Below are positions 1 through 64,000 of a stretch of DNA of 64,000 bases, piece after piece. Position 1 is the stretch's first letter, and the number at the start of each line of letters is the position of its first letter. The position numbers were made by a program, and so were the translations under genes. Under the pieces are notes generated by a model. It worked only from the letters and a program-made list of their open reading frames with translations. It did no database searches and was not told the DNA's origin. Source of the stretch: a virus; the IMG/VR virus record IMGVR_UViG_3300027969_000044, positions 1-64,000 of that record; one strand, written 5' to 3'.

Positions 1-1
1 T

Positions 2-331
2 GCCGAACCTGGTAGTAAAGGATTCGGAGAGCCTACCTGGCAAGCAAAATCCGCTAAAGAAATTATTGAGCTTTACACTTGGTGGACTGTTACCTATCGC
101 AACCGCCCTGATCCATATGACGCCAGTGGCTGGACTGAGTACTGCGAAGCAAGCCGTGCGGCCAATGGTGGAAGTCTTTGGGGAAGTTTGAGTGCTGATA
201 GAACACCCGAACTTAAAAAGATGAGCACTAAGTCACTCAATCTACTTCGTAAGATTGAAGCCGCATACGAAAAGGAAGATGAAGCAATGATGATTCGTCT
301 TATTAAAATTCGTCAATCACTTTGGACTTAA
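2..331 (+). CDS. Conserved hypothetical protein, 5' end missing
   Basis: An open frame runs in from the left edge and stops with TAA at 329-331, leaving 109 codons. The visible part is rich in Trp and Glu (for example TWWTVTYRNRP and SLWGSLSAD) and ends in a charged helical stretch, KIEAAYEKEDEAMMIRLIKIRQ. No catalytic motif or membrane segment is visible and I do not recognise the family. The next gene starts 15 bases downstream on the same strand, so it is probably the first visible member of an operon running to 1148. The start codon lies outside the window. Confidence 0.7.
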   Translation, partial: AEPGSKGFGEPTWQAKSAKEIIELYTWWTVTYRNRPDPYDASGWTEYCEASRAANGGSLWGSLSADRTPELKKMSTKSLNLLRKIEAAYEKEDEAMMIRLIKIRQSLWT

Positions 332-345
332 CCTGAAAGATAAAA

Positions 346-579
346 ATGACTGAAGAAAAGAAAATTAAAGTGGAGTTTGCTCCAGGCGCTTTTGATAGTT
401 TCGAAGGTACACAAGAAGAACTCGACGAGTTGATTGTCGAGATCCATCGTATGGTCGAAAACGGCGAGCTTTTAGAAAAGGGGCGGGCCGTTGACTTTGA
501 CAAACTTATGGAAGAGGATCCCGAGTACGCAGAAAAAATCATGCGTAGCCTTGACGACGATCGTCCGCCACTCCAATGA
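346..579 (+). CDS. Small acidic hypothetical protein
   Basis: This 77-residue protein is strongly acidic and largely helical by composition (FEGTQEELDELIVEIHRMVENGELLEKG, shown here only as its leading residues: FEGTQEELDEL). It has no cysteines and no membrane segment. Its stop overlaps the ATG of the next gene by four bases (ATGA), which suggests translational coupling. The ribosome site is weak (GAAAGA about 8 bases before ATG). Small acidic proteins of this kind are common between T4-like marine phage genes, but I cannot assign a function. Confidence 0.7.
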   Translation: MTEEKKIKVEFAPGAFDSFEGTQEELDELIVEIHRMVENGELLEKGRAVDFDKLMEEDPEYAEKIMRSLDDDRPPLQ

Positions 580-1148
580 CTAAGATAGCATCAAGCCCAG
601 ATCGTTATACCTTCCAAAAAGAAGGTTACATTAAACGCTGTGAGGAAAAAGGCGAGGAGCCTAATCCCGATTACATCAAGATGTATGAGTCGTGGCGGAA
701 ACAAGAAGACGAAAATATTGTAAAGACAGAATGGCAAGCGTACAATCTAGAGTACGACCTGCGTAGTACAGACTGGGTAGTTGAAAAGTGTAAGAACGAT
801 AACTATGCCCAAAACTTATACGCGGCTATTTGTAATAACGAGTTTGCCAAATTTACACAAACTGGCGATCGCGTAGAAACATATCGTAATATTAAAGAAG
901 AGTATTGGGGCGCTAGTTGGAGGTCAGCTGGTGGTATTGTAGCCAATCTTCGAGGCGAAGGTGATTACATTGACTGGTACTGTAGCGGTATTGGCAATGA
1001 AGAATACGGTAACGGACTAGATGGCACTAAACCAAAAGTAGACGAAGACGGCCGTACCTATGTGCCCGAAAGCGTTATTACAGACGAGATTCGTGACGAT
1101 TTGGCAAAATTAGGTTGGGTAGGATTTCCATATAAAGATGAAGAGTAG
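576..1148 (+). CDS. Hypothetical protein, Trp/Tyr-rich
   Basis: This is a 190-residue soluble protein with many aromatic residues (SWRKQEDENIVKTEWQAYNL and YWGASWRSAGGIVANLRGEG). It has no recognised domain, no signal peptide and no membrane helix. The repeated W/Y plus acidic pattern could suit a protein-interaction fold, but that is only an impression. It begins inside the stop of the preceding gene (ATGA overlap) and ends just before a strong sigma-70 promoter, so it closes an operon. Confidence 0.7.
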   Translation: MTKIASSPDRYTFQKEGYIKRCEEKGEEPNPDYIKMYESWRKQEDENIVKTEWQAYNLEYDLRSTDWVVEKCKNDNYAQNLYAAICNNEFAKFTQTGDRVETYRNIKEEYWGASWRSAGGIVANLRGEGDYIDWYCSGIGNEEYGNGLDGTKPKVDEDGRTYVPESVITDEIRDDLAKLGWVGFPYKDEE

Positions 1149-1172
1149 TTGACAGATTGGTAAAACCGGCTC

Positions 1173-1201
1173 TTGACAACGTGCCAAAATGGCTGTATAA
1201 T
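1173..1201 (+). promoter_or_regulatory. Sigma-70 promoter, perfect consensus
   Basis: TTGACA at 1173-1178 and TATAAT at 1196-1201 are separated by exactly 17 bases, which matches the bacterial housekeeping promoter consensus perfectly. Transcription should start near 1208, giving a leader of about 24 bases with AGGAG at 1221-1225 before the ATG at 1232. It drives the 393-residue gene and probably the operon behind it. Confidence 0.9.
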
Positions 1202-1231
1202 TAATACATATTGAACAGCAAGGAGTGAACA

Positions 1232-2413
1232 ATGGCTACTAAACTTAAACAAGCATCTATCGAAATCCGCCAAAGCAAAGGACGTGACTACAGTCCAAAG
1301 TGGGATGGCGCAACTGAATGGGATGCTAATCAATTTACTCGCCATTTTCACGCATCGATGGCCTGGTATCGTTTGGAAAGCTCTGTTAAAGAACTCAAGC
1401 CCAAACTTGTAGAATGGTGTAAACTCAACGGGTACGACCAAGACGATGTCTATACTATCCGTAAAACTAAGGACAAATATTTTAACGGGACTATGTGCTC
1501 TATTGGTGCGTGTCTGCTCAAAGGCATGCCCGAAGTACACGAAGGCTTCAACGGCGGCAAAGATACTGCCGTATGGTTGCGTAAAGAAATTGAAAAGGTG
1601 CTTGCCGAAGGTGCCAATGACTTAGAAGAAGATGACGTTCCTAAGAAAGTTGAAAAGGTTGCTGTCTACGTTCCTACTATTCAAGATCGGTTACGAGAAG
1701 CCGCTGGAGACATGAGTGAAGAATTGGACTACGCTATTGACCAGTGGATTACGGATCCAGAAGGCTTTAACCCAAAAGAGTTTAAGGTTGTCAACTTGCT
1801 TAAAGGTAAAGGTGCCAAGGCCGCTCACGCACGGTTGATTAAAGGTTACTTCCAAAGCGGTGCTGACGAACTTGCTGAACTTGCTAGCGGAAACGCAGAC
1901 GAGCAGTTGAAGGAAGCATACAAACATGTCGCACGTAAGAATGTTAAGAAGCTGATTGAGTTTTACGAAAACATTGCCCAGGCATGTGAACAGATTGCCG
2001 CAGAACAGAAAGTGCTTAAGAAGCCTCGTGCTAAGAAAGTTAAGCCCGCAGAGGACTTGGTTAAGAAGGTCAAGTTTATGTTGAGTGAAACTAAACTTGG
2101 TATTACGTCAGTGCCGCCTGCGTCTATTATCGGTGCTCAAAGTGTTATAGTGTATAACACTAAGACTCGTAAGATTGGTGTGTATGTAAGCAAGACCAGC
2201 GCCGGCTTTGGCGTTAGAGGTACTAGCATTACAGAGTTTACTGAAAAGAGCTTTCAAAAGACCCTGCGTAAGCCGCTTGAACAACTAAAAGAGTTTAAAG
2301 AGCAGAATACGCAGAAGCGGGCCATTGATTGGTTTACTAAGATTAAAACAACCAGTGTACTGCTTAACGGACGTCTTAGTGAAGACATTGTGATTCTTAA
2401 GGCGTATAAATGA
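1232..2413 (+). CDS. Conserved phage hypothetical protein, 393 aa
   Basis: This lysine-rich soluble protein has a strong promoter and a good ribosome site, so it is probably abundant and early. The N-terminal part contains RQSKGRDYSPKWDGA and a Trp-rich stretch. The middle is helical with a basic linker (VLKKPRAKKVKPAEDLVKKV, about residues 264-283). The C-terminal 120 residues look like a compact alpha/beta domain (VIVYNTKTRKIGVYVSKT, then IDWFTKIKTTSVLLNGRLSED). I know similar unassigned proteins from T4-like marine phages but can give no function. The basic linker would suit nucleic-acid binding; that is inference. It overlaps the next gene by four bases. Confidence 0.75.
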   Translation: MATKLKQASIEIRQSKGRDYSPKWDGATEWDANQFTRHFHASMAWYRLESSVKELKPKLVEWCKLNGYDQDDVYTIRKTKDKYFNGTMCSIGACLLKGMPEVHEGFNGGKDTAVWLRKEIEKVLAEGANDLEEDDVPKKVEKVAVYVPTIQDRLREAAGDMSEELDYAIDQWITDPEGFNPKEFKVVNLLKGKGAKAAHARLIKGYFQSGADELAELASGNADEQLKEAYKHVARKNVKKLIEFYENIAQACEQIAAEQKVLKKPRAKKVKPAEDLVKKVKFMLSETKLGITSVPPASIIGAQSVIVYNTKTRKIGVYVSKTSAGFGVRGTSITEFTEKSFQKTLRKPLEQLKEFKEQNTQKRAIDWFTKIKTTSVLLNGRLSEDIVILKAYK

Positions 2414-2988
2414 AGCCAGTTGTAATTGACAACATTATTGATCTAGCCCTACAGGAAAGTATCTGGCTAGACTCGAAAAACTTCAAATGGCTATATCATC
2501 GAAGCACTTATCGAGAAAATACAGGGCACACTATTACTAGTCAAATTTATGACGTTGGACAATTAGTGTGCCCTATCATTGCTCAAGATATACATGACCC
2601 GTATTTCGAGAACAGGCTACAACCGTTAATGGAAGGTATACAAAAACATGTTAAGCCAATTGTAGGTGTACATAGGGTAAAGTTTAATCTAATGTGGAAG
2701 TGTTCTGATGTTAACAATAGGTGGTGTTCTCCTCACGTCGACACCCACGATGTAGTTAATAGGTATCTAACCAAATGGTCTGTTGTATATTATGTTAATG
2801 ATGCCGACGGTGATACTGTATTTTTTACTCCATATGAAACAATCCGTGTTACGCCAAAGCGGGGACGGGCTGTTATATTTCCTGCTAACATAAAACACGC
2901 AGGAACCAATCCATCAGTGTCGCCTGAGAGGATTACTCTAAATATTGTTGTAGATGTAGAACCTATGGAGATTCAAAATGAACTGTAA
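2410..2988 (+). CDS. 2OG-Fe(II) oxygenase-like protein
   Basis: The C-terminal half has the double-stranded beta-helix pattern of 2-oxoglutarate/Fe(II) dioxygenases. An H-x-D pair (H109, D111 in PHVDTHD) is followed by a strand with GDTVFF, then a distal histidine (H163 in IKHAGTNP) and an arginine suited to the 2OG carboxylate (R174 in ERITLNIV). The family hydroxylates proteins, small molecules or nucleobases. The substrate cannot be read from sequence. It is translationally coupled to the preceding gene and overlaps a 50-residue Cys protein by 11 bases. Two further oxygenase-like genes follow within 2 kb. Confidence 0.7.
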   Translation: MKPVVIDNIIDLALQESIWLDSKNFKWLYHRSTYRENTGHTITSQIYDVGQLVCPIIAQDIHDPYFENRLQPLMEGIQKHVKPIVGVHRVKFNLMWKCSDVNNRWCSPHVDTHDVVNRYLTKWSVVYYVNDADGDTVFFTPYETIRVTPKRGRAVIFPANIKHAGTNPSVSPERITLNIVVDVEPMEIQNEL

Positions 2989-3130
2989 TACTTGTAATAA
3001 AGAATATTCACCCGATTGTGATTACAGACAAGGTCGATGCCCGATGCGTCCGCCCATGCTAACAAATTATCATTTTAGATTTTATAATCTATTCCAATCA
3101 ATTAAAGGACTTTTCAAACGTGGACATTGA
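2978..3130 (+). CDS. 50-residue Cys-rich small protein
   Basis: ATG at 2978 overlaps the oxygenase end, and the frame runs to TGA at 3128-3130. Four cysteines in the first half (C3, C6, C14, C21; MNCNTCNKEYSPDCDYRQGR) could form a small zinc knuckle. The second half is basic and aromatic (FRFYNLFQSIKGLFKRGH). The next gene starts inside its end. I cannot name a function. It is reported because the spacing, overlaps and cysteine pattern fit a real small gene. Confidence 0.6.
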   Translation: MNCNTCNKEYSPDCDYRQGRCPMRPPMLTNYHFRFYNLFQSIKGLFKRGH

Positions 3131-3293
3131 AGTACAACCTAAAGACACAAGCAAGGGACATTTTTATGTTAGTCTTGTAAAGAGTGCTATTCGTATTGTA
3201 GCAGGTGGCTGTTTGATTACAGGCAACTTGCTAATGGCTGGTGTTTGTCTTATAATGGCAGAAATTCTCGGCATTGTCGAGGAACTGGTATGA
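3120..3293 (+). CDS. Small membrane protein, GTG start
   Basis: This 57-residue frame starts at GTG with AAAGGA about ten bases upstream and overlaps the next ATG as GTATGA. After a hydrophilic start (DIEVQPKDTSKGHFYV) it has one long hydrophobic stretch (IRIVAGGCLITGNLLMAGVC), probably one membrane-spanning segment or a short hairpin. The function is unknown. It replaces a poorer reading that starts the following gene at TTG 3245. Confidence 0.55.
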   Translation: MDIEVQPKDTSKGHFYVSLVKSAIRIVAGGCLITGNLLMAGVCLIMAEILGIVEELV

Positions 3294-3481
3294 GTAGGAA
3301 AGAAGAAATAGCAGAAAGAATGCAAGAGCTCATGTTGCCAATTGAAAAACAAATTTTAATGTGTGACAATAGAGAAGACCTACTAATGATGGCCTGTGCT
3401 ATGTTACAGCATGTCCGAACTATATTTGATCAAGAAATTGGCGAAGAAGGCCGACAACAAATGTTTAGAGATTTCCAATGA
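3290..3481 (+). CDS. Small helical hypothetical protein
   Basis: I place the start at ATG 3290 (MSRKEEIAERMQELMLPIEK) rather than the upstream TTG at 3245, because the ATG overlaps the preceding stop in an ATGA junction typical of this genome. The 63-residue product is all-helical in appearance and charged, with no recognised domain. Its stop again overlaps the next start by four bases. Confidence 0.65.
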   Translation: MSRKEEIAERMQELMLPIEKQILMCDNREDLLMMACAMLQHVRTIFDQEIGEEGRQQMFRDFQ

Positions 3482-3726
3482 CACTACCAGACGAAAGATA
3501 CCGTGCTGTTGTACAAACAGAAAAGTTTCTAAGAGAAATTCTTAGTACACCACGAATTCCAAAAGCAATTAAAGATAATGCTCGGTATTGTCTGCGCCAC
3601 TATCCTACAACATGGGATATGCAGCGTACAGCACTTCAGGCGCCGGATGTATTCCAAGAACGCATGGAACCATTGTATAGAATGATTGTAAAATACGAAG
3701 AGGAAAAATCCAATGGTGATGCCTAA
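3478..3726 (+). CDS. BPSL0761-family-like small protein
   Basis: The 82-residue sequence has the pattern of the uncharacterised BPSL0761 family of proteobacteria and phages: a start like LPDERYRAVVQTEKFLREIL, then a proline and a basic helix ending in LRHYPTTWDM. The function of that family is unknown. It is fully nested in a chain of ATGA-overlapped genes. The family name is given from memory of the pattern and should be treated as tentative. Confidence 0.6.
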   Translation: MTLPDERYRAVVQTEKFLREILSTPRIPKAIKDNARYCLRHYPTTWDMQRTALQAPDVFQERMEPLYRMIVKYEEEKSNGDA

Positions 3727-4312
3727 ACGATTGGGCCCTGCTATTGTATTTGAAGACGACTACGTATTTGATCGTAAAGTTGTAGTACCCGAACTGGAAA
3801 AATATCTAGAAAAGGTAGATGCGCCTGCTCCGGAATTAGCTATGATCCGTATGGAAGGCTTAGACATTACAACTAGAGAAGTCAACGATACTCCACATAA
3901 ACTTCCAATCTTTGAAGACTTTACCAACTGGACTTTGGAAAGAGCTAGAGGTATTTTAACTTCATGGAGATGTGATTTTAAAGACGTTGAAGTGTCTCGT
4001 AGTTGGGTTAACCGAACACGTAAAGGTGGATGGATTAACTATCATATACACCATCACACTGATCTAATTGTAGTAGCATACATTACTGCGCCGCCAGACT
4101 GCGGGGACTTACTTTTAGTGGACCCGTTAGAGTGCCATTGGTTTGGCATGTCATTAACGGGAGATAATAATAGTCTTTACACTGGTTACAAATTTCCTGT
4201 GAAGAATAACAAAGTATATTTCTTTGCTCCTTTTATTAGACACGCAACAGAGCCTAGTTCATCTGACGATGTTCGATGGTGTATTGCGCTTAACTTAAAG
4301 ATTGTAAAATGA
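3713..4312 (+). CDS. 2OG-Fe(II) oxygenase-like protein, tandem copy 1
   Basis: This 199-residue protein resembles the TIGR02466-type putative 2OG-Fe(II) oxygenases. It has GGWINYHIHHHTD, a CGDLLLVDP turn, WFGMS, and FFAPFIRHATEPS followed by VRW. Candidate metal ligands are the histidines of NYHIH, the aspartate of HTD and the late RHAT histidine. The following gene is a clear paralogue with the same blocks in the same order, so the pair arose by tandem duplication. Start 3713 has AGGA nine bases upstream; 3719 is an alternative. The substrate is unknown. Confidence 0.65.
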   Translation: MVMPKRLGPAIVFEDDYVFDRKVVVPELEKYLEKVDAPAPELAMIRMEGLDITTREVNDTPHKLPIFEDFTNWTLERARGILTSWRCDFKDVEVSRSWVNRTRKGGWINYHIHHHTDLIVVAYITAPPDCGDLLLVDPLECHWFGMSLTGDNNSLYTGYKFPVKNNKVYFFAPFIRHATEPSSSDDVRWCIALNLKIVK

Positions 4313-4914
4313 TACCACGACAGATCGGAGTGCCTCTTATCTTTGAAGAGGACTATACATTTGATAAAGCAGTAACGTTACCTAAACTTGAAAAGATTAC
4401 TTCTATTAGTAAAGATTTTGACAATTACGGTGGGACGCTTGAATTAGGAAACGCCGGTAGCACAGCGGGTAATCATCTTCACAAAATACATGAACAGCCT
4501 GAGTTCGATGACTTTTCAATTTGGGCGTTAAAGAAGGCCCATAATATTTTGTCATATCGTTGGAACTTTGAGTTTGACTATATAGAGATAACACGAAGCT
4601 GGTCCAATAGACATAAAAAAGGTGGCTGGACAAACTATCATACTCATGCTAACTGTGACCTAGTACTGTCTGCCTATGTTCAGGCTCCCCCGGAGTGTGG
4701 AGACTTAGTGATTATAGATCCAATGGAAAATCATTGGTTTGGAATGAGTACTAAAATGAATTCAAGATCACCGTTAACTTATAACTATCCCGCACAGGAT
4801 AATCGTGTTTATTTCTTTGCCCCTTTCCTGCGGCACGGAACACAGCCAAGTAATGCCGATGAAGACCGTTGGGTAATTAGTATGAATTTTAACTGCTGGA
4901 AAGGAAAACCATGA
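4309..4914 (+). CDS. 2OG-Fe(II) oxygenase-like protein, tandem copy 2
   Basis: This is a paralogue of the preceding gene. Shared blocks include SRSW/TRSW, RxxKGGWxNYHxH, APPxCGDL, HWFGMS and YFFAPFxRHxTxPS. The second histidine cluster differs (NYHTHANCD against NYHIHHHTD), but both keep H-x-H, the aspartate four residues on, and the distal RH. That conservation supports those as metal ligands. The divergence around them suggests different substrates or partners. Start and stop both overlap neighbours by four bases. Confidence 0.65.
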   Translation: MIPRQIGVPLIFEEDYTFDKAVTLPKLEKITSISKDFDNYGGTLELGNAGSTAGNHLHKIHEQPEFDDFSIWALKKAHNILSYRWNFEFDYIEITRSWSNRHKKGGWTNYHTHANCDLVLSAYVQAPPECGDLVIIDPMENHWFGMSTKMNSRSPLTYNYPAQDNRVYFFAPFLRHGTQPSNADEDRWVISMNFNCWKGKP

Positions 4915-5102
4915 AACTAAGAAACATTATTGAAGTTGTATTTTTTGTAATTGTGATATTATCTGTTTACGCAGGCTATTTTTATCTCTTGCCCAAGCAC
5001 GGTGAAGTAGTGTATAATTGCAGTATAGCAGAAATTAGTCCAGACATTCCCATTAAAGTTAAAGAGGAATGTCGTAAACTTAGAATGGAACAAATTAAAT
5101 GA
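4911..5102 (+). CDS. Single-pass membrane protein
   Basis: This 63-residue protein has one strong transmembrane segment at about residues 6-27 (IIEVVFFVIVILSVYAGYFY), followed by a polar tail with two cysteines (C37, C54). The likely orientation is N-in, with the tail in the periplasm. Similar short membrane proteins are common in T4-like marine phages and have no assigned role. It is coupled to both neighbours by four-base overlaps. Confidence 0.65.
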   Translation: MKLRNIIEVVFFVIVILSVYAGYFYLLPKHGEVVYNCSIAEISPDIPIKVKEECRKLRMEQIK

Positions 5103-5545
5103 AAATTGGTCTCAGCTACAGTCGTTGTATTCGAGATATCGTTGAGGGTATTGTAGACATTGACGATGTCCTAGTAATCATTGCTCGAACAGATTTTGAT
5201 CCGCACGATGCCGAACAGTGGCGCGGAATCTGGGAAGGTTATTCAGGCGGCTCATCCGGCACCTCACTGCGAGGACTATTTGGGGGATCTAACCCAGAAT
5301 GGTCGGGTACCACCGACGAAGATGAAGACAAGTATCGAAGTGTAAGTATTGAGCTGTGGGAAACTGGAAAGTTCCATCAGCCTCGCAAGTTTGGAGCACA
5401 TCCTAGACGCCGTCCTGAAATTTGGCTTGAAGCAGTTCTGCCAAGTAGTGAGCTTGAAAATAACCAAGCCGCTAAGAAAGCCTGGGATACGTTCCAAACT
5501 ATTGCGGGTCTAACTAACGTTAAACTTGATAGAGAATACAAATGA
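5099..5545 (+). CDS. Conserved phage hypothetical protein
   Basis: The protein has 148 residues. The N-terminal half is alpha/beta-like (MKIGLSYSRCIRDIVEGIVD, then DVLVIIARTDFDP), followed by a Gly/Ser-rich loop (EGYSGGSSGTSLRGLFGG) and a C-terminal part with HPRRRPEIWLEAVLPS. I recognise it as a type recurrent in T4-like phages but not by function. No catalytic signature is evident. Four-base overlaps on both sides tie it to the operon that ends with clpP. Confidence 0.65.
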   Translation: MKIGLSYSRCIRDIVEGIVDIDDVLVIIARTDFDPHDAEQWRGIWEGYSGGSSGTSLRGLFGGSNPEWSGTTDEDEDKYRSVSIELWETGKFHQPRKFGAHPRRRPEIWLEAVLPSSELENNQAAKKAWDTFQTIAGLTNVKLDREYK

Positions 5546-6138
5546 AACAAGAACTAGACAAACTGTTGTGTGAAAAGTATCCAAAGATGATGGTTAACCG
5601 TAACCTTCACATGACCGAAACTTGTATGTGTTGGGGATTCGAGTGTGGAGATGGTTGGTTCAATATCCTAGATCAGCTTATGGGTAATATTCAGCATCAT
5701 ATTGATTGGAAAGTAAAACAACGTGAGTCTGCCATCAAGTATAATGAAATGGTAACTCAATGTCAAGCAGGTAACTTTGACCTGTTTGAAACAGATCATT
5801 TAAGTCTTAGTCAAGAATACAAAGACAAGCGACTGGGGGAGATTATTGCCGGTGGACGCCGCGAACTGACAGAAACGGTTCCCCAAGTAACGCTGGATCA
5901 AGTTAAAGAAAAGTTTGGTACTCTACGTTTTTACTACTCGGGCGGTGATGACTACATTAGCGGGCTTGTTAGCATGGCAGAATCAATGTCAGGCGTAATA
6001 TGTGAATCGTGTGGTAATACAGGTGAACGCAAAGGCGGAGGTTGGATTAAAACTATCTGCAAACCGTGTGAAGATAAACGTGCGGCAGAGTATGCTAGAC
6101 AAACAGCAGAATACAAAAAAGAAAAGGAAACAAAATGA
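5542..6138 (+). CDS. Zinc-ribbon-containing phage protein
   Basis: This 198-residue protein ends in a probable zinc ribbon: C154-x2-C157 and C173-x2-C176 (ICESCGNTG and ICKPCEDKR). The N-terminal region has [12 protein letters not shown] conserved-looking central block reads [20 protein letters not shown]. Similar proteins occur in many Caudoviricetes with no established function. It overlaps clpP by four bases, so the two are co-translated, but no functional link is known. Confidence 0.7.
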
Positions 6139-6728
6139 GTTTAATTCCAATGGTCATTGAAAAGACCAGTTCAGGCGAACGTGCCTTTGACATTTACAGT
6201 CGTCTGCTTAACGAACGCATTGTGTTCTTAAACGGTCCAGTAGACGATCATAGTGCTAATGTTATTGTAGCACAGTTCTTACATTTAGAAAGTAATGACA
6301 GCGAAAAAGACATTCACTTCTACGTCAACAGTCCGGGCGGAGTTGTCACAGCAGGTATGAGCATTTATGACACAATGCAATTTATTAAACCTAATATTTG
6401 TACATACGTTATGGGGCAAGCCTGTTCTATGGGTAGTTTACTTGCCCAGGCAGGGAGTGCCGGAAAACGCTATATGTTGCCCAACGCACGACATATGATT
6501 CATCAGCCATCAGGTGGCGCAGGCGGTCAAGCTACAGACATGGAAATCCAAGTAAGAGAGATCCTAAAAATGAAGAAATCTCTAACTGAAATCTATGTTA
6601 AGCACAACAGCAAGGGCAAAACTTACGAAGATTTTTCTCGTGATATGGAACGTGATTTCTTTATGAGCGCAGAAGAAGCTCTAGAATACGGTCTAATTGA
6701 CAAAGTTGTAGAGAATCGTCTGTCATAA
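6135..6728 (+). CDS. clpP: ClpP protease subunit
   Basis: This is a complete 197-residue ClpP serine protease. The triad is S98 ([11 protein letters not shown]), H123 (MIHQPSGG) and D174 (MERDFF), aligned by eye with E. coli Clp[21 protein letters not shown] is the usual oxyanion-region block. ClpP forms a 14-subunit barrel that degrades proteins fed in by ClpA or ClpX. There is no long N-terminal propeptide. The window also has a ClpA-type unfoldase at 47307-49595, so the phage may supply the whole machine. It is the last gene of the operon, before a hairpin and late-type box. Confidence 0.95.
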
Positions 6729-6746
6729 GTCGATACTATGGTTCTG

Positions 6747-6774
6747 CTAAATAGTGCTATTAGCATCTATTTAG
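6747..6774 (+). promoter_or_regulatory. Late-type box in an RBS-covering hairpin
   Basis: CTAAATAG (6747-6754) and CTATTTAG (6767-6774) are perfect inverted arms, extended inward by TGCT/AGCA around a three-base loop with one bulged base. The left arm contains a TAAATA box like the T4 late -10 element. The right arm overlaps AGGA (6773-6776), the ribosome site for the ATG at 6787. RNA read through from clpP would fold and hide the site, while RNA started near 6760 would lack the left arm. Confidence 0.55.
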
Positions 6775-6786
6775 GAACGCAAAACC

Positions 6787-7872
6787 ATGGTAAAAACTTT
6801 TGATAACAAAGTAACAGTCGCTGAACTTGATCTACAGCACGGCGATCTCAGCGGAGACTTTATTGCCGGCGGAACAATCGCTAGATTTTCCAGCACAGGT
6901 ATAAGCGATCAAGCAACTTCTACAACACTAACAATCACTGACGGTAAACTAACTGTTGACAGTATTGAAACCAAATCTGCCAAATTAGGCACAATTGAGG
7001 GCAATACTGTAATCCGCGGTGACGTTAAAGTGTATGGTATAATTGACGCGGGGTTTGTAAGAACTACAGAAATTATTACAAATCAACGTTATGAAAAGCA
7101 ATATATTGAATTTGCTATGGATAACGAGCAAGGTACCAACGTAGGTACAGGTTTGCTATGGCCAAGCCCGGGATACAACAAACAGTTTGTTTATCGTAAT
7201 AATCCAGATCGGTTCTTCCTAAGTGAAACTGTTGACCTAGCGCCACAGCGTCAATTTATGATTGGTGGCAGTAGTGTTCTTAATCAAACTACCCTAGGCG
7301 GAAGTGTTACTGAAAGTAACCTAAAGAATGTAGGAACACTACAAGCTCTAAATGTTAGCGGCAACGTTAACATTGGAGATATGGTTTTTTATGATGCTCA
7401 ACAAGGTAAGTTTGCTGTGGGCAATTCAGAGCCCACGCATTTGTTCTCCGTGTACGATCTAGAAAGCGATACAGACTTCTACATCGAAGGCGATAAAGAA
7501 GGCCGTGCTAGAGTAGGTACATTTAATAATCGTCCAGTTGATATTGTAACTGATAACCAAGTTCGTATTAGCGTAGCAGAGCAAGGCGACATTACTCTTG
7601 GCAAAGAAGGCCGTGATAACTCAATTACCCGTGTATACGGTAAGCTATCTGTAGGTATTAAAAATCCTGTTGAACAATTTGAAGTTGCTGGTAATATGCG
7701 TATTGCCGGGAAGTTGTTTGCCCAAGGAGACAATCCTCCAGGTGAAGGTCACTATAACAAAGGTGACGTTATTTGGAACACCAACCCAAGACCAAATGCG
7801 TTTATTGGTTGGGTATGCGTACAAGGCGGATTTCCAGGTACATGGAAACCGTTCGGGCAGATATTTGAATAA
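6787..7872 (+). CDS. Virion fibre-like structural protein
   Basis: This 361-residue protein is beta-rich and Gly/Asn/Thr-rich, with short repeated units such as VYGIIDAGFVRTTEIITNQ and GKLSVGIKNPVEQFEVAGN, the pattern of phage tail fibres and tail-associated proteins. The C-terminus (YNKGDVIWNTNPRPNAFIGW and TWKPFGQIFE) is a module I have seen at the ends of tail-fibre-like proteins of marine myoviruses, possibly a receptor-contacting tip. There is no enzyme motif. It is transcribed from its own late-type box. Confidence 0.7.
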   Translation: MVKTFDNKVTVAELDLQHGDLSGDFIAGGTIARFSSTGISDQATSTTLTITDGKLTVDSIETKSAKLGTIEGNTVIRGDVKVYGIIDAGFVRTTEIITNQRYEKQYIEFAMDNEQGTNVGTGLLWPSPGYNKQFVYRNNPDRFFLSETVDLAPQRQFMIGGSSVLNQTTLGGSVTESNLKNVGTLQALNVSGNVNIGDMVFYDAQQGKFAVGNSEPTHLFSVYDLESDTDFYIEGDKEGRARVGTFNNRPVDIVTDNQVRISVAEQGDITLGKEGRDNSITRVYGKLSVGIKNPVEQFEVAGNMRIAGKLFAQGDNPPGEGHYNKGDVIWNTNPRPNAFIGWVCVQGGFPGTWKPFGQIFE

Positions 7873-7892
7873 ACTACCGATAAAAGTTCCAG

Positions 7893-7927
7893 TGCTCCTA
7901 TATTAAATATTTGCACTTATGGGAGCA
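7893..7927 (+). promoter_or_regulatory. Late-type box inside an RBS-covering hairpin
   Basis: TGCTCCTATA (7893-7902) can pair with TATGGGAGCA (7918-7927), with one G-U pair, leaving a 15-base loop that contains TTAAATA (7903-7909). The right arm holds GGGAG (7921-7925), the Shine-Dalgarno of the ATG at 7933. Transcription started from the box would begin near 7916, after the left arm, so only read-through RNA would be silenced. The layout matches that upstream of 6787. Confidence 0.6.
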
Positions 7928-7932
7928 ACATC

Positions 7933-8247
7933 ATGGACAAGAAACTTTCTCGCCACTTAAAAAATCTTAAACTATTTAATAATCAACGTAAAGCCTGGTT
8001 AATACTCAGCGCATTGGTAGTATTAGTAATTGGAAAAATTGTATTTGATCAAACAATTCTGGATTCTCATCATTACGTATGGGCAATGGTAGCTTTTGGT
8101 TTAACCATTTCGGTGACTTGGTGGTACTGGACAATGCGACTTATCCGCCAACTTATTGATCATCGTCAACAAGAATCTGAGATACTAGTTGACATTGTCA
8201 ACTCAATTAAAGATATCAAAGAAGACGTAAAAAATCTACCGAAGTAG
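7933..8247 (+). CDS. Two-TM membrane protein
   Basis: The protein has 104 residues with a basic N-terminus, two membrane helices (about residues 21-38 and 48-66) and a charged, probably coiled C-terminal tail (QQESEILVDIVNSIKDIKED). The topology would place both ends in the cytoplasm. A holin or membrane-anchoring role is possible from topology alone, but a better holin candidate lies beside the endolysin. The ribosome site GGGAG lies 7 bases before ATG and is covered by the hairpin described upstream. Confidence 0.65.
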   Translation: MDKKLSRHLKNLKLFNNQRKAWLILSALVVLVIGKIVFDQTILDSHHYVWAMVAFGLTISVTWWYWTMRLIRQLIDHRQQESEILVDIVNSIKDIKEDVKNLPK

Positions 8248-8276
8248 TTGACACGATAAATAAAGATCTATACAAT
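8248..8276 (+). promoter_or_regulatory. Sigma-70 promoter overlapping a late-type box
   Basis: TTGACA (8248-8253) and TACAAT (8271-8276) have a 17-base spacer, so this is a strong host-type promoter for the QueD-like gene. The spacer contains GATAAATA (8255-8262), the late-type box, so the site could be used in both phases. The leader of about 80 bases includes AGCGG (8284-8288) and CCGCT downstream, which could pair, and AAAGGAG before the ATG at 8364. Confidence 0.75.
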
Positions 8277-8363
8277 AATTGTTAGCGGTCTTTTAACGTC
8301 ATTCACCCCGCTTTATAAATTCTGCATGTCGTCAAACTTGCTACCTTATAAAGGAGACTAGAG

Positions 8364-8870
8364 ATGGCAAATCTTCAACCCGTACAATACAAGTACACAA
8401 GCACTAAAGAATATCACGACGCATTTCCCTGCGCCTATCGCCAATGGCGAGCTGATAGTCACTGTAATCTAAATCACGGCTATTCATTTAGCATGAAATT
8501 TTACTTTGGCACCAACGACCTAGATGTCCGCAATTGGGCGGCTGACTATGGTGGTTTAAAAGAACTAAAGAAAATCCTAGAAGACCAATTTGACCATACT
8601 ACCTTGGTCAGTGCCGATGATCCAGAATTAGAATTCTACAAAGAAATGGAACGCCGCAAGTTGGCTAAACTAACTATCCTTCCTGCTCTAGGTTGCGAAG
8701 CACTAAGCGACATGCTGTACAAGTATGTCAATGGTGTTTACATTCCGGACATGTGGGGTGACGGTGAAAGCAAACGCCTTTGGTGCTATCGTGTAGAAGT
8801 ACGTGAAACTCAAAGTAATATGGCTTTCCGTGAAGGTCATCGTGAATGGAATGAAGACCTCTTTGCGTGA
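8364..8870 (+). CDS. queD: 6-carboxytetrahydropterin synthase-like (QueD family)
   Basis: This 168-residue protein matches the QueD/6-pyruvoyltetrahydropterin synthase fold. It has a catalytic cysteine in SHCNLNHGYSFS (C34), WAADYGGLKELKK, the Asp-His pair in FDHTTLV (D77, H78), GCEALSDMLYKYV and the late glutamate in VEVRETQS. QueD makes 6-carboxytetrahydropterin, the second step toward preQ0 and 7-deazaguanines. Two usual zinc histidines are tyrosines here (CAY and HGY). I recall this CAYRQWRA...HGY form from other phages, so it looks like a subfamily rather than decay. The DpdA-like gene at 62157 suggests a DNA-modification role. Confidence 0.7.
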   Translation: MANLQPVQYKYTSTKEYHDAFPCAYRQWRADSHCNLNHGYSFSMKFYFGTNDLDVRNWAADYGGLKELKKILEDQFDHTTLVSADDPELEFYKEMERRKLAKLTILPALGCEALSDMLYKYVNGVYIPDMWGDGESKRLWCYRVEVRETQSNMAFREGHREWNEDLFA

Positions 8871-9093
8871 ACTGTTTGATCGCTGGATTGAATGGGTTGC
8901 TACTGTATCATTTTTATGTTCAGTAGCACTGACCTCGCTTAACTATTACCCAGAGTATTTGTATCTAAGTTTGTTTACAAATTTACTTTGGTTAATAGTA
9001 GGCATGGTTTGGCGCAAGTGGTCTTTAATCTTTGTTGAAGCTGTAGTATGTGTAATGTATACTATAGGAATAATCAAATACTGGATTACCTAA
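8851..9093 (+). CDS. Three-TM small membrane protein
   Basis: I start this gene at ATG 8851, overlapping the QueD-like gene by 20 bases; a GTG upstream at 8803 would add a segment that merely shadows the previous gene. The 80-residue product has three likely membrane helices (about residues 14-30, 35-52 and 57-74) and ends in IIKYWIT. It resembles short unassigned membrane proteins of T4-like marine phages. No transport motif is certain. Confidence 0.6.
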   Translation: MKTSLRELFDRWIEWVATVSFLCSVALTSLNYYPEYLYLSLFTNLLWLIVGMVWRKWSLIFVEAVVCVMYTIGIIKYWIT

Positions 9094-9251
9094 TGAAAAG
9101 AGTTTGGCGACTGTGGGCTAAGGCCATTGGAGAAAAAGCAGGCAATACGGACAATGAAGCTGATCGTATTGCTTGCTTTCGTACCTTAATTGTGTTAATA
9201 TATGTTATCACAAACTTTTTTATAATTGCAGGCGTTATAAGGCATTGGTAA
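9093..9251 (+). CDS. Small single-TM conserved phage protein
   Basis: The ATG at 9093 overlaps the upstream stop (TAATGA). The 52-residue product combines KRVWRLWAKAIGEKAGNTDN, then EADRIACFRTL, with a C-terminal membrane helix ending in IAGVIRHW. I recognise this short sequence type as recurrent in T4-like cyanophages, always without function. The N-terminal amphipathic part is likely cytoplasmic. It is tightly packed between the three-TM protein and uvdE. Confidence 0.65.
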   Translation: MKRVWRLWAKAIGEKAGNTDNEADRIACFRTLIVLIYVITNFFIIAGVIRHW

Positions 9252-10270
9252 TGGGCAAACTCGGATTCGCATGTAAATGGATCGATCATCCACATCAGAC
9301 AGATGGAATTAAACCTACAGACGATTGTAAGAAATACAATACAGGATCTACTACAGTAGCCTGGCTTGATCGACAAAGTCGCGATGTAGCTGAACAAAAA
9401 CTTTGGGACCTAATGGTAGGCAATATTGAAGCTGTTCAAAAACTTGTAGGTAAGGTTAGCGAACTTGATGAGCCACTTCGTATGGTTCGTATTGGCAGTG
9501 ATATTCTGCCTGTTTACACTCATGCTACGTATGCGTATTATTGGCAACGCCCCGATGTTATTTCATACGCTGAAAAAGCATTTGCAAGGGTGGGAGATAT
9601 TGCTCGTGCTAACAATGTTCGATTATCTTTTCATCCTGGGCAGTTTACAGTTCTAGCATCTGAAAACGATGGAATTGTAGAGCGTTCAATTGAAGAATTT
9701 GAGTATCATGCCGACATGGCCCGTATGATGGGATATGGTAAAAAGTTTCAAGACTTTAAAATTAATGTACACATTAGTGGCAAACGAGGTCCAGACGGAA
9801 TTCGTGCCGCTTATAAACGATTAAGCCCAGAAGCTCGTAACTGTATTACTATCGAAAATGAAGAAAACTCTTGGGGATTAGATGATTGCCTTACTATTAG
9901 TGACTTGGTGCCTATCGTTCTTGATATTCATCACCATTGGATTAAAACAGGAGAGTACATCTCCCCCGTGGACCCCCGTGTTGATCGGGTGGTTCAGTCT
10001 TGGCGTGGTGTCCGGCCTACTATGCATTATTCTATTAGCCGTGAAGATTATCTTGTGGATCATGACCTACTTTGCGCTCCCAACTATACAACTCTTTTAG
10101 AAAGCGGATACAAAAAGCAAAATCTCAGAGCACACTCTGACTTTTACTGGAATAAAGAAGTTAACGACTGGGCATTACAGTTCTTAAATACACATGACAT
10201 CATGTGCGAGTCTAAGGCTAAAAACTTAGCCAGCTTTGCCCTTTACGATTATTACAGGAACAAATCATGA
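9251..10270 (+). CDS. uvdE: UV damage endonuclease UvdE
   Basis: This 339-residue protein has the blocks of the UvdE/UVDE family, a TIM-barrel metal enzyme that nicks DNA 5' to UV photoproducts: RIGSDILPVYTHATYAY, SFHPGQFTVLASEND, NVHISGKRGP, ITIENEENSWG, VLDIHHHW, MHYS, AHSDFYWN and ESKAKNLA. The His/Glu/Asp residues in these blocks are the metal ligands of the family. I start at ATG 9251, directly after the previous stop, since the upstream extension only reads through other genes. It gives the phage an excision-repair entry step useful in sunlit water. Confidence 0.93.
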   Translation: MGKLGFACKWIDHPHQTDGIKPTDDCKKYNTGSTTVAWLDRQSRDVAEQKLWDLMVGNIEAVQKLVGKVSELDEPLRMVRIGSDILPVYTHATYAYYWQRPDVISYAEKAFARVGDIARANNVRLSFHPGQFTVLASENDGIVERSIEEFEYHADMARMMGYGKKFQDFKINVHISGKRGPDGIRAAYKRLSPEARNCITIENEENSWGLDDCLTISDLVPIVLDIHHHWIKTGEYISPVDPRVDRVVQSWRGVRPTMHYSISREDYLVDHDLLCAPNYTTLLESGYKKQNLRAHSDFYWNKEVNDWALQFLNTHDIMCESKAKNLASFALYDYYRNKS

Positions 10271-10434
10271 CAACCGTTATCCTCGAAGAAGATCCAGAGA
10301 CCGGAGAGTTGATTATGCCCATCCCGGACAACATGTGGAAAGAGTTAGGATGGGAAATCGGAGACACACTTGTTTGGGAAGTACATCCTGACAACACAAT
10401 ACATCTAACTAAAAAAGAAAGTACAACTAAATGA
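10267..10434 (+). CDS. Small AbrB-like (swapped-hairpin) protein
   Basis: This 55-residue frame overlaps uvdE and the following gene by four bases each. The sequence (EEDPETGELIMPIPDNMWKE, then LGWEIGDTLVWEV and HLTKK) has the strand-turn-strand pattern of SpoVT/AbrB-type small DNA-binding or antitoxin-like proteins. The same type of mini-protein appears in other marine T4-like phages. No toxin partner is next to it. The fold assignment is by pattern only. Confidence 0.6.
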   Translation: MTTVILEEDPETGELIMPIPDNMWKELGWEIGDTLVWEVHPDNTIHLTKKESTTK

Positions 10435-11213
10435 AAACAGTTTTTTATGCCTGGCTAACAGACGATTTTAAAAATACAATTATCGACTTTGATAATTTTG
10501 AAAAGAGCTTTAAACACTTTCATCCAGATGTAGATTTGGTAGTGTTTGATACAGCAGATATTAAAAAGCTGTTTTCAGAAAAGCCCTGGCTAAACCATTG
10601 TAACTGTAAAGCATCGTTTGCCAAGTTATTGTATAACGACTACGACTTAGTTGTTAACGTAGACGCAGACTTTTACTTTTTTGATCGTCTAACAGAATTG
10701 CTCGAAGGTGATTACGACATTGCCGCGTGTGCTAATTTTAATGTAATTAATAACAACGTTGACATTGCTGGTGGAGAACTTAATGGACTTCCTATTCCTA
10801 CAGTTGATCATCCTGTTTATATACAGGGTGGACTAATTGCTAGTCCTAATAAGAAGTTTTGGGATCAGTACGAGGAGTACAGCAGAATCTTATCAGACGA
10901 CATGCGTATTAAAGAAAACGATGTGTTGAATGTTATTTGGCACGGCGGATACGGATACAATACCAAAGTGCTAGATGGTTCTACAGATTTCAAGTCGCCA
11001 GACTTTAAACAGTATTACAACTGTGCTAGCCTAGGCAGAGAAGCGCAGGCCGTGATAAAAGATGGAAAAGTCCATCTTGATGACAAAGTTATGAGAAGCT
11101 ACCATGTTGCTCACGGCAACAACGGACCTCAAGGTATTCGAAAACACCGGTTGAATGAACTGTTTAGACCTGAGGTAGTAAACTGGTTCAATTCAACGGT
11201 GAATACTAATTAA
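10431..11213 (+). CDS. GT-A-fold glycosyltransferase-like protein
   Basis: This 260-residue protein resembles GT8-type or related glycosyltransferases. The N-terminal Rossmann-like part leads to a D-x-D motif (D78-A-D80 in VVNVDADFYFFDRL) for a metal-nucleotide sugar. It is followed by QGGLIASPNKKFWDQYEEY and ENDVLNVIWHGG, which resemble the acceptor-side blocks, and by a late histidine in YHVAHGNNG. The acceptor could be DNA, a fibre protein or host glycan. It is the last plus-strand gene before two minus-strand genes. Confidence 0.65.
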   Translation: MKTVFYAWLTDDFKNTIIDFDNFEKSFKHFHPDVDLVVFDTADIKKLFSEKPWLNHCNCKASFAKLLYNDYDLVVNVDADFYFFDRLTELLEGDYDIAACANFNVINNNVDIAGGELNGLPIPTVDHPVYIQGGLIASPNKKFWDQYEEYSRILSDDMRIKENDVLNVIWHGGYGYNTKVLDGSTDFKSPDFKQYYNCASLGREAQAVIKDGKVHLDDKVMRSYHVAHGNNGPQGIRKHRLNELFRPEVVNWFNSTVNTN

Positions 11214-11506
11214 GCCTTTTTAGCCTTAACAGTTTTTGCTTTAGCAGGTGCCTTTGGCTTAACGGCCTTAGGTGCCTTTTCTACTTTTGCCTTAGGCGCT
11301 CTAGGAGCACGTGGCTTCTTAGTAGGAGCAGTTCCCATATCAGAAGTTTCTAGATCTAACGCAACTGCCACGGCAACTGTGTTAACTTCTGCTGGCTTCT
11401 GTACTTCTTCTACAGGAGCTGGTTGTGCCTCAACTTTATAAGGTGGTGCTGGGGTTTCTGTTGCTACTTTAGAAGTACCAAAGAAGGACTTGATGAATTT
11501 GATCAT
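11210..11506 (-). CDS. Lys/Ala/Pro-rich histone-like protein
   Basis: This minus-strand gene encodes 98 residues. A short hydrophobic/basic start (MIKFIKSFFGTSK) leads to a Pro/Glu/Val linker, and the last 40 residues are almost only K, A and P (KKPRAPRAPKAKVEKAPKA and KPKAPAKAKTVKAKKA). That composition is typical of histone H1-like DNA-condensing tails. It has AAAAGGAA (complement of 11516-11523) as ribosome site and a GTTAAATA box (complement of 11534-11541) upstream, so it is probably late. A role in DNA packaging or binding is inference. Confidence 0.65.
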   Translation of the reverse strand: MIKFIKSFFGTSKVATETPAPPYKVEAQPAPVEEVQKPAEVNTVAVAVALDLETSDMGTAPTKKPRAPRAPKAKVEKAPKAVKPKAPAKAKTVKAKKA

Positions 11507-11533
11507 ATTAATGATTCCTTTTAATTAAACATA

Positions 11534-11541
11534 TATTTAAC
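11534..11541 (-). promoter_or_regulatory. Late-type box for the KAP-rich gene
   Basis: On the minus strand this reads GTTAAATA, a T4-late-like -10 element. It lies about 28 bases before the start codon at 11506, leaving room for the AAAAGGAA ribosome site in the leader. Support is by similarity with the other TAAATA boxes in the window. Confidence 0.4.
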
Positions 11542-11557
11542 ACAATAAGTACCGTGT

Positions 11558-11845
11558 TTAAATTTTACTTATGTCAATATTACTGTTTACAGGCGCATCC
11601 CATATAAATCTACGCTCAACGCCCTTTTTTTGAGCAAAGCGTTTTGAATCACAATTTTTACAAACATGAAAATAATGGTTGTTTAATCGCTTGGGATTCA
11701 TACGTCCCCGCTCTCTTTCAAATAGATCGCTACAGCTATCGCATCGAAATATAACAACACAGTACTCTCTCCAATGCGTGTGTTCATGTCCTAGCGTACT
11801 CTTACGAGTGAAATATCTTTTACGTGTTTCAGTTTTCAAAAACAT
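11558..11845 (-). CDS. Zinc-ribbon conserved phage protein
   Basis: This 95-residue minus-strand protein has two Cys pairs (C35-x2-C38 in FRCDSCSDLF and C62-x2-C65 in HVCKNCDSKRF) and a basic C-terminal block, QKKGVERRFIWDAPVNSN. I recognise this end (AQKKG-ERR-W-PVSS/NS-DISK) from unassigned small proteins of T4-like marine phages. Zinc and nucleic-acid binding are plausible. It has no Shine-Dalgarno; a GTAAATA box ends only four bases before its ATG. Confidence 0.65.
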   Translation of the reverse strand: MFLKTETRKRYFTRKSTLGHEHTHWREYCVVIFRCDSCSDLFERERGRMNPKRLNNHYFHVCKNCDSKRFAQKKGVERRFIWDAPVNSNIDISKI

Positions 11846-11849
11846 AAGG

Positions 11850-11856
11850 TATTTAC
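11850..11856 (-). promoter_or_regulatory. Late-type box 4 nt before ATG (minus strand)
   Basis: The minus strand reads GTAAATA (11856 down to 11850), then CCTT, then ATG (11845-11843). Transcription starting the usual 6-7 bases after a -10 element would begin at or next to the A of the ATG. No ribosome site is present upstream, so a leaderless mRNA is predicted. Confidence 0.5.
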
Positions 11857-11879
11857 ATTAAGATTACAAAACAGTTTGG

Positions 11880-11885
11880 TAAATA
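11880..11885 (+). promoter_or_regulatory. Late-type box for the giant fibre gene
   Basis: GGTAAATA is present at 11878-11885, 32 bases before the ATG at 11918, with GAGAGA (11906-11911) as a weak ribosome site between. It is arranged back to back with the minus-strand box at 11850-11856, making a divergent late-type promoter pair. Confidence 0.45.
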
Positions 11886-11917
11886 AGATGAACAGCACTT
11901 ATTGTGAGAGACTACAC

Positions 11918-14900
11918 ATGGCAAATAAAAAAATCATTAATATCGGTAATCAAAGCAACGACGGAACTGGCGATACAATTCGCGATGCGTTCGATAAAGT
12001 CAATAGTAACTTTGATGATCTTTACAACGTAGCAGGCTTAGGAGACGGTTTACGATTTGTTAAACTACGCGAAGCACCAGCAACATTAAGTTCTAGTACC
12101 ATTTTAGGTATCAATACCAGTGCTACAAAAATTGTACAACGCACATTAGTTGCCAGTACTGGTGTTCAAATTACACTAACTGATGATAGTATCATCATTG
12201 CCAACACAGCTAGTAACTTAAAATCTGATGCAAATCCAGTGTTAGGTGGCGATTTAGATGGTCTTTTCAGTCATAAAGGTATCAAATTCAGCGAACCTAC
12301 TAACGATTATGATACTGTTACTAAGAAGTGGGTCTACGATAACTTCTTAAACAGAGATGCCAAATACGAAAAGGACGACACAGTTCCTCCTGCTTATTTT
12401 GGAAATCCAGTTGCAACCGCTGAAGGTAGTACACTTAGATCCAATCCAATTGCTCTTACAACTGCTACTAAAGCCGGACATTTGGTTAATAAAGAATACG
12501 CTGACCGTAAGATCAGTCTCAAAGGCGCATACTCAGTTGATCCTGCTACAAATACCGTAAACCCAGCCATGGGTACAATGACCGGACCGTTGGTATTGTT
12601 CCGCGATCCAATTACACAAGATGATGTAGACTTTGGTGGAAAAATTGCGGCAACTAAATCATATGTTGACAGTTCCAGCTTTGTCAGCGCGGTTAACTTC
12701 TTCGTTGCTACCACTGGACGTGATAACCGAACAGATATTCCTTCTTTTAAGAAAGGTCGTGCGCTAGCATACGCATTTAAAACTATCGGACAAGCTGGTA
12801 AAGCCGCCGAAGAGATGCTGGCTATTTCGCAAGTTGTGCTTGGACCATACCAAAAACTTATTACAACCAACAACGGACTAGCCGATGTTACGGTTAGTAA
12901 TATTGTAGAAACTAGCCCCTATGTTGCCGGCGCAAAAAGAATTAGTGTAGGATGGTCAGGCGGAGAAGGAAAAGGTACTGATGCGTATGCTAACGGAAGT
13001 TTATTTCCTGGTTGCTATATTCTCGGAGAATCAACTGGTGCTATCGGCCTAGTTGAAAAAATTGGTTATACAACTGGTCCAAACTACGAAAACTACGATA
13101 TTGTACCAGTTGACTATGCTAAGACTATTGTTAGTAAGTTAACTCAGATTCAAGCTCAGGGTAATGTTATACTACAATTTCAAACACCAAACTTAGTTAA
13201 CATTCCAGAATTCTGGAAAGGCTATATTTTTAAAGTAGATGCTAGCGTTGGCGGTGGTGAAGGACAAATTGTCGATGTTGGTTACTATACCGACCCAGTT
13301 ACACAAGACGTATACGATCGTATCACTGTTAACTTTACAACTCCATTAGGTAACACGAATAATATTGATGGAGACAAATGGCACGTTTATAGCGGGTACT
13401 TTCAGCTAGGTGAAAGACTACGTTGGGGACAACGTCAAGATAAAACTCAGATCACTATTGTTATTGAATCTGGTGAACATCTAGAAAATTACCCAGTTAG
13501 ATTGAGTAGAAACGTTTCTATACGTGGAGATGAATTCCGACGTTCTATTCCTAAGCCTGCTACGTTTGTTAATAGTGACCTGTCAACAATTTCTGTTAGC
13601 CCATGGGCAAATATCTATTTCCGTCGTGATACACAAACAGACGGATTGCTAATTTCTCAATTAAACAAAGACGTTGATTATGCCGCAAATGAAGGCGGTA
13701 TTCTTACAGCAACACCTGACGGAACTGAAAATAATCGAGACACAGGCGTTGTAACATTTACAGTTTCACAAACTATTAACGGAATTCCTCAGCCAGGGTA
13801 TTCATTGCCATCGTCTTGGAAAGGAAAAGTATTTGTAGGCAACGGTGGACAAGGAGAAATTTTATCTGTAACTGCTAACGTCTTTACTGTTAACTTGGCT
13901 CAAAATAGTTCTTTTGAAAGAAAGTTAACATCCAGTTCTGCATCCGTTGGAAATCAATGGCATGTGTATAACCCTGTTAACTTTGGATATCATTATCTAC
14001 GTGATGCTAAACGTCCTATTAACTACGTTATTAAAAATCAAGCTGGTAACTATCTAACCAGTGCCCGTTTACTAGCATTAAACAAGGGGTATATACAAGC
14101 AGAAATTGGTGCTTACATTGACGCAAAAATTGCTCTAGGTGTAGGCATTTGGGCTGGCTTTAGTTTAACAACTTTACAAAAACAAAAATGTGTCCGAGAC
14201 GTAGGTACTATCATTGATGCTATTTGTGCTGACTTAGACGCAGGTAATATTAGTAACTGTTTAACAGTAGCTGACAGTTATAGAAATGTTCCTACCGTTC
14301 AAAATTATGAACTGTTACAGACTGTAGATGCCATTGCTAAAATTGGAGAGCTGGCTCAACGTGTTGTTCAAAATATTCCTACAGGCGAAGGCCAAGGAAT
14401 CAACTCATATTCTACTAAAGCGCAGACATTTGATAGAACAACATATCAATCTGATATGGCTGTTATTAGGCCAACAATTGGATATGCTTTAGACCCTAAC
14501 AATATCAATATTATTGATGAAGGTTTAGGATATCAATTTCCCCCAACAATTAGTTTTGTAGGCGGAGGATACTCTACTATTGCCAAGGCTACTGCAAACA
14601 TTGACAACGATGGAAAAATTACAGGATTAACATTTACTGACGTGGGAGCTGGATATACATCGGCTCCTCAAATTGTCGTTATTCGAAACCAGACTGGTCT
14701 GCCAGCAGTTGAGGCTGAGATTGAAATCCCATTGGCACCAACTGGGACTATTAAAAGTGTAGAAATAGTTCAACCCGGGCGTGGATACTATTCAACTCCC
14801 GGTGTTAAAGTTGTCGGAAATCCCGGAGCAAGTAGTGGCCTTATTACTATCACTACTGGTACTGTAGGCCCATACACAGTTGTTACATCTGCTAATCTAG

Positions 14901-17900
14901 TCAGTGGCGGAACTGGATATAGTGAAGCATACGTTCAACTAGACAAAGGTACTGGTACTGGTGTCGACAACAGCTTAAACTCGTTAAAGAATTTAACTGA
15001 CGGCATTGGTAGTGTTGTTGGCGGAAACCCAGATTTTAACCCTCCATTGTACAACGATGAGATGGACTGTTTCTTAATGAATGACGCTAACGTTATTCGT
15101 TATGTAAGCTGTCAAGGACATGGCGGTTTCATGAAGGTACTTGACCCCGAAGGTCAAGTTCTTGCTAAATCACCGTATACACAAACAGCATCGTCATTTA
15201 GTCGTAGTAAAAATAGACAAGTGTTCTCTGGAGGTATGTTAGTTGACGGCTTTGCTGGTAACTTACAAATGACCCCTAGACGTAACAGTCAAAATAATTT
15301 AGAAGCAGAAGCAGACTTAGAGACTGGAACACTGACTAAGATTTTTGTTGAAGGACTAAAACGCAAGCCACAGACTCCAACGTTTTTCCTACATCAAGGT
15401 ATTACATTTGAAGTTAACTTTATTAGTGAATTCCAGTTAGACAGTAGTGGAGTAACGTATCAGGCAACACTAAATCTAAACCCAGCTCGTCCTGGAGGAT
15501 TTTCTTCAGGTTATATTAGTGCTACGGGTTTCCAAGGAAGTAAGACACTTCCAGTATCGTTAAGTAGCCCAACGGTACCGGGAGGTGTTAAAGCCGTCGG
15601 TACAATTCAAACTGACGGTGCCGGTGCTCTAGTTGGGACTGGAATTACATTTACTAACCCAGGTGTTGGTTACGTTAATACTGCCGCTACTGTGGTAATT
15701 GGTGGTGCTATTATCAGCTTCCCAATTGATGAGAGCGGAAGTGTTGCTACTGGGTCTGTACAAATTATTAGCTCCGGTACTGGCTACACTAATGGAATGA
15801 CAGTTAACTTTGCTGCATCGGGCGGCACTGGCGGAGTAAGAGCCAATGCTACTGTTATTGCAGCTACAGGTATTGGCGGTATTACAGGATTCAATTGGGT
15901 CAACACAGGTAGTGGTTATACAACAAGTCCGGACTATTGGTTCGGTACTGGATGGAATCAGCGCCTTGCAATTACCAATGGTTTCATCGGAACACTACCA
16001 AGCACTATCGAAACGATCACTGCCGGTAACCGTTCTATGTTGGCAAACGACTTTACACAGGTTAACGACTTAGGCTACGGTATTTTTGTAACCAACGGTG
16101 GCTTCATGGAAAACGTTTCCATGTTTACATACTACTGCTGGACTTCATACTATGCTCTAAATGGTGCTCAGATTAGAACTATTACAGGTTCTAGTGCCTA
16201 TGGTAATTACGGTTTAGTTGCTGAAGGAAGCGATCCTTTAGAAACTCCTATTGCTCTAAAGACACTATCAGACACTAATCAAATTGTTAATTTTAAAAAC
16301 GCAACAGGTTATACCAACGTAGCAGGAGCAAGTATTGTTTATGCTGTTGTTAGTAACTTTGATCCATATGGCAAGAGTGAAGTTGAAGTAAACCATTACG
16401 GTGTTCGCAAAATTTACACTATTGTTAGCGCAACAAGGATTCCAGCAGGCTCTGGAATTCCAAGCAATTACTATCTGTTTAGTTTAGATACCAATGGAGA
16501 AAAGTGGTTCCAAACAATGACCGATGGCGAGGTATTAAACGGAACGTATCGTATCAAGTTTCAACAGAAGTTTAGTGGATTAAATCCAAGTGTTCTAACA
16601 CGTACTGCTACAGTTATTAACTACAGCGAAGATCCTCAAACAACTTATAAAATATCTAGTTTCTCTTATCAAGGCAACGATATTACTTTAGCATCGAGTA
16701 ACAATGCTTACAACTATATCAGTATCCAACCTTGGGTAGAAAGTATATATCGTCAAGGTATCTACAATGTTACTAAAACTGGTGGAACAGGGTACACAGC
16801 TGGTCAGGAAGTCACACTAACATTTAACACAATAACTCCTGTTACAGCCTACGCACAATACGCATACGCAAGCACAACTGAATCAACGTCAAGCGTTATA
16901 ATTACAAATGCTACCGGACCGTTACATGTTGGTATGTTAGCAAACAGCGCCGACCTTGTTAATAACCGCGTTACTTGGGTCAACACTTCAACAAGTAGTC
17001 CAACAAGAATTGGACTAACAACTGCTGTTAAAAATATAACTACTATTTCCCAAATTACATTTACAGGTACACGAGCAGTTGCCAAGGGAACGGCTAACAG
17101 TAGCGGAGTAATTAATTCAATTACAGTTACAGAATCTGGCATTGGATATTCTGCCGACGACAGTGCGTCGGGCGGACCGTTACCAGCTACAGCAAGTTCT
17201 GGTAACTTAGGTGTTACTGCCGCTAAAATAGCGGGCCTAGCTAATACTACAGTTGTTAAAATTAATCAATTGAAGGCAGCAGACTCGGCAAGAATTTTAG
17301 CAGGGTTGGCAGCAAGTACTCCATACTATTATATGTTTGGATATGACGGCTTCTTGTTTAAGATTACAGGGTATCGCTCCCCAACAACTACAGGCCAACC
17401 CTGGGCAGAAATTACTATTCAAAGAATTACGCAGGCTGGCGCAGACATAACTCCTAACGGGTTACCGTCAGAGATGATGGCAAACAACTTGTACGCAGGG
17501 GTAATGCGTAATCAAGATGCAGCTATTACAGTTAAAATTTCTACGCTACGTGCTACATCGCACGATATGGTTGACATTGGTACTGGTGGCTATGCAAGTT
17601 CTAAAATTCCAAACGACTTGTTTGGACCTCCGTTGAGTGCACCAGCAGGTTCAACATCTGAAGTAATTGAACTTAGAAAAGGTCGTGTATTCTTCGTAAC
17701 TACTGACCAAGACGGAACATTTAGTGTAGGCGGTTACTTGATTGTTGATCAGGCCAAGGGACAGGTAAGTTTAAATGCGCCTGTTGCTCTTGCCAACTTA
17801 CCAAGTATTAAATTACAGAAAGGTCAATTAATCGACGACTTTAGTGCTGACTCAGCACTAACTGGAGAAAGCAATAGTACTATTCCAACAGAACGTGCAA

Positions 17901-20900
17901 TTGTTCAATTCGTTGAAAGACGTCTAGGAACAAGCCGATCTGGTGCCGGCACAACATTAAACTTAATTGGACCAGGATATCTAGACTTAACTGGTGTACA
18001 GGGAATGAAAAATCGTTTGAATATGAATTCAAACTTGATTCAGTCATTATCTAATCCAGGTAACTCAGATTATGATGCTACAAACAAATACTACGTCGAT
18101 AACAGATTACACCTAGACGGAACTAACGCAGTCTGGGCCGCAGACGCAAGTGTATCATTCCCGGGCGGTGCCCATCCAGAATGGGGCAAGATGCGTGGAC
18201 CATTGTGGGCAAGTGCTCATCCAGTTGCTGGCGATCCTGCTTTACAAGTACCAACTAAACGTTATGTTGATAAAGAAACACGCCAACTATCAACATTAAG
18301 TGATGTTGTATTCACAGCTCCTCAAGACATTGACCTAGTTGGTTTTAGTTCTACAATGTACTCCGAAAGTACAGCAACTAACAAACCAATATGGCATAAC
18401 ACTAGACAAGTTGTTAACTTGGCCAATGATGTTACCCTACCGGTTAATACTCCTGGCAATATAGGCGGTGGTAGTGATGTTGCGTTTACAAGAACAGCCA
18501 ATACACTAACTATTAAATTAACGGGTGCTTCTGCTAGTGGAGTGTACGGTGGAACACTAGATGCTAGCAATCCTATTACTGACTATCATGTGAATAGTGC
18601 GGCTCAAATTCGTCAATACAAGTTATTGATGACCGAAGCTAAAACAACTGCTACTAATTTATCAACTATTGCTTCTCAACAAGGAAGACAGGCACATCTA
18701 GGTGTAAGTGTGTATGATAGCACAATGTTCTCAGTGACCAATGGTTATGTAACATTAGCTGATAGTACATTGCCAACGAACGGTATTGTACTAAGCAAAC
18801 TACAACAAATTCCTGCTAACGGAATTGGATCTGGAAACGCAGGCGGTCTTCTTGGTAGTGTACTAGCAACTGCCGCTAACGTTAGTATTTTAACTTCTGG
18901 AACAGTAGTAACATTCCTACAAGCATTAACTAAGGATGGACGTCAGACACTAACTGGAAACTTAACACCCGAATTTGACGCAACTGTTGCCGCTGGTGTA
19001 ACTTTAGGTAGTGTTTCAAGAACATTCAAAAATGTCTTTGCTGACACATTTACTGGAACAGCAACAAAAGCAGTTGCGTTATTAAGCAATATTACTCCAC
19101 ATATGTATGTTGAAGCAAGGGTGGCAACATCAAACGGCAGTATTGTACAACGTAGCGCAACTGGTAATATAACAGGTGTATACCTTGTTGACGATAGTGG
19201 ATCTATAGCGCCTGCGACTAATGAATCTCCAGATGTCGGAACTACTACAAAACGTTTCAATAACATCTACACTAAAACTATCAGTGCTGGCAGTAGCTTC
19301 AGTGGTAACTTATTTGGTTCATGGACACTAACTGGTGTATCAGGTAGCCGACCAGAATTACTAGGTCCAGATAATGGAGTACCGGGAACTGGTGCCAATA
19401 TCGGTCGTGATAACGCTGTTGGTCGAATCAATACAGTTTATACTAGAACACTAGTAGCAGAAGGCGCTAATATTGTAGGAATGACCATTACAAACGTGTT
19501 AAACGGATCTAGCGCAGTCTTTTCCGGTAATGTTACAGCAGGTTCACTGACACTGAACACTACTGCACTAGAGATTGGACAAGGTGGTACAGGTGGTCGA
19601 GATGTTGGAACAGCACTTCAAAACTTATTGCCAACTGGTATAAATCCAGGAACGGTATTGACCTTTGGTGGGTCTGGAAATTATTATTGGGGTGCCGGCG
19701 GTGGCGGCGGTGGGGACTCGGTTGGCACAGAAATTACTACATCAAGAAATTACTTCACTGCTGGGACAGCAAATGGTACAGGGTACAACGGCGATCTTTA
19801 TAACTTTACACTTCCGTTAGGAGCAATATACACAGCCGGTCAAGGTCAGCTAAGAGTCTATATTAACGGTGTACGTCAGTTTGGTACTGAAATTACTGAA
19901 ACTAGCGGAGGGTCAACTAGCCCGTTAACAGCGGCAACATTTAGGATTCCGTCTGGAACTACCGCTGGTGATAGCATTATGGCTGAAATTGATGCTTACT
20001 ACTCATATCCAACCACTGGCGCGTCAATTACATATAGCCCAGTTGGCTCAATGAACGCAACGTACAATACTGTACAAAAGGCTATTGACTATATTGAAAA
20101 CGATAAGATACGAAAGGTTGGTGGCACCTTAACGGCCGCGGCCAGCAATGGTATTGGGCTTACTATGGGAGCCGGAACTACATTACAGCTAGCGGCTGGA
20201 ACAATAACTGTGCCAACAATGAAAATTCCATCAGGTGCGTTATTAACAACACCTCAAGCAGGTGCTGTGGAATTTGACGGTAGTTTGTTATACGCAACAA
20301 TAACTTCAGGAAATACTCGCAAAACAGTAGCTTTCCAAGACTGGGTTGGCGCACAGGGATTTATAACACTAACAAGTTTAAGTGTTGGATCAAATGCTGC
20401 AGCAAGTGGTTCAGGTGGAATAGGATATGCCAGCGCAACAGGCATCTTTACATATACTCCACCAGACCTAAGTAGCTACCAAACTAAAGCTGGATCGGTT
20501 TATTTAGGATCAACTGCTGTGCCATTAAATCGTGTTAGCGGTTCGTTAGTGTTAGCTGATGTCAGTGTAGCCAGTGCTACAACTGCAGGTAGCGCAGATG
20601 CGTTAGTTATTACAACTGACTATCAATTAGGAAGTTTAGGAGTTGGAAAGGCGGCACCGGGAAGTAACAGCATTGCAGTTAAAGGTGGTATTACAGCCGA
20701 AGGTGATATCACAGCATATTACACTTCAGACTCTAGACTAAAAACTAAGATTGAATCGATCACTGGAGCACTAGATAAAGTTTCTAAACTAGATGGTATT
20801 ACATTTAATTGGAACGAACAAGCCGACGGTAAAGATCAGACACGCAGAGAAGCTGGTATAATTGCTCAACAGATACAAGAAGTTCTTCCAGAAGCAGTAG

Positions 20901-21016
20901 CTGAAAGAGAAAACGGAATGTTAGCTGTTCGTTACGAACAAATAGTTCCACTATTGATAGAGGCTATTAAAGAGCTAAGGGCCGAAGTTGACTTTTTAAA
21001 GAAGGCAAGGAAATAA
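11918..21016 (+). CDS. Giant tail fibre protein with C-terminal S74 chaperone
   Basis: This is a 3032-residue protein starting at ATG 11918; ATG 11888 and TTG 11876 are in frame but lack the conserved N-terminal block. It starts with MANKKIINIGNQSNDGTGDT and IRDAFDKVNSNF, a domain shared with the genes at 22153 and 37122, probably for attachment. Very long Gly/Thr/Ser/Asn-rich beta-repeat regions follow, including GxGY repeats (DEGLGYQFPP, DVGAGYTSAP, QPGRGYYSTP). It ends in a peptidase-S74 intramolecular chaperone (TSDSRLKTKIESITGALDKV, then AGIIAQQIQEVLPEAV). Self-cleavage before S2937 would release about 96 residues. It is the probable main long tail fibre or adhesin. Confidence 0.88.
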   Translation: MANKKIINIGNQSNDGTGDTIRDAFDKVNSNFDDLYNVAGLGDGLRFVKLREAPATLSSSTILGINTSATKIVQRTLVASTGVQITLTDDSIIIANTASNLKSDANPVLGGDLDGLFSHKGIKFSEPTNDYDTVTKKWVYDNFLNRDAKYEKDDTVPPAYFGNPVATAEGSTLRSNPIALTTATKAGHLVNKEYADRKISLKGAYSVDPATNTVNPAMGTMTGPLVLFRDPITQDDVDFGGKIAATKSYVDSSSFVSAVNFFVATTGRDNRTDIPSFKKGRALAYAFKTIGQAGKAAEEMLAISQVVLGPYQKLITTNNGLADVTVSNIVETSPYVAGAKRISVGWSGGEGKGTDAYANGSLFPGCYILGESTGAIGLVEKIGYTTGPNYENYDIVPVDYAKTIVSKLTQIQAQGNVILQFQTPNLVNIPEFWKGYIFKVDASVGGGEGQIVDVGYYTDPVTQDVYDRITVNFTTPLGNTNNIDGDKWHVYSGYFQLGERLRWGQRQDKTQITIVIESGEHLENYPVRLSRNVSIRGDEFRRSIPKPATFVNSDLSTISVSPWANIYFRRDTQTDGLLISQLNKDVDYAANEGGILTATPDGTENNRDTGVVTFTVSQTINGIPQPGYSLPSSWKGKVFVGNGGQGEILSVTANVFTVNLAQNSSFERKLTSSSASVGNQWHVYNPVNFGYHYLRDAKRPINYVIKNQAGNYLTSARLLALNKGYIQAEIGAYIDAKIALGVGIWAGFSLTTLQKQKCVRDVGTIIDAICADLDAGNISNCLTVADSYRNVPTVQNYELLQTVDAIAKIGELAQRVVQNIPTGEGQGINSYSTKAQTFDRTTYQSDMAVIRPTIGYALDPNNINIIDEGLGYQFPPTISFVGGGYSTIAKATANIDNDGKITGLTFTDVGAGYTSAPQIVVIRNQTGLPAVEAEIEIPLAPTGTIKSVEIVQPGRGYYSTPGVKVVGNPGASSGLITITTGTVGPYTVVTSANLVSGGTGYSEAYVQLDKGTGTGVDNSLNSLKNLTDGIGSVVGGNPDFNPPLYNDEMDCFLMNDANVIRYVSCQGHGGFMKVLDPEGQVLAKSPYTQTASSFSRSKNRQVFSGGMLVDGFAGNLQMTPRRNSQNNLEAEADLETGTLTKIFVEGLKRKPQTPTFFLHQGITFEVNFISEFQLDSSGVTYQATLNLNPARPGGFSSGYISATGFQGSKTLPVSLSSPTVPGGVKAVGTIQTDGAGALVGTGITFTNPGVGYVNTAATVVIGGAIISFPIDESGSVATGSVQIISSGTGYTNGMTVNFAASGGTGGVRANATVIAATGIGGITGFNWVNTGSGYTTSPDYWFGTGWNQRLAITNGFIGTLPSTIETITAGNRSMLANDFTQVNDLGYGIFVTNGGFMENVSMFTYYCWTSYYALNGAQIRTITGSSAYGNYGLVAEGSDPLETPIALKTLSDTNQIVNFKNATGYTNVAGASIVYAVVSNFDPYGKSEVEVNHYGVRKIYTIVSATRIPAGSGIPSNYYLFSLDTNGEKWFQTMTDGEVLNGTYRIKFQQKFSGLNPSVLTRTATVINYSEDPQTTYKISSFSYQGNDITLASSNNAYNYISIQPWVESIYRQGIYNVTKTGGTGYTAGQEVTLTFNTITPVTAYAQYAYASTTESTSSVIITNATGPLHVGMLANSADLVNNRVTWVNTSTSSPTRIGLTTAVKNITTISQITFTGTRAVAKGTANSSGVINSITVTESGIGYSADDSASGGPLPATASSGNLGVTAAKIAGLANTTVVKINQLKAADSARILAGLAASTPYYYMFGYDGFLFKITGYRSPTTTGQPWAEITIQRITQAGADITPNGLPSEMMANNLYAGVMRNQDAAITVKISTLRATSHDMVDIGTGGYASSKIPNDLFGPPLSAPAGSTSEVIELRKGRVFFVTTDQDGTFSVGGYLIVDQAKGQVSLNAPVALANLPSIKLQKGQLIDDFSADSALTGESNSTIPTERAIVQFVERRLGTSRSGAGTTLNLIGPGYLDLTGVQGMKNRLNMNSNLIQSLSNPGNSDYDATNKYYVDNRLHLDGTNAVWAADASVSFPGGAHPEWGKMRGPLWASAHPVAGDPALQVPTKRYVDKETRQLSTLSDVVFTAPQDIDLVGFSSTMYSESTATNKPIWHNTRQVVNLANDVTLPVNTPGNIGGGSDVAFTRTANTLTIKLTGASASGVYGGTLDASNPITDYHVNSAAQIRQYKLLMTEAKTTATNLSTIASQQGRQAHLGVSVYDSTMFSVTNGYVTLADSTLPTNGIVLSKLQQIPANGIGSGNAGGLLGSVLATAANVSILTSGTVVTFLQALTKDGRQTLTGNLTPEFDATVAAGVTLGSVSRTFKNVFADTFTGTATKAVALLSNITPHMYVEARVATSNGSIVQRSATGNITGVYLVDDSGSIAPATNESPDVGTTTKRFNNIYTKTISAGSSFSGNLFGSWTLTGVSGSRPELLGPDNGVPGTGANIGRDNAVGRINTVYTRTLVAEGANIVGMTITNVLNGSSAVFSGNVTAGSLTLNTTALEIGQGGTGGRDVGTALQNLLPTGINPGTVLTFGGSGNYYWGAGGGGGGDSVGTEITTSRNYFTAGTANGTGYNGDLYNFTLPLGAIYTAGQGQLRVYINGVRQFGTEITETSGGSTSPLTAATFRIPSGTTAGDSIMAEIDAYYSYPTTGASITYSPVGSMNATYNTVQKAIDYIENDKIRKVGGTLTAAASNGIGLTMGAGTTLQLAAGTITVPTMKIPSGALLTTPQAGAVEFDGSLLYATITSGNTRKTVAFQDWVGAQGFITLTSLSVGSNAAASGSGGIGYASATGIFTYTPPDLSSYQTKAGSVYLGSTAVPLNRVSGSLVLADVSVASATTAGSADALVITTDYQLGSLGVGKAAPGSNSIAVKGGITAEGDITAYYTSDSRLKTKIESITGALDKVSKLDGITFNWNEQADGKDQTRREAGIIAQQIQEVLPEAVAERENGMLAVRYEQIVPLLIEAIKELRAEVDFLKKARK

Positions 21017-21019
21017 GAT

Positions 21020-22153
21020 ATGACAACTAAAATTAATGCTTCGGTCGTTGGCTATATAACATCAATGACTGCGAACACTATTAGGTTCACAGACAACGAA
21101 AGCACAACTCCGAACACAGGTACATTAAAATTTGGTAATGCGAATTCCATAACACTAACAGGTGGGGATGGTAAGAATTTCCAATTTGCTGGCGCAGATG
21201 TTTATGCCGAATCATCAGGGTTAGGAAAAGTATATGCTCAACTGACTAAAAATGGTGCTTTAAATAAAGGCGGTGGTGGCAATACACTTGTTGATAGCCA
21301 AAATATAGCAAAATTCTTTAATGGTGCAAATCCTGATGACTTGCCGGCTGCGGCTTGGCCAATGGCAGTAAGCGAATATAACTATTCCAGAACTGGTCTT
21401 GCTATATTTCGTAACTATGACGGTTACGAGGTGGTTGGACTTGGTGGTTCTGGAATTTCTGCGATAACTGCGGCCGCTACTGCAAACAATCGAGTACGAA
21501 GTTATGTGGCTTGCGGAATGACTCCTGGTATTGTGCTAGGAACAAATAATGCCGGGGACCAGATTAAGTTTAAAATAGCTGACGGATTTGTTAATCCAGC
21601 TGATCATAACTATACCCAAGCTGGTACATTTTCTAACAAAAGCATAGGAACACCAATTCTTTACTCGAGCGTTGTTTATACAGCATCATTAAGAGCAAAC
21701 AGCGTAGACGGAAATGACACAACAACTGGAAAAATTTACGGAACATGGACGTTAGACACTGGCGCCACGTTTGCAGCTACCTACGCCGACTTGGCAGAAA
21801 AGTACACAACAGATGCTGCCTACAAACCAGGAACTGTTCTAGTGTTTGGCGGAGACAAAGAAGTAACTGTTACCACACAAACAATGGATCGTCGAGTTGC
21901 CGGAGTAGTTAGTACTAACCCAGCATATTCAATGAACAATGAGATAGAAGGAGTCTTGATTGCTCTACAAGGGCGTGTACCTTGTAAAGTTATAGGAACA
22001 ATTAAAAAAGGTGACATGCTAATTACTAGCGGAATTGAAGGTGTTGCTACTAGCAGTGACGATCCTAAATTAGGATCTGTTATTGGCAAGGCTCTCGAAA
22101 ACTATGATAGTCAATCAATTGGCGTTATTGAAGTAGCCATAGGGAGAGCATAA
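21020..22153 (+). CDS. Fibre protein with peptidase-G2-type C-terminal domain
   Basis: This 377-residue protein has a beta-rich N-terminal part and a C-terminal domain. The block ATYADLAEKYTTDAAY, PGTVLVFGGDKEVT, RRVAGVVSTNPAYSMN, ALQGRVPCKVIGTIKKGDML and IGKALE matches the autocleaving peptidase_G2/IMC-type end found in phage tail fibres and phi29 gp12-like appendages. Such domains help trimers fold and may cut themselves off. AAGGAAAT precedes the ATG, which is four bases after the giant fibre stop. It is probably part of the same fibre or an adjacent one. Confidence 0.78.
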   Translation: MTTKINASVVGYITSMTANTIRFTDNESTTPNTGTLKFGNANSITLTGGDGKNFQFAGADVYAESSGLGKVYAQLTKNGALNKGGGGNTLVDSQNIAKFFNGANPDDLPAAAWPMAVSEYNYSRTGLAIFRNYDGYEVVGLGGSGISAITAAATANNRVRSYVACGMTPGIVLGTNNAGDQIKFKIADGFVNPADHNYTQAGTFSNKSIGTPILYSSVVYTASLRANSVDGNDTTTGKIYGTWTLDTGATFAATYADLAEKYTTDAAYKPGTVLVFGGDKEVTVTTQTMDRRVAGVVSTNPAYSMNNEIEGVLIALQGRVPCKVIGTIKKGDMLITSGIEGVATSSDDPKLGSVIGKALENYDSQSIGVIEVAIGRA

Positions 22154-22782
22154 TGAGTGTAACTGTACAGTTTATCAACACAGGGTCTAGTGCCAACGCC
22201 GGTAACGGTGACAGCCTAAGAACAGCGTTTAATAAAATTAATGCTAACTTTTTAGCACTGAGCACATCAAGCGGCTTTACACTGGGCACAGCAACTAACA
22301 CAACACTAGGCGGTGTTAAGATTGGTGTTGGTTTAGTGGCCAGCACTGACGGAACTATTAGTGCTACAGGAGCTAGCACCAGCGGTACTATATTTGTTCT
22401 TGATCAAACATCAGCACCAAGTGTTGACATTGTAAGTTACAGTGGTAGTACAACATTAAGCACATCAAGCGTAGAAATGTTTACATTTGACAAGACAGTT
22501 TATAGATCAGCTACAATTGACATTAGCGCAAGGAATGTGGCCAACTCTACTGATGATGTAGCAAGTGCGTTTAGTGTTACATGGAACGCAATGACTTCAA
22601 ACGCTTGGGGACTAGGGGCGGTTGCCATGGACATTGACGGGAACACTGGTAACGCTGAGTGGGATTTAGAGTGTAGCAATTTAGGAAACAATATTAGAAT
22701 TAAAATGAGAAACGCTAGTGGAGCAGGAGCAAATGGCCACGTTGTCGATTGGCGTGCCAAGGTAAACTTGTTTAGGCTATAA
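22153..22782 (+). CDS. Short fibre protein with shared N-terminal domain
   Basis: This 209-residue protein starts with VQFINTGSSANAGNGDSLRT and AFNKINANFLAL, the same NxGxGDxxRxAFxKxNxNF block as the giant fibre. Its C-terminal part is beta-rich (FTFDKTVYRSATIDISARN, then WDLECSNLGNNIRIKMRN) and looks like a small receptor-binding or capping domain. The ATG is preceded by GGGAGA and overlaps the previous stop. It may attach to the same site as the giant fibre. Confidence 0.7.
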   Translation: MSVTVQFINTGSSANAGNGDSLRTAFNKINANFLALSTSSGFTLGTATNTTLGGVKIGVGLVASTDGTISATGASTSGTIFVLDQTSAPSVDIVSYSGSTTLSTSSVEMFTFDKTVYRSATIDISARNVANSTDDVASAFSVTWNAMTSNAWGLGAVAMDIDGNTGNAEWDLECSNLGNNIRIKMRNASGAGANGHVVDWRAKVNLFRL

Positions 22783-22785
22783 AAT

Positions 22786-25700
22786 ATGACCGCACCAAAG
22801 TGGATCACAACTCCTGGCTTTCTTGGTACTTATACCCAAAGAATTGCTCTTAATATTCCTGTATATTACACAGGGACAGATGTTACGTTTTCTGCTATAA
22901 CTGGCAAACTTCCTGACGGTCTATCGTTAAGCGACTCAAACTGGTTGTCTAGCACATTGTACAGTGTAGGTAACAAAGTAATACATCTTAATAAGAGCTA
23001 TACCTGTAAAGAAAGTCACAGATCATCTGCTAGATTTGATCCAGCATTTTGGAACAGAACTACTAAAGTTACAACACTAACATCAACAGCATCGTCTAGT
23101 GTTACAGTATTAACTGTAAACAATCCAACAGATTTTTACGAGTCAACATTATTAATCGGTGATGGACTGTCAACTAGCACCTACATTAAAACAAAAATAG
23201 GTAATGTAATAACATTATCAGAGCCAACTCAACCATTTAGTACATCTACTACTGTTAAGACAACTGCCAATACAGGAAGCATTGTATTATTTTTAACGTC
23301 TTTAAATAAATTTTATAAAAATGCAGAGTTAACTGGAAGAGGATTTAGAGCCGGAACTACTATCAAGTCTGTTAATACAAACTCGATCACACTGTCAACA
23401 TCAACTACAGCACGTATAACTGCTACCAGCATTATTACTGCCACTAATTATGTAATACCAGCGGGCAGTACAATTGAATCAGTATTGCCAACATCAATTA
23501 ACATTATTGGAAATCCGTTTGCAGTTAGTGATGTTATTAAACACAAGTTTGTAGTTAGAGCAAAAAACTCGTCAGGTGTTGCCGATTTGACGCTAGGCAT
23601 GAACATAGAGGGACCTACCGCCCCATATTGGATTACTAGTGAAGGATTTTTACCCGTAGGAACTAGTGGAGAAAATTATACAGTAAATCAACAAATTGTT
23701 GATTATCAATTTACAGCAGATGCTAATGTTCTTACTGACACAGTTAAAGTTAGATACTATATTAACGATGGAGACGGTACATTACCTCCGGGCTTAACAC
23801 TAAGTGAAGATGGTAGGTTGTCGGGATATATCGACGAGAATCTTGGAACAGAAAGTGATGAAGGAATTATTGTGGGCTTTGATAATGAAAGCTATGATAG
23901 TTTCCCATATGACTTTATTGAATTAATAGACGGACAATTACAAAAGCCAAAATTTGTTACAAAGCTATATCAATTTTATGTAACCGCTAGTGACGGGTTT
24001 ACAAGTAACTCTAGACTATTTAAGATCTTGTTATTAGATCATAATATGTTTAAAGTTGACACAACTTGGATCAGAGCAGACAGTGATTATTTTGCCAACG
24101 TAGGTAGTCTGTTTACTCCAACATGGTTAAGTCCTGCTAACTTAGGATCACGTAGAGCCGACAACTACCAAATGGTAGAAATTTACAAGTACGATCCGTT
24201 TCCTGAAGAAGGACCTATTAAGTTTACATGGAATAACGTGGTCAATGCCGACGTTCGATGTTTAGCTGATAGCCGATTCTACGGAGCTGGAATAATAGAT
24301 AGTAACGGAGACCCACTAGAAGGACAACAAATATATAACATTGGTCAAGAAAAGAACAATGTAGGCGACGACACTATCTGGGTTAGGGAATCAACTAGTG
24401 TTCCACGAGTTGGGCAATATATCTATCTTCCGGACTTCTTTACAGACGGATTAAGATTTACAGGATTTCCAGTAAACCCAATATCTGGCGATACATGGAC
24501 AGCAAACGGTTTTACCTACACATGGAACGGATACCGATGGTTAGCTACACTATATCAAATTAAGAGTGTAACTCCGAGTACAGATACAATTGACGGTTAC
24601 CAACTATCAGTTCAATATGAACCTACAAAGAGTTTTGATCCTATCACAGGACAAATTTCTATTGTCTACAATGGAAGTAGATTAAAAACTACTATTCCAG
24701 ACGGCTTGACCATGTTCATTGGCGACCTAAGCGAACAGCCGCCCGGATTTGAATTAAACGACACCACTGGTATGATGTATGGTAAAATTCCGCACATGCC
24801 TGCGTACAGTAAGAGTTATAGATTTACAATCCGTGTTACGAAAACAGATAGCTTCTACGGAACTAGTGTTTATTCAGACAGGGTGTTTACATTAAATCTT
24901 AAAGGCGACATTGAAAGCAATATTGTATGGGATACCGACAATAAAGTTGGATCCATTGCCAACGGGTATCAAAGTGAATTGTTTATTAAGGCGCATCATA
25001 TCCAAGAAGATATTGGGGTACAATACAAATTAGTAAGCGGAGAACTTCCTCCAGGAATGAACTTAGAAATTGACGGAACATTGTCTGGCAAGATTCCTTA
25101 CAACAGTTTGACATTTTTAGACGGAAAAACTTTCTACTTAGATGACGAGACTACCTCAATTGACCGTCAGTATGATTTTGTAGCATTGGCCAAAGACAAT
25201 TACAATCTTAGCGCCGTTGCTAAGAATTTCTATATTCAAATTGCCGACTATAGTCAAACACCGTTCACTGACATTTATGTACAACCATTTATGAATAGAG
25301 ATAAGCGTGTTGACTATAGAAATTTTATTACCAGCGAAACTTTATTTGATAAGTCTCAAATATATCGCCCTTACGATCCTGCGTTTGGAATTCAGTATCA
25401 ACTTAAATTATTAATTGAAGCAGGTATACAAAAATTAACACTGGCCGATTATGTGATCAGCTTACAACAATATTTCTACAACAAGCGTTTCTATTTTGGA
25501 GATGTTAAATCTATTCCAGCAACTAATAGAGCAGGCGAAACAGTATACGAATTAGTTTATGTAGATATATTTGACGCAAGTAGCCCCACAGTAGGCGCCC
25601 CTAATAAGAGCGTAGGAATCAGTATCAACGGAAGAGCAGTTAAGGTATACCCAAATGCTATTGAAAATTGGAGATCAGCATTAGAAGCAACTCCTATTGA

Positions 25701-26055
25701 TGGTCATGTTTTAGAAATTGATGAATTTTTACGTCCAAGATTTATGAATAGTATACAAGCAGACACAGGCGCACCGCTAGGTTTTATTAAAGCAGTTCCA
25801 CTTTGCTACGCAATGCCCGGATTTGGAGCGACTATTGTAAAGAAAATTAAGCTAACAGGCTTTGATTTTAAACTTTTAGACTTTGAAGTTGACCGTTTAA
25901 TTGTGGAAGAAACTTTGGAATCAAATACTGCTAAATACCTCAAGTTCCCAAGAACTCGTCTTGTTGTGCCTACTCCAGAAGTCGACAACAACCTTGCAGG
26001 CGCAGATGGTGTTCTTTGGAGTTTTGATGATAATAATACGATAACCTCGGAGTAA
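22786..26055 (+). CDS. Ig-repeat adhesin/baseplate-type structural protein
   Basis: This 1089-residue protein contains several He_PIG-like Ig units, each ending in the hallmark PPG-loop: PDGLSLSDSN (about residue 42), LPPGLTLSEDGRLSGYI (about 334), QPPGFELNDTTGMMYGKIP (about 650) and LPPGMNLEIDGTLSGKIP (about 754). Near residue 55 a short YSVGNKVIHLNKSYTCKESH resembles a carbohydrate-binding type 5/12 module. The last 200 residues (RFMNSIQADTGAPLGFIKAV and similar) form a different, conserved-looking domain, perhaps for virion attachment. It is likely a surface-exposed virion protein binding sugars or protein partners. There is no Shine-Dalgarno; the start follows CTATAAAATATG. Confidence 0.78.
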   Translation: MTAPKWITTPGFLGTYTQRIALNIPVYYTGTDVTFSAITGKLPDGLSLSDSNWLSSTLYSVGNKVIHLNKSYTCKESHRSSARFDPAFWNRTTKVTTLTSTASSSVTVLTVNNPTDFYESTLLIGDGLSTSTYIKTKIGNVITLSEPTQPFSTSTTVKTTANTGSIVLFLTSLNKFYKNAELTGRGFRAGTTIKSVNTNSITLSTSTTARITATSIITATNYVIPAGSTIESVLPTSINIIGNPFAVSDVIKHKFVVRAKNSSGVADLTLGMNIEGPTAPYWITSEGFLPVGTSGENYTVNQQIVDYQFTADANVLTDTVKVRYYINDGDGTLPPGLTLSEDGRLSGYIDENLGTESDEGIIVGFDNESYDSFPYDFIELIDGQLQKPKFVTKLYQFYVTASDGFTSNSRLFKILLLDHNMFKVDTTWIRADSDYFANVGSLFTPTWLSPANLGSRRADNYQMVEIYKYDPFPEEGPIKFTWNNVVNADVRCLADSRFYGAGIIDSNGDPLEGQQIYNIGQEKNNVGDDTIWVRESTSVPRVGQYIYLPDFFTDGLRFTGFPVNPISGDTWTANGFTYTWNGYRWLATLYQIKSVTPSTDTIDGYQLSVQYEPTKSFDPITGQISIVYNGSRLKTTIPDGLTMFIGDLSEQPPGFELNDTTGMMYGKIPHMPAYSKSYRFTIRVTKTDSFYGTSVYSDRVFTLNLKGDIESNIVWDTDNKVGSIANGYQSELFIKAHHIQEDIGVQYKLVSGELPPGMNLEIDGTLSGKIPYNSLTFLDGKTFYLDDETTSIDRQYDFVALAKDNYNLSAVAKNFYIQIADYSQTPFTDIYVQPFMNRDKRVDYRNFITSETLFDKSQIYRPYDPAFGIQYQLKLLIEAGIQKLTLADYVISLQQYFYNKRFYFGDVKSIPATNRAGETVYELVYVDIFDASSPTVGAPNKSVGISINGRAVKVYPNAIENWRSALEATPIDGHVLEIDEFLRPRFMNSIQADTGAPLGFIKAVPLCYAMPGFGATIVKKIKLTGFDFKLLDFEVDRLIVEETLESNTAKYLKFPRTRLVVPTPEVDNNLAGADGVLWSFDDNNTITSE

Positions 26056-26058
26056 TAG

Positions 26059-29000
26059 ATGAGCACCATTGGCAATTTAGCACCAGTAACAACCGTTACA
26101 AACGAAATTCAAATCCCCGTTGTCGATGTTGATTTCGCTACCAAAAAATTAACATTAAATCAAATTGGAGATTTTGTAGCAAGCTCAATTACAAGAGGGG
26201 CTAGCGGTGCTACGGGTGTACAAGGTGCCACTGGGTATACCGGAGCAACTGGCGCTGGCGCAACTGGTGCTACGGGTGTACAGGGTGTTCCGGGAAGTAC
26301 AGGTGTTAGAGGTGCTACAGGTGTAGCAGGCCCAAAAGGAGCTACTGGATTTGAAGGTACTACAGGTGCTACTGGTTACGGATATCCCGGGGCTACTGGT
26401 TCTACAGGCTTCCGTGGCGCACCGGGTGCTACTGGTTCTACAGGTCCACAAGGATCAACAGGTGCCACTGCGCCATTAGGTACAAGAGCAGTTCCGGGTA
26501 GTTTAAGCCCAGGTTATACACTACTATTCGAACCATCAACTGCGGTATTTGATTTACCACAGGCTATTTTTACAACATCTAGCGTTACATTAAACAATAT
26601 TACTGCTAGTAACATTACAGTACAAAACGTATTAACTTCGCCGGAAGTTATTCAAAATACAAGACCAGTTATTGATACTATTGATTTCTCAGTAGCAGGT
26701 GACGGATTAACTGTTAGTACAGCATCTATCCGAGGCCCAAGAACGCTATTCACGCTAACAAACATTGATACGTTATCAATTGTTACAAACAGATTTCAAG
26801 GCAACTACACAACACGATCATTATCTTTCTTAAACGCAAATGATGCCAGTAGTTTAATTGATGCTGCCGTTATAGTAAGCGGTGGTGTCGGTATTGGTAA
26901 AACATTAAGGGTTGGCGCCAACGCATATATTGAGTCTGGGTTAGAAGTTGCTGGCGTTAATATGATGGCGTATAACACATTCACATATTATGTATCCAGC
27001 AACGGAAACGATATAAGTGGAGACGGACGACGAGTTACTAGCGCATTTAAATCAATTGGACGAGCACTACAGGTTGCTCAACCAGGCAATACTATTGAAG
27101 TTGGGCCAGGTGATTATACTGAAACATTCCCAATGACTATTCCGCAAGGAGCAACAATTAAGGGCGGCGGTATTCGTAGTACTACAATTCGTCCAACTCC
27201 AGCATCGAACACACAAACTGCGTTCTTACTAAATGGTGAAACAACACTTAGCGATTTTAACGTTACTGGATTCTACAAACCAGGTTATGCGTTTAAGTTT
27301 GCCCCGGGCGCAAAGATCACAACAAAGAGTCCATACATTGAACGTTTAAGTGTTCTTACAAAAGGTAGCACAACCTCAGCAAATGACCCATATGGTTATT
27401 CCGCAGGAGATGCTGGTAACGGCGCTTACATTGACGCAGGCGTTTTAGATCCAACAAGTTTAGAACCAGCAATGCTATGGAACGAAACTACGTTCATTGT
27501 TCCGAACGCTACTGGTATGTACATGACCAACGGTGCTCGTGCAGAGTTACTAAACGGATTCTTCTATTTTGCTGAAACAGCAATTAAAACAGAAACAGGA
27601 GCACTAGGGTATGGTGGTGTTGGTAAGACAAGACTAAAGTTAGGAGGAACTGTTACTGGAACATTTACCAGTGGTGAAACTCTAACATACAGAAACTCTG
27701 CTGGAACTATTTTAGCATCAGGTGTAATTTCTAGCACAAGCAGTGAGTACATTTATCTAGGTGGACCAGTTTGGGGATTTGAGGCGGCGACAGATCGTCC
27801 TGCTAAAACTTTATTTGCCAACGGCGGCGCTGCACTTTCTATCTCTCAAAAGAAGTTTGGTCAAAGTAGTTTATACACAGACGGTACTGGGGATTACTTA
27901 AATTCTGCGGTATATGCTGATTTAGGATTTGGCACAGGTAATTTTACTATTGAGTTTTGGGCATACAGAACTATAACTCAGTTAGGCACTATTATTGACT
28001 TCCACCCAACCGGGGCGGGAAACTATCATCAAGTCAACCTAAGTTCTACAGGCGTTCTGCGTTATGGTATTAACGGTGCGACAGTCATCACTGGAACAAC
28101 ATTAGTTGCCAATGCATGGCAGCATGTTGCCATTACCAGAAGTGGTACTAGTGTTAAGATGTTCTTAAACGGAACACAAGTTGGCACTACTTATACAGAC
28201 AGCACAGATTTTCCAACAAGTGCTATTACTATTGGAGCAACTAACTTAGGTGCTAGCGGTTACGGTGGCTATTTAGATGAAATTAGAATTAGTAAGGGGT
28301 CGGCTCGTTACACCACTACATTCTCAGTAGCAACTGTACCATTTGTATCAGATGACTCTGCTGTACTAATGCTTCACTTAAATGGTCCTGATACTTCAGT
28401 TAACATTGTAGATGATTCTATCAGCGTACAGGATATTAGGTCTTCGGGCGGAGCAACTTCTACTAGAGTATTACTGGCCGACTATCATCAGTTTGGTGCT
28501 GAACTACGTTGTATTGGTAGTGCAGCTGTGTTTGGTAATAGAGGTGTTGTAGCAAACGGAACTGGTACTGATTTAAAATTAATTGCCTTTAACATGAGCC
28601 ACATTGGTTCTGCTGGTGATTTATCAGATGATGTAACACTATCTATACAGGCAAACGAAGTTATTCAAACCAATGGTGGTAAGATTTACTATCAAACAGT
28701 TGACCAAAACGGCGACTTCCGTGTTGGGTCTAGCTTCTTGGTTAATCAGCGTACAGGTAACGTTACATTTGGTAGTGCTAATATTAACCTAACAAGTTTA
28801 CAAAGTTTGATAATCACAGACGGATCTATTACAACTAACGTACAACCTGGTAGTATTACAGTTGGAAACTTACTATTAGCAAACAATAACATTAGCACAC
28901 TAGCAGGTGATTTAACATTAGATCCAAACGGATCATTAAATGTTAACCCTGATATGAATGTGTCGGGTGTAGCATCGTTCAACAATTTAGTTTATGCCAA

Positions 29001-30213
29001 TAACGTGCTTAACGCTACATCAACAACTAACGGTTCGTTAGTAGTAACTGGTGGAGTCGGAATTGCCAAAGACGTTTACATTGGTGGAACGCTATATCAA
29101 AACGGTAGTACAACCGTTGGCGGGGGAATGACTGTTACTAACGAGTTAGCAATCCTAAGCGTAACAGAATCAACAACAACTGCCACAGGCGCACTAAAAG
29201 TCAATGGTGGAGTAGGTGTCGGTGGTAACGTTAATGTCAAAGGTAACTTACAAGTTATTGGAACAGCCTTAACCGCATCTAACGCAACCGCAATATTCAG
29301 CAGTATTCAAAACACACCAGTAGGTAGTGTAACAAGCTCAACTGGTAGATTTACAACACTATACGGTAACGCAGGTAGTTTAAACAATATCACTATTGGT
29401 CTAACCGGTAAAGCCGCTGGTACATTTACAAGCCTAACTGCTGATACAATCAGCGTTGGTGGTGGTGGATTAAACGGAGTTGATGTAGGTTTACTAACAG
29501 CCGCACAAGGAACATTTACTAACTTAACTGCTACAGAAAACATTAACTTAAGAGCAGGTGCCGCAAAACAATTTGTAATCAATGCCGTAGCAACTGGTAA
29601 CATTGATAACATGAACATCGGTCTTACAACCAAGGCCGCTGGTACATTTACAACAATTACAGCCGATACCTTAAACGTAGGTGGCGGTGGATTAAACGGT
29701 GTTACTGTAGGTTTAACAACACCTGCCGCAGGCAGTTTTACCAGCTTAACAGCACAGAGTATCAGCGTAGGTGGTGGTGGATTAAACGGAGTATCAGTAG
29801 GTGCCGTAACTCCAAGCACTGGTGCGTTTACTACTTTAAGTGCCAATACAACAACAAACAGCATAAGCACAACAACAGGCGGTCTAGTAGTAACAGGTGG
29901 AGTTGGAATTGGCCAAGACGTCTTTGTAGGCGGTCAAATCTACGGTCCAACAACAGCAACAGTATACATTACAGCAAGCGCTGGTGGTGGATCAATAAAT
30001 ACTATATTAGGAAATTATTATACCAAGACACAGGTGGATGATTTAATTGGGTATACAACTTTACCAATTGACCAAGATTGGGGATTAGTAGATTCGATAG
30101 ATCCGGCAAACGCCGTGGACGCAACAAGAAGTCAAGATTGGGGTTCAATTACTGACGCACTTGATTACGGTCTATCTGAAGATTGGGATATTAACACGCC
30201 TTCAACGGTTTAA
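26059..30213 (+). CDS. Collagen-like/pectin-lyase-like/LamG fibre protein
   Basis: This 1384-residue fibre has clear modules. There is a collagen-like Gly-X-Y stretch at about residues 47-137 ([16 protein letters not shown], later [16 protein letters not shown]). A DUF1565/pectin-lyase-like beta-helix start lies at about 309 ([16 protein letters not shown], then [20 protein letters not shown]). A LamG/concanavalin-like domain spans about 623-745 ([14 protein letters not shown] and [20 protein letters not shown]). Long repeats follow ([40 protein letters not shown]). The C-terminus has a Trp/Asp motif ([21 protein letters not shown]). It is probably a long adhesin binding surface glycans. Confidence 0.85.
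26197..26469 (+). repeat. Collagen-like GXY-coding repeat
   Basis: About thirty Gly-X-Y triplets are encoded by imperfect 9- and 18-base units such as GGTGCTACTGGTTCTACAGG. Such stretches form triple helices in phage fibres and change length readily by slippage or recombination. Confidence 0.8.
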
Positions 30214-30243
30214 TATATAACAGGAATGTAACAGGAGCATTTA

Positions 30244-32511
30244 ATGTCAGCAAAACAAGTACAATTAAGAAGAGGTACTACAGGTCAATTAGCAACCTTT
30301 AGTGGAGCACTCGGAGAAGTAATCTATGATTCAACTAAGAAAACCTTAGTTGCCATGGATGGATCTACTGTTGGTGGATTTCCTTTAGCCAGAGCAGATC
30401 AGGCTGTAACACTAGGAACAACTGCTACAAGCACAGTATTAGGTACTGTTAAGATTGGTACAAACATACAGGCCGCAGGCGATGGCACTATCAACATTGG
30501 TACTGCTGGATTTGCTGTAACCAACGGAACACTAACTGCAGGTGCTGCAACATTCACTGGTGGTCTAGCCCTTAATACTAGTGGTAGTATAACAACTGAT
30601 CAAACAAGTGGTTCTCTGTTTAATGCAACTGTTACAACACTAAACATTGGTGGTGCGGCAACAAGTATCTTAATGGGATCAGGTAGTGCGGGTACGCTGA
30701 CAATTAATAACCCAACTATTGCTACCGGAGTCACTGCTGGTACACTAGCCCTGTTTAACACAGGCCTAACCGGTACACTAAGCATTGGTGGGGCTGCTGG
30801 TACTATTGGACTAGGCTCTAGCGCAAGTTCATTAACAGTTGGTTCAACAATACTAGGTGCCGCTACTACACAGAACGTTTTTAATACTGTGGCAACAACA
30901 TTGAATGCGTTTGGGGCGGCAACTACTATCAGTCTTGGCGGTGCCACTGGCACAATGACATTAAAGAACCCAACTATTGTTGGATCAAGCGCAAGTCAAG
31001 ATTTATTCAATACCGTAGCAACTACATTTAACTTTGGCGGAGCCGCAACTGCTCTAGCAGTAGGTGCCGCTACTGGAACATTAACACTAAACAATCCGAC
31101 GATTGTTGGCAATGCTAGTAACACAAGTGTTACATTATGGAACACTGTAGCTACTACAGTAAATGCATTTGGTGCTGCATCAACACTAAACATTGGCGCA
31201 GCCAGTGGAACATTAACCTTTGGCAACGCAACACTAACAGGTACCAATGCCGCTACATTTAACATGAACGGTAGTAACCCTTCAATTGTTACAACTAACG
31301 CAGGTACTGCGGCAGTATTCAATACTAACGCAACCACTGGTAATTTGTTTGGTGGAGCAAGCACAGCGGTTAACATTGGTAACGCAAGTGGTACAATGAC
31401 TCTACGTAGTCCAACTATTGTCGGTAGTCAGACTACCCAAGCATTGTTTGATACCGTGGCCACAACAATGAACTTTGCTGGTGCGGCTACTACATTAACA
31501 CTAGGTAATGCTACTGCGGCAACTGCTACACTACGTCCTGGTACACTAGTTGGTAGTAATACTACACAAGTAGTGTTTGATACTGTAGCAACAACAGTTA
31601 ACGCATTTGGCGCGGCAACAACATTAACACTAGGTAATGCTACTGCGGCAACTGCTACACTACGTCCTGGTACACTAGTTGGTAGTAATACTACACAAAA
31701 CGTATTCAATACAGTAGCGACAACAGGTAACTTGTTTGGAGCGGCAACTGCTATTACAGTCGGTGCTAGTGCATCTGCAACATTTACAATGAACCCGGGT
31801 ACAGTCGTAGGTGCTAATACAACACAAAACGTATTCAATACAGTAGCAACTACCGGTAACTTGTTTGGGGCAGCGACTATAATTGGTATTGGTGCTACAA
31901 GTGGTACACTAACTATTAACAACCCAACAGTAGTTGGTAGCCAAACAACACAAAACTTGTTTAACACAGTAGCAACAACACTGAACATCGGTGGGGCGGC
32001 TACTACATTAAGTATTGGCAATGCTGGCGGAACCGCAACAGTTAACGGTGGCTTAACAGCAACTGGCACACTAACTGGTAACGGAACGGTTACATTAAAT
32101 CCAGCAAACGCCAGTGTAAGTTTACAACCAACCGGTACTGGATCTGTTACAATTAATCCGGCAGCTATTGGAAGTATTAATAATATAAACATTGGTGCTA
32201 CTACCGCAGGAACTGGTCGCTTTACAAGTTTAACTGTCGGATATAGAGCTGTAACGGGTGCTAGTGCAACTATTGCTGCCGCAGATGCTATTGTTGGTGT
32301 TAACTATGGTGGCGCAGTAGCATTAACACTACCAGCAGTGGCCGCAGGAAAGTATATTATAATCAAAGACGAAAGTGGTGCCGCTGTCACAAACAACATT
32401 ACTATTACACCAGCGTCGGGTACTATCGACGGTGGAAGCAACATAGTGTTGAACGTGAGCTATGGTTCTTACGCACTGTACAGCAACGGTACAAACTGGT
32501 TCGTGGTATAA
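30244..32511 (+). CDS. Repeat-built fibre protein
   Basis: This 755-residue protein starts with QVQLRRGTTGQLATFSGALG, then EVIYDSTKKTLVAMDG, the N-terminal block found in many phage fibre and Mtd-type proteins. The body is a run of about a dozen units of some 40 residues built on TQNVFNTVATTGNLFGAATA, then a short variable strand, then NPTVVGS; it should form a regular beta-structure. The end (SGTIDGGSNIVLNVSYGSYA) looks like a compact tip. AGGAG precedes the ATG. The role is probably fibre shaft plus tip. Confidence 0.75.
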   Translation: MSAKQVQLRRGTTGQLATFSGALGEVIYDSTKKTLVAMDGSTVGGFPLARADQAVTLGTTATSTVLGTVKIGTNIQAAGDGTINIGTAGFAVTNGTLTAGAATFTGGLALNTSGSITTDQTSGSLFNATVTTLNIGGAATSILMGSGSAGTLTINNPTIATGVTAGTLALFNTGLTGTLSIGGAAGTIGLGSSASSLTVGSTILGAATTQNVFNTVATTLNAFGAATTISLGGATGTMTLKNPTIVGSSASQDLFNTVATTFNFGGAATALAVGAATGTLTLNNPTIVGNASNTSVTLWNTVATTVNAFGAASTLNIGAASGTLTFGNATLTGTNAATFNMNGSNPSIVTTNAGTAAVFNTNATTGNLFGGASTAVNIGNASGTMTLRSPTIVGSQTTQALFDTVATTMNFAGAATTLTLGNATAATATLRPGTLVGSNTTQVVFDTVATTVNAFGAATTLTLGNATAATATLRPGTLVGSNTTQNVFNTVATTGNLFGAATAITVGASASATFTMNPGTVVGANTTQNVFNTVATTGNLFGAATIIGIGATSGTLTINNPTVVGSQTTQNLFNTVATTLNIGGAATTLSIGNAGGTATVNGGLTATGTLTGNGTVTLNPANASVSLQPTGTGSVTINPAAIGSINNINIGATTAGTGRFTSLTVGYRAVTGASATIAAADAIVGVNYGGAVALTLPAVAAGKYIIIKDESGAAVTNNITITPASGTIDGGSNIVLNVSYGSYALYSNGTNWFVV
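31492..31698 (+). repeat. 78-bp perfect direct repeat inside fibre gene
   Basis: The 78 bases at 31492-31569 are repeated without a mismatch at 31621-31698, a period of 129 bases (43 codons) that keeps the reading frame. Neighbouring units are only similar, so this pair is a recent in-frame duplication or gene-conversion event in the shaft. Confidence 0.9.
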
Positions 32512-32521
32512 GGAGAACTGA

Positions 32522-33385
32522 ATGTCACACTCACCAAAAGCATTTGCAATCGCTAACATTACTAATGAAAGTAAGGCTACTATGTTTAGTAGTCCTACAT
32601 TTACTGGTACAGTAACTGGGGTTTCAAAATCTCACGTAGGACTAGGTAACGTTGAAAACACAGCATTAAGTACTTGGGCAGGTTCAAGTAACATTACTAC
32701 CTTAGGAACGGTAACTGTAGGTAGTGCTCCAGCAAGTGATGTATATTCTTGGGCTAAACAAACATCTAAACCATCATACACAGCAAGCGAAGTAGGATTA
32801 GGTAACGTTGAAAACACAACATTAAGTACATGGGCAGGTTCAAGTAACATTACCACAGTTGGCACACTAACAGGTGGTAGCGCAAGTAAAACATTTGTTG
32901 GGTTAGGTAACGTTGAAAACACAACATTAAGTACATGGGCAGGTTCAAGTAACATTACCACTGTTGGTACATTAGGTAGCGTACAGATTACAAGTCTAGG
33001 TATTGGTACATCGGCGTCGGGTACAACAGGAGAAATCCGTGCTACCAATAACATCACAGGTTACTATACTTCAGATCGTTCACTAAAAGAGAACATCCGC
33101 AACATCACAGGCGCACTAGATAAAGTTCGAGCACTTAACGGAGTCATGTTTGATTGGAAACAGAGCTATATTGAAGAACGTGGTGGCGAAGATGGTTATT
33201 TTGTTCGCAAGGCAGATACTGGCGTTATTGCTCAAGAAGTTGAAGCAGTACTACCAGAAGTAGTCGGTACTAGAGAAAACGGTACTAAAGCAGTTGCCTA
33301 CGAAAAATTAGCAGGCTTATTGATCGAATCAATCAAAGAACTAGATCTTAAAGTTGAAGAAATTAAACGTCACTTGGGGATTTAA
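32522..33385 (+). CDS. Tail fibre protein with S74 chaperone domain
   Basis: The protein has 287 residues. Three copies of GLGNVENTxLSTWAGSSNIT form the shaft, together with SAPASDVYSWAKQTSKPSYT. The C-terminal domain is peptidase-S74-like (YYTSDRSLKENIRNITGALD, then VIAQEVEAVLPEVV and AVAYEKLAGLLIESIKEL). S184-D185 is the predicted cleavage and catalytic site; cleavage there would free a coiled-coil chaperone of about 104 residues. AAGGAGA lies before the ATG. Its shaft modules are shared with the next gene. Confidence 0.85.
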   Translation: MSHSPKAFAIANITNESKATMFSSPTFTGTVTGVSKSHVGLGNVENTALSTWAGSSNITTLGTVTVGSAPASDVYSWAKQTSKPSYTASEVGLGNVENTTLSTWAGSSNITTVGTLTGGSASKTFVGLGNVENTTLSTWAGSSNITTVGTLGSVQITSLGIGTSASGTTGEIRATNNITGYYTSDRSLKENIRNITGALDKVRALNGVMFDWKQSYIEERGGEDGYFVRKADTGVIAQEVEAVLPEVVGTRENGTKAVAYEKLAGLLIESIKELDLKVEEIKRHLGI

Positions 33386-34333
33386 ATGGCTTACAGTCCA
33401 GCGGCACATAATACAGCAACAGCAGGTCGAGCAGGATTTGTAAGACTAGGGTCAGGACTTGGCGGACAGTCGGACGGTACTATTGTTTCTAACGCAACAC
33501 TATTGGGATTAACAAAAAGCTCAGTTGGTTTAGGGAACGTAGAAAACACAGCACTATCTACATGGGCCGGTAATACAAGTATAACGTCACTTGGGACTGT
33601 TACAGTGGGTAGTGCTCCAGCTAGTGATGTATATTCTTGGGCCAAACAATCAACTAAGCCATCATACACAAAATCAGAAGTAGGATTAGGTAGCGTTGAT
33701 AATACTGCTGACTCTGCTAAATCAGTAAGCTATGCTACTACCGCTCGACGATTAGCACGTAGTGACTCTGCGGTTGATACATATAACGTTCAAAGTTGGT
33801 GGGACGGAACTTACTGGTACTTAAAAGGGTACAATGATAGTACATATCACGCAGGTGTTAGAGTATTATATGCCGACTCAGCAGGTAGTGCTCCGGCAAG
33901 TGATGTATATTCTTGGGCCAAAGCCGCAACTAAACCAAGTTACACTAGCAGTGAAGTAGGATTAGGTAACGTTGGTAACTATACTGTAAATCAAAATGTA
34001 GGTACTGGTAATGATGTAACTTTTAATAATGTTACAGCGGCCGCTTTTTACTATAGTTCAGACGAAACATTAAAAACAAATATCAATAACTTAACTAACT
34101 ACTGGGAGATTTTAGATAAACTTCGTCCTGTTAGTTTTGATTGGATTTTAAATGGCAAAAAAGATTTAGGATTACTAGCTCAAGATGTTCAGGGAGTATT
34201 GCCAGAATCAGTTAAAGTTGCTGACGACGGTACGTTGGCAATCAGTTCATCTGGAATTATTGCCAACTTAGTTGCCGCTGTTAAGGATCTTAAATCACAG
34301 GTTGATGAACTAACAAAACAACTGAAGGGGTAA
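33386..34333 (+). CDS. Tail fibre protein with variant S74 domain
   Basis: This 315-residue protein shares shaft modules with its upstream neighbour (VGLGNVENTALSTWAG and VGSAPASDVYSWAKQ, the latter present twice). The middle has an unrelated domain, YNVQSWWDGTYWYLKGYNDS. The C-terminal end is S74-like but diverged (YYSSDETLKTNINNL, then GLLAQDVQGVLPESV), with S225-D226 at the expected cleavage site and ending in a coiled coil, VAAVKDLKSQVDELTKQL. It starts one base after the previous stop. It is probably an alternative or partner fibre with a different tip. Confidence 0.8.
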   Translation: MAYSPAAHNTATAGRAGFVRLGSGLGGQSDGTIVSNATLLGLTKSSVGLGNVENTALSTWAGNTSITSLGTVTVGSAPASDVYSWAKQSTKPSYTKSEVGLGSVDNTADSAKSVSYATTARRLARSDSAVDTYNVQSWWDGTYWYLKGYNDSTYHAGVRVLYADSAGSAPASDVYSWAKAATKPSYTSSEVGLGNVGNYTVNQNVGTGNDVTFNNVTAAAFYYSSDETLKTNINNLTNYWEILDKLRPVSFDWILNGKKDLGLLAQDVQGVLPESVKVADDGTLAISSSGIIANLVAAVKDLKSQVDELTKQLKG

Positions 34334-34336
34334 GGC

Positions 34337-34939
34337 ATGGCAAGGTTAAACAATACGGTAGCCGATTCAGTACGTAGTTGGGGACCAGGATACAATGACG
34401 GTCCTGACTATTATGCCGCGCCCACTTGGTACCACAATAGAGGAATGAAGATTACCAACAATACCGGTAAAGATCTATTCCTTCCAGACAACTCCGAAGC
34501 CGAACGAAATGCTGTATACCGAGCCGGCCCTGGATCTAGGGAAACAGGCAACTGGGTTGATATAGTCCCATATCTACGAAGAGATCAAGTAGCTGTGGGA
34601 AATTATTGTTGGAGCGGTCCTAATTTTGACTTTAATGCGGATCCCCAACCAACTCCTCCTGCGTGTCCTAGTGGATACACTGACGGTGGCATTCGCGCAA
34701 CTAATGCAGCTATGCCCGATTACGGTAATGGGCCAAAAACATATCGACCGCCCTATGACGGTACTGTACCTCCATCACAATGGGTAGCAACCTATGGAGA
34801 ACAATTAGATGTTCAATTCGCAGGAGCGACCAGGAACGCTATCTATATGTGCCAGAGCCTTGCTCAAGGTTATTTTTGGAATTGTAGTTCATCATATCCT
34901 TATCAATGGATTGTAGTTAGAATTTGTGTAAAGTCTTAA
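34337..34939 (+). CDS. Fibre-cluster protein of unknown function
   Basis: This 200-residue protein is rich in Tyr, Trp, Pro and Gly (SWGPGYNDGPDYYAAPTWYH, later CPSGYTDGGIRATNAAMPDY) and has five cysteines, all in the second half. It has no known enzyme motif or membrane segment. The composition and position directly after two fibre genes suggest a virion tip or decoration protein. A thioredoxin-like gene follows at once, which may be relevant to its cysteines. The role is inferred only. Confidence 0.65.
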   Translation: MARLNNTVADSVRSWGPGYNDGPDYYAAPTWYHNRGMKITNNTGKDLFLPDNSEAERNAVYRAGPGSRETGNWVDIVPYLRRDQVAVGNYCWSGPNFDFNADPQPTPPACPSGYTDGGIRATNAAMPDYGNGPKTYRPPYDGTVPPSQWVATYGEQLDVQFAGATRNAIYMCQSLAQGYFWNCSSSYPYQWIVVRICVKS

Positions 34940-34940
34940 T

Positions 34941-35285
34941 ATGACAGAAATAGAATTAGATAATCTTGCTAAAGAACTAGACTCGGTAGGAGGAGAATTT
35001 CTTTCATTAGTAGTACTATGGAATAGAGAATGTAGTCACTGTACCCCATTTTTAGAAATGATCGGTGGAATTGAATCAAACTTTTCTAAATACAAATTAT
35101 ATACGGTTCATGTCGAAGACGTTCCGTTATTTGCGCCTCCGGCTATTCCGTCAGTATCTGTTTTTTACAACGGAGTAAGATTTTTTGAAGGACTAGGAGT
35201 TCCGGATCAACAGACGTTTGTAAAAGGCTTAGAATTTTGGCAATCCGAATGGGAAAAGAATATAAGGAAAAATCATGGCAATTGA
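34941..35285 (+). CDS. Thioredoxin-fold protein
   Basis: The protein has 114 residues. The sequence SLVVLWNRECSHCTPFLEMI places a C31-x2-C34 redox motif at the start of helix 1. The cis-proline loop is present (AIPSVSVFYNG, P70), and the strand-helix order fits a thioredoxin fold. It lacks a signal peptide, so it should act in the cytoplasm or in the virion. It sits inside the fibre cluster, between a cysteine-containing protein and a subtilisin, so a role in fibre assembly is plausible; donor metabolism is an alternative. Confidence 0.75.
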   Translation: MTEIELDNLAKELDSVGGEFLSLVVLWNRECSHCTPFLEMIGGIESNFSKYKLYTVHVEDVPLFAPPAIPSVSVFYNGVRFFEGLGVPDQQTFVKGLEFWQSEWEKNIRKNHGN

Positions 35286-35487
35286 AATTGTTAACTCAGC
35301 AATAGGTACATCGTTTTCGCATGAAAAAGAAGGATCTATTAATCCTGGAATTGTTAAGGTAATTGTATATAAAGAAAACGATACTGAAAGTATCGTGACC
35401 TTGCCAGACCCCGATATGAATAATTTTATACCACTTGACCAAGTAACTGATGACAAATTAATTGAATGGATCGAAGCCCATAAATAA
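35275..35487 (+). CDS. Small fibre-cluster protein
   Basis: This 70-residue acidic protein (GIVKVIVYKENDTESIVTLP, then DPDMNNFIPLDQVTDDKLIE) overlaps the thioredoxin-like gene by 11 bases. Similar short beta/helix proteins occur in the tail clusters of marine T4-like phages, sometimes fused to larger proteins, without known function. Its stop codon lies inside the CATAAATA box of the subtilisin gene. Confidence 0.65.
   Translation: MAIEIVNSAIGTSFSHEKEGSINPGIVKVIVYKENDTESIVTLPDPDMNNFIPLDQVTDDKLIEWIEAHK
35479..35486 (+). promoter_or_regulatory. Late-type box 4 nt before ATG
   Basis: CATAAATA occupies 35479-35486 and the ATG of the subtilisin gene is at 35491, leaving only AAAT between. No Shine-Dalgarno lies within 20 bases. 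A transcript starting 5-7 bases after the box would be leaderless or nearly so. Confidence 0.5.
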
Positions 35488-35490
35488 AAT

Positions 35491-37113
35491 ATGAGTGAGT
35501 TAAAACCGTACTATGTTGTTAGCGACCATCCAGATCTAACCGATGCTATTATCGCAGATCTGCAATCTTCTGAAGGCTCAGCAACAGTACCAAGTCGCGT
35601 TGTAGAAATAACTGACATGATGATGGGCAGTGAGCATACTGTCGAAGCCTTGCTTACAGATGAAGAAGCGGCTCTGTTAAACAATGATCCACGTATTCGT
35701 ATCGTTGAGCAAGATCCTATTGAATACAAAAATGTAAGAAAAGGAACGAGTGGTGTTAGAACAGGTAGCTACAGTAACTCATATTCAAACCTTGCTACAC
35801 ATAAAAATTACGGATTGATTCGCAGTACCAGTACCAGTAATGATTTTGCTACTTCCTATACAATAACTAAACCATTTAATTTTAATTTAGATGGAACAGG
35901 TGTTGACATTATTGTATTTGACACAGGTGTTGAACCATATCATCCAGAGTTTTCAAAAAACGCAGACGGGACAGGCGGTACAAGAGTCATTGACCACGAT
36001 TGGACACAGTACGGATATCTTACATCAGTAACTGGGGGGTTTTTAGGAGACTGTGACGGACACGGAACTAATTGTGCTTCAATTGCCGCAGGTAACACCA
36101 ATGGATGGGCATCTGGATCAAAAATATACAGTATGAGAACGGTTCCGGGTGATAGCTCACCATATAGAAGTATTGCCGATAATCGCAGTTTAGGATTAAT
36201 TCCCGAACTAAGCTGTTGGTATACTGTTAGAGCATTTCACAACGCAAAACCAATAGACCCTGCCACAGGATATAAGCGTCCAACAATAGTTACAGGTAGT
36301 TATGGCTATTCTGAATCATACGGTAATGGATTACAAACAGTAACTTACAGAGGAACAACAGTAGCGTTAACTACAACAACTGGTGCTGGCGCAACAAATT
36401 ATGGAACGCTCGGTCGAGCAGAGTACGGTGATGGCAGTTTTGGTTATAGATATACAACTGTTGAAACAGAAATACAGAATTGCATTAACGCAGGTGTTAT
36501 TGTAATATGCTCCGCAGGAAACAATGCTCATAAGATCGATGTTGTGGGTGGATTAGATTATAACAACTACGTTACAATGTCTGATGCTCCGGGATCACCT
36601 CGTCCATACCATAGAGGGCAAACTCCTGCGTCATGTCCGGGAGTTATCTGCGTTGGAGCATCAGACAACTACTACACAAGCTATGATAACAAGGCATATT
36701 TTAGTTCTACTGGTCCCAGGGTAGACTTGTATGCTCCGGGTGTACTAATCATGGGAGGATTTGATAATCGTACGTATCTTAGTGCCGCAGTTGTTGATCC
36801 TCGGTCAGGGTCAAGTACAAGTACTAGTGAAACATACTACCTAAATAAAATAAGTGGGACAAGTCAAGCAACTCCGCAAGTTACGGGTGTTGTAGCTTGT
36901 TTATTGCAGGCTCGCCCTTGGATGACAGCTACGCAGGTATTAAATTGGTTAAAAAGTGTTAGTCTAAAAAATCAGCTAAATGAAAGTGCTTTTGTAGGTG
37001 GATCAATTCCTAGTGTAGGAACATACACAAACTTGGCCAGCATACAGGGTGGAAATAATTACATCCTATATCAAGCATTCAACCTACCTGACCCACTAAC
37101 AATACGCGGATAA
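35491..37113 (+). CDS. Subtilisin-like (S8) serine protease in the fibre cluster
   Basis: This 540-residue protein has a short inhibitor-like N-terminal part (YYVVSDHPDLTDAIIADLQS, ending near IRIVEQDP), then a complete subtilase domain: D144 (IIVFDTGVEPYHPEF), H191 (DGHGTNCASIAAG), oxyanion N344 (ICSAGNN) and nucleophile S458 (KISGTSQATPQVTG). All four catalytic positions are intact. There is no secretion signal, so it is probably built into the virion or acts on fibre or capsid proteins. The position between fibre genes argues for a tail-associated protease that could cut host surface protein or mature the fibres. Confidence 0.9.
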   Translation: MSELKPYYVVSDHPDLTDAIIADLQSSEGSATVPSRVVEITDMMMGSEHTVEALLTDEEAALLNNDPRIRIVEQDPIEYKNVRKGTSGVRTGSYSNSYSNLATHKNYGLIRSTSTSNDFATSYTITKPFNFNLDGTGVDIIVFDTGVEPYHPEFSKNADGTGGTRVIDHDWTQYGYLTSVTGGFLGDCDGHGTNCASIAAGNTNGWASGSKIYSMRTVPGDSSPYRSIADNRSLGLIPELSCWYTVRAFHNAKPIDPATGYKRPTIVTGSYGYSESYGNGLQTVTYRGTTVALTTTTGAGATNYGTLGRAEYGDGSFGYRYTTVETEIQNCINAGVIVICSAGNNAHKIDVVGGLDYNNYVTMSDAPGSPRPYHRGQTPASCPGVICVGASDNYYTSYDNKAYFSSTGPRVDLYAPGVLIMGGFDNRTYLSAAVVDPRSGSSTSTSETYYLNKISGTSQATPQVTGVVACLLQARPWMTATQVLNWLKSVSLKNQLNESAFVGGSIPSVGTYTNLASIQGGNNYILYQAFNLPDPLTIRG

Positions 37114-37116
37114 ATA
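37110..37116 (+). promoter_or_regulatory. Late-type box 5 nt before ATG
   Basis: ATAAATA at 37110-37116 includes the TAA stop of the protease gene. The next ATG is at 37122, five bases further on. The only ribosome-site-like string is GCGGA at 37106-37110, which overlaps the box, so transcripts made from the box would lack it. Confidence 0.5.
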
Positions 37117-37121
37117 TTAAC

Positions 37122-37631
37122 ATGACAAGTACAGTAACAGATACAATTAGCGGATTAGATTTAACCTACCCGGTCGCAGGGCAGGATAATGACACACAGG
37201 GGTTTAGAGATAACTTTACAATTATTAACCAAGCGTTTACCGCAACTTCATTAGAAATTACAAGTCTACAGTTCCAATTAAACAACGCCGTTACAACCAG
37301 TACAGCATTTGCCACAACTATTGCTACCACCGTAACTAATACTGTTCTATCTAATATTACTGCCACTGTTAGAACTATTGTTGCTAACTCATTAACAAAC
37401 TATTATACAACAGCATCAGTTAAGGCGTTAATACAAACTGCGCTAGTTGATGTTATTTCAACTTCTTCAAGATATACTATTGCCGCGCCAACTACATCTA
37501 AAGGTGGATTCGGTGATACAAAAGGTATGATATTTGCCACTACCGCAACTATCTACGTATGTCATAAGTCTTGGATAAATGACGGAACAGACATCTGGGC
37601 AAAAGTAACCGCAACAACAAGTCCGTGGTAA
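37122..37631 (+). CDS. Short fibre protein with shared N-terminal domain
   Basis: The protein has 169 residues. The N-terminus, LDLTYPVAGQDNDTQGFRDN then FTIINQAF, is a variant of the attachment-like block found in the genes at 11918 and 22153. The middle is Thr/Val-rich coiled or beta shaft (ITATVRTIVANSLTNYYTTA). The end, SSRYTIAAPTTSKGGFGDTK, then GMIFATTATIYVCHKSW, looks like a small tip found in other phage fibre proteins. It closes the fibre cluster. Confidence 0.7.
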   Translation: MTSTVTDTISGLDLTYPVAGQDNDTQGFRDNFTIINQAFTATSLEITSLQFQLNNAVTTSTAFATTIATTVTNTVLSNITATVRTIVANSLTNYYTTASVKALIQTALVDVISTSSRYTIAAPTTSKGGFGDTKGMIFATTATIYVCHKSWINDGTDIWAKVTATTSPW

Positions 37632-37632
37632 T

Positions 37633-37875
37633 ATGTTCAACCCATTACTTGAAAACGTTCAGGATCTAAAAGATTTGGAATTAGAATCCAAAATAAACGA
37701 AGTTGGTCGCAAGTATCAAATTGCTTCCAGAACAATGAGCGGATCTATTCTAATACAGTTAGCAGTATGTCTAGAAGCATACAGAAATGAATTGAGCAGA
37801 CGTCAAAGTGAAAAACTTAAAGATCTGGCGCAGAAATCCAATAAGAACTTAGACGGCTTGATTAAAGTAAATTAA
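37633..37875 (+). CDS. Conserved phage hypothetical protein, helical
   Basis: This 80-residue all-helical protein (MFNPLLENVQDLKDLELESK, later LEAYRNELSRRQSEKLKDL) resembles a small conserved protein found beside tail genes in cyanophages and pelagiphages, of unknown role. It starts directly after the previous stop (TAATATG) without a clear ribosome site. Confidence 0.65.
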   Translation: MFNPLLENVQDLKDLELESKINEVGRKYQIASRTMSGSILIQLAVCLEAYRNELSRRQSEKLKDLAQKSNKNLDGLIKVN

Positions 37876-37886
37876 TCTGCTATAAT
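37858..37886 (+). promoter_or_regulatory. Sigma-70 promoter giving a leaderless transcript
   Basis: TTGATT (37858-37863), a 17-base spacer and TATAAT (37881-37886) form a good promoter. Its predicted start, seven bases after the -10 element, is 37893, the A of the start codon. The six bases between (GTTTGT) contain no ribosome site. Confidence 0.7.
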
Positions 37887-37892
37887 GTTTGT

Positions 37893-38423
37893 ATGACACT
37901 CGACGAATACAATCAAGCTGTACTTAACGGAGAAGATTTAGTCCAAGCACTATACTCTGGTAAAATACAAGAACTGGTTGACATCAATGTTAAAGACGAA
38001 GAACTTGTTAACCAATTTAACAATGCAATCAATGCCAATGGCGATCGTTTTTCTAAACTATCAGTTTACCAAAAGCCCAACGTAGACGTGGCAACATTTG
38101 ATGCCAACAATCAAAACAACTGGTTCATGCCCCTAGAATATCAAGAGTTCGATATTGAAACTTGGCTAGCGGAACAATGTAACACTAATAGAAAAATGGA
38201 TAGAGTACAGGGCGAACTTGTACTTTTCCGCCAACTTAATATGATCCCACTGCTAAGATACATTAAATACTTAGTAGACACAATGCGTGAAAACAATGTA
38301 GTATGGGGAGTAGGCAGAGGAAGCTCTGTAGCAAGTTACGTACTGTACTTAATTGGTGTTCACAAAATTGACAGTATTAAATATGAGCTCGATATAAACG
38401 AGTTCTTAAAACAGGAGAATTAA
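37893..38423 (+). CDS. Truncated DNA polymerase III alpha-like protein
   Basis: This 176-residue protein ends in a block that closely follows the palm-region signature of bacterial DnaE/PolC: VVWGVGRGSSVASYVLYLIG (the G-x-GRGS-x-x-S-x-x-x-Y-x-x-G loop, residues 137-155), then HKIDSIKYELDINEFL (cf. IDPLKY...FERFLN). In a full polymerase the catalytic aspartates come next; here the protein stops. It therefore cannot polymerise by itself. The N-terminal 130 residues are helical. I recall similar stand-alone mini-proteins from cyanophages. It could be a decoy or partner of the host polymerase. Confidence 0.65.
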   Translation: MTLDEYNQAVLNGEDLVQALYSGKIQELVDINVKDEELVNQFNNAINANGDRFSKLSVYQKPNVDVATFDANNQNNWFMPLEYQEFDIETWLAEQCNTNRKMDRVQGELVLFRQLNMIPLLRYIKYLVDTMRENNVVWGVGRGSSVASYVLYLIGVHKIDSIKYELDINEFLKQEN

Positions 38424-38424
38424 T

Positions 38425-38646
38425 ATGACAACACGTAGATACAAAACAATGCAAGGCAGAGAAATTGATATGGATCAATTACTAGCCAAAAACGAACTTA
38501 TGCCAGCGGTAGGAAACGTTCGTATGAATGCTCGTGGTGACGAATTAGGCCCAGGTGGCAAGATTGTTAAGAAGCGCGAAGACCAAGTTGCGGCCTATTA
38601 CGAAAATAACCCAACAGCTATCCAGGCAGCTAAGAAAGGCGAATAA
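38425..38646 (+). CDS. Conserved small phage protein
   Basis: This 73-residue basic protein (MDQLLAKNELMPAVGNVRMN, then ARGDELGPGGKIVKKREDQV) has the AVGN-MNARGD-GxGGKIVK pattern that I associate with short conserved proteins of T4-like phages. Its function is not known to me. AGGAGAA precedes the ATG, and its stop overlaps the next gene. Confidence 0.65.
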   Translation: MTTRRYKTMQGREIDMDQLLAKNELMPAVGNVRMNARGDELGPGGKIVKKREDQVAAYYENNPTAIQAAKKGE

Positions 38647-38996
38647 TGGGAATTAAAAGAGCAGTCCAAGGAACCATCGTTCCTTTACATGATAAAATCC
38701 TTGTGTCGGACATGAACTTTGGAGAAGAAACTACTAAAAGTGGTATTATCCTAAAAGGTGATGACGGACAACGTACAGGTATTCGTCCACGTTGGGCCCG
38801 TGTTTGGGCAGTTGGTCCAGAACAAAAAGAAGTCACAGAAGGCGAGTGGATTCTCATTGAACATGGTCGATGGACTCGTAAATTTGAACTTGAGATAGAT
38901 GATGGGGTTAAGGTTGCGCTACATGGTGTAGACAATAAGGCAATCTTACTAATCTCAGACGAAAGACCATCAGACGTTGTTAGAATGGGCGATTAA
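38646..38996 (+). CDS. GroES/gp31-like co-chaperonin
   Basis: This 116-residue protein has the GroES outline: VPLHDKILVSDMNFGEETTK (cf. PLHDRVLVK), then a mobile-loop-like GIILKGDD, VWAVGPEQ (the V-x-AVGPG block) and GEWILIEHGRW. T4 gp31 and related phage proteins replace host GroES so that GroEL can fold the capsid protein. The loop region has an extra segment (GQRTGIRPRWAR) compared with GroES, as phage versions often do. The start overlaps the previous stop by one base. It is the last gene before a hairpin. Confidence 0.75.
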   Translation: MGIKRAVQGTIVPLHDKILVSDMNFGEETTKSGIILKGDDGQRTGIRPRWARVWAVGPEQKEVTEGEWILIEHGRWTRKFELEIDDGVKVALHGVDNKAILLISDERPSDVVRMGD

Positions 38997-39001
38997 TTAA
39001 A

Positions 39002-39024
39002 AACAGGGCTTGACATGCCCTGTT
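39002..39024 (+). terminator. Palindrome overlapping a promoter -35 (terminator or operator)
   Basis: AACAGGGC (39002-39009) and GCCCTGTT (39017-39024) are perfect arms around a seven-base loop, followed by TTCTTTCCTCT. The stem is GC-rich and pyrimidines follow, so it can end the groES-side transcript. The loop itself contains TTGACA of the next promoter, so the same palindrome could serve as an operator. Confidence 0.55.
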
Positions 39025-39038
39025 CTTTCCTCTATACT
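39010..39038 (+). promoter_or_regulatory. Sigma-70 promoter giving a leaderless transcript
   Basis: TTGACA (39010-39015), a 17-base spacer and TATACT (39033-39038) form a strong promoter. The ATG at 39045 is exactly seven bases after the -10 element, so the predicted first base is the A of the start codon. No ribosome site exists between. Confidence 0.75.
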
Positions 39039-39044
39039 ATATGA

Positions 39045-39506
39045 ATGATATTCAATAAAGTTAAGGAACTAAAAGACAAAGGTTTAAAGATTGGCATTAC
39101 CTTTAGTCAGTTCGACATGTTACACGCTGGACATATTGCTATGTTAAGCGAAGCCAAAAATCACTGCGACTACCTAATTGCTGGTTTACAAAATAACGCC
39201 AAGTGGGATCGCCCGGAAAAGAACGAACCAATCCAAAGTATTGTAGAAAGACAAATACAACTTAGTGCTACTCGCTTTGTTGACGAAATTGTTGTGTACA
39301 ATACAGAAAAGGATCTGGAAGACATTCTATTGACATTACCCGTAGATGTGCGTATACTAGGAGTTGAGTATAAAGATAAAGACTTTACAGGTAAAAACAT
39401 TTGTAATAGCAGAGGAATTGAAATTGTCTATAACGGACGAGATCATTCATTTAGTTCATCTAGTCTACGCAAACGTGTGGCAGAAGCAGAAAGCAAAAAG
39501 AAATGA
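39045..39506 (+). CDS. Cytidylyltransferase-family nucleotidyltransferase
   Basis: The protein has 153 residues. An H-x-G-H motif (H27-H30 in FSQFDMLHAGHIAMLSEAK), CDYLIAGLQNN, and the C-terminal GKNICNSRGIEIVYNGRDH followed by SFSSSSLRKR match the glycerol-3-phosphate cytidylyltransferase/RfaE-type family. These enzymes join a nucleotide to a phosphorylated sugar, polyol or cofactor. The closest pattern is that of heptose-phosphate adenylyltransferases. It heads the operon leading to the clamp loader. The substrate is unknown. Confidence 0.8.
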   Translation: MIFNKVKELKDKGLKIGITFSQFDMLHAGHIAMLSEAKNHCDYLIAGLQNNAKWDRPEKNEPIQSIVERQIQLSATRFVDEIVVYNTEKDLEDILLTLPVDVRILGVEYKDKDFTGKNICNSRGIEIVYNGRDHSFSSSSLRKRVAEAESKKK

Positions 39507-39901
39507 GCAAGTACGGTACAGCATACGCAACACTTCCAAAGTCGGCTATGATAGGGACAACTAGGGGACTTGCTATTAATAAACGACAACGATCAAAGCT
39601 ATCCCAATACGCAGAAGATAAACCCATGAAAAGAACATTAAAACAGAAACTTAGAGATTGGATTTTTAATGATCCGGAGCAAGAAGCTAATTACGTGTCA
39701 ATTGACGAAGGTCCGGATTTAGATAGCCGCACATCTACTAGAATTACAGTACATCAAGCAGTCGGTGGAACTATTATTCAAACTCGAAGATACGATGAGA
39801 GAAAAGATAATAATGTAGAAAATTTATACATTATTCACAAAGAGTCTGACCTTGGACAAGAACTTGCTAAAATTATTACACTGGAAGGATTGCGCTCATG
39901 A
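39503..39901 (+). CDS. Conserved hypothetical protein upstream of gp44
   Basis: This 132-residue protein has a basic start and centre (PMKRTLKQKLRDWIFNDPEQ) and a C-terminal alpha/beta part (TRITVHQAVGGTIIQTRRYD, then LYIIHKESDLGQELAKIITL). I recognise the second half as a recurrent unassigned phage sequence. It overlaps both neighbours by four bases, so it is made with the clamp loader. T4 gp62, the loader's small subunit, is longer and has another order, so I do not equate them. Confidence 0.65.
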   Translation: MSKYGTAYATLPKSAMIGTTRGLAINKRQRSKLSQYAEDKPMKRTLKQKLRDWIFNDPEQEANYVSIDEGPDLDSRTSTRITVHQAVGGTIIQTRRYDERKDNNVENLYIIHKESDLGQELAKIITLEGLRS

Positions 39902-40824
39902 AAGAACTATGGACAGAGAAATATCGCCCAGCAACTATCGATGGATATGTTTTTAGGGACGACTCTCAAAAGAAGCAGATTAAGGGCTGGATCAAAGAAG
40001 GATCTATCCCGCACCTGCTACTAAGTGGTAGCCCGGGTATCGGTAAGACAACACTTGCTAAAGTCCTGTTAAACGAAATTGGTATTGAGGAATTTGATAT
40101 TCTTGAAGTTAACGCATCACGCGAAACTGGTATTGACTTTATTCGAGATAAGATTGTTCCGTTTATTCAAATGATGCCATTTGGTCCATTTAAAGTTGTA
40201 CTGTTAGACGAAGCAGATCGACTTAGTCAACACGCACAAGACTCATTAAAGGGCATTATTGAAGAGTATTCTAAGTTTGCTCGATTTATTCTAACCTGTA
40301 ACAGTCCTAATCGTATTGTTCCTGCGTTACACAGTCGTTGCCAGCAGATGCACTTTGCGTCAATTGACCAAACAGAGTATACAGCCCGTGCCGCAACTAT
40401 TCTAGTTGAAGAAGGCATTGAATTTGATCTCGACACACTTGACACTTATGTTAAAGCAGTTTATCCAGACTTGCGTAAGTGTATTAACCTGTTACAACAA
40501 AATTGTGTAGACGGAAAGTTGATTAATCCCAAAGCTGAAGATAGCGGCATTAGTGATTACAAGATTGAAATGGTCGAGTTGTTTAAGGCAAGAAAGATTA
40601 AAGAAGCTCGAGCAATGTTGTGTGCCAAAGCCCGCCCAGATGAAATGGAAGGTATCTTTACTTGGATGTATCACAATATTGAACTGTTTGGTGACGATGA
40701 AGAAACACAAGACTCTGCTATTATCATTATTAAGCAAGGACTTGTTGACAATGCGTTAATTGCTGATCCAGAAATTAACCTGTCTGCTACACTAGCCAAG
40801 CTAGGCAGACTACAAGCACAATAA
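39898..40824 (+). CDS. 44: Clamp loader large subunit (T4 gp44-like)
   Basis: This is a 308-residue AAA+ clamp loader. It has EKYRPATIDGYVFRD at the start, Walker A GSPGIGKTT (44-52), Walker B VVLLDEAD (100-107), sensor 1 LTCNSPNRI and the SRC motif (146-148, LHSRCQQ), an arginine finger typical of loader subunits. It opens the gp45 clamp and loads it on primed DNA for gp43. The length and motif spacing equal T4 gp44. No gp62 was recognised in the window. A strong terminator follows. Confidence 0.93.
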   Translation: MKELWTEKYRPATIDGYVFRDDSQKKQIKGWIKEGSIPHLLLSGSPGIGKTTLAKVLLNEIGIEEFDILEVNASRETGIDFIRDKIVPFIQMMPFGPFKVVLLDEADRLSQHAQDSLKGIIEEYSKFARFILTCNSPNRIVPALHSRCQQMHFASIDQTEYTARAATILVEEGIEFDLDTLDTYVKAVYPDLRKCINLLQQNCVDGKLINPKAEDSGISDYKIEMVELFKARKIKEARAMLCAKARPDEMEGIFTWMYHNIELFGDDEETQDSAIIIIKQGLVDNALIADPEINLSATLAKLGRLQAQ

Positions 40825-40826
40825 CA

Positions 40827-40869
40827 AAAACCGCATAGTACGAGGCAGGTCGATTTACTATGCGGTTTT
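40827..40869. terminator. Bidirectional terminator between convergent genes
   Basis: AAAACCGCATAGTA (40827-40840) and TACTATGCGGTTTT (40856-40869) are perfect 14-base arms around a 15-base loop. The stem has A's on the left and T's on the right, so it works as a Rho-independent terminator in both directions, for gp44 (plus) and phoH (minus). Confidence 0.9.
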
Positions 40870-40899
40870 CTCTTGACTGTTTATTGGGGTTATAAAAGT

Positions 40900-41649
40900 T
40901 TAGTCGTTATCCAACTCCTTGTAAAGTTTTAACACTTCCCTAACAACCGGATGTCTTTCTACATCTTTCGGTTCAAACGTTGCCATAGCTATCATACGAT
41001 AATCACCCCCTTGGCCGTATAATGAGCAAAATTCTAACAATCCGTTTTCTTTCGGTCTGTCTGCTTGATTTAAATCTCCTGTGACTACCATTCGACTGTT
41101 GTCGCCGATACGTGTCAATAACATTTTCATCTGACTTGGTGTAGCATTTTGCATTTCGTCAGCAATGATAAACGCATTTTTAAATGTACGTCCACGCATA
41201 TATGCCAACGGTGATATTTCAATCACGCCATCTTCAAGCATCTCTTGGATTTCTTTAGGATGGTAATACTCCTCGAATACATCAAAAATAGGACGAGTCC
41301 ATGGGGCCATCTTAGCGTTTAAATCGCCAGGAAGGAATCCATGTTCTTCATCAACACTAACTGCTGGCCTTGTTACAATGATCTTACTAACCACCCCCTC
41401 TTTGAATAGTTTGATGGCCCATTGAACCGCAAGCATAGTCTTACCCGTACCGGCAGGGCCGATAGCAAATGTAATGTATTTCTTGGGGTTTTTCAACAGC
41501 TCTACATAAGTTTCCTGCGCTAGATTGCGCGGAACAATGTTAACCTGTTGCTTTTTACGCAGATATTGATTGATTTGAATCAAGTTTGATGTATTATCGT
41601 TACGGTTAGAGCCCATAACAACTCTCTCTTTACGTTTTGCTCTAGACAA
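40900..41649 (-). CDS. phoH: PhoH-like ATPase
   Basis: This 249-residue PhoH-family protein has Walker A GPAGTGKT (64-71), TRPAVSVDEEHGFLPGDLNA, Walker B AFIIADEMQNATPSQMKML, and GDLNQADRP. I place the start at TTG 41649 because a full AAGGAGG lies six bases upstream. An ATG 11 codons in, with AGAGAG before it, is the alternative. PhoH proteins are phage- and bacteria-wide ATPases, often with RNA-helicase or nuclease links. They are common in marine phages, and the exact role is unsettled. It is one of only three minus-strand genes here. Confidence 0.9.
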   Translation of the reverse strand: MSRAKRKERVVMGSNRNDNTSNLIQINQYLRKKQQVNIVPRNLAQETYVELLKNPKKYITFAIGPAGTGKTMLAVQWAIKLFKEGVVSKIIVTRPAVSVDEEHGFLPGDLNAKMAPWTRPIFDVFEEYYHPKEIQEMLEDGVIEISPLAYMRGRTFKNAFIIADEMQNATPSQMKMLLTRIGDNSRMVVTGDLNQADRPKENGLLEFCSLYGQGGDYRMIAMATFEPKDVERHPVVREVLKLYKELDND

Positions 41650-41733
41650 ATTATGCCTCCTTGAGTGAGCGACCTGCAAAAGTAATTATCACCATTGTCT
41701 AAAAACCGTAAGATATCGCTCTTTTTTAGATAG

Positions 41734-41741
41734 CATAAATA
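41734..41741 (+). promoter_or_regulatory. Late-type box
   Basis: CATAAATA at 41734-41741 precedes the ATG at 41764 by 22 bases, in the divergent region between phoH and the plus-strand operon. The leader has only a weak ribosome site (CAGAGAA). Confidence 0.45.
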
Positions 41742-41763
41742 TTGATATAACAGAGAACTGCTC

Positions 41764-42342
41764 ATGCACGATATAGTAGATATTATTAAAAATATACAAA
41801 CTTTAACCGCTAGTGATCACTCGTTTAAAATTCTTAAAGATTTTGAAAGAGTACTAGACGAGTTAGACATATATGTTTACAAGAACTGGGAAGACGGTGA
41901 ATTGCTTGCTGGCCCCAATGTAAACAGATATTCCGTAGAATGTAAATTCTTATGGCCAGAAGAGAACATGCCTGACCCAGAAGGCGGTGCTAGATTACTA
42001 GACTACGGGTGTAAAGTAACATACCAAAAAGAACATCTACTTGTTCCACGTAAAGTACACAAGCCTAGCGACTTCCGTCCTGGCACAAAGAAAGGAAAGA
42101 TTGACGCACATCCTGTATGGATTGTAGGTATTACTATGCCTAAGAAACTATTACAAGATATGTTCCAAGGATATACCGATCAAGAACATCGTAAGATGGC
42201 AGAATACATGAAACAAGATCAGATACAAGGTGAGATTCAAGCAGAAGCTGGTGCTTCTCAAGAAGTTCCACCAGAGACCGGAGTATCAGCAACAGGAGGA
42301 GGTCCAGATGCAGGACAAGCCGCAACAGCGCCAACTATGTGA
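41764..42342 (+). CDS. Conserved phage protein with Ala/Gly-rich tail
   Basis: This 192-residue protein has a folded N-terminal domain (ILKDFERVLDELDIYVYKNW, later MPDPEGGARLLDYGCKVTY) and a disordered C-terminal tail rich in Ala, Gly and Gln (ASQEVPPETGVSATGGGPDA). It is preceded by a late-type box. I recognise the domain as unassigned and common in T4-like marine phages. A virion or assembly role is suggested by the late box only. Confidence 0.65.
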   Translation: MHDIVDIIKNIQTLTASDHSFKILKDFERVLDELDIYVYKNWEDGELLAGPNVNRYSVECKFLWPEENMPDPEGGARLLDYGCKVTYQKEHLLVPRKVHKPSDFRPGTKKGKIDAHPVWIVGITMPKKLLQDMFQGYTDQEHRKMAEYMKQDQIQGEIQAEAGASQEVPPETGVSATGGGPDAGQAATAPTM

Positions 42343-43066
42343 AGGCCTTAGGGCTAACGACTTGAAAGGCTTTGTTCGTGAAGTCTTTACACTTGATCAG
42401 TATCGTTCAAAGATGGGCGAGGATCAGGATGTAATCGTTGTTGGATTTACAGTTAACGAAAAAGCGCCAGCCGCTGACCTAATGGAGTTTATTGAAAAAG
42501 GATATCCTTTTGTTTTAGACGCAGACATTAGTTCCGGAGAAGAACGAGATGGCAAGTATCAAGTGTTTGTTGAGATTGAAAGAAACAAACAATTTCCAAG
42601 TAAGTTAAAAGACCTATTAAGTGGAGTTAGTCGTTTGACAGACAACTACGATTGGCGTTTCCGTTACTACAAGGATGTCACAGGACATCACTTTAGTGAA
42701 GATGCTATTTTAGAAAATGTTCCTTTAGATCTTAAAGACTACGAAACTAAGATGCTGGAAATCAAAACTAACGTAGTAGCAGAGTTTTTTAATCAAGGTG
42801 CTACTAGTATTATGGTAGATAGTGACGACACAATTATTGCACAAAAAGCATATTCGGGTCCAATTGCTATGGAACTGTTAGCATTAGGCGATTACGAAGA
42901 AGTTAAAGATAGTTTACCAGGTGGACTTATGTTAGATGAGTCAAGTCAAAGTCAAGTTGCATTTTTAGAAAAGTATCTTGGCAATTATGAGATTAATAAA
43001 ATCAATGGAAAGTTTTTAATACGCAACGGGGACCGAGGAATGATCGTGAAAAAGGACAGGTGGTAA
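42308..43066 (+). CDS. Conserved phage protein, 252 aa
   Basis: I start this at ATG 42308, five bases after a strong AGGAGGAGG. It overlaps the previous gene by 35 bases; an upstream in-frame start at 42230 would only read the neighbour's tail. The protein has LKGFVREVFTLDQYRSKMGE, VIVVGFTVNEKAPAADLMEF, VLDADISSGEERDGKYQVFV and RFRYYKDVTGH, which I know as an unassigned family of marine T4-like phages. The two-domain alpha/beta look suggests a soluble or head-related protein, without proof. Confidence 0.7.
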   Translation: MQDKPQQRQLCEGLRANDLKGFVREVFTLDQYRSKMGEDQDVIVVGFTVNEKAPAADLMEFIEKGYPFVLDADISSGEERDGKYQVFVEIERNKQFPSKLKDLLSGVSRLTDNYDWRFRYYKDVTGHHFSEDAILENVPLDLKDYETKMLEIKTNVVAEFFNQGATSIMVDSDDTIIAQKAYSGPIAMELLALGDYEEVKDSLPGGLMLDESSQSQVAFLEKYLGNYEINKINGKFLIRNGDRGMIVKKDRW

Positions 43067-43067
43067 T

Positions 43068-43532
43068 ATGTGGATGCTGAGTTTTATTCCGGATAGTTTT
43101 TTACTATACGTTATACACGCAGTATTAGTTACAGGGATAGTAGGGACTCTGCTATCCTTTTTCTTCCTTAATAGAATACTACGTTGGTTCCCACACCTAG
43201 CTCCATTCCATCTATTGGCACAAATTGTTAGTATTGCGTTACTGGCAAGTGGGTTATATTTTAGTGGTGGCTACCATACAGAAATGGAATGGCGAGACCG
43301 TGTTGCCAAGTTAGAACAACAAATTAAAGAAATGGAAGGCAAGAGCGAAGAGATTAATAAAAAACTCGATGCTGAAAGAAAGAAGAAACAAAAAGTTCGT
43401 ACAGAATATTACAACACAGTTAAAACTGAAATTAAAGAAGTTGAAAAAGTAATTGACGGAAAGTGCGAATTAGATCCTAAAGTTAACGAACTACATAATA
43501 AAGCCGCAAAGAATCCAGAGGGCAAGAAATGA
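43068..43532 (+). CDS. Inner-membrane spanin-like protein
   Basis: This 154-residue protein has two hydrophobic segments (about residues 10-34 and 46-66) followed by a long charged coiled coil (about 74-127; MEWRDRVAKLEQQIKEMEGK onward) and a short end with C133. An i-spanin has a membrane anchor plus periplasmic coiled coil. The extra hydrophobic segment is unusual. Its stop overlaps the start of a lipoprotein gene, the classical Rz/Rz1 order, and an endolysin follows. It would fuse inner and outer membranes at the last lysis step. Confidence 0.7.
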   Translation: MWMLSFIPDSFLLYVIHAVLVTGIVGTLLSFFFLNRILRWFPHLAPFHLLAQIVSIALLASGLYFSGGYHTEMEWRDRVAKLEQQIKEMEGKSEEINKKLDAERKKKQKVRTEYYNTVKTEIKEVEKVIDGKCELDPKVNELHNKAAKNPEGKK

Positions 43533-43795
43533 AAAGACTAGCATTTCTATTACCAATTCTTTTGACCGGGTGTTTATCAACACCTCCTAAGATTCCAAAC
43601 TTTCCTAATGTTCCACCTGAGCTATTAAAGGCGTGTCCTGATTTGAGACAAGTTGAACCAGGCACAACAAAGCTAAGTGAGATACTTGAAGTAGTAGCAG
43701 ATAATTACGGACAGTACTATGAGTGCAAAGCAACTGTTGATGACTGGGCACAATGGTACAACAGTCAAAAGAAACTATGGGATAGTTACAAATGA
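43529..43795 (+). CDS. Outer-membrane lipoprotein, o-spanin-like
   Basis: The 88-residue product has a lipoprotein signal ending in LLTGC (C15), then a Pro-rich segment (STPPKIPNFPNVPPELLKAC) and a short helical end. Lipobox plus proline-rich stretch is the usual o-spanin (Rz1) design. The gene overlaps the i-spanin-like gene by four bases. After processing it would hang from the inner face of the outer membrane and bind the i-spanin coiled coil. Confidence 0.75.
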   Translation: MKRLAFLLPILLTGCLSTPPKIPNFPNVPPELLKACPDLRQVEPGTTKLSEILEVVADNYGQYYECKATVDDWAQWYNSQKKLWDSYK

Positions 43796-44202
43796 AAAAT
43801 ATATTAATAGCAAGTGTTATATTACTGAGCGGGTGTGCTACTGTTGATACACTAGTTGAATCATTTTTAATGAAATACGATTCTAGCGAATATCAACAAA
43901 TAGCAGATATAAGAACTACCGCGGGACTAGCAAAAAATAGTTGTGATAATTTTGATGCTTCCAAACAACAAGCAGAAGTTATTTCTAAAAAAACAACAGG
44001 ATTTAAAAATCATACGCAGTATTTGCCGCACAACAATAAGGTAATTAACTCTGCTATAGATTTAGACAAAATGTCGCAGGGCTTAAAAGATCAATACGCA
44101 AAGAATGATAAAGTTAGTGCAGCATTCTGTAAAATCAAATTCGAAACTATAGAAAAATCTGCTGAAACTATACAAAAAGTCGTAGGGAATAAACCAAGAT
44201 GA
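43792..44202 (+). CDS. Second lipoprotein in lysis cassette
   Basis: This 136-residue protein has a signal with lipobox LLSGC (C15), followed by a helical, Lys/Asp-rich body (YQQIADIRTTAGLAKNSCDN, later IDLDKMSQGLKDQYAKNDKV) with C49 and C112, which could form a disulfide. It overlaps the o-spanin-like gene by four bases and is longer than typical Rz1 proteins. The role may be in spanin function, superinfection exclusion or lysis timing; none can be chosen from sequence. Confidence 0.65.
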   Translation: MKNILIASVILLSGCATVDTLVESFLMKYDSSEYQQIADIRTTAGLAKNSCDNFDASKQQAEVISKKTTGFKNHTQYLPHNNKVINSAIDLDKMSQGLKDQYAKNDKVSAAFCKIKFETIEKSAETIQKVVGNKPR

Positions 44203-44453
44203 GCATAGAATACCACCAAAGTCTATTAGCAAGTATTAGCAGTAACAATCCTGATGTAAATGCCGCAGCCGCACAAGTTAATCAATTAACTGAAATGTGC
44301 GCTACTGGACAAATTAGCAAAGAAGAATACACAGAATTAGTCGAAGACGTTCAACGTCAAATTAATATACAAGCAAACATGGCTGAATTAGAAGCTATGG
44401 AAAAATTAAATACCGCAATGAACGGTCTTATAAGCATTGCCAAAGCGGTATAA
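44199..44453 (+). CDS. Small helical protein in lysis cassette
   Basis: This 84-residue protein is acidic and fully helical (DVNAAAAQVNQLTEMCATGQ, then EYTELVEDVQRQINIQANMA). It lacks membrane segments and a signal peptide. It overlaps the lipoprotein gene by four bases and precedes the endolysin late box. Chaperone-like or antiholin-like function is possible, but nothing in the sequence says so. Confidence 0.6.
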   Translation: MSIEYHQSLLASISSNNPDVNAAAAQVNQLTEMCATGQISKEEYTELVEDVQRQINIQANMAELEAMEKLNTAMNGLISIAKAV

Positions 44454-44455
44454 AA

Positions 44456-44462
44456 ATAAATA
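44456..44462 (+). promoter_or_regulatory. Late-type box for endolysin
   Basis: AAATAAATA (ATAAATA at 44456-44462) lies 21 bases before the endolysin ATG at 44484, with ACAGGACA as ribosome site in the leader. A late box is expected before a lysis enzyme. Confidence 0.55.
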
Positions 44463-44483
44463 TATACTTAACAGGACATTAAC

Positions 44484-45110
44484 ATGGCAGACGAATTTAT
44501 TTTAACACAGAGTCAATTAGGACAGATGGTTCCAGGAAACCCTCATATTGATCATTGGTACGATGCACTAGCACAATGCTTACCAGAGTACGATATTAAC
44601 ACACCCCCTAGAGTTGCAGCCTTTGTGGCACAATGCGCCCACGAAAGCGGCGGGTTTAAAGCAATCAAAGAAAATTTAAACTATCGCGCTGTAACATTAC
44701 GCAAGGTATTTCCTAAGTATTTTCCTAACGACGAGCTTGCTAATGCCTACGCACAAAAGCCGGAGATGATTGCCAATCGTGTTTACGGTGGACGTATGGG
44801 CAACGGTGACGAACATTCAGGTGACGGTTTTCGTTACTGTGGTCGAGGGCTTATTCAATTAACGGGAAAACAAAACTATCAAAATTTTGCTGACAGTTTA
44901 GAAATGTCAGTAGAAGATGTTCCTGAATATCTAGCAACATTTGAAGGAGCAGTCCAATCAGCTTGCTGGTTCTGGGAAAGCAATAATCTTAACCAATGGG
45001 CTGATAAGAGCGATATTGTAACATTAACAAAGCGTATCAATGGTGGCACCATTGGACTTGAAGATCGTATTAAACATTACAATCACGCATTACATATATT
45101 AGGAGCATAA
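44484..45110 (+). CDS. GH19 chitinase-like endolysin
   Basis: This 208-residue protein is of the glycoside hydrolase 19 endolysin type. It has VAAFVAQCAHESGGFKA with the catalytic acid E54, YRAVTLRKVFPKYFP, VYGGRMGNGDE, then SGDGFRYCGRGLIQLTGK and NYQNFA. This family cuts the glycan strands of peptidoglycan. There is no signal peptide, so it needs a holin to reach the wall, and a holin-like gene follows one base later. The full family length is present. Confidence 0.92.
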   Translation: MADEFILTQSQLGQMVPGNPHIDHWYDALAQCLPEYDINTPPRVAAFVAQCAHESGGFKAIKENLNYRAVTLRKVFPKYFPNDELANAYAQKPEMIANRVYGGRMGNGDEHSGDGFRYCGRGLIQLTGKQNYQNFADSLEMSVEDVPEYLATFEGAVQSACWFWESNNLNQWADKSDIVTLTKRINGGTIGLEDRIKHYNHALHILGA

Positions 45111-45111
45111 C

Positions 45112-45654
45112 ATGGCAGACGGAGCAGTATCAAGCGAGAGCGAAAAGAAAAAAGAAGATTGGATGAACAGTAAATGGCGTCCAATGATGGGCTGGATGTA
45201 TATGGTAATATGTACCATGGACATGGTGATATTTCCAATATTATGGAGTCTATTACAGGCCGTTACACACACAGCAATTACTCAATGGAATCCATTAACA
45301 CTGCAAGGTGCTGGTTTATTCCACATCGCAATGGGTGCGGTACTTGGTATTGCGGCTTTTGGTCGTACACAAGAAAAACTTAACGGAGCAAATAATGGCG
45401 GAGCACAAACACCAGCACCAGCAACCACTAGCGCACCGACAACAGGATTTGGTGCTTCACCTGGGGGCTTCGGTTCTCCAGCCGCAACAACAACACCAAG
45501 TAGCTTTGGCGGAGGCGGGTTTGGAAGCACACCTCCAGTACCAACAGGCTTTAGTAGCGGTACAGGCTTTGGAGCGGGAGCGGCTCCAACGGGAGTAACT
45601 TCAGGGTTTGGAGGTAAGGCAGCGCCTCCTCCACAAGTAGATCCAGTATTATAA
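45112..45654 (+). CDS. Holin-like membrane protein with G/P/T-rich tail
   Basis: The 180-residue protein has a charged start, then KWRPMMGWMYMVICTMDMVI and a second hydrophobic segment (about residues 26-50 and 64-84), then GRTQEKLNG, matching the pattern of the '3TM holin' family (WRP...GRT-EK). The last 85 residues are a low-complexity Gly/Pro/Thr/Ala tail (FGGGGFGSTPPVPTGFSSGT) not usual in holins. Its place directly after the endolysin supports a holin. The tail may set lysis time or bind envelope parts. Confidence 0.7.
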   Translation: MADGAVSSESEKKKEDWMNSKWRPMMGWMYMVICTMDMVIFPILWSLLQAVTHTAITQWNPLTLQGAGLFHIAMGAVLGIAAFGRTQEKLNGANNGGAQTPAPATTSAPTTGFGASPGGFGSPAATTTPSSFGGGGFGSTPPVPTGFSSGTGFGAGAAPTGVTSGFGGKAAPPPQVDPVL

Positions 45655-45666
45655 GGAAATAACATT

Positions 45667-45885
45667 ATGAAATTATTATTATCATTAGTAGCAAGTTTAG
45701 CACTTTTGGGCACAACACCTGTATTTGCCGAAGCTGTAGTAAAAGAAGTCTGCCACGATAAAGTTGGCAAGGACGGAAAACCAGTTAAAGACAAAAAAGG
45801 CGACATAGTACAAGAGTGTAAGAAAATCAAAACACACAAGAAATTAGAAGGAACTGAGGTTCCAGAAGATAAGAAAAAGAAGTAA
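45667..45885 (+). CDS. Secreted small lysine-rich protein
   Basis: The 72-residue precursor has a good signal peptide (MKLLLSLVASLALLGTTPVF then A, cut after A21) and a mature part with two cysteines (C30, C52 in KEVCHDKVG and QECKKI) that could pair in the periplasm, ending in DKKKK. It has no recognised fold. It is part of the lysis operon; an envelope or exclusion role is guesswork. Confidence 0.65.
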   Translation: MKLLLSLVASLALLGTTPVFAEAVVKEVCHDKVGKDGKPVKDKKGDIVQECKKIKTHKKLEGTEVPEDKKKK

Positions 45886-45892
45886 TCATTAC

Positions 45893-45921
45893 TTGACTTG
45901 TTAGGCAGTCGGTAGTATAAT
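45893..45921 (+). promoter_or_regulatory. Sigma-70 promoter for dnaJ-like gene
   Basis: TTGACT (45893-45898) and TATAAT (45916-45921) are 17 bases apart. The start should be near 45928, leaving a 23-base leader with no clear ribosome site before the ATG at 45951. Confidence 0.8.
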
Positions 45922-45950
45922 TAACATATTACCACTGCCTATATTTTTGG

Positions 45951-46793
45951 ATGACAGATTATTACCACGCCCTTGGTGTTCAAAAGGGAGCTTCAGATGA
46001 TGAGATTAAAAAGGCTTATCGCAAACTGGCGATGAAGCACCATCCTGACCGCGGTGGCGATGCATCTGAATTTCAAAAGATACAAGAAGCATACGCCACA
46101 CTTAGTGATCCACACAAAAGAACAGAGTATGATAACCCCACTCCACAGTTTGGCGGCGGATCGGGGTTCCCTCCCGGATTCGAAGAAATGTTTCGAAACG
46201 GACAATTTGGAGATATGTTTGGAGGAGGTAACCCATTCTTTGGAGCAGGCTTTGGACGACAACCTCGACAATCAAAGAATAGAGACATAAGCCTCGAAAC
46301 ACAAGTTACATTAGAAGATGCCTTTTCCGGCAAGACAATTATGGCGAACATAAATTTGCCTAGCGGAAGAGAGCAAGTACTAGAAATTAAAATACCCCCC
46401 GGAATTAGCACAGGTCAACGCCTAAGACTACAAGGAATGGGCGATGATTCAAATCCGCATTTAAACAAAGGTGACATATACATTACCATTCATGTAGCAA
46501 GACACAGTACATATGAAAGAGAAGGCGATGATTTAATTACAGAAATTACTATTTCGGTCTGGGATGCTATGTTAGGAACCGATACAACTATTAAAACTCT
46601 CGACAACAGACAATTACAAGTAGGAATTCCAGCAGGAACGCAACCGGGTAGTACATTACGATTAGCAGGATACGGAATGTCAAACATACAAGATAGTCGG
46701 TTTAAAGGAAATATTTTATTAAACATTAATGTTAATGTACCTACTAATTTAACTGAAGAACAAAAAAATCTAGTTAAACAACTTAAGGCGTAA
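45951..46793 (+). CDS. J-domain co-chaperone (CbpA/DnaJ type II)
   Basis: This 280-residue protein has an N-terminal J domain ([23 protein letters not shown] at 31-33 in HHPDRGG), a Gly/Phe-rich linker ([20 protein letters not shown]), and a DnaJ C-terminal substrate domain ([19 protein letters not shown], later GDIYITIHV). It has no zinc-finger domain, so it is CbpA-like. It would stimulate host DnaK. The neighbours are peptide deformylase and a Clp unfoldase, so this is a proteostasis operon. Confidence 0.93.
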
Positions 46794-46796
46794 ATA
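46790..46796 (+). promoter_or_regulatory. Late-type box 5 nt before ATG
   Basis: GTAAATA at 46790-46796 includes the TAA stop of the J-domain gene. The ATG of the deformylase gene is at 46802, five bases on. The palindrome ATATCGATAT (46794-46803) overlaps both. AAGG at 46785-46788 is too far to act as a good ribosome site and would be upstream of a box-derived transcript. Confidence 0.45.
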
Positions 46797-46801
46797 TCGA
46801 T

Positions 46802-47305
46802 ATGCTAGAAATTAAAAAATTCCCCGACCCAATTTTAAAAGAACGTCTACAAGACTTTGATTTTGAAAATCCAGTAATGGATCCTGTAGAACTTGAACGC
46901 GAAATGTTAGCAACTATGTTTGCCAACAACGGTATCGGTCTTGCAGCAAATCAAGTTGGGATTAATGCCCGCGTGTTTGTAATGGGTTCTAAAGAAAACT
47001 TTTTAATGGCTAAAGCGTACTTTAATCCAAAGGTGCTTGCCAATACAGATACACTACAAGAACTGGAGGAAGGATGTTTGAGTTTTTCCAATATTTTTGT
47101 TAAAATAAAAAGACCAGATGCTATTAAGGTTGAATATCAAAATTCAAAAGGTGAAACTGAAACTTCAGAATTTAGTGGGTGGGACTGTAGAGTGTTTCTA
47201 CACGAATTTGATCATTTGGAAGGTATTACTTTCCAGGATCGAACTAGCCAACTTAAATGGGCATTAGCAATTAAGAAATCAAAACCTAAAAGGAAAGTAA
47301 AATAA
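46802..47305 (+). CDS. def: Peptide deformylase
   Basis: This 167-residue protein has the three family motifs: GIGLAANQVG (44-53), EGCLSF (90-95, with metal ligand C92) and HEFDHLEG (134-141, ligands H134 and H138, catalytic E135). It removes the formyl group from nascent proteins. Marine phages often carry short deformylases without the C-terminal helix; this one keeps a basic tail (KKSKPKRKVK). It sits between the co-chaperone and unfoldase genes. Confidence 0.95.
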   Translation: MLEIKKFPDPILKERLQDFDFENPVMDPVELEREMLATMFANNGIGLAANQVGINARVFVMGSKENFLMAKAYFNPKVLANTDTLQELEEGCLSFSNIFVKIKRPDAIKVEYQNSKGETETSEFSGWDCRVFLHEFDHLEGITFQDRTSQLKWALAIKKSKPKRKVK

Positions 47306-47306
47306 T

Positions 47307-49595
47307 ATGATATTGGAACCAAACAGCGATCTTGAACAGATTTTTGAAAGAGCAGTTAATCTTGCCATTAAGAATCAGCACGAGTATATAACACTTGAGC
47401 ATTTCTTACACAGCATGGTCGTTGATCAAAAGTTTGGAGCATTGCTCAAGGACTTTGGAGCAGAGGTAGCTGACCTAAAAGCTAACCTAGAAAACTTCAT
47501 CGATAAAGAACTAGACGATATCAAGGTAGTTGCTAAAGATCAAAAGCCAAAGAAAACAAACACAGTTGAGCGTATGCTTAATCGTGCGTTTACACAGGTA
47601 TTGTTTAGCGGACGTAATGTAATTGATCCAGTTGATTGCTTTATTAGCCTGTTTGCCGAAAAGAAGAGTTTTGCCAACTACTTTTTACGTAAAGCTAAAG
47701 TAGACAAAGATGCGTTTATTAAATGGATTAATGAAGAAAATTCTAAAGACGAAGAAGAAGGCAGCGAAGGCGGCCGTGGTGGTGGTAGAGACTTAGATCG
47801 TTTGATTGGAAAGTATTGTGTTAACCTAACACAAAAAGTAAAGAACAAACAAATTGATCCTGTTATTGGCCGCGAAAAAGAGATCGAAGAAATTCAACTG
47901 GTACTTGCTCGCCGTACAAAGTCAAACGTTATGATGATCGGTGATCCGGGTGTAGGTAAGACTGCTATTGCTGAAGGTCTAGCACGTAAGATCTTTGAAG
48001 GTAGCGTTCCTAAATTTATTTTAAATCACACAGTTTATAGTCTAGACATCAGTGCTATGATCGCAGGTAGCAAATATCGCGGTGACTTTGAAGAACGTTT
48101 GAAAGGTGTTATTAAAGCACTTGAAAATAAGAAAGACGCTATTTTGTTTATCGACGAAGCACACATGATGAATGGTGCTGGATCAGCAGGTAGTGGTTCT
48201 AATGACATGTCTAATATGCTTAAACCAGCATTGGGCAAAGGTACTATTAAAGTTGTAGCAAGTACAACATGGGAAGAGTTCCGTAAACACTTTGAAAAAG
48301 ATCGTGCGTTGATGCGTCGATTCCAGCGTGTAGTTGTTAACGAACCTAACGAAGCTACCGCCATTAAGATCATCAAAGGTCTTAAAAAGTATTACGAAAA
48401 ACATCACGGTGTTAAGATTACAAATCAGGCCATTATTGATAGTGTTAAGTATTCTATCAAATACATGACTGATAAGAAGTTGCCAGATAAGGCAATTGAC
48501 TTAATTGACTGTGCGTGTGCTCGCTTTAAGGTTAGAGATCAGGAAGCAGGTATTGTTGATCACGACGAAATCTTGTTTGAAGTTAGTAAGATCGCAAACT
48601 TGCCTTTAGATCAAATTGCATCTAAAGAAAACAAGAATCTTGTTAACCTTGAAAAGAATATGCGTGGTAAGGTGTTTGGTCAAGAGAAAGCAATTGAAAT
48701 TCTGCTTGATAAAATCTTTATCGCACAAGCAGGGTTAAAGAGTATTAACAAACCAGTTGGTAACTTCTTGTTTGTTGGTCCAACTGGTGTTGGTAAAACT
48801 GAAACTGCTAAACAATTAGCAAGTAATATGAGTGTAGAACTTGTTCGCTTTGATATGAGCGAATTCCAAGAACAACATTCTGTTGCCAAGTTTATTGGTG
48901 CTCCTCCGGGATATGTGGGCTTTGAAGACAACGCAGGTCAGTTGATCACTAAACTACAAGAACATCCTAACTGTATCTTGTTACTTGACGAGATTGAAAA
49001 AGCTCACCCAAGTGTAGCAAACGTTCTACTACAACTTATGGATAACGGTTATGTTACTGGTTCAAATGGAAAAGTAGCAGACGGTCGTAATTGTATTTTG
49101 ATTATGACCAGTAACCTAGGTGCCGCTGATGCTGAAAAGAACGCGGTAGGATTTGGCAGTTTAGAACGTGATGATGACAGCAAAGATGCTATTAACACAT
49201 TCTTTAAACCCGAGTTTCGGAACCGTTTAGACGGCATTATCAAGTTTGGCAAGTTGGATCAAACTACTATGGTTAAGATTGTTAAGAAGTTTATTGACGA
49301 ACTTAATTCATTGTTAAAAGATCGCCATGTTCATGTTAAGCCCGATGCTGACGCAGTTGAGCTATTGATCAAGAAAGGCTTTAACAGTAAAATGGGCGCT
49401 CGTCCACTAGCACGTACTATTGACGACTTAATCAAGAAGCCGTTAAGTAAGCAGATTCTTTTTGGCAACTTACAAAATGGCGGATTAGTAGAAATACTAG
49501 TTAAAGGCGATGACCTTATGCTAAATTACATCGAAACATTACCAGTTGTTGATGTGAAAGCCGAAGAGATACAAATTGAAGACGCTGGAAACTAA
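47307..49595 (+). CDS. clpA: ClpA-type AAA+ unfoldase
   Basis: This 762-residue protein has a Clp N domain (about 1-150), then two AAA+ modules with Walker [10 protein letters not shown] (212-220) and GPTGVGKTE (491-499), [10 protein letters not shown], and [10 protein letters not shown]. The length and the lack of a long ClpB-type middle coil match ClpA. At the place of the ClpA IGL loop, before EIKKIF-like [11 protein letters not shown], it has [12 protein letters not shown] (V614-G615-F616), close to the IGF/IGL tripeptide used to dock on ClpP. It should therefore feed substrates to ClpP, perhaps the phage's own. It lies directly after def. Confidence 0.93.
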
Positions 49596-50265
49596 AAAAC
49601 TCTTTTATAGAAAGTATCCATACAAAGTAGCTTGCCGAATCCAAGGCGGCTACTATGTAGCCAGGTACGGCCAAGATGCTGTACTCAAGGCCATGGAATG
49701 GAATAAAAAGTACGCAAATAACACATACGACTATCGCGTAGGTGGTGGGACAAAACTTAACTATGACGATTTAGATAAATTTGCTAACCTATCTAGAAAA
49801 TATCTAGTTAGAGATGACATTAGGGTCCGGGCAGAAGGTAGACATTTTAATTTGTTTAGTATGGACAAAGATACACACGAACAAATTATTAAAGATCTAG
49901 GAAACTGGGTAATGGAAGTCACTGAGCCAAAAAATGATAAAGACTTAGAGTATTTGCTGGCCAATAAATCAGTCAAAGTTATTGTAGATCAGTTTCCTTA
50001 CGAACACTACAAATATAAAATTGTCTTAAAAAGTACCATGAAAGCCGACCAAAGAGTTCGGTTTAACGGATGGCTTAACAAGTATACTGAGAAGGACATA
50101 CTTGTTAGTAGCATTACTACGCAACGATGGATGGATGATAAGAAGCAGTGGGCGCAAAATCCGTTCATTTATGTATCTGATGATGGAGTACGTACACTTG
50201 TAGAGTTATACTTAGGTGCTAACAAGAGCAGGACTGAAGAATTCGTATTGCGTTCTACTATATAA
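49576..50265 (+). CDS. Conserved hypothetical protein, TTG start
   Basis: The 229-residue frame overlaps the end of clpA by 20 bases and has no early ATG. TTG 49576 ([20 protein letters not shown]) is the best start, with AGAG upstream; CTG 49585 is the alternative. It is a basic alpha/beta protein (VMEVTEPKNDKDLEYLLANK, then VKVIVDQFPYEHYKYKIVLK). I do not recognise a function. Its context suggests co-expression with the unfoldase. Confidence 0.6.
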   Translation: MKTLETKKLFYRKYPYKVACRIQGGYYVARYGQDAVLKAMEWNKKYANNTYDYRVGGGTKLNYDDLDKFANLSRKYLVRDDIRVRAEGRHFNLFSMDKDTHEQIIKDLGNWVMEVTEPKNDKDLEYLLANKSVKVIVDQFPYEHYKYKIVLKSTMKADQRVRFNGWLNKYTEKDILVSSITTQRWMDDKKQWAQNPFIYVSDDGVRTLVELYLGANKSRTEEFVLRSTI

Positions 50266-50266
50266 T

Positions 50267-50287
50267 GGCATAAATACATGTTATGCC
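50267..50287 (+). promoter_or_regulatory. Late-type box in a hairpin covering the start codon
   Basis: GGCATAA (50267-50273) and TTATGCC (50281-50287) are perfect arms around a seven-base loop. The left arm and loop carry CATAAATA (50269-50276), and the right arm carries the ATG (50283-50285). There is no ribosome site. Transcription from the box would start at about the ATG itself and lose the left arm. Confidence 0.55.
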
Positions 50288-50693
50288 AGCATTAGCCAAA
50301 TCATTCTTATTTCCAAATCTTACTAACCCTGTTAGTACCAGCACCAGCATTAACTATCCTGGTGCTACTACCACTAGTACTTTTACTCGTGTAAGCGATA
50401 AGCAACCAGGTAACGGATACTATGGTGCTAGCAACGGTGTACATACCATAGCATATACTGTACAGCATAACTTTATTGGTACATGTACCGCTCAAGCAAC
50501 ACTGGCTACTGACCCTATTGATATAAACTCAACAAATACCGACTGGTTTGACGTTGTAGATTCACAAATAGAGTACAATTTGCCTGGATATACCACTACA
50601 AACTACGTAAATTTCTCAGGAAACTTTGTGTGGGTACGTGCTAAAGTAGATATCGACCTAGGCGGTATCCAGTTTATCAACTATAACCACTAA
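50283..50693 (+). CDS. Small beta-rich probable virion protein
   Basis: The 136-residue protein is Thr/Asn/Ser-rich and beta-like (LTNPVSTSTSINYPGATTTS, later DWFDVVDSQIEYNLPGYTTT), ending in FVWVRAKVDIDLGGIQFINY. This type, with the FxxVRAxVxxxxGxI ending, is common among marine T4-like phages as a presumed structural protein. Its late-type, apparently leaderless promoter supports late expression. There is no enzyme motif. Confidence 0.65.
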   Translation: MPALAKSFLFPNLTNPVSTSTSINYPGATTTSTFTRVSDKQPGNGYYGASNGVHTIAYTVQHNFIGTCTAQATLATDPIDINSTNTDWFDVVDSQIEYNLPGYTTTNYVNFSGNFVWVRAKVDIDLGGIQFINYNH

Positions 50694-50704
50694 GCCATTT
50701 TTGT

Positions 50705-50739
50705 CATAAATACTCTATTATTACAGAGTTAGACTCTGT
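50705..50739 (+). promoter_or_regulatory. Late-type box and leader hairpin
   Basis: CATAAATA (50705-50712) is followed by a perfect hairpin, ACAGAGT (50723-50729)/ACTCTGT (50733-50739), in the leader of the ATG at 50765. AAGG (50750-50753) is the ribosome site. The hairpin lies at the 5' end of the box-derived RNA and could protect it from decay, as known for other 5' stem-loops. Confidence 0.5.
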
Positions 50740-50764
50740 TCATGACATTAAGGTACGGTTATAT

Positions 50765-51154
50765 ATGAAACTTCTCGAATTCTTCGGAAAACCTATAGAA
50801 ATACACCAGGATAAAAACGATTCCCGTAAACCGGGAGAAGATCCTAAGTTAAATCGCGAAGAAGAAGATCAGCTTGCTAACGATATATTAGAGTATATCC
50901 TTAACAACGACGAGCTACACAAAAAGCAGTTTTTACCCGTAGCAAGAAAACTCCACAAAAACCCAACAACACATCACAAGCCTGATGTATGGCTACCTTT
51001 AGTAAACAAAGGATGTATGGAGTTTTACAAAGAACGAGATATGAGTGGCGATCCAATGGATCTATTCAATAAAGAATTTAGGTCTGACTTATGTAAGAAA
51101 TTTTCAGACCATAACAAACACATCCTCATGGGTGAATACAATCTCGGAAGATAA
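50765..51154 (+). CDS. Conserved phage protein, possible internal head protein
   Basis: This 129-residue helical, charged protein begins MKLLEFFGKPIE, like the short hydrophobic N-termini of the next four genes, but lacks the exact L/I-x-E site. The body (EEEDQLANDILEYILNNDEL, then FLPVARKLHKNPTTHHKPDV) has no known fold. It is the first gene of the 50.8-56.6 kb cluster and ends three bases before the large polyprotein-like gene. Confidence 0.65.
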   Translation: MKLLEFFGKPIEIHQDKNDSRKPGEDPKLNREEEDQLANDILEYILNNDELHKKQFLPVARKLHKNPTTHHKPDVWLPLVNKGCMEFYKERDMSGDPMDLFNKEFRSDLCKKFSDHNKHILMGEYNLGR

Positions 51155-51157
51155 CCC

Positions 51158-54100
51158 ATGCTATTAAATGAATTTTTTAAAAGATCATTAACCGAGGGCG
51201 GAAATCTTGCCATTGGTCAAGATCAAGCGCAAAGCATTGATTTAAAAGTACACAACAGAGCTTTTATAGTTCCTATACTTACAAAACTATTATACGGAAT
51301 TAACGATGGGTTTGCCGCAGTTAATCAAAAGCCATTGTGGAATCCCGCCCTATTACAAAAGGGAGAATTCCTAAGCGGCTCTAGTTTACATTTCTTCAAC
51401 ACAAAGATTCCCGACGAGCAATTTGAAAAAGTTAAACCTAAAGTAGGCGACATTGACACACAAGTTGATAAGTTAATGGAGAAAGAACTAGAAGGATGGT
51501 TAAACTCTGTTAAGGGTAAACTTATTGGCGGAGGTAAGTTAATTGGCTTTGAGAGAGGCAACGAGCAATACAGTAGTCTATGGGAATTACAAGACCCTCC
51601 TATTAAAATACAAATTGACTTAGAGTTTGTTGCGTTTGACAAAGAAGAACCAACAGCATGGAGTAAATTTAGTCACTCAAGTGATTGGGAAGATATACAA
51701 GCAGGTGTCAAAGGTGTATTCCACAAATGGTTGATACAGTCATTTACAGATCTAACTACTCGTGATTTCTTATTGCGTAAACTAGTAGGTCGCGGCAAAG
51801 CCCGTGTTGAGCAAGATGTACCTGCCAATGACAACTTATTATCCTTTGCTGTTAGCAGTAAAGAAGGTGGCGGACTACGTCCTAAGTACGAGCCAGTGAC
51901 AGACGAAGCTGGACAGCCGTTAATTGTAGACGGGCTACCTGTTATGCGAGCATTGCCTCCTGCGGGATACGAACAAGACATTGGTAAGATATTTGCTCTA
52001 ATCTTTGGAGACAGAATTGATCCTAAGAAAGCAAAACAACTAAGCACTAAGTTTTGGTCATTTACTGGCTTGCTAGATGTAATGACACAGGTGTTAAGTC
52101 CTGAAGAACAACAACAAGTTGTACAGGCATTTATACATAAACTGTATGACAAGGGCGCACAAGGTCTTTATAAAAATGATCCAGAACGTGATGCCGAAGA
52201 AAAAGATGCCGCTATGGCCAAGATGCTTGAAGTATTAAAAATAGCGCCTCCTCCAGAACTAGCACAGATGAAGCAGTCATATCAAGCAAATTACAGAATG
52301 ACTACAAATGAAAGCCTGCGTGAAGCTGAAGAACCAGCACCAGTTAAGGCACAGCTACGCAAAGGTATGCCACACTTACACGATCTAAAGGCTCCTGATT
52401 TTTTAGACCTATTAGATGAGATTCACGACGGCAACGGTAACTTCAAGTTACAAAACGTTCCATTAAATGTCAAAGTAGACGGCTTTGGTGGACGATTTGG
52501 TAAAGATGCTAACGGTAAACCATTCATGGGTACTAGCCGAACAGAGCCACGTTACGAAGCCAGCTTTGTCAAGTATCATCAACAAAAGGGCACAACAGAT
52601 CCAGAGATCTTAGGTCGTGCTCAAATGTTTGACGACTTGTTTAAAGAAATGATGAACGCTATTAAACTAGTCGATGGCAAACTAGGCCCAGACTTTTTAA
52701 TCAACAAACAAGTAACTTGTGAAGTATTGTTCTTACCATTTGCTACACAAACTGACGAAGGTCGTTTAAAGTTTGTGGGCATTGAATACGATCAACTACC
52801 ACAAGGTGTACAACTGGCACTAGTTCCATTTCATGCTGTAGAAGCAGATAGTGGAGAGCCTGTTGAAGATCCAGAATTTATTGATAGCTTACTTGAAGTA
52901 GGTAATCAAGGTAGTGTTATGTTTATTAACAATAGACTAGCACAGAAAGAAGGACTTGACGTTACAGAAATTATCAATGTATTAGATAACATTGAAGAAC
53001 TAAAACAAATTGTATCTGATACAGCAGGCAAGCGTGACCGCGCTAGTCTACAGTTAAAGAAAGAAGTAGAAGAAAAACTACAACCTATTAAAGATCAATT
53101 AGAGCAAGCAATTATTAAAGATCCTAACATTATTGGAAAAGATATGTTAGGTAAAGACTATGAAGGCATTGTTATTAACAGTCGTCTCGGTCCTATCAAA
53201 ATTACCAGTCAAGAACAGCGTGATGTTATCAGTGCCAAGTTAGATGCTAAGAAAAATGCTCGCACAGAACGTCCCCGTGATAATCAAAACAAGACAGCAG
53301 TAGTTGCCATTGGTAGCTTTGTTGGACACAAGGGTCATCAAGAACTTTGGCAGTATACACAACAAGAAGCCCAAACACTGGGCGGCGATCCGTATTTGTT
53401 CATCGGTAATGCCGAAGGCAAAGACGATCCTATTCCTGTTCCCGACAAACTTAAAACATGGCACATGTTGTATCCGCAGTTTGCCAAAAACATCAGCGCG
53501 GTTACGCACGAAGGTGGAAGCATTATGCAGAAGATTAAACACGAGTTGATTAATCCTTTACCAGGCAAGCCTCCACGTTACGACAATATTGTTATTATGG
53601 TTGGCGAAGATCGTAAAGACTTACCGTTAGGTAAAGCTCTAATGAAAGCTGTTAATAAGTTTCCAGGATACGAGCACGTTAAAGTAGACTTAAAAGTTAC
53701 TCCACGTGGTCAAGGAGTAAGCGGCACTGCTCTTAGAAATATTCTAAAGACAGGCAACCCTAACCAACAATACACATTCTGGAATGACACATTTAACGGT
53801 GGCAAGTTTGGATCACAACAATTAACTCCAGAATGGATTAAACACCTAATGGATGTAACCAAGAAAGGTATGGGCATTACTACCCCTTCAGTTACAGCAC
53901 CAATTAAGAAACAGGAACAACCAACTATGGCTAAACCTCAACAACCAGTACAGCAACAGCAACCAGAGCAAGAGCCGTTAGCTGAAAGTATCCGTAGAGA
54001 AATTATGATTACTCGAGCAGAGATTGCTTGGCAGAAAGAATTGTCGGAAGCAAGGATGAGTGCTGCCGTTAAACTTCAACGAGCCTTTGATAGAGAGCGT

Positions 54101-55633
54101 TCTAAGAGTGACGCTAGTCGTCAACGTGCTGACGCGGCCAAGGCAGCGTTTGAGAAAGAGTGGAAAGCTAAACAAGAAAAAGAAAAGCAAGGTGTGGCAG
54201 AAGATTTAGAAACAGGACATGTGCAAATGCTTTTACATAAAGCATTACAGGCACGCAGAGAAGGCAAACCATTGCAAAGTGTAATGCGTAAAGAAGAAAT
54301 TGCATTATTATCTATGTTGCAAGGAAGTGGAAAACTACAAGGTATGGTTAAAAATAAAAGTGTAGGCGAGGCGCCAATTGAAATGGATCCTGCAGAACCA
54401 ATGAATCCTACAATCTACGGACATCAAGGAGTTAACTCTGCCGAATTAAAAACTCGCATGATGCGAGCTCAAGGACAATTAGCAGACCTGGCAAAGAGAG
54501 CACAAAACGCTAGCCCAATTGAATGGGAAATAATTACACGTAATTTTAAAGAGTTGTCAATGAACATTGAACAGATTCGTCACGCACTAGAAGAACTAGC
54601 TAAAGTTCGCAAGCGTGGTGGGATTCGATCTAGAGGCATTGATAAAAATATTGGTGAGCAAGGTGTGGCGGAAGGCTTATTAGACCCTTCTAAAAGAACT
54701 CAGCTTATTCGTTTCCTAGCAAAGAAAATGGATTGGGAAGTTAACTATCTCGAACTTGCTACTGATCATGAACTTATCAAATGGTACAAAAAAGTACAAG
54801 CCGGTCAAGATCCAATGAAGGAAGATTCGGTAAATGAATTAGTTGGTTATAAAAGCGATAAAAATTATCTAGCGGTAGGTACCCATAAACGATACGATGT
54901 ATATGTGGGTAAAAAGAAGTTTAATAATTTATACTTTATTGCAATTGCAGAAAATCCAAGAACATTAGATGCTAAATTTAAAGCCAAGGGCAATACTCCA
55001 CAAGAGGCAGTAAATAATTTAAAATTAGAAATTGATAAAGAAATTGATGTTGCTACCAAAGTTAGTGGTGCGGCTATATTAGATTTTAATGTAGATTTTG
55101 TAAAAGAAATATTAGAAATGAGTATTGATACGTTTTACGCTAAAATTATTTCAGGTCCTAAATTAGTAATAGCAGGTAGAGAAATGATGGAATACCCTGA
55201 TATTATGAAAAGTGAAGGGTTTAAACCTAGTACCATTAGAACTTACAAAGGCGGAGAAGGTACTACTAAACTACCCGGAGTACCATTAAGCGCCGGAGCG
55301 GCTGCGGCTGCAAGTCTTATTGCCAACGGTAGATATGTATTAGGCGCAGAAACTACAGATAAAGACGGTAACAGAGTATTCAATTTAGAATTTGATAGCG
55401 TTGTTCAAGCATCAAACGATAAAATGAGATTAAGAGCACCTGCGGTTACTGTAGGAACTAATAGATCACAAGGTGTTGCGGAGGCCGGTAAGATTAAGGG
55501 CGCTGACGGTAAAGCCTGTTGGAAAGGTTATAAGTACGCAGGTACTAAGAACGGTAAAGACAAGTGTGTTCCAGTTAGCGAAGATGCGGAACAACTAATG
55601 GCAGGTTTTATTAAGTTGTTGGAATCAAAGTAA
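51158..55633 (+). CDS. Multidomain ligase/nucleotidylyltransferase, probable polyprotein
   Basis: This 1491-residue protein has several parts. The N-terminus MLLNEFFKRSLTE is capsid-targeting-like. A domain of about 330 residues is unassigned. A covalent nucleotidyltransferase (ligase) domain follows, with K439-V-D-G (PLNVKVDGFGGRFG), TCEVLFLPFA, E669-GIVI (YEGIVINSRLG) and K681 (PIKITS). A cytidylyltransferase-type domain has H724-K-G-H (GSFVGHKGHQEL), VGEDRK and VSGTALRNIL. The C-terminal 550 residues are strung with LAE or QGVAE sites (E943, E1015, E1172, E1442) between helical modules, ending in KACWKGYKYAGTKNGKDKC. Head-protease cutting is inferred. It may act as an injected repair or NAD-type enzyme. 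Confidence 0.75.
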   Translation: MLLNEFFKRSLTEGGNLAIGQDQAQSIDLKVHNRAFIVPILTKLLYGINDGFAAVNQKPLWNPALLQKGEFLSGSSLHFFNTKIPDEQFEKVKPKVGDIDTQVDKLMEKELEGWLNSVKGKLIGGGKLIGFERGNEQYSSLWELQDPPIKIQIDLEFVAFDKEEPTAWSKFSHSSDWEDIQAGVKGVFHKWLIQSFTDLTTRDFLLRKLVGRGKARVEQDVPANDNLLSFAVSSKEGGGLRPKYEPVTDEAGQPLIVDGLPVMRALPPAGYEQDIGKIFALIFGDRIDPKKAKQLSTKFWSFTGLLDVMTQVLSPEEQQQVVQAFIHKLYDKGAQGLYKNDPERDAEEKDAAMAKMLEVLKIAPPPELAQMKQSYQANYRMTTNESLREAEEPAPVKAQLRKGMPHLHDLKAPDFLDLLDEIHDGNGNFKLQNVPLNVKVDGFGGRFGKDANGKPFMGTSRTEPRYEASFVKYHQQKGTTDPEILGRAQMFDDLFKEMMNAIKLVDGKLGPDFLINKQVTCEVLFLPFATQTDEGRLKFVGIEYDQLPQGVQLALVPFHAVEADSGEPVEDPEFIDSLLEVGNQGSVMFINNRLAQKEGLDVTEIINVLDNIEELKQIVSDTAGKRDRASLQLKKEVEEKLQPIKDQLEQAIIKDPNIIGKDMLGKDYEGIVINSRLGPIKITSQEQRDVISAKLDAKKNARTERPRDNQNKTAVVAIGSFVGHKGHQELWQYTQQEAQTLGGDPYLFIGNAEGKDDPIPVPDKLKTWHMLYPQFAKNISAVTHEGGSIMQKIKHELINPLPGKPPRYDNIVIMVGEDRKDLPLGKALMKAVNKFPGYEHVKVDLKVTPRGQGVSGTALRNILKTGNPNQQYTFWNDTFNGGKFGSQQLTPEWIKHLMDVTKKGMGITTPSVTAPIKKQEQPTMAKPQQPVQQQQPEQEPLAESIRREIMITRAEIAWQKELSEARMSAAVKLQRAFDRERSKSDASRQRADAAKAAFEKEWKAKQEKEKQGVAEDLETGHVQMLLHKALQARREGKPLQSVMRKEEIALLSMLQGSGKLQGMVKNKSVGEAPIEMDPAEPMNPTIYGHQGVNSAELKTRMMRAQGQLADLAKRAQNASPIEWEIITRNFKELSMNIEQIRHALEELAKVRKRGGIRSRGIDKNIGEQGVAEGLLDPSKRTQLIRFLAKKMDWEVNYLELATDHELIKWYKKVQAGQDPMKEDSVNELVGYKSDKNYLAVGTHKRYDVYVGKKKFNNLYFIAIAENPRTLDAKFKAKGNTPQEAVNNLKLEIDKEIDVATKVSGAAILDFNVDFVKEILEMSIDTFYAKIISGPKLVIAGREMMEYPDIMKSEGFKPSTIRTYKGGEGTTKLPGVPLSAGAAAAASLIANGRYVLGAETTDKDGNRVFNLEFDSVVQASNDKMRLRAPAVTVGTNRSQGVAEAGKIKGADGKACWKGYKYAGTKNGKDKCVPVSEDAEQLMAGFIKLLESK

Positions 55634-56040
55634 TGCTATTAACACAGCTATTTGAATCAGCAACTAATGACGCAACCCTAATGGATATGTTGCCTACGTT
55701 CTTACCTTTAGCTTTAGAAATTTTAGAATTACGCAACGTGCCTAATATTAAATTAGAAAAGTTTATTGACGACGAAGTACAACCTACATTTGGTAAATTT
55801 GTCAGTGATGAGAACATAATTTACTTAGGAATTGCCAACAGACACCCTGTAGATATTTTACGTACACTGGCACACGAAATGGTACATTATAAACAAAACA
55901 TAGAGCACGATCTAGATAGCGAATCAGGTCGCACAGGAAGTCCTCAAGAAAATCAAGCACATGAAATTGCCGGAGTTATTATGCGAGAGTTTAATAAAGC
56001 AAATCCAGAATTCCTAAAAGCTAGGCCATTAGAGTTTTAA
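55633..56040 (+). CDS. Small HExxH metallopeptidase-like protein
   Basis: The protein has 135 residues. H81-E-M-V-H85 (TLAHEMVHYKQNIEHDL) is a zincin motif, and HEIAGVIMREF (H110, E111) follows at a distance suited to a third ligand. The N-terminus MLLTQLFE|SAT has an L-x-E site as in T4 capsid-targeting peptides. If so, it is packaged in the head and delivered with the DNA. A structural HExxH without activity cannot be excluded. The stop/start overlap with the preceding gene is one base. Confidence 0.75.
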   Translation: MLLTQLFESATNDATLMDMLPTFLPLALEILELRNVPNIKLEKFIDDEVQPTFGKFVSDENIIYLGIANRHPVDILRTLAHEMVHYKQNIEHDLDSESGRTGSPQENQAHEIAGVIMREFNKANPEFLKARPLEF

Positions 56041-56046
56041 TAAATA
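56040..56046 (+). promoter_or_regulatory. Late-type box 5 nt before ATG
   Basis: ATAAATA (56040-56046) begins at the last base of the peptidase stop codon. The next ATG is at 56052, with only CCCAT between. No Shine-Dalgarno lies close by, so a leaderless late transcript is predicted. Confidence 0.55.
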
Positions 56047-56051
56047 CCCAT

Positions 56052-56435
56052 ATGAGAGCAAACGAATTTATTTCTGAAAATCGCAAAGCAGGCAAAGTAA
56101 AGAAACGTGCCGCGGCTGTACAGCAAGGCATTAGAAAGTCTCGCGATGTTGGCGGATATGATCGTGTAAATCACATGAATCGTTTGTGGATGGCAACTGC
56201 TATGGCAGACGGCCAAAGTAAAAAAGGTGTAGATATGGATAGTTACAGTTGGATGGAAAAATACAACACACAACATCCATATACACAAGAAGAATACAAT
56301 ATGTTCAGGCAAGCAGAAAATACTGTCCCAACGGATAGTAAAGAAGTTACACCATGGACAAAGAGTGTAGAGCCAGAAGATACTTATAAAGTAAGTCCGT
56401 CCTCTACATGGAATGTTAAGAAGAAAAAGAAATGA
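56052..56435 (+). CDS. Probable internal head protein, basic
   Basis: This 127-residue basic protein starts MRANEFISE|NRKAGKVKK. I-S-E at residues 7-9 fits the T4 gp21 cleavage rule (L/I-x-E), and the remaining body is Lys/Arg-rich (KKRAAAVQQGIRKSRDVGGY, later SSTWNVKKKKK). T4 internal proteins IPI-IPIII have this design: a short targeting peptide and a basic packaged body. No enzyme motif is seen. It overlaps the next gene by four bases. Confidence 0.65.
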   Translation: MRANEFISENRKAGKVKKRAAAVQQGIRKSRDVGGYDRVNHMNRLWMATAMADGQSKKGVDMDSYSWMEKYNTQHPYTQEEYNMFRQAENTVPTDSKEVTPWTKSVEPEDTYKVSPSSTWNVKKKKK

Positions 56436-56608
56436 AGATTAGAGAATTATTAGAAGCGGCAAGTAGCGGAGCAACTGGCTCCGGTTCTATTGCGACCGTA
56501 ACTAATCCTGGTGGGAAACCAGCTAGTCAAGTAGGATCTCTGTTTGGTGGTACTTACGGAGAATCTAAAAAAACTAAACCTAAAAAATTTATTAAGAGAC
56601 CGCAATGA
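56432..56608 (+). CDS. Short probable internal head protein
   Basis: This 58-residue frame has MKIRELLE|AASSGATGSGSI at the start, with L-L-E at residues 6-8 as a head-protease type site, a Gly/Ser-rich middle and a basic tail (KKTKPKKFIKRP). I recognise the MKIRxLLEAAS-GAT pattern as frequent in marine T4-like phages. It is framed by four-base overlaps on both sides. Confidence 0.7.
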   Translation: MKIRELLEAASSGATGSGSIATVTNPGGKPASQVGSLFGGTYGESKKTKPKKFIKRPQ

Positions 56609-57645
56609 CTAAAAAAATAAAAGAAATTAGTACAGGTGACTATTACTCTAAAGCACACAAGGGGAAAATTTCTGCAGCATCTAAAATGATGTTTGCTGAT
56701 CCTGCTAAGCCAGAAGTACAAAAAGCAATGCGTGACTTTAAGAATAGAGACGCAGGAATGAAACGTGTTTCAGCAAGAAATCAAAAAGCCAGACAGACAA
56801 CTGCTGATAAGAACCGTCAGGGTGCCCTTGCAGCCGATAAAGAAAATCTTCCAGCGTTAATGGCACAGTTTCAAAAGCTAAGAGGTCAGTATGATCCTAA
56901 TTTTGAATACAGTGACGATCACAGTTTTTGGTCAAAGCAAAAAGATATCCAGCAACAATTAAGTGCGTTACAAAAACGTATTAACGATGCTGGTGGAAAA
57001 GTATCAGAGGGAACTAATCCCGAGTATGACGACGAAGCAGGTATGTCTGATAATAATCTAGAAACACTGAGAAGAACAATCGACGGCATAGATGGTTTGA
57101 TTAAGCCCGGTGATAATTTACCAGAATGGTGTCAGGAAAAAATTGCTGTTGCCAAATCTATGTTAGTAGCAGTATGGGACTACATGCAGTCCGAACAGGA
57201 AAGAGGCGCAATGGAAGGTGTTGGCGATTTAGGATATGACGCACAATCTTTAATAATGAAACTGCGACGAGATGTTGAAGAAAAAAGATTACAACCAACT
57301 CCGCAAGCAGTATTAGCGGCCGCATCAGAATTAGCAGGAGATATGAAATTTGCTCCTCAACTACTAGTTCAACAAGTCTTGGGCAAGGGTGTAGCAGAAG
57401 GCGGTGTTAAAGAATGGAAAAAGGGAGTCAAGGCTCCGGTTAAACCACGTAACTTTGTAGCCAAAAATGCGTCAACTGGCGGTGCTGGCGCACATAAAGA
57501 TAAAAAGAAAGATGCTAAACAAGGAAAAGCCAAGCATAAAAAAACTCCAGAGTTAGCCGAAACAGCAACATATGATCGTAGATTAAATGTATTATTAGAA
57601 GCGAAAATGCTAACTAGCCAAATTAGAGATTATAGAAAGAAATAA
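56605..57645 (+). CDS. Probable internal head protein with GVAE/LAE sites
   Basis: This 346-residue, highly charged helical protein (NQKARQTTADKNRQGALAAD; LMAQFQKLRGQYDPNFEYSD) has cleavage-like sites GKGVAE|GG (E265) and PELAE|TAT (E319), the same strings as in the 1491-residue protein. Between them lies a basic module (KPRNFVAKNASTGGAGAHKD, then KKKDAKQGKAKHKK) that I recall from other marine phage proteins. The end, NVLLEAKMLTSQIRDYRKK, resembles the N-terminal targeting type. It is probably packaged and cut during head maturation. Confidence 0.65.
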   Translation: MTKKIKEISTGDYYSKAHKGKISAASKMMFADPAKPEVQKAMRDFKNRDAGMKRVSARNQKARQTTADKNRQGALAADKENLPALMAQFQKLRGQYDPNFEYSDDHSFWSKQKDIQQQLSALQKRINDAGGKVSEGTNPEYDDEAGMSDNNLETLRRTIDGIDGLIKPGDNLPEWCQEKIAVAKSMLVAVWDYMQSEQERGAMEGVGDLGYDAQSLIMKLRRDVEEKRLQPTPQAVLAAASELAGDMKFAPQLLVQQVLGKGVAEGGVKEWKKGVKAPVKPRNFVAKNASTGGAGAHKDKKKDAKQGKAKHKKTPELAETATYDRRLNVLLEAKMLTSQIRDYRKK

Positions 57646-57657
57646 ATCATAAAAGAC

Positions 57658-57701
57658 TTGACTTCTCCTGTGTACATCTATATACTATAGAACACAGGAG
57701 A
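57658..57701 (+). promoter_or_regulatory. Sigma-70 promoter within a 10-bp inverted repeat covering the RBS
   Basis: TTGACT (57658-57663), a 17-base spacer and TATACT (57681-57686) form the promoter. TCTCCTGTGT (57664-57673) and ACACAGGAGA (57692-57701) are perfect arms; the right one contains the ribosome site AGGAG. The start near 57693 removes the left arm from the local transcript, so only read-through RNA can fold. Confidence 0.8.
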
Positions 57702-57707
57702 TTTTTT

Positions 57708-57977
57708 ATGAGCAAAGCATTTGGCGCCCCAGAACAAGCAAAGATTAAACAGATTGTTTCAGAGGGCATGACAGTTATGCAAGAAATTCAAGACCTAACA
57801 GAAGGCTTGAACGAAACAATTAAAGCTGTCGCAGAAGAACTAGAAGTTAAACCTAGCGTGATCAAAAAAGCGATTAAAATTGCGCTTAAAGATCAATGGG
57901 ATCAAGTATTCCGCGAGTTTGACGATTTGGAAACTATTGTTGATATTAGTGGTCATAGCTTCCGCAAGGAAGATTAA
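57708..57977 (+). CDS. dsbA: DsbA-like dsDNA-binding protein
   Basis: This 89-residue acidic helical protein (EIQDLTEGLNETIKAVAEEL, then VKPSVIKKAIKIALKDQWDQ) follows the pattern of T4 DsbA, a small double-strand DNA-binding protein that aids late promoter use. It has the same length, the same helix-turn-helix-like KPSVIKKAIK centre and an acidic end (FDDLETIVDIS). The assignment is by resemblance to annotated marine phage homologues. This DsbA is not the bacterial disulfide enzyme. Confidence 0.6.
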   Translation: MSKAFGAPEQAKIKQIVSEGMTVMQEIQDLTEGLNETIKAVAEELEVKPSVIKKAIKIALKDQWDQVFREFDDLETIVDISGHSFRKED

Positions 57978-58273
57978 TGTTAGGAACAATCTTTGAACCA
58001 ACTATACAGTGGATAAAAGATGATTGGAGTTCTAATAAGCCTCGCTTTATTATTGAGCTCCTTGCTTGGGCTGTGTCTATTGGCTGTAGTATCACAATGG
58101 CAGTCACAGTCCCTAATCCTCCTCTTCTCGTATTATATCCTATCTGGATTAGTGGCTGTGCTATGTATGCTTGGGCTTCATGGACTAGGAAGAGCTTCGG
58201 TATGCTGGCTAATTACATCTTGCTAACAACCATTGACACAATCGGACTCATGAGAATGTTGTTCTGGCAATAA
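57977..58273 (+). CDS. Conserved membrane protein next to DNA polymerase
   Basis: This 98-residue protein has IQWIKDDWSSNKPRF at the start, then three likely membrane helices (about 24-44, 48-68 and 76-95), ending LMRMLFWQ. I know near-identical patterns (WIxDDWSxxPxRF, YPIWIxGCxMYAW, FGMLANYxLLTTID) from T4-like cyanophages, without function. Proximity to gp43 hints at membrane-linked replication only weakly. Confidence 0.7.
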   Translation: MLGTIFEPTIQWIKDDWSSNKPRFIIELLAWAVSIGCSITMAVTVPNPPLLVLYPIWISGCAMYAWASWTRKSFGMLANYILLTTIDTIGLMRMLFWQ

Positions 58274-58279
58274 TAAATA
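58273..58279 (+). promoter_or_regulatory. Late-type box upstream of gp43
   Basis: ATAAATA at 58273-58279 begins at the last base of the preceding stop. The gene 43 ATG at 58353 is 73 bases downstream, with TAGGAGAGA (58342-58350) as ribosome site. The leader contains GCCGGC (58327-58332). A late-type box is unexpected for a polymerase gene, so this could be chance. Confidence 0.3.
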
Positions 58280-58352
58280 ATATTGAGAAAGGTTCAGTCA
58301 GCCACAAATGACTAAGATAGAAGGTTGCCGGCCATAAGCGGTAGGAGAGATT

Positions 58353-61022
58353 ATGAGTTATGTAGATGCGATCTGGAATCGCGACGACAACGTTATTCGC
58401 GTCGTTGAACGCGATCCAAAAAAGGGTAGAATCTTTACAGACTATCCAGCAAAGTATATTTTTTACTATCCCGATCAAAGGGGCAAGTACAAATCAATTT
58501 ACGGTGAAAACCTATCAAAAGTTCAATGTAAAGACTTTAAAGAATTTGCTAAAGAACAAAGAATCCATAGTGGACATAAGTTATACGAAAGTGATATTAA
58601 TCCAATCTTTCGTGTACTAGAAGAAAACTATCTAGGACAAGACTCCCCAAATTTAAATGTAGCGTTCTTCGACATTGAAGTAGACTTTGATCCAGAACGT
58701 GGCTACGCATCACCTGAAGATGCGTTTATGCCAATTACTGCAATCAGTGTCTACCTACAGTGGATGGAAACAATGATTACTCTGGCTATTCCTCCAAAGA
58801 CTATGACTATGGAGCAGGCCAAGGAAGCTGTTAAAGAGTTTTCAAATACTATACTGTATGAAAATGAAGGAGAGATGCTTGATGAGTTTCTCAACTTAAT
58901 TCAGGACGCAGATGTTATTAGTGGTTGGAATAGCGAAGGATTCGACGTTCCGTATACCGTTAATCGTGTTACTAAAGTCCTAAGCAAAGAGGACACACGT
59001 AGATTCTGTCTGTGGGACAAGTTTCCCAAGAAACGTGAATATGAAAAATATGGTAAAGATGCTGTAACATATGACTTCCACGGTCGTGTACACTTGGACA
59101 GTTTAGAATTGTATCGCAAGTATACATATGAAGAGCGCCATACCTATAGACTAGATGCTATCGGTGAAATGGAAATTGGCGAAAGCAAAACTGTCTACGA
59201 AGGTACATTAGATCAACTGTACAACAATGACTTTCGAAAGTTTATCGAATACAACAGACAAGATACTTTCTTGTTAGACAAACTAGATAAGAAGCTAAAG
59301 TTTATTTCTCTTGCCAGTACCGTCGCTCACGAAAACACAGTATTGTTACAAACAACAATGGGTGCGGTAGCTGTAACTGAACAGGCTATTATTAACGAAG
59401 CCCATCACAGGGGACTCATTGTTCCTAGTCGTCCAAAACGTGATGAAACTAAAGACGCACAGGCCGCAGGTGCTTACGTTGCGTATCCAAAGAAAGGCAT
59501 TCATGATTGGATTGGTTCGTTAGACATTAACTCACTATACCCATCTGTCATTCGTGCGTTGAACATGGGTCCGGAAACTATCATTGGGCAGTTGCGTCAA
59601 GATTACACGCAAACAGAAATTGATGCTAAGATAGCTAAAGGTTCTAGTTTTGCCGCGGCATGGGAAGGTAAGTTTGCGTCTAACGAATATGAATTTGTTA
59701 TGGCAAAGGACAAAGCCAACGAAATCATTATTGACTGGGAAGATGGAAACACCAATGTATTAACTGGTGCTCAAGTATACGATCTAATATATGAAAGCAA
59801 TCAACCGTGGATGCTCAGTGCCAACGGTACAATCTTTACGCATGAACATGAAGGTATTATTCCTGGACTACTAGCACGTTGGTACAAAGAACGTAAAGAT
59901 ATGCAGAAGAAATTAAAGGAAGCTATTAATGCTGGAAACAAAATTGAAGAAGAATACTGGGATAAACGTCAGCTCGTTAAAAAGATTAATCTTAACAGCC
60001 TGTACGGTGCTATTCTCAACGTTGGTTGTCGTTTCTTTGACAATCGTATTGGTCAATCAACCACACTTACTGGGCGAGCCATTGCTCGCCACATGGCCTC
60101 AAAAATAAATGAAGTCGTTACTGGCGAATACAATCATTTAGGTAAAGCTATTATCTATGGTGATACTGACTCTGCTTATTTTAGTGCGTATGCTAGCCTT
60201 AAGAAAGACATTGACAAAGGTTCCATTCCTTGGGACAAAGAAACTGTTATTCAAATTTACGATCAAATCGCAGATGAAGTTAACGGAACATTTCCACAGT
60301 TTATGTTAGATGCGTTTCACTCTCCAAAGTCTCGTGGAGAAGTTATCAAAGCAGGTCGAGAACTTGTTGCGATCAAAGGCCTATTCATTACCAAGAAACG
60401 CTATGCTGTTCTTTATTTTGATAAAGAAGGCAAGAGAAGTGACATAGAAGGAAAGCCGGGCAAGATCAAAGCCATGGGCTTAGATTTGAAACGCAGTGAT
60501 ACTCCAGAATTTATGCAAAAGTTTTTAGAAGAACTTCTAACTAAGGTACTTAACGGTAGCAAGGAAGAAGAGATTCTAGACCGAATTGGCGAATTTAGAA
60601 CTGAGTTCAAAGCTAGACCCGGTTGGGAGAAAGGTAGTCCGAAAAGGGCTAACAATATTACAGAGTACGAGGCCAAAGAAAAGAAAGCTGGCAAAACAAA
60701 TATGCCAGGCCACGTTCGGGCCAGTATTAACTGGAATACACTAAAACGTATGAACGGAGACAAATACTCTGTAAACATCGTTGACGGTATGAAGGTTATT
60801 GTATGTAAGCTAAAAGCCAATCCACTAGGGTATACATCAGTTGCGTACCCAGTTGACGAATTACGCTTACCAAAGTGGTTCCAAGAATTGCCGTTTGATC
60901 ACGGGGAAATGGAAACTACTATTATTAATAACAAACTGGAAAACCTTATTGGAGTTCTGGAATGGGATTTAGAATCGACTACACAAGATAACACCTTTGG
61001 TAGTCTGTTTAGTTTTGATTAA
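58353..61022 (+). CDS. 43: Family B DNA polymerase (T4 gp43-like)
   Basis: This is a complete 889-residue polymerase. The proofreading exonuclease has D107 and E109 (AFFDIEVDFDPERGY) and later SGWNSEGFDVPY. The polymerase has motif A SLDINSLYPSVIRAL (D391), motif B KKINLNSLYGAI and motif C YGDTDSAYFS (D604, D606). The length and order equal T4 gp43, and all catalytic acids are intact. It works with gp45 (next gene) and the gp44 loader. AGGAGA precedes the ATG. Confidence 0.97.
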   Translation: MSYVDAIWNRDDNVIRVVERDPKKGRIFTDYPAKYIFYYPDQRGKYKSIYGENLSKVQCKDFKEFAKEQRIHSGHKLYESDINPIFRVLEENYLGQDSPNLNVAFFDIEVDFDPERGYASPEDAFMPITAISVYLQWMETMITLAIPPKTMTMEQAKEAVKEFSNTILYENEGEMLDEFLNLIQDADVISGWNSEGFDVPYTVNRVTKVLSKEDTRRFCLWDKFPKKREYEKYGKDAVTYDFHGRVHLDSLELYRKYTYEERHTYRLDAIGEMEIGESKTVYEGTLDQLYNNDFRKFIEYNRQDTFLLDKLDKKLKFISLASTVAHENTVLLQTTMGAVAVTEQAIINEAHHRGLIVPSRPKRDETKDAQAAGAYVAYPKKGIHDWIGSLDINSLYPSVIRALNMGPETIIGQLRQDYTQTEIDAKIAKGSSFAAAWEGKFASNEYEFVMAKDKANEIIIDWEDGNTNVLTGAQVYDLIYESNQPWMLSANGTIFTHEHEGIIPGLLARWYKERKDMQKKLKEAINAGNKIEEEYWDKRQLVKKINLNSLYGAILNVGCRFFDNRIGQSTTLTGRAIARHMASKINEVVTGEYNHLGKAIIYGDTDSAYFSAYASLKKDIDKGSIPWDKETVIQIYDQIADEVNGTFPQFMLDAFHSPKSRGEVIKAGRELVAIKGLFITKKRYAVLYFDKEGKRSDIEGKPGKIKAMGLDLKRSDTPEFMQKFLEELLTKVLNGSKEEEILDRIGEFRTEFKARPGWEKGSPKRANNITEYEAKEKKAGKTNMPGHVRASINWNTLKRMNGDKYSVNIVDGMKVIVCKLKANPLGYTSVAYPVDELRLPKWFQELPFDHGEMETTIINNKLENLIGVLEWDLESTTQDNTFGSLFSFD

Positions 61023-61029
61023 AAAATAT

Positions 61030-61058
61030 TTGACTTTGCTCAAACACCTAACTATAAT
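61030..61058 (+). promoter_or_regulatory. Sigma-70 promoter for sliding clamp
   Basis: TTGACT (61030-61035) and TATAAT (61053-61058) are 17 bases apart. AAAGGAC (61064-61070) follows as ribosome site for the ATG at 61077. The clamp can thus be made independently of the polymerase. Confidence 0.85.
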
Positions 61059-61076
61059 ATACAAAAGGACTATATC

Positions 61077-61811
61077 ATGAAAGACATTTTACAAGACATC
61101 GTATCACATACGCACAACCTAGGTTTTCTTAACATTGTTAAGGTAACTGGTACAGAAGACAAGACATTAGTAGATTCAATGGCAGATGACCGTTCGGTTA
61201 TTATGTACGCTGAAACTGCTAATCCGTACCCAGATATGATCGGCGTGTTTGGTATGCCACAATTGAACAAGTTAAAATACTTGATCGACGGCAACGAATA
61301 CAAAGACGGTGCTAAGATTGAAGTTGTTAAGCAAGATCGTAACGGTGAAGAACTTCCAGTAGGTATTCACTTTGAAAACAAAGACGGTGACTTTAAGAAC
61401 GACTACCGCTTTATGAACACAGAAATTATCAACGAAAAGTTGAAGACTGTTAAGTTCCGCGGTGTCAAGTGGGATGTAACTGTACAGCCTAGCGTACAAG
61501 CTATCCAACGTTTTGCTTTCCAAGCAGGTGCTAACACAGAGCACACAACATTCTTGGCTAAGACAGATGGTACAAATTTAAAGTTTACATTTGGTGATCA
61601 AAGTAGTCACGGTGGTGAGTTTGTATTTGCCACTGATGTAGTTGGTAAGATTACAAAGGGCTGGACATGGCCAGTTAGTAGCGTTTTAAGCATCCTTAAG
61701 ATTGCCGATGCTAACAATGCTAGTATTAGCTTTAGTAACGAAGGCGCAATGCAAATCGAACTAGACAGCGGTTTGGCAATTTACAAGTATATTATTCCAG
61801 CACAGGCATGA
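61077..61811 (+). CDS. 45: Sliding clamp (T4 gp45-like)
   Basis: This 244-residue protein matches the size and outline of T4-like gp45, the trimeric processivity ring that also activates late transcription in T4. It begins with helix-like DILQDIVSHTHNLGFLNIVK, then TLVDSMADDRSVIMYAE, and ends with strands ISFSNEGAMQIELDSGLAIY, then KYIIPAQA. The position directly after gene 43 is as expected. The assignment rests on length, pattern and context. Confidence 0.88.
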   Translation: MKDILQDIVSHTHNLGFLNIVKVTGTEDKTLVDSMADDRSVIMYAETANPYPDMIGVFGMPQLNKLKYLIDGNEYKDGAKIEVVKQDRNGEELPVGIHFENKDGDFKNDYRFMNTEIINEKLKTVKFRGVKWDVTVQPSVQAIQRFAFQAGANTEHTTFLAKTDGTNLKFTFGDQSSHGGEFVFATDVVGKITKGWTWPVSSVLSILKIADANNASISFSNEGAMQIELDSGLAIYKYIIPAQA

Positions 61812-62176
61812 TAAACGGAATAACCCAACACGGAAAGTATATGTATATACATGGGGGCCATGCTGGTGGTCCTTATGTTAATATGAGTAATCCGTCTGCC
61901 GGTATGGTTCGATTTGACGGTGCTAACCTACAGGCATATGACGGCAATACTTGGATGACCATTGCCGGTTCAACGGCATCTGTTGGGATGAGTCCTGTTG
62001 CCGAGGAAGCAATTGACTGGGTCCGCCAGCAGATGGAAAAAGAAAAACAATTTTTTGACTTGGCAAAGACTTCTAAATCTGTTAGTATTGCATTAGAAAA
62101 CCTAAATAAAGCCAAAGCAGAACTAGAATTAATAGCCATCTTGGCGAAAGAGCACAATGAAGAAACCACCACTTAA
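61808..62176 (+). CDS. Conserved phage hypothetical protein
   Basis: The protein has 122 residues. The N-terminal part is Gly-rich and beta-like (GKYMYIHGGHAGGPYVNMSN, then GMVRFDGANLQAYDGNTWMT), a pattern common in marine phage proteins of unknown role. The C-terminal part is a helical coil (VRQQMEKEKQFFDLAKTSKS). It overlaps gp45 by four bases and the DpdA-like gene by 20 bases. Confidence 0.65.
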   Translation: MINGITQHGKYMYIHGGHAGGPYVNMSNPSAGMVRFDGANLQAYDGNTWMTIAGSTASVGMSPVAEEAIDWVRQQMEKEKQFFDLAKTSKSVSIALENLNKAKAELELIAILAKEHNEETTT

Positions 62177-63836
62177 CTTAACCCCACTACAGAAAGACTA
62201 CGCAGTATATCTACCTGCGATTAGTTCGTTCTACAGTACATATATTGCTAAACAACGTTTAGAAGAATTTGTTTCTAAAGATCGTATTCCTAAAGGATTT
62301 GATCGTGGCATCGAAGGCATGAATTTTTTAAATGAAGAAGAAGGATACTTTACATACAGATACGGCCTGTACTCTGCGGGTCACGCACAATTAGACTTAA
62401 ACAAAAGTATGGTACAGGAGTCTATGATCCAACAACGTGATCGCAGTAAGACTATGATCTTAGGCGACTCGGGCGGATACCAGATCGGTAAAGGTGTTCT
62501 TAAATTTGATTGGTTAGACTTTGAAGGTAAGAGTGCTAACAAGACTCGTCAAAATATTCTAGAGTGGTTAGAACTAACTGCTGATTGGTCAATGATGCTG
62601 GACGTTCCTACTTGGGCGTGTGATCACATTCATAGTCCAAAGACCGGACTAAAAACATTTGAAGACTGTTTAGAAAAAACACGTTTTAATAACGACTACT
62701 TCCTACAAAATAGATTAGGTCAAACTAAATGGCTTAATGTACTACAAGGTGGTGACTGGGATACTGCTGAAAAGTGGTACAACGGTGTTAAAGAATTTAG
62801 CGATCCAACTGGTCCATACGCAGGCAAAGAAGCCGAAGGATGGGCAATGGGGGGTGCTAATATGTGTAAGATGGATATTACGTTAAAGCGTCTAATGACA
62901 CTACGTGAAGACAACTTACTAAAAGGAAAAGACTGGATGCACTTTTTGGGTACTGCTCAACTAGACTGGTCTTGTTATCTAACTTTAATTCAACGTCAAA
63001 TTAGGAAGCATATCAATGAAAACTTTACCATCTCTTTTGATTGCGCCTCACCGTTTATCGCAACAGCGCACGGACTTGTCTACACAAACGCACAACACAC
63101 GAACAAAAGGTGGAGTGTTATTATGGACAAAGCCCCAGATAACAAATCATTGTCAGGACGTTCAGACATTCCATTCCCATTCGCAAGCGAAACAGGAAGT
63201 AGATTAACAATGGAAGATATTGCGTACTATGATATTGGTACACGCAAGACCGATGCCGAGTTAGGTACTAAGAAAGATAAAAACGGCAATGACGTTCAGA
63301 TTGAATTTGATCACTTGAAAAAAGAGCATTACAATATTGTCCCAAGACTTAACAAATTAGACAAGATTCCAAACAAAACATCTTGGGACAGTTTTGCCTA
63401 CGCTCTAATGATGGGCCATAACGTAGAATGCCATATTGTTGCTGTACAACGTGCTCAACAATTAATGGACATTGAGACTGTACGATTTAAACCTAATTGG
63501 AGAAGTTGGGGTATCGAGGGTAAGAAGGAAAAAGAATTTAGTGATTGGGTTCCCCGTAGAATCTTGTACTTTGCTACATTCATTGAAGAACTATTTGAAA
63601 CTAAGACAAAATCTGAAGCTTTTGAGTTAATCGATAGTGCTACTGTATTCTTACGTAGTTTAGAAGGTGCTCGTTTACAAGGCGGTCCTGCTCAAAACGA
63701 ATTTAATAATTTGTTTACAATTGAAGACAAGTCTATAGTAAGACTTGCGCCAGATGGCACGCCACTTTTCGATCAACAAGATGATCCAAGTTTACGTATA
63801 CTAGAGGAAAACATCCAAGATGCGAATGAGCCTTGA
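62157..63836 (+). CDS. dpdA: TGT-family / DpdA-like 7-deazaguanine transferase
   Basis: This 559-residue protein has the tRNA-guanine transglycosylase barrel pattern. It has MILGDSGGYQIGKG (D104, cf. DSGGFQ), MMLDVPTWACDH, WLNVLQGGDWDTAEKWYNGV (cf. the QGG loop), GWAMGGAN, and ISFDCASPFIATAHG with nucleophile D295 (cf. FDC-PTR-AR). It lacks the usual C-terminal zinc site of bacterial TGT, is longer, and lacks the PTR string, features of the DNA-specific DpdA branch. Such enzymes swap guanine for preQ0-type bases in phage DNA, giving restriction resistance. Its partner may be the QueD-like protein at 8364. Confidence 0.78.
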   Translation: MKKPPLNLTPLQKDYAVYLPAISSFYSTYIAKQRLEEFVSKDRIPKGFDRGIEGMNFLNEEEGYFTYRYGLYSAGHAQLDLNKSMVQESMIQQRDRSKTMILGDSGGYQIGKGVLKFDWLDFEGKSANKTRQNILEWLELTADWSMMLDVPTWACDHIHSPKTGLKTFEDCLEKTRFNNDYFLQNRLGQTKWLNVLQGGDWDTAEKWYNGVKEFSDPTGPYAGKEAEGWAMGGANMCKMDITLKRLMTLREDNLLKGKDWMHFLGTAQLDWSCYLTLIQRQIRKHINENFTISFDCASPFIATAHGLVYTNAQHTNKRWSVIMDKAPDNKSLSGRSDIPFPFASETGSRLTMEDIAYYDIGTRKTDAELGTKKDKNGNDVQIEFDHLKKEHYNIVPRLNKLDKIPNKTSWDSFAYALMMGHNVECHIVAVQRAQQLMDIETVRFKPNWRSWGIEGKKEKEFSDWVPRRILYFATFIEELFETKTKSEAFELIDSATVFLRSLEGARLQGGPAQNEFNNLFTIEDKSIVRLAPDGTPLFDQQDDPSLRILEENIQDANEP

Positions 63837-64000
63837 TAAAATGGAAAAACACATTGAAATCTTAAAAGAGATTAGAAATGTGCTTGACAGAGACATAGCA
63901 GAGAAGTTAAAATATAGTAGTGCTAGTCAAGACGAGATTGATCAAATGAAAGCTCGTCTACTAGAAATGGACAGACAAATCGAACAAGAATTAAAGAGTA
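63820..64000 (+). CDS. Helical hypothetical protein, 3' end outside window
   Basis: The frame starts at ATG 63820, with AGAGGA 11 bases before, overlaps the DpdA-like gene by 17 bases and runs off the right edge after 60 codons. ATG 63826 is the alternative start. The product is a charged coiled-coil-like chain (MEKHIEILKEIRNVLDRDIA, then IDQMKARLLEMDRQIEQELK). The function is unknown. Confidence 0.65.
   Translation, partial: MRMSLDKMEKHIEILKEIRNVLDRDIAEKLKYSSASQDEIDQMKARLLEMDRQIEQELKS

Follow-up and report, generated by a model that had tools for sequence, protein, structure and literature searches.

Candidate mosaic polyproteins with prohead-protease-like joints among predicted internal head proteins encoded by a T4-like phage

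Six consecutive genes of a T4-like phage appear to encode internal head proteins, two of which would be mosaic polyproteins. The genes lie in the window (the whole 64-kb stretch of DNA analysed here), which is the start of a 166,311-bp virus record; the remainder of the record was read as loci L002-L007. According to the reading proposed here, a short N-terminal targeting peptide would pull each chain into the prohead core, gp21 would cut past the Glu of [LIVM]-x-E (mostly Q/K/E-G-V-A-E), taking the tag off and separating the modules, and the freed modules would remain with the DNA and be ejected into the next host. A module with a joint at both ends could be added because one tag would carry the whole train, and homologous recombination via a near-constant linker of ~20 bp would swap modules in frame. 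We hold this combination of packaging by one tag, cutting by gp21, ejection and reshuffling at the linker to be likely, on the evidence of a protease gene, N-terminal tags, mosaicism of modules, a consensus at the joints and breakpoints at joints and linker. With less assurance, we also favour the wider proposal of a widespread uncultured T4-like lineage in which an in-frame linker of ~20 bp would be recombination joint and prohead-protease site at once, giving plug-in cassettes and ever-changing injected effectors, some with Tat-like signals that would be N-terminal only after cutting. The original prediction, a battery of packaged and ejected proteins with two of them cut into pieces, is supported, and it is from sequence comparison that we infer packaging, cleavage and ejection. 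That prediction did not include the mosaic module system which the joints delimit, the conservation of the joint as DNA, or joints other than GVAE.

The source phage is T4-like. A family-B DNA polymerase gene is found at 58353, and a head-gene block at 128-135 kb of the record holds genes for the portal, a short MLLNEFIYF protein, a gp67-like acidic protein, a gp21-type protease, a gp22-like scaffold and gp23. The gp21-like protease that had been expected elsewhere in the genome is present at genome positions 131816-132448 (Peptidase_S77, E 4.6e-27), adjoining the portal, gp67-like, gp22-like and gp23 genes; cognate protease and T4 head genes thereby occur in the same record. A Pfam search of the window genes gave no match. 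The T4 late promoter TATAAATA was seen 0 times within the window against 6.3 expected, and TAAATA words occur upstream of the genes at 50765 and 56052 and of the gp67-like gene, being too weak as proof of late expression.

In T4, the tags are 7-19 residues long and are cleaved off by gp21 after L/I-X-E, and an Asp at position 10 of IPIII prevents processing (PMC9026906). The gene starts and strings named in the original prediction, 50765, 51158, 55633, 56052 and 56432 included, were all recovered where it had placed them. An L/I-x-E occurs near the N-terminus in six successive genes, all on the + strand; five of the six cluster genes have capsid-targeting-like N-termini, and the tags fit the T4 template M-[KR]..E-[FL]-[IL]-x-E. 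A tag of ~7-19 residues ending in L/I-x-E is carried by the products of 51158, 55633, 56052 and 56432 and, loosely, by that of 50765. The protein at 56605 begins MTKKIKEIS..., which is no canonical targeting peptide, a point against the preferred reading. The N-terminal L/I-x-E is present, as had been claimed, and is kept in relatives; by itself it is weak evidence, since it lies within ~13 N-terminal residues in 21 of the 130 genes of this genome (16%) and in 22% of the other genes in related loci. Since the bare motif is so frequent by chance, the weight rests on comparison with relatives. The tag template was found in 42% of chain-bearing genes versus 12% of others (p 3e-12).

The gene at 50765..51154 (MKLLEFFG) is a conserved neighbour of the polyprotein gene, with same-locus relatives beginning MLLNEFFG, MKLYEFFG and MKLYEFFS. 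The HExxH metallopeptidase-like protein of 55633..56040 (phrog_87, metallo-protease) has the tag MLLTQLFE followed by SATND; some of its relatives stand alone behind tags such as MKIRDLLFE, MRARDFLLE and MRAKEFIIE, and others are internal polyprotein modules after MFLNE, ESVNE or ESLRE. The 127-aa protein of 56052..56435 carries MRANEFISE (relatives MRAKEFIVE, MRAKEFINE, MKINEIITE and MKISELLE). The 58-aa protein of 56432..56608 reads MKIRELLE then AASSGATGSGSIAT, a copy of the gp23 maturation-site region, the predicted gp23 site of the same phage being KYLAE then AATSGATSSGNIATLNRV (aligned part AATSGATSSGNIAT). Relatives' gp23 sites read HLVE then SATAGATSAGNVATLNRV, LLE then NATAGATSAGNVAT, YLKE then NASAGSTAAGNIAT, and E then SATAGATSAGNVAT; phage and relatives follow x-L-x-E then [ASN]A[ST]xG[AS]T. 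Relatives of the 58-aa protein have the tags MKIRDILE and MKIKELLE, one of them reading MKIRDILE then SATAGATSSGNIAT. As a classical gp21-site stretch is repeated right behind this tag, the tag Glu is tied to the head protease.

The 1491-aa polyprotein encoded from 51158 begins with the predicted capsid-targeting peptide MLLNEFFKRSLTE (51158..51196), with a predicted cut after SLTE and before GGNL. Its orthologues, found via the loci of 56605, have the tags MNLNELF...VVSE, MLLTEFFKIVNE and MLLNQFF..KLFE, and the tag ends VVSE, IVNE and KLFE are each followed by GGNL. The module A homologue of Campylobacter CP220 reads MKLSELMFILE then GGN, and those of Vibrio phiKT1024 and Xanthomonas X1 begin M-GGN, exactly the predicted mature end. 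Module A (51197..52324, residues 14-389; phrog_19290) terminates at the joint SLRE; its structure model matched the folds of NTases and of Pol mu/beta, weakly and consistently, and the module is probably of nucleotidyltransferase (Pol-beta) fold. Modules B-C (52325..53986, residues 390-943; phrog_12709, phrog_3041 cytidyltransferase) terminate at PLAE (53975) and comprise a ligase-like part with KVDGFGGR and EGIVIN (motifs only) and an HxGH nucleotidylyltransferase, the second half showing fold matches to FAD synthetase, NMNAT and PPAT. The structure models had a mean pLDDT of 60-64 (low overall confidence) and only the fold class was taken from them.

Further along the chain lie a QGVAE (54188..54202, residues 1011-1015), whose upstream module is also found in loci L013 (91%) and L271 (68%), and SVGE (54359..54370, residues 1068-1071), which begins a separately moving module, its homologues spanning only ~1060-1170. 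The next QGVAE (54659, residues 1168-1172) sits inside a full ~20-bp linker copy, AGCAAGGTGTGGCGGAAGGC, at 54657..54676. At SVNE (54827..54838, residues 1224-1227), modules 1160-1230 and 1220-1440 differ in relatives, and the last QGVAE (55469..55483, residues 1438-1442) is encoded by CAAGGTGTTGCGGAG, which departs from the linker consensus by two synonymous changes and leaves the peptide intact. The C-terminal CW..GYK..CVPV module (55484..55630) is common to orthologues of widely differing length. Four same-locus orthologous chains of 958 to 1541 aa have modules A and B-C as well as the C-terminal end in common; their A/B border reads SLRE, SLQE, RLFE or SLNE, and in one (L259) a whole extra module stands at this border, between SLNE and SLAE. 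The joints SLRE (52324), SVGE (54370) and SVNE (54838), together with KVSE (57009) of the 56605 protein, are additions to the original prediction. The 28 [LIVM]xE strings of the 1491-aa protein are about its compositional expectation, and bare counts of the motif were dropped as evidence.

The second mosaic protein, of 346 aa (MTKKIKEIS..., 56605..57645), has the joints KVSE (57009), KGVAE (57385..57399) and PELAE (57547..57561), whose Glu residues are 135, 265 and 319; its modules 133-203 and 270-320 recur in many contexts, with 210 related stretches in viral contigs. In loci collected by homology to this protein, the motif not being used, QGVAE has 30 different contexts where chance would give 0.2. 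Across uncultured viral contigs it occurs in hundreds of distinct contexts, joining modules of differing order, and one module can have several different successors directly after GVAE. A degenerate DNA scan of viral contigs for KQGVAEG yielded at least 120 stretches, 87 of 91 examined matches being in frame; the reversed peptide at equal degeneracy gave 29 matches in the whole collection. In local alignments of 218 non-redundant chains, homology starts at [LIVM]xE 574 times versus 251±14 and ends there 371 times versus 136±11, these breaks being partly interdependent as the chains have modules in common. With no GVAE nearby, 276 starts (versus 127±10) and 134 ends (versus 64±7.5) still fall at [LIVM]xE. 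No comparable boundary enrichment was seen in the 218 chains when D, K, Q, N, A or R took the place of the Glu in this motif.

The specificity of T4 gp21 is given as L/I-X-E (PMC9026906), and the prevalence of Val or Met at P3 of the joints speaks against the preferred reading. At the joints, Glu at P1 and a hydrophobic P3 are kept across homologues, V/M is no less frequent at P3 than L/I, and P4/P5 are free. The expectation that VAE/LAE strings would be retained while linkers vary was borne out, with joint Glu and P3 conserved and the linkers and neighbouring modules variable. Among near-copies differing by at most 2 base changes, the Glu codon showed 9 synonymous changes, 0 replacements and one stop; the Val showed 11 changes, which gave Met in 8 cases and Leu in one; Gln, with 27 replacements, and Gly, with 13, are free to vary. 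In front of a ParB-like module, QGVAE, QGMAE, QNVAE, KKLTE, DLANE or SSLSE stands in register, and elsewhere this module lies directly behind the tag MRAYEFVVE with the Glu in the same register. Ahead of the EYDDEAG module, the Glu keeps its position to within one column in 37 of 39 contexts, and P3 is hydrophobic in 26. Such a profile (near-invariant Glu, mostly hydrophobic P3, free P4/P5) is what would be expected of a gp21 site.

The joint is conserved at the DNA level also. Of 198 joints, 193 use GGT, 172 GTG and 182 GCG, the share of GCG being 92% versus 11% in the background, and a block of ~20 bp around the joint is conserved and sharply bounded. The linker is in frame as GVAE in 178 of 179 cases. 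Codon sharing reaches 81% between unrelated joints versus 58% at conserved residues in homologous flanks. Stretches of at least 85% DNA identity between different chains start at the linker 88 times (versus 15±4) and end there 83 times (versus 16±4). A search for the linker 20-mer across 84,980 genomes of bacteria and archaea found it in 2 places, neither with GVAE in frame. An internal translation start was rejected as the cause of this conservation, there being no conserved start codon past the linker. Site-specific recombination at a palindrome was likewise rejected; the linker has no dyad, and homologous exchange is therefore preferred. The simplest reading is that the linker would be a shared site of homologous exchange that also preserves the frame. 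Conservation of the linker DNA by itself could reflect recent spread instead of recombination; recombination as the mechanism of module exchange is what we infer from these sequences.

It may be argued that the joints are a recombination linker at the level of DNA only, with GVAE incidental to its coding and left uncut. The nearly fixed joint codons and the sharply bounded block, at which recent exchanges break, agree with this; we nevertheless find it unlikely, as boundaries free of the linker are still enriched only in [LIVM]xE, the Glu tolerates synonymous changes and no replacements, Tat signals and tags stand in register with the joints, and three of the four GVAE joints in the window have drifted synonymously and retained GVAE. 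Cutting of the chains by a host protease or another phage protease, which would not require packaging, is a distinctly unlikely alternative. HExxH modules are present both in the cluster (55633) and within some chains, the 51158 protein itself giving no peptidase match, and embedded peptidases have been proposed to release polyvalent proteins (Iyer et al., PMC5512222). However, the joints match the consensus and the P1' side of gp23 maturation sites, a classical gp21 substrate, the N-terminal tags are T4-like, and many chains have no obvious peptidase. That these are ordinary multidomain cytoplasmic proteins with frequent linkers and a chance N-terminal likeness seems very improbable, even though L/I-x-E arises by chance in 16-22% of N-termini and GNAT, ParB, deaminase and amidoligase domains are widespread in phages: against it stand the excess of the tag template in chain-bearing genes, the constraint on the linker site, and the stand-alone homologues in isolates that begin exactly at the predicted mature end.

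The gp21 gene was detected in 20 of 78 joint-bearing records (our own included) and not in the other 58, which speaks against the preferred reading. Among the first 30 records tested, all 11 with a full gp23 have gp21, which speaks for it; in the 19 without gp21, the T4 portal was found in 0, and 18 had no T4-type gp23, one having a fragment. A second gp21 profile, Portal_T4 and Peptidase_S78 gave no match in records without gp21. Three of the gp21-less records tested exceed 260 kb, and joint-bearing records of this kind may be incomplete or may have a different head. In isolated phages, the L126 chain gave no match and the L142 chain partial matches only, none covering at least 80% of the query and, among the matches listed, covering 12-15%; the modules of the mosaic chains are essentially absent from isolates.

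Like the proteins described here, IPI, IPII, IPIII and Alt of T4 have a short tag at the N-terminus with [LI]xE as its end, a prohead protease of the same family and variable cargo beside a conserved head. They lose one N-terminal propeptide, whereas here one tag heads chains with several joints and interchangeable modules. The polyvalent proteins of Iyer et al. 2017 (PMC5512222) are likewise long and multidomain, with ParB, GNAT, metallopeptidase and other domains, and have been predicted to accompany the DNA into the host; for them, release by embedded peptidases was proposed, whereas we propose release in trans by the head protease, and a short standard joint doubling as shared DNA linker sets the present system apart. 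Multi-site cutting by a prohead protease is known for the T4 core proteins gp22, gp67 and gp68 and the long propeptides of SPN3US (PMC9026906, PMC10052503), where most of what is cut out is scaffold or propeptide debris leaving the head; here the predicted fragments are conserved, recognisable domains. A search of published papers found no account of this system. If true, the proposal would account for a great deal of phage protein sequence that is so far uncharacterised: many orphan-looking modules would be injected effectors predictable from the joints alone, identifying injected phage proteins would become a sequence search, and the joints would supply module boundaries and mature N-termini. 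One DNA linker serving both recombination and protein processing would be a concrete mechanism of within-gene mosaic evolution. For engineering, the proposal suggests that a single tag could serve to load several cargo proteins into a T4-type head.

The cargo of 51158 comprises a likely nucleotidyltransferase, a ligase-like part (motifs only) and the HxGH nucleotidylyltransferase. In the chains of relatives, Pfam recognised amidoligase, ParB_N, GNAT, deaminase, LysM, SLT and GH19 (chitinase-like) domains; several disparate conflict or host-modifying domains are thus found per polypeptide, as in polyvalent proteins. An export signal is functional only at an N-terminus. In six cases a Tat signal is located within a chain, shortly (a few residues) past a GVAE or LEE joint, and since such a signal needs an N-terminal place, these positions would be sensible only after a cut. 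In one locus (L100) the Tat signal is at the genuine N-terminus.

Tat-like signals (RRGFLKG) were found shortly past the joints, the predicted gp21 cleavage sites, within polyproteins of related uncultured viral contigs (L079, 1-1554; L113; L130; L152; L173; L178; L289), and their position gives the impression, from sequence, as if the injected enzymes were meant to leave the host cytoplasm. LysM/SLT modules are present in some of the chains with such internal signals, and Sec-like hydrophobic segments past GVAE present a similar picture. In the related contig L115, chains at 2198+ and 4439+ of one genome have a common module with 99.4% DNA identity over 167 nt, which is, judged by its sequence, a recent intragenomic copy.

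T4-type gp21, gp20 and gp23 (prohead protease, portal and major head protein) were not found in the GVAE-chain records G010 (343 kb), G018 (262 kb) and G026 (262 kb); these viruses either use another head and protease or are represented by incomplete records. In the present genome, further tagged genes, MKIAELITE... (genome 123818-124660) and MLLNEFIYFNE... (genome 130336-130590), lie beside the head cluster, the latter being kept in relatives between the portal and gp67-like (acidic core protein) genes.

Upstream of the cluster of predicted internal head proteins lies a Clp-type ATPase gene (window 47307-49595), as in the relatives L066 and L015, and the same cluster of relatives includes a small Dps/ferritin-like protein (FYLKAHNFHWNV; L015 9470-9904, L259 6569-7006, L120 4258-4698). 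The T4 late promoter word TATAAATA occurs 0 times in window 1-64000 against 6.3 expected, suggesting its avoidance. Window positions 50283, 50765 and 56052, the last two being starts of tagged genes (MKLLEFFG and MRANEFISE), are each preceded by a NATAAATAC-like word.
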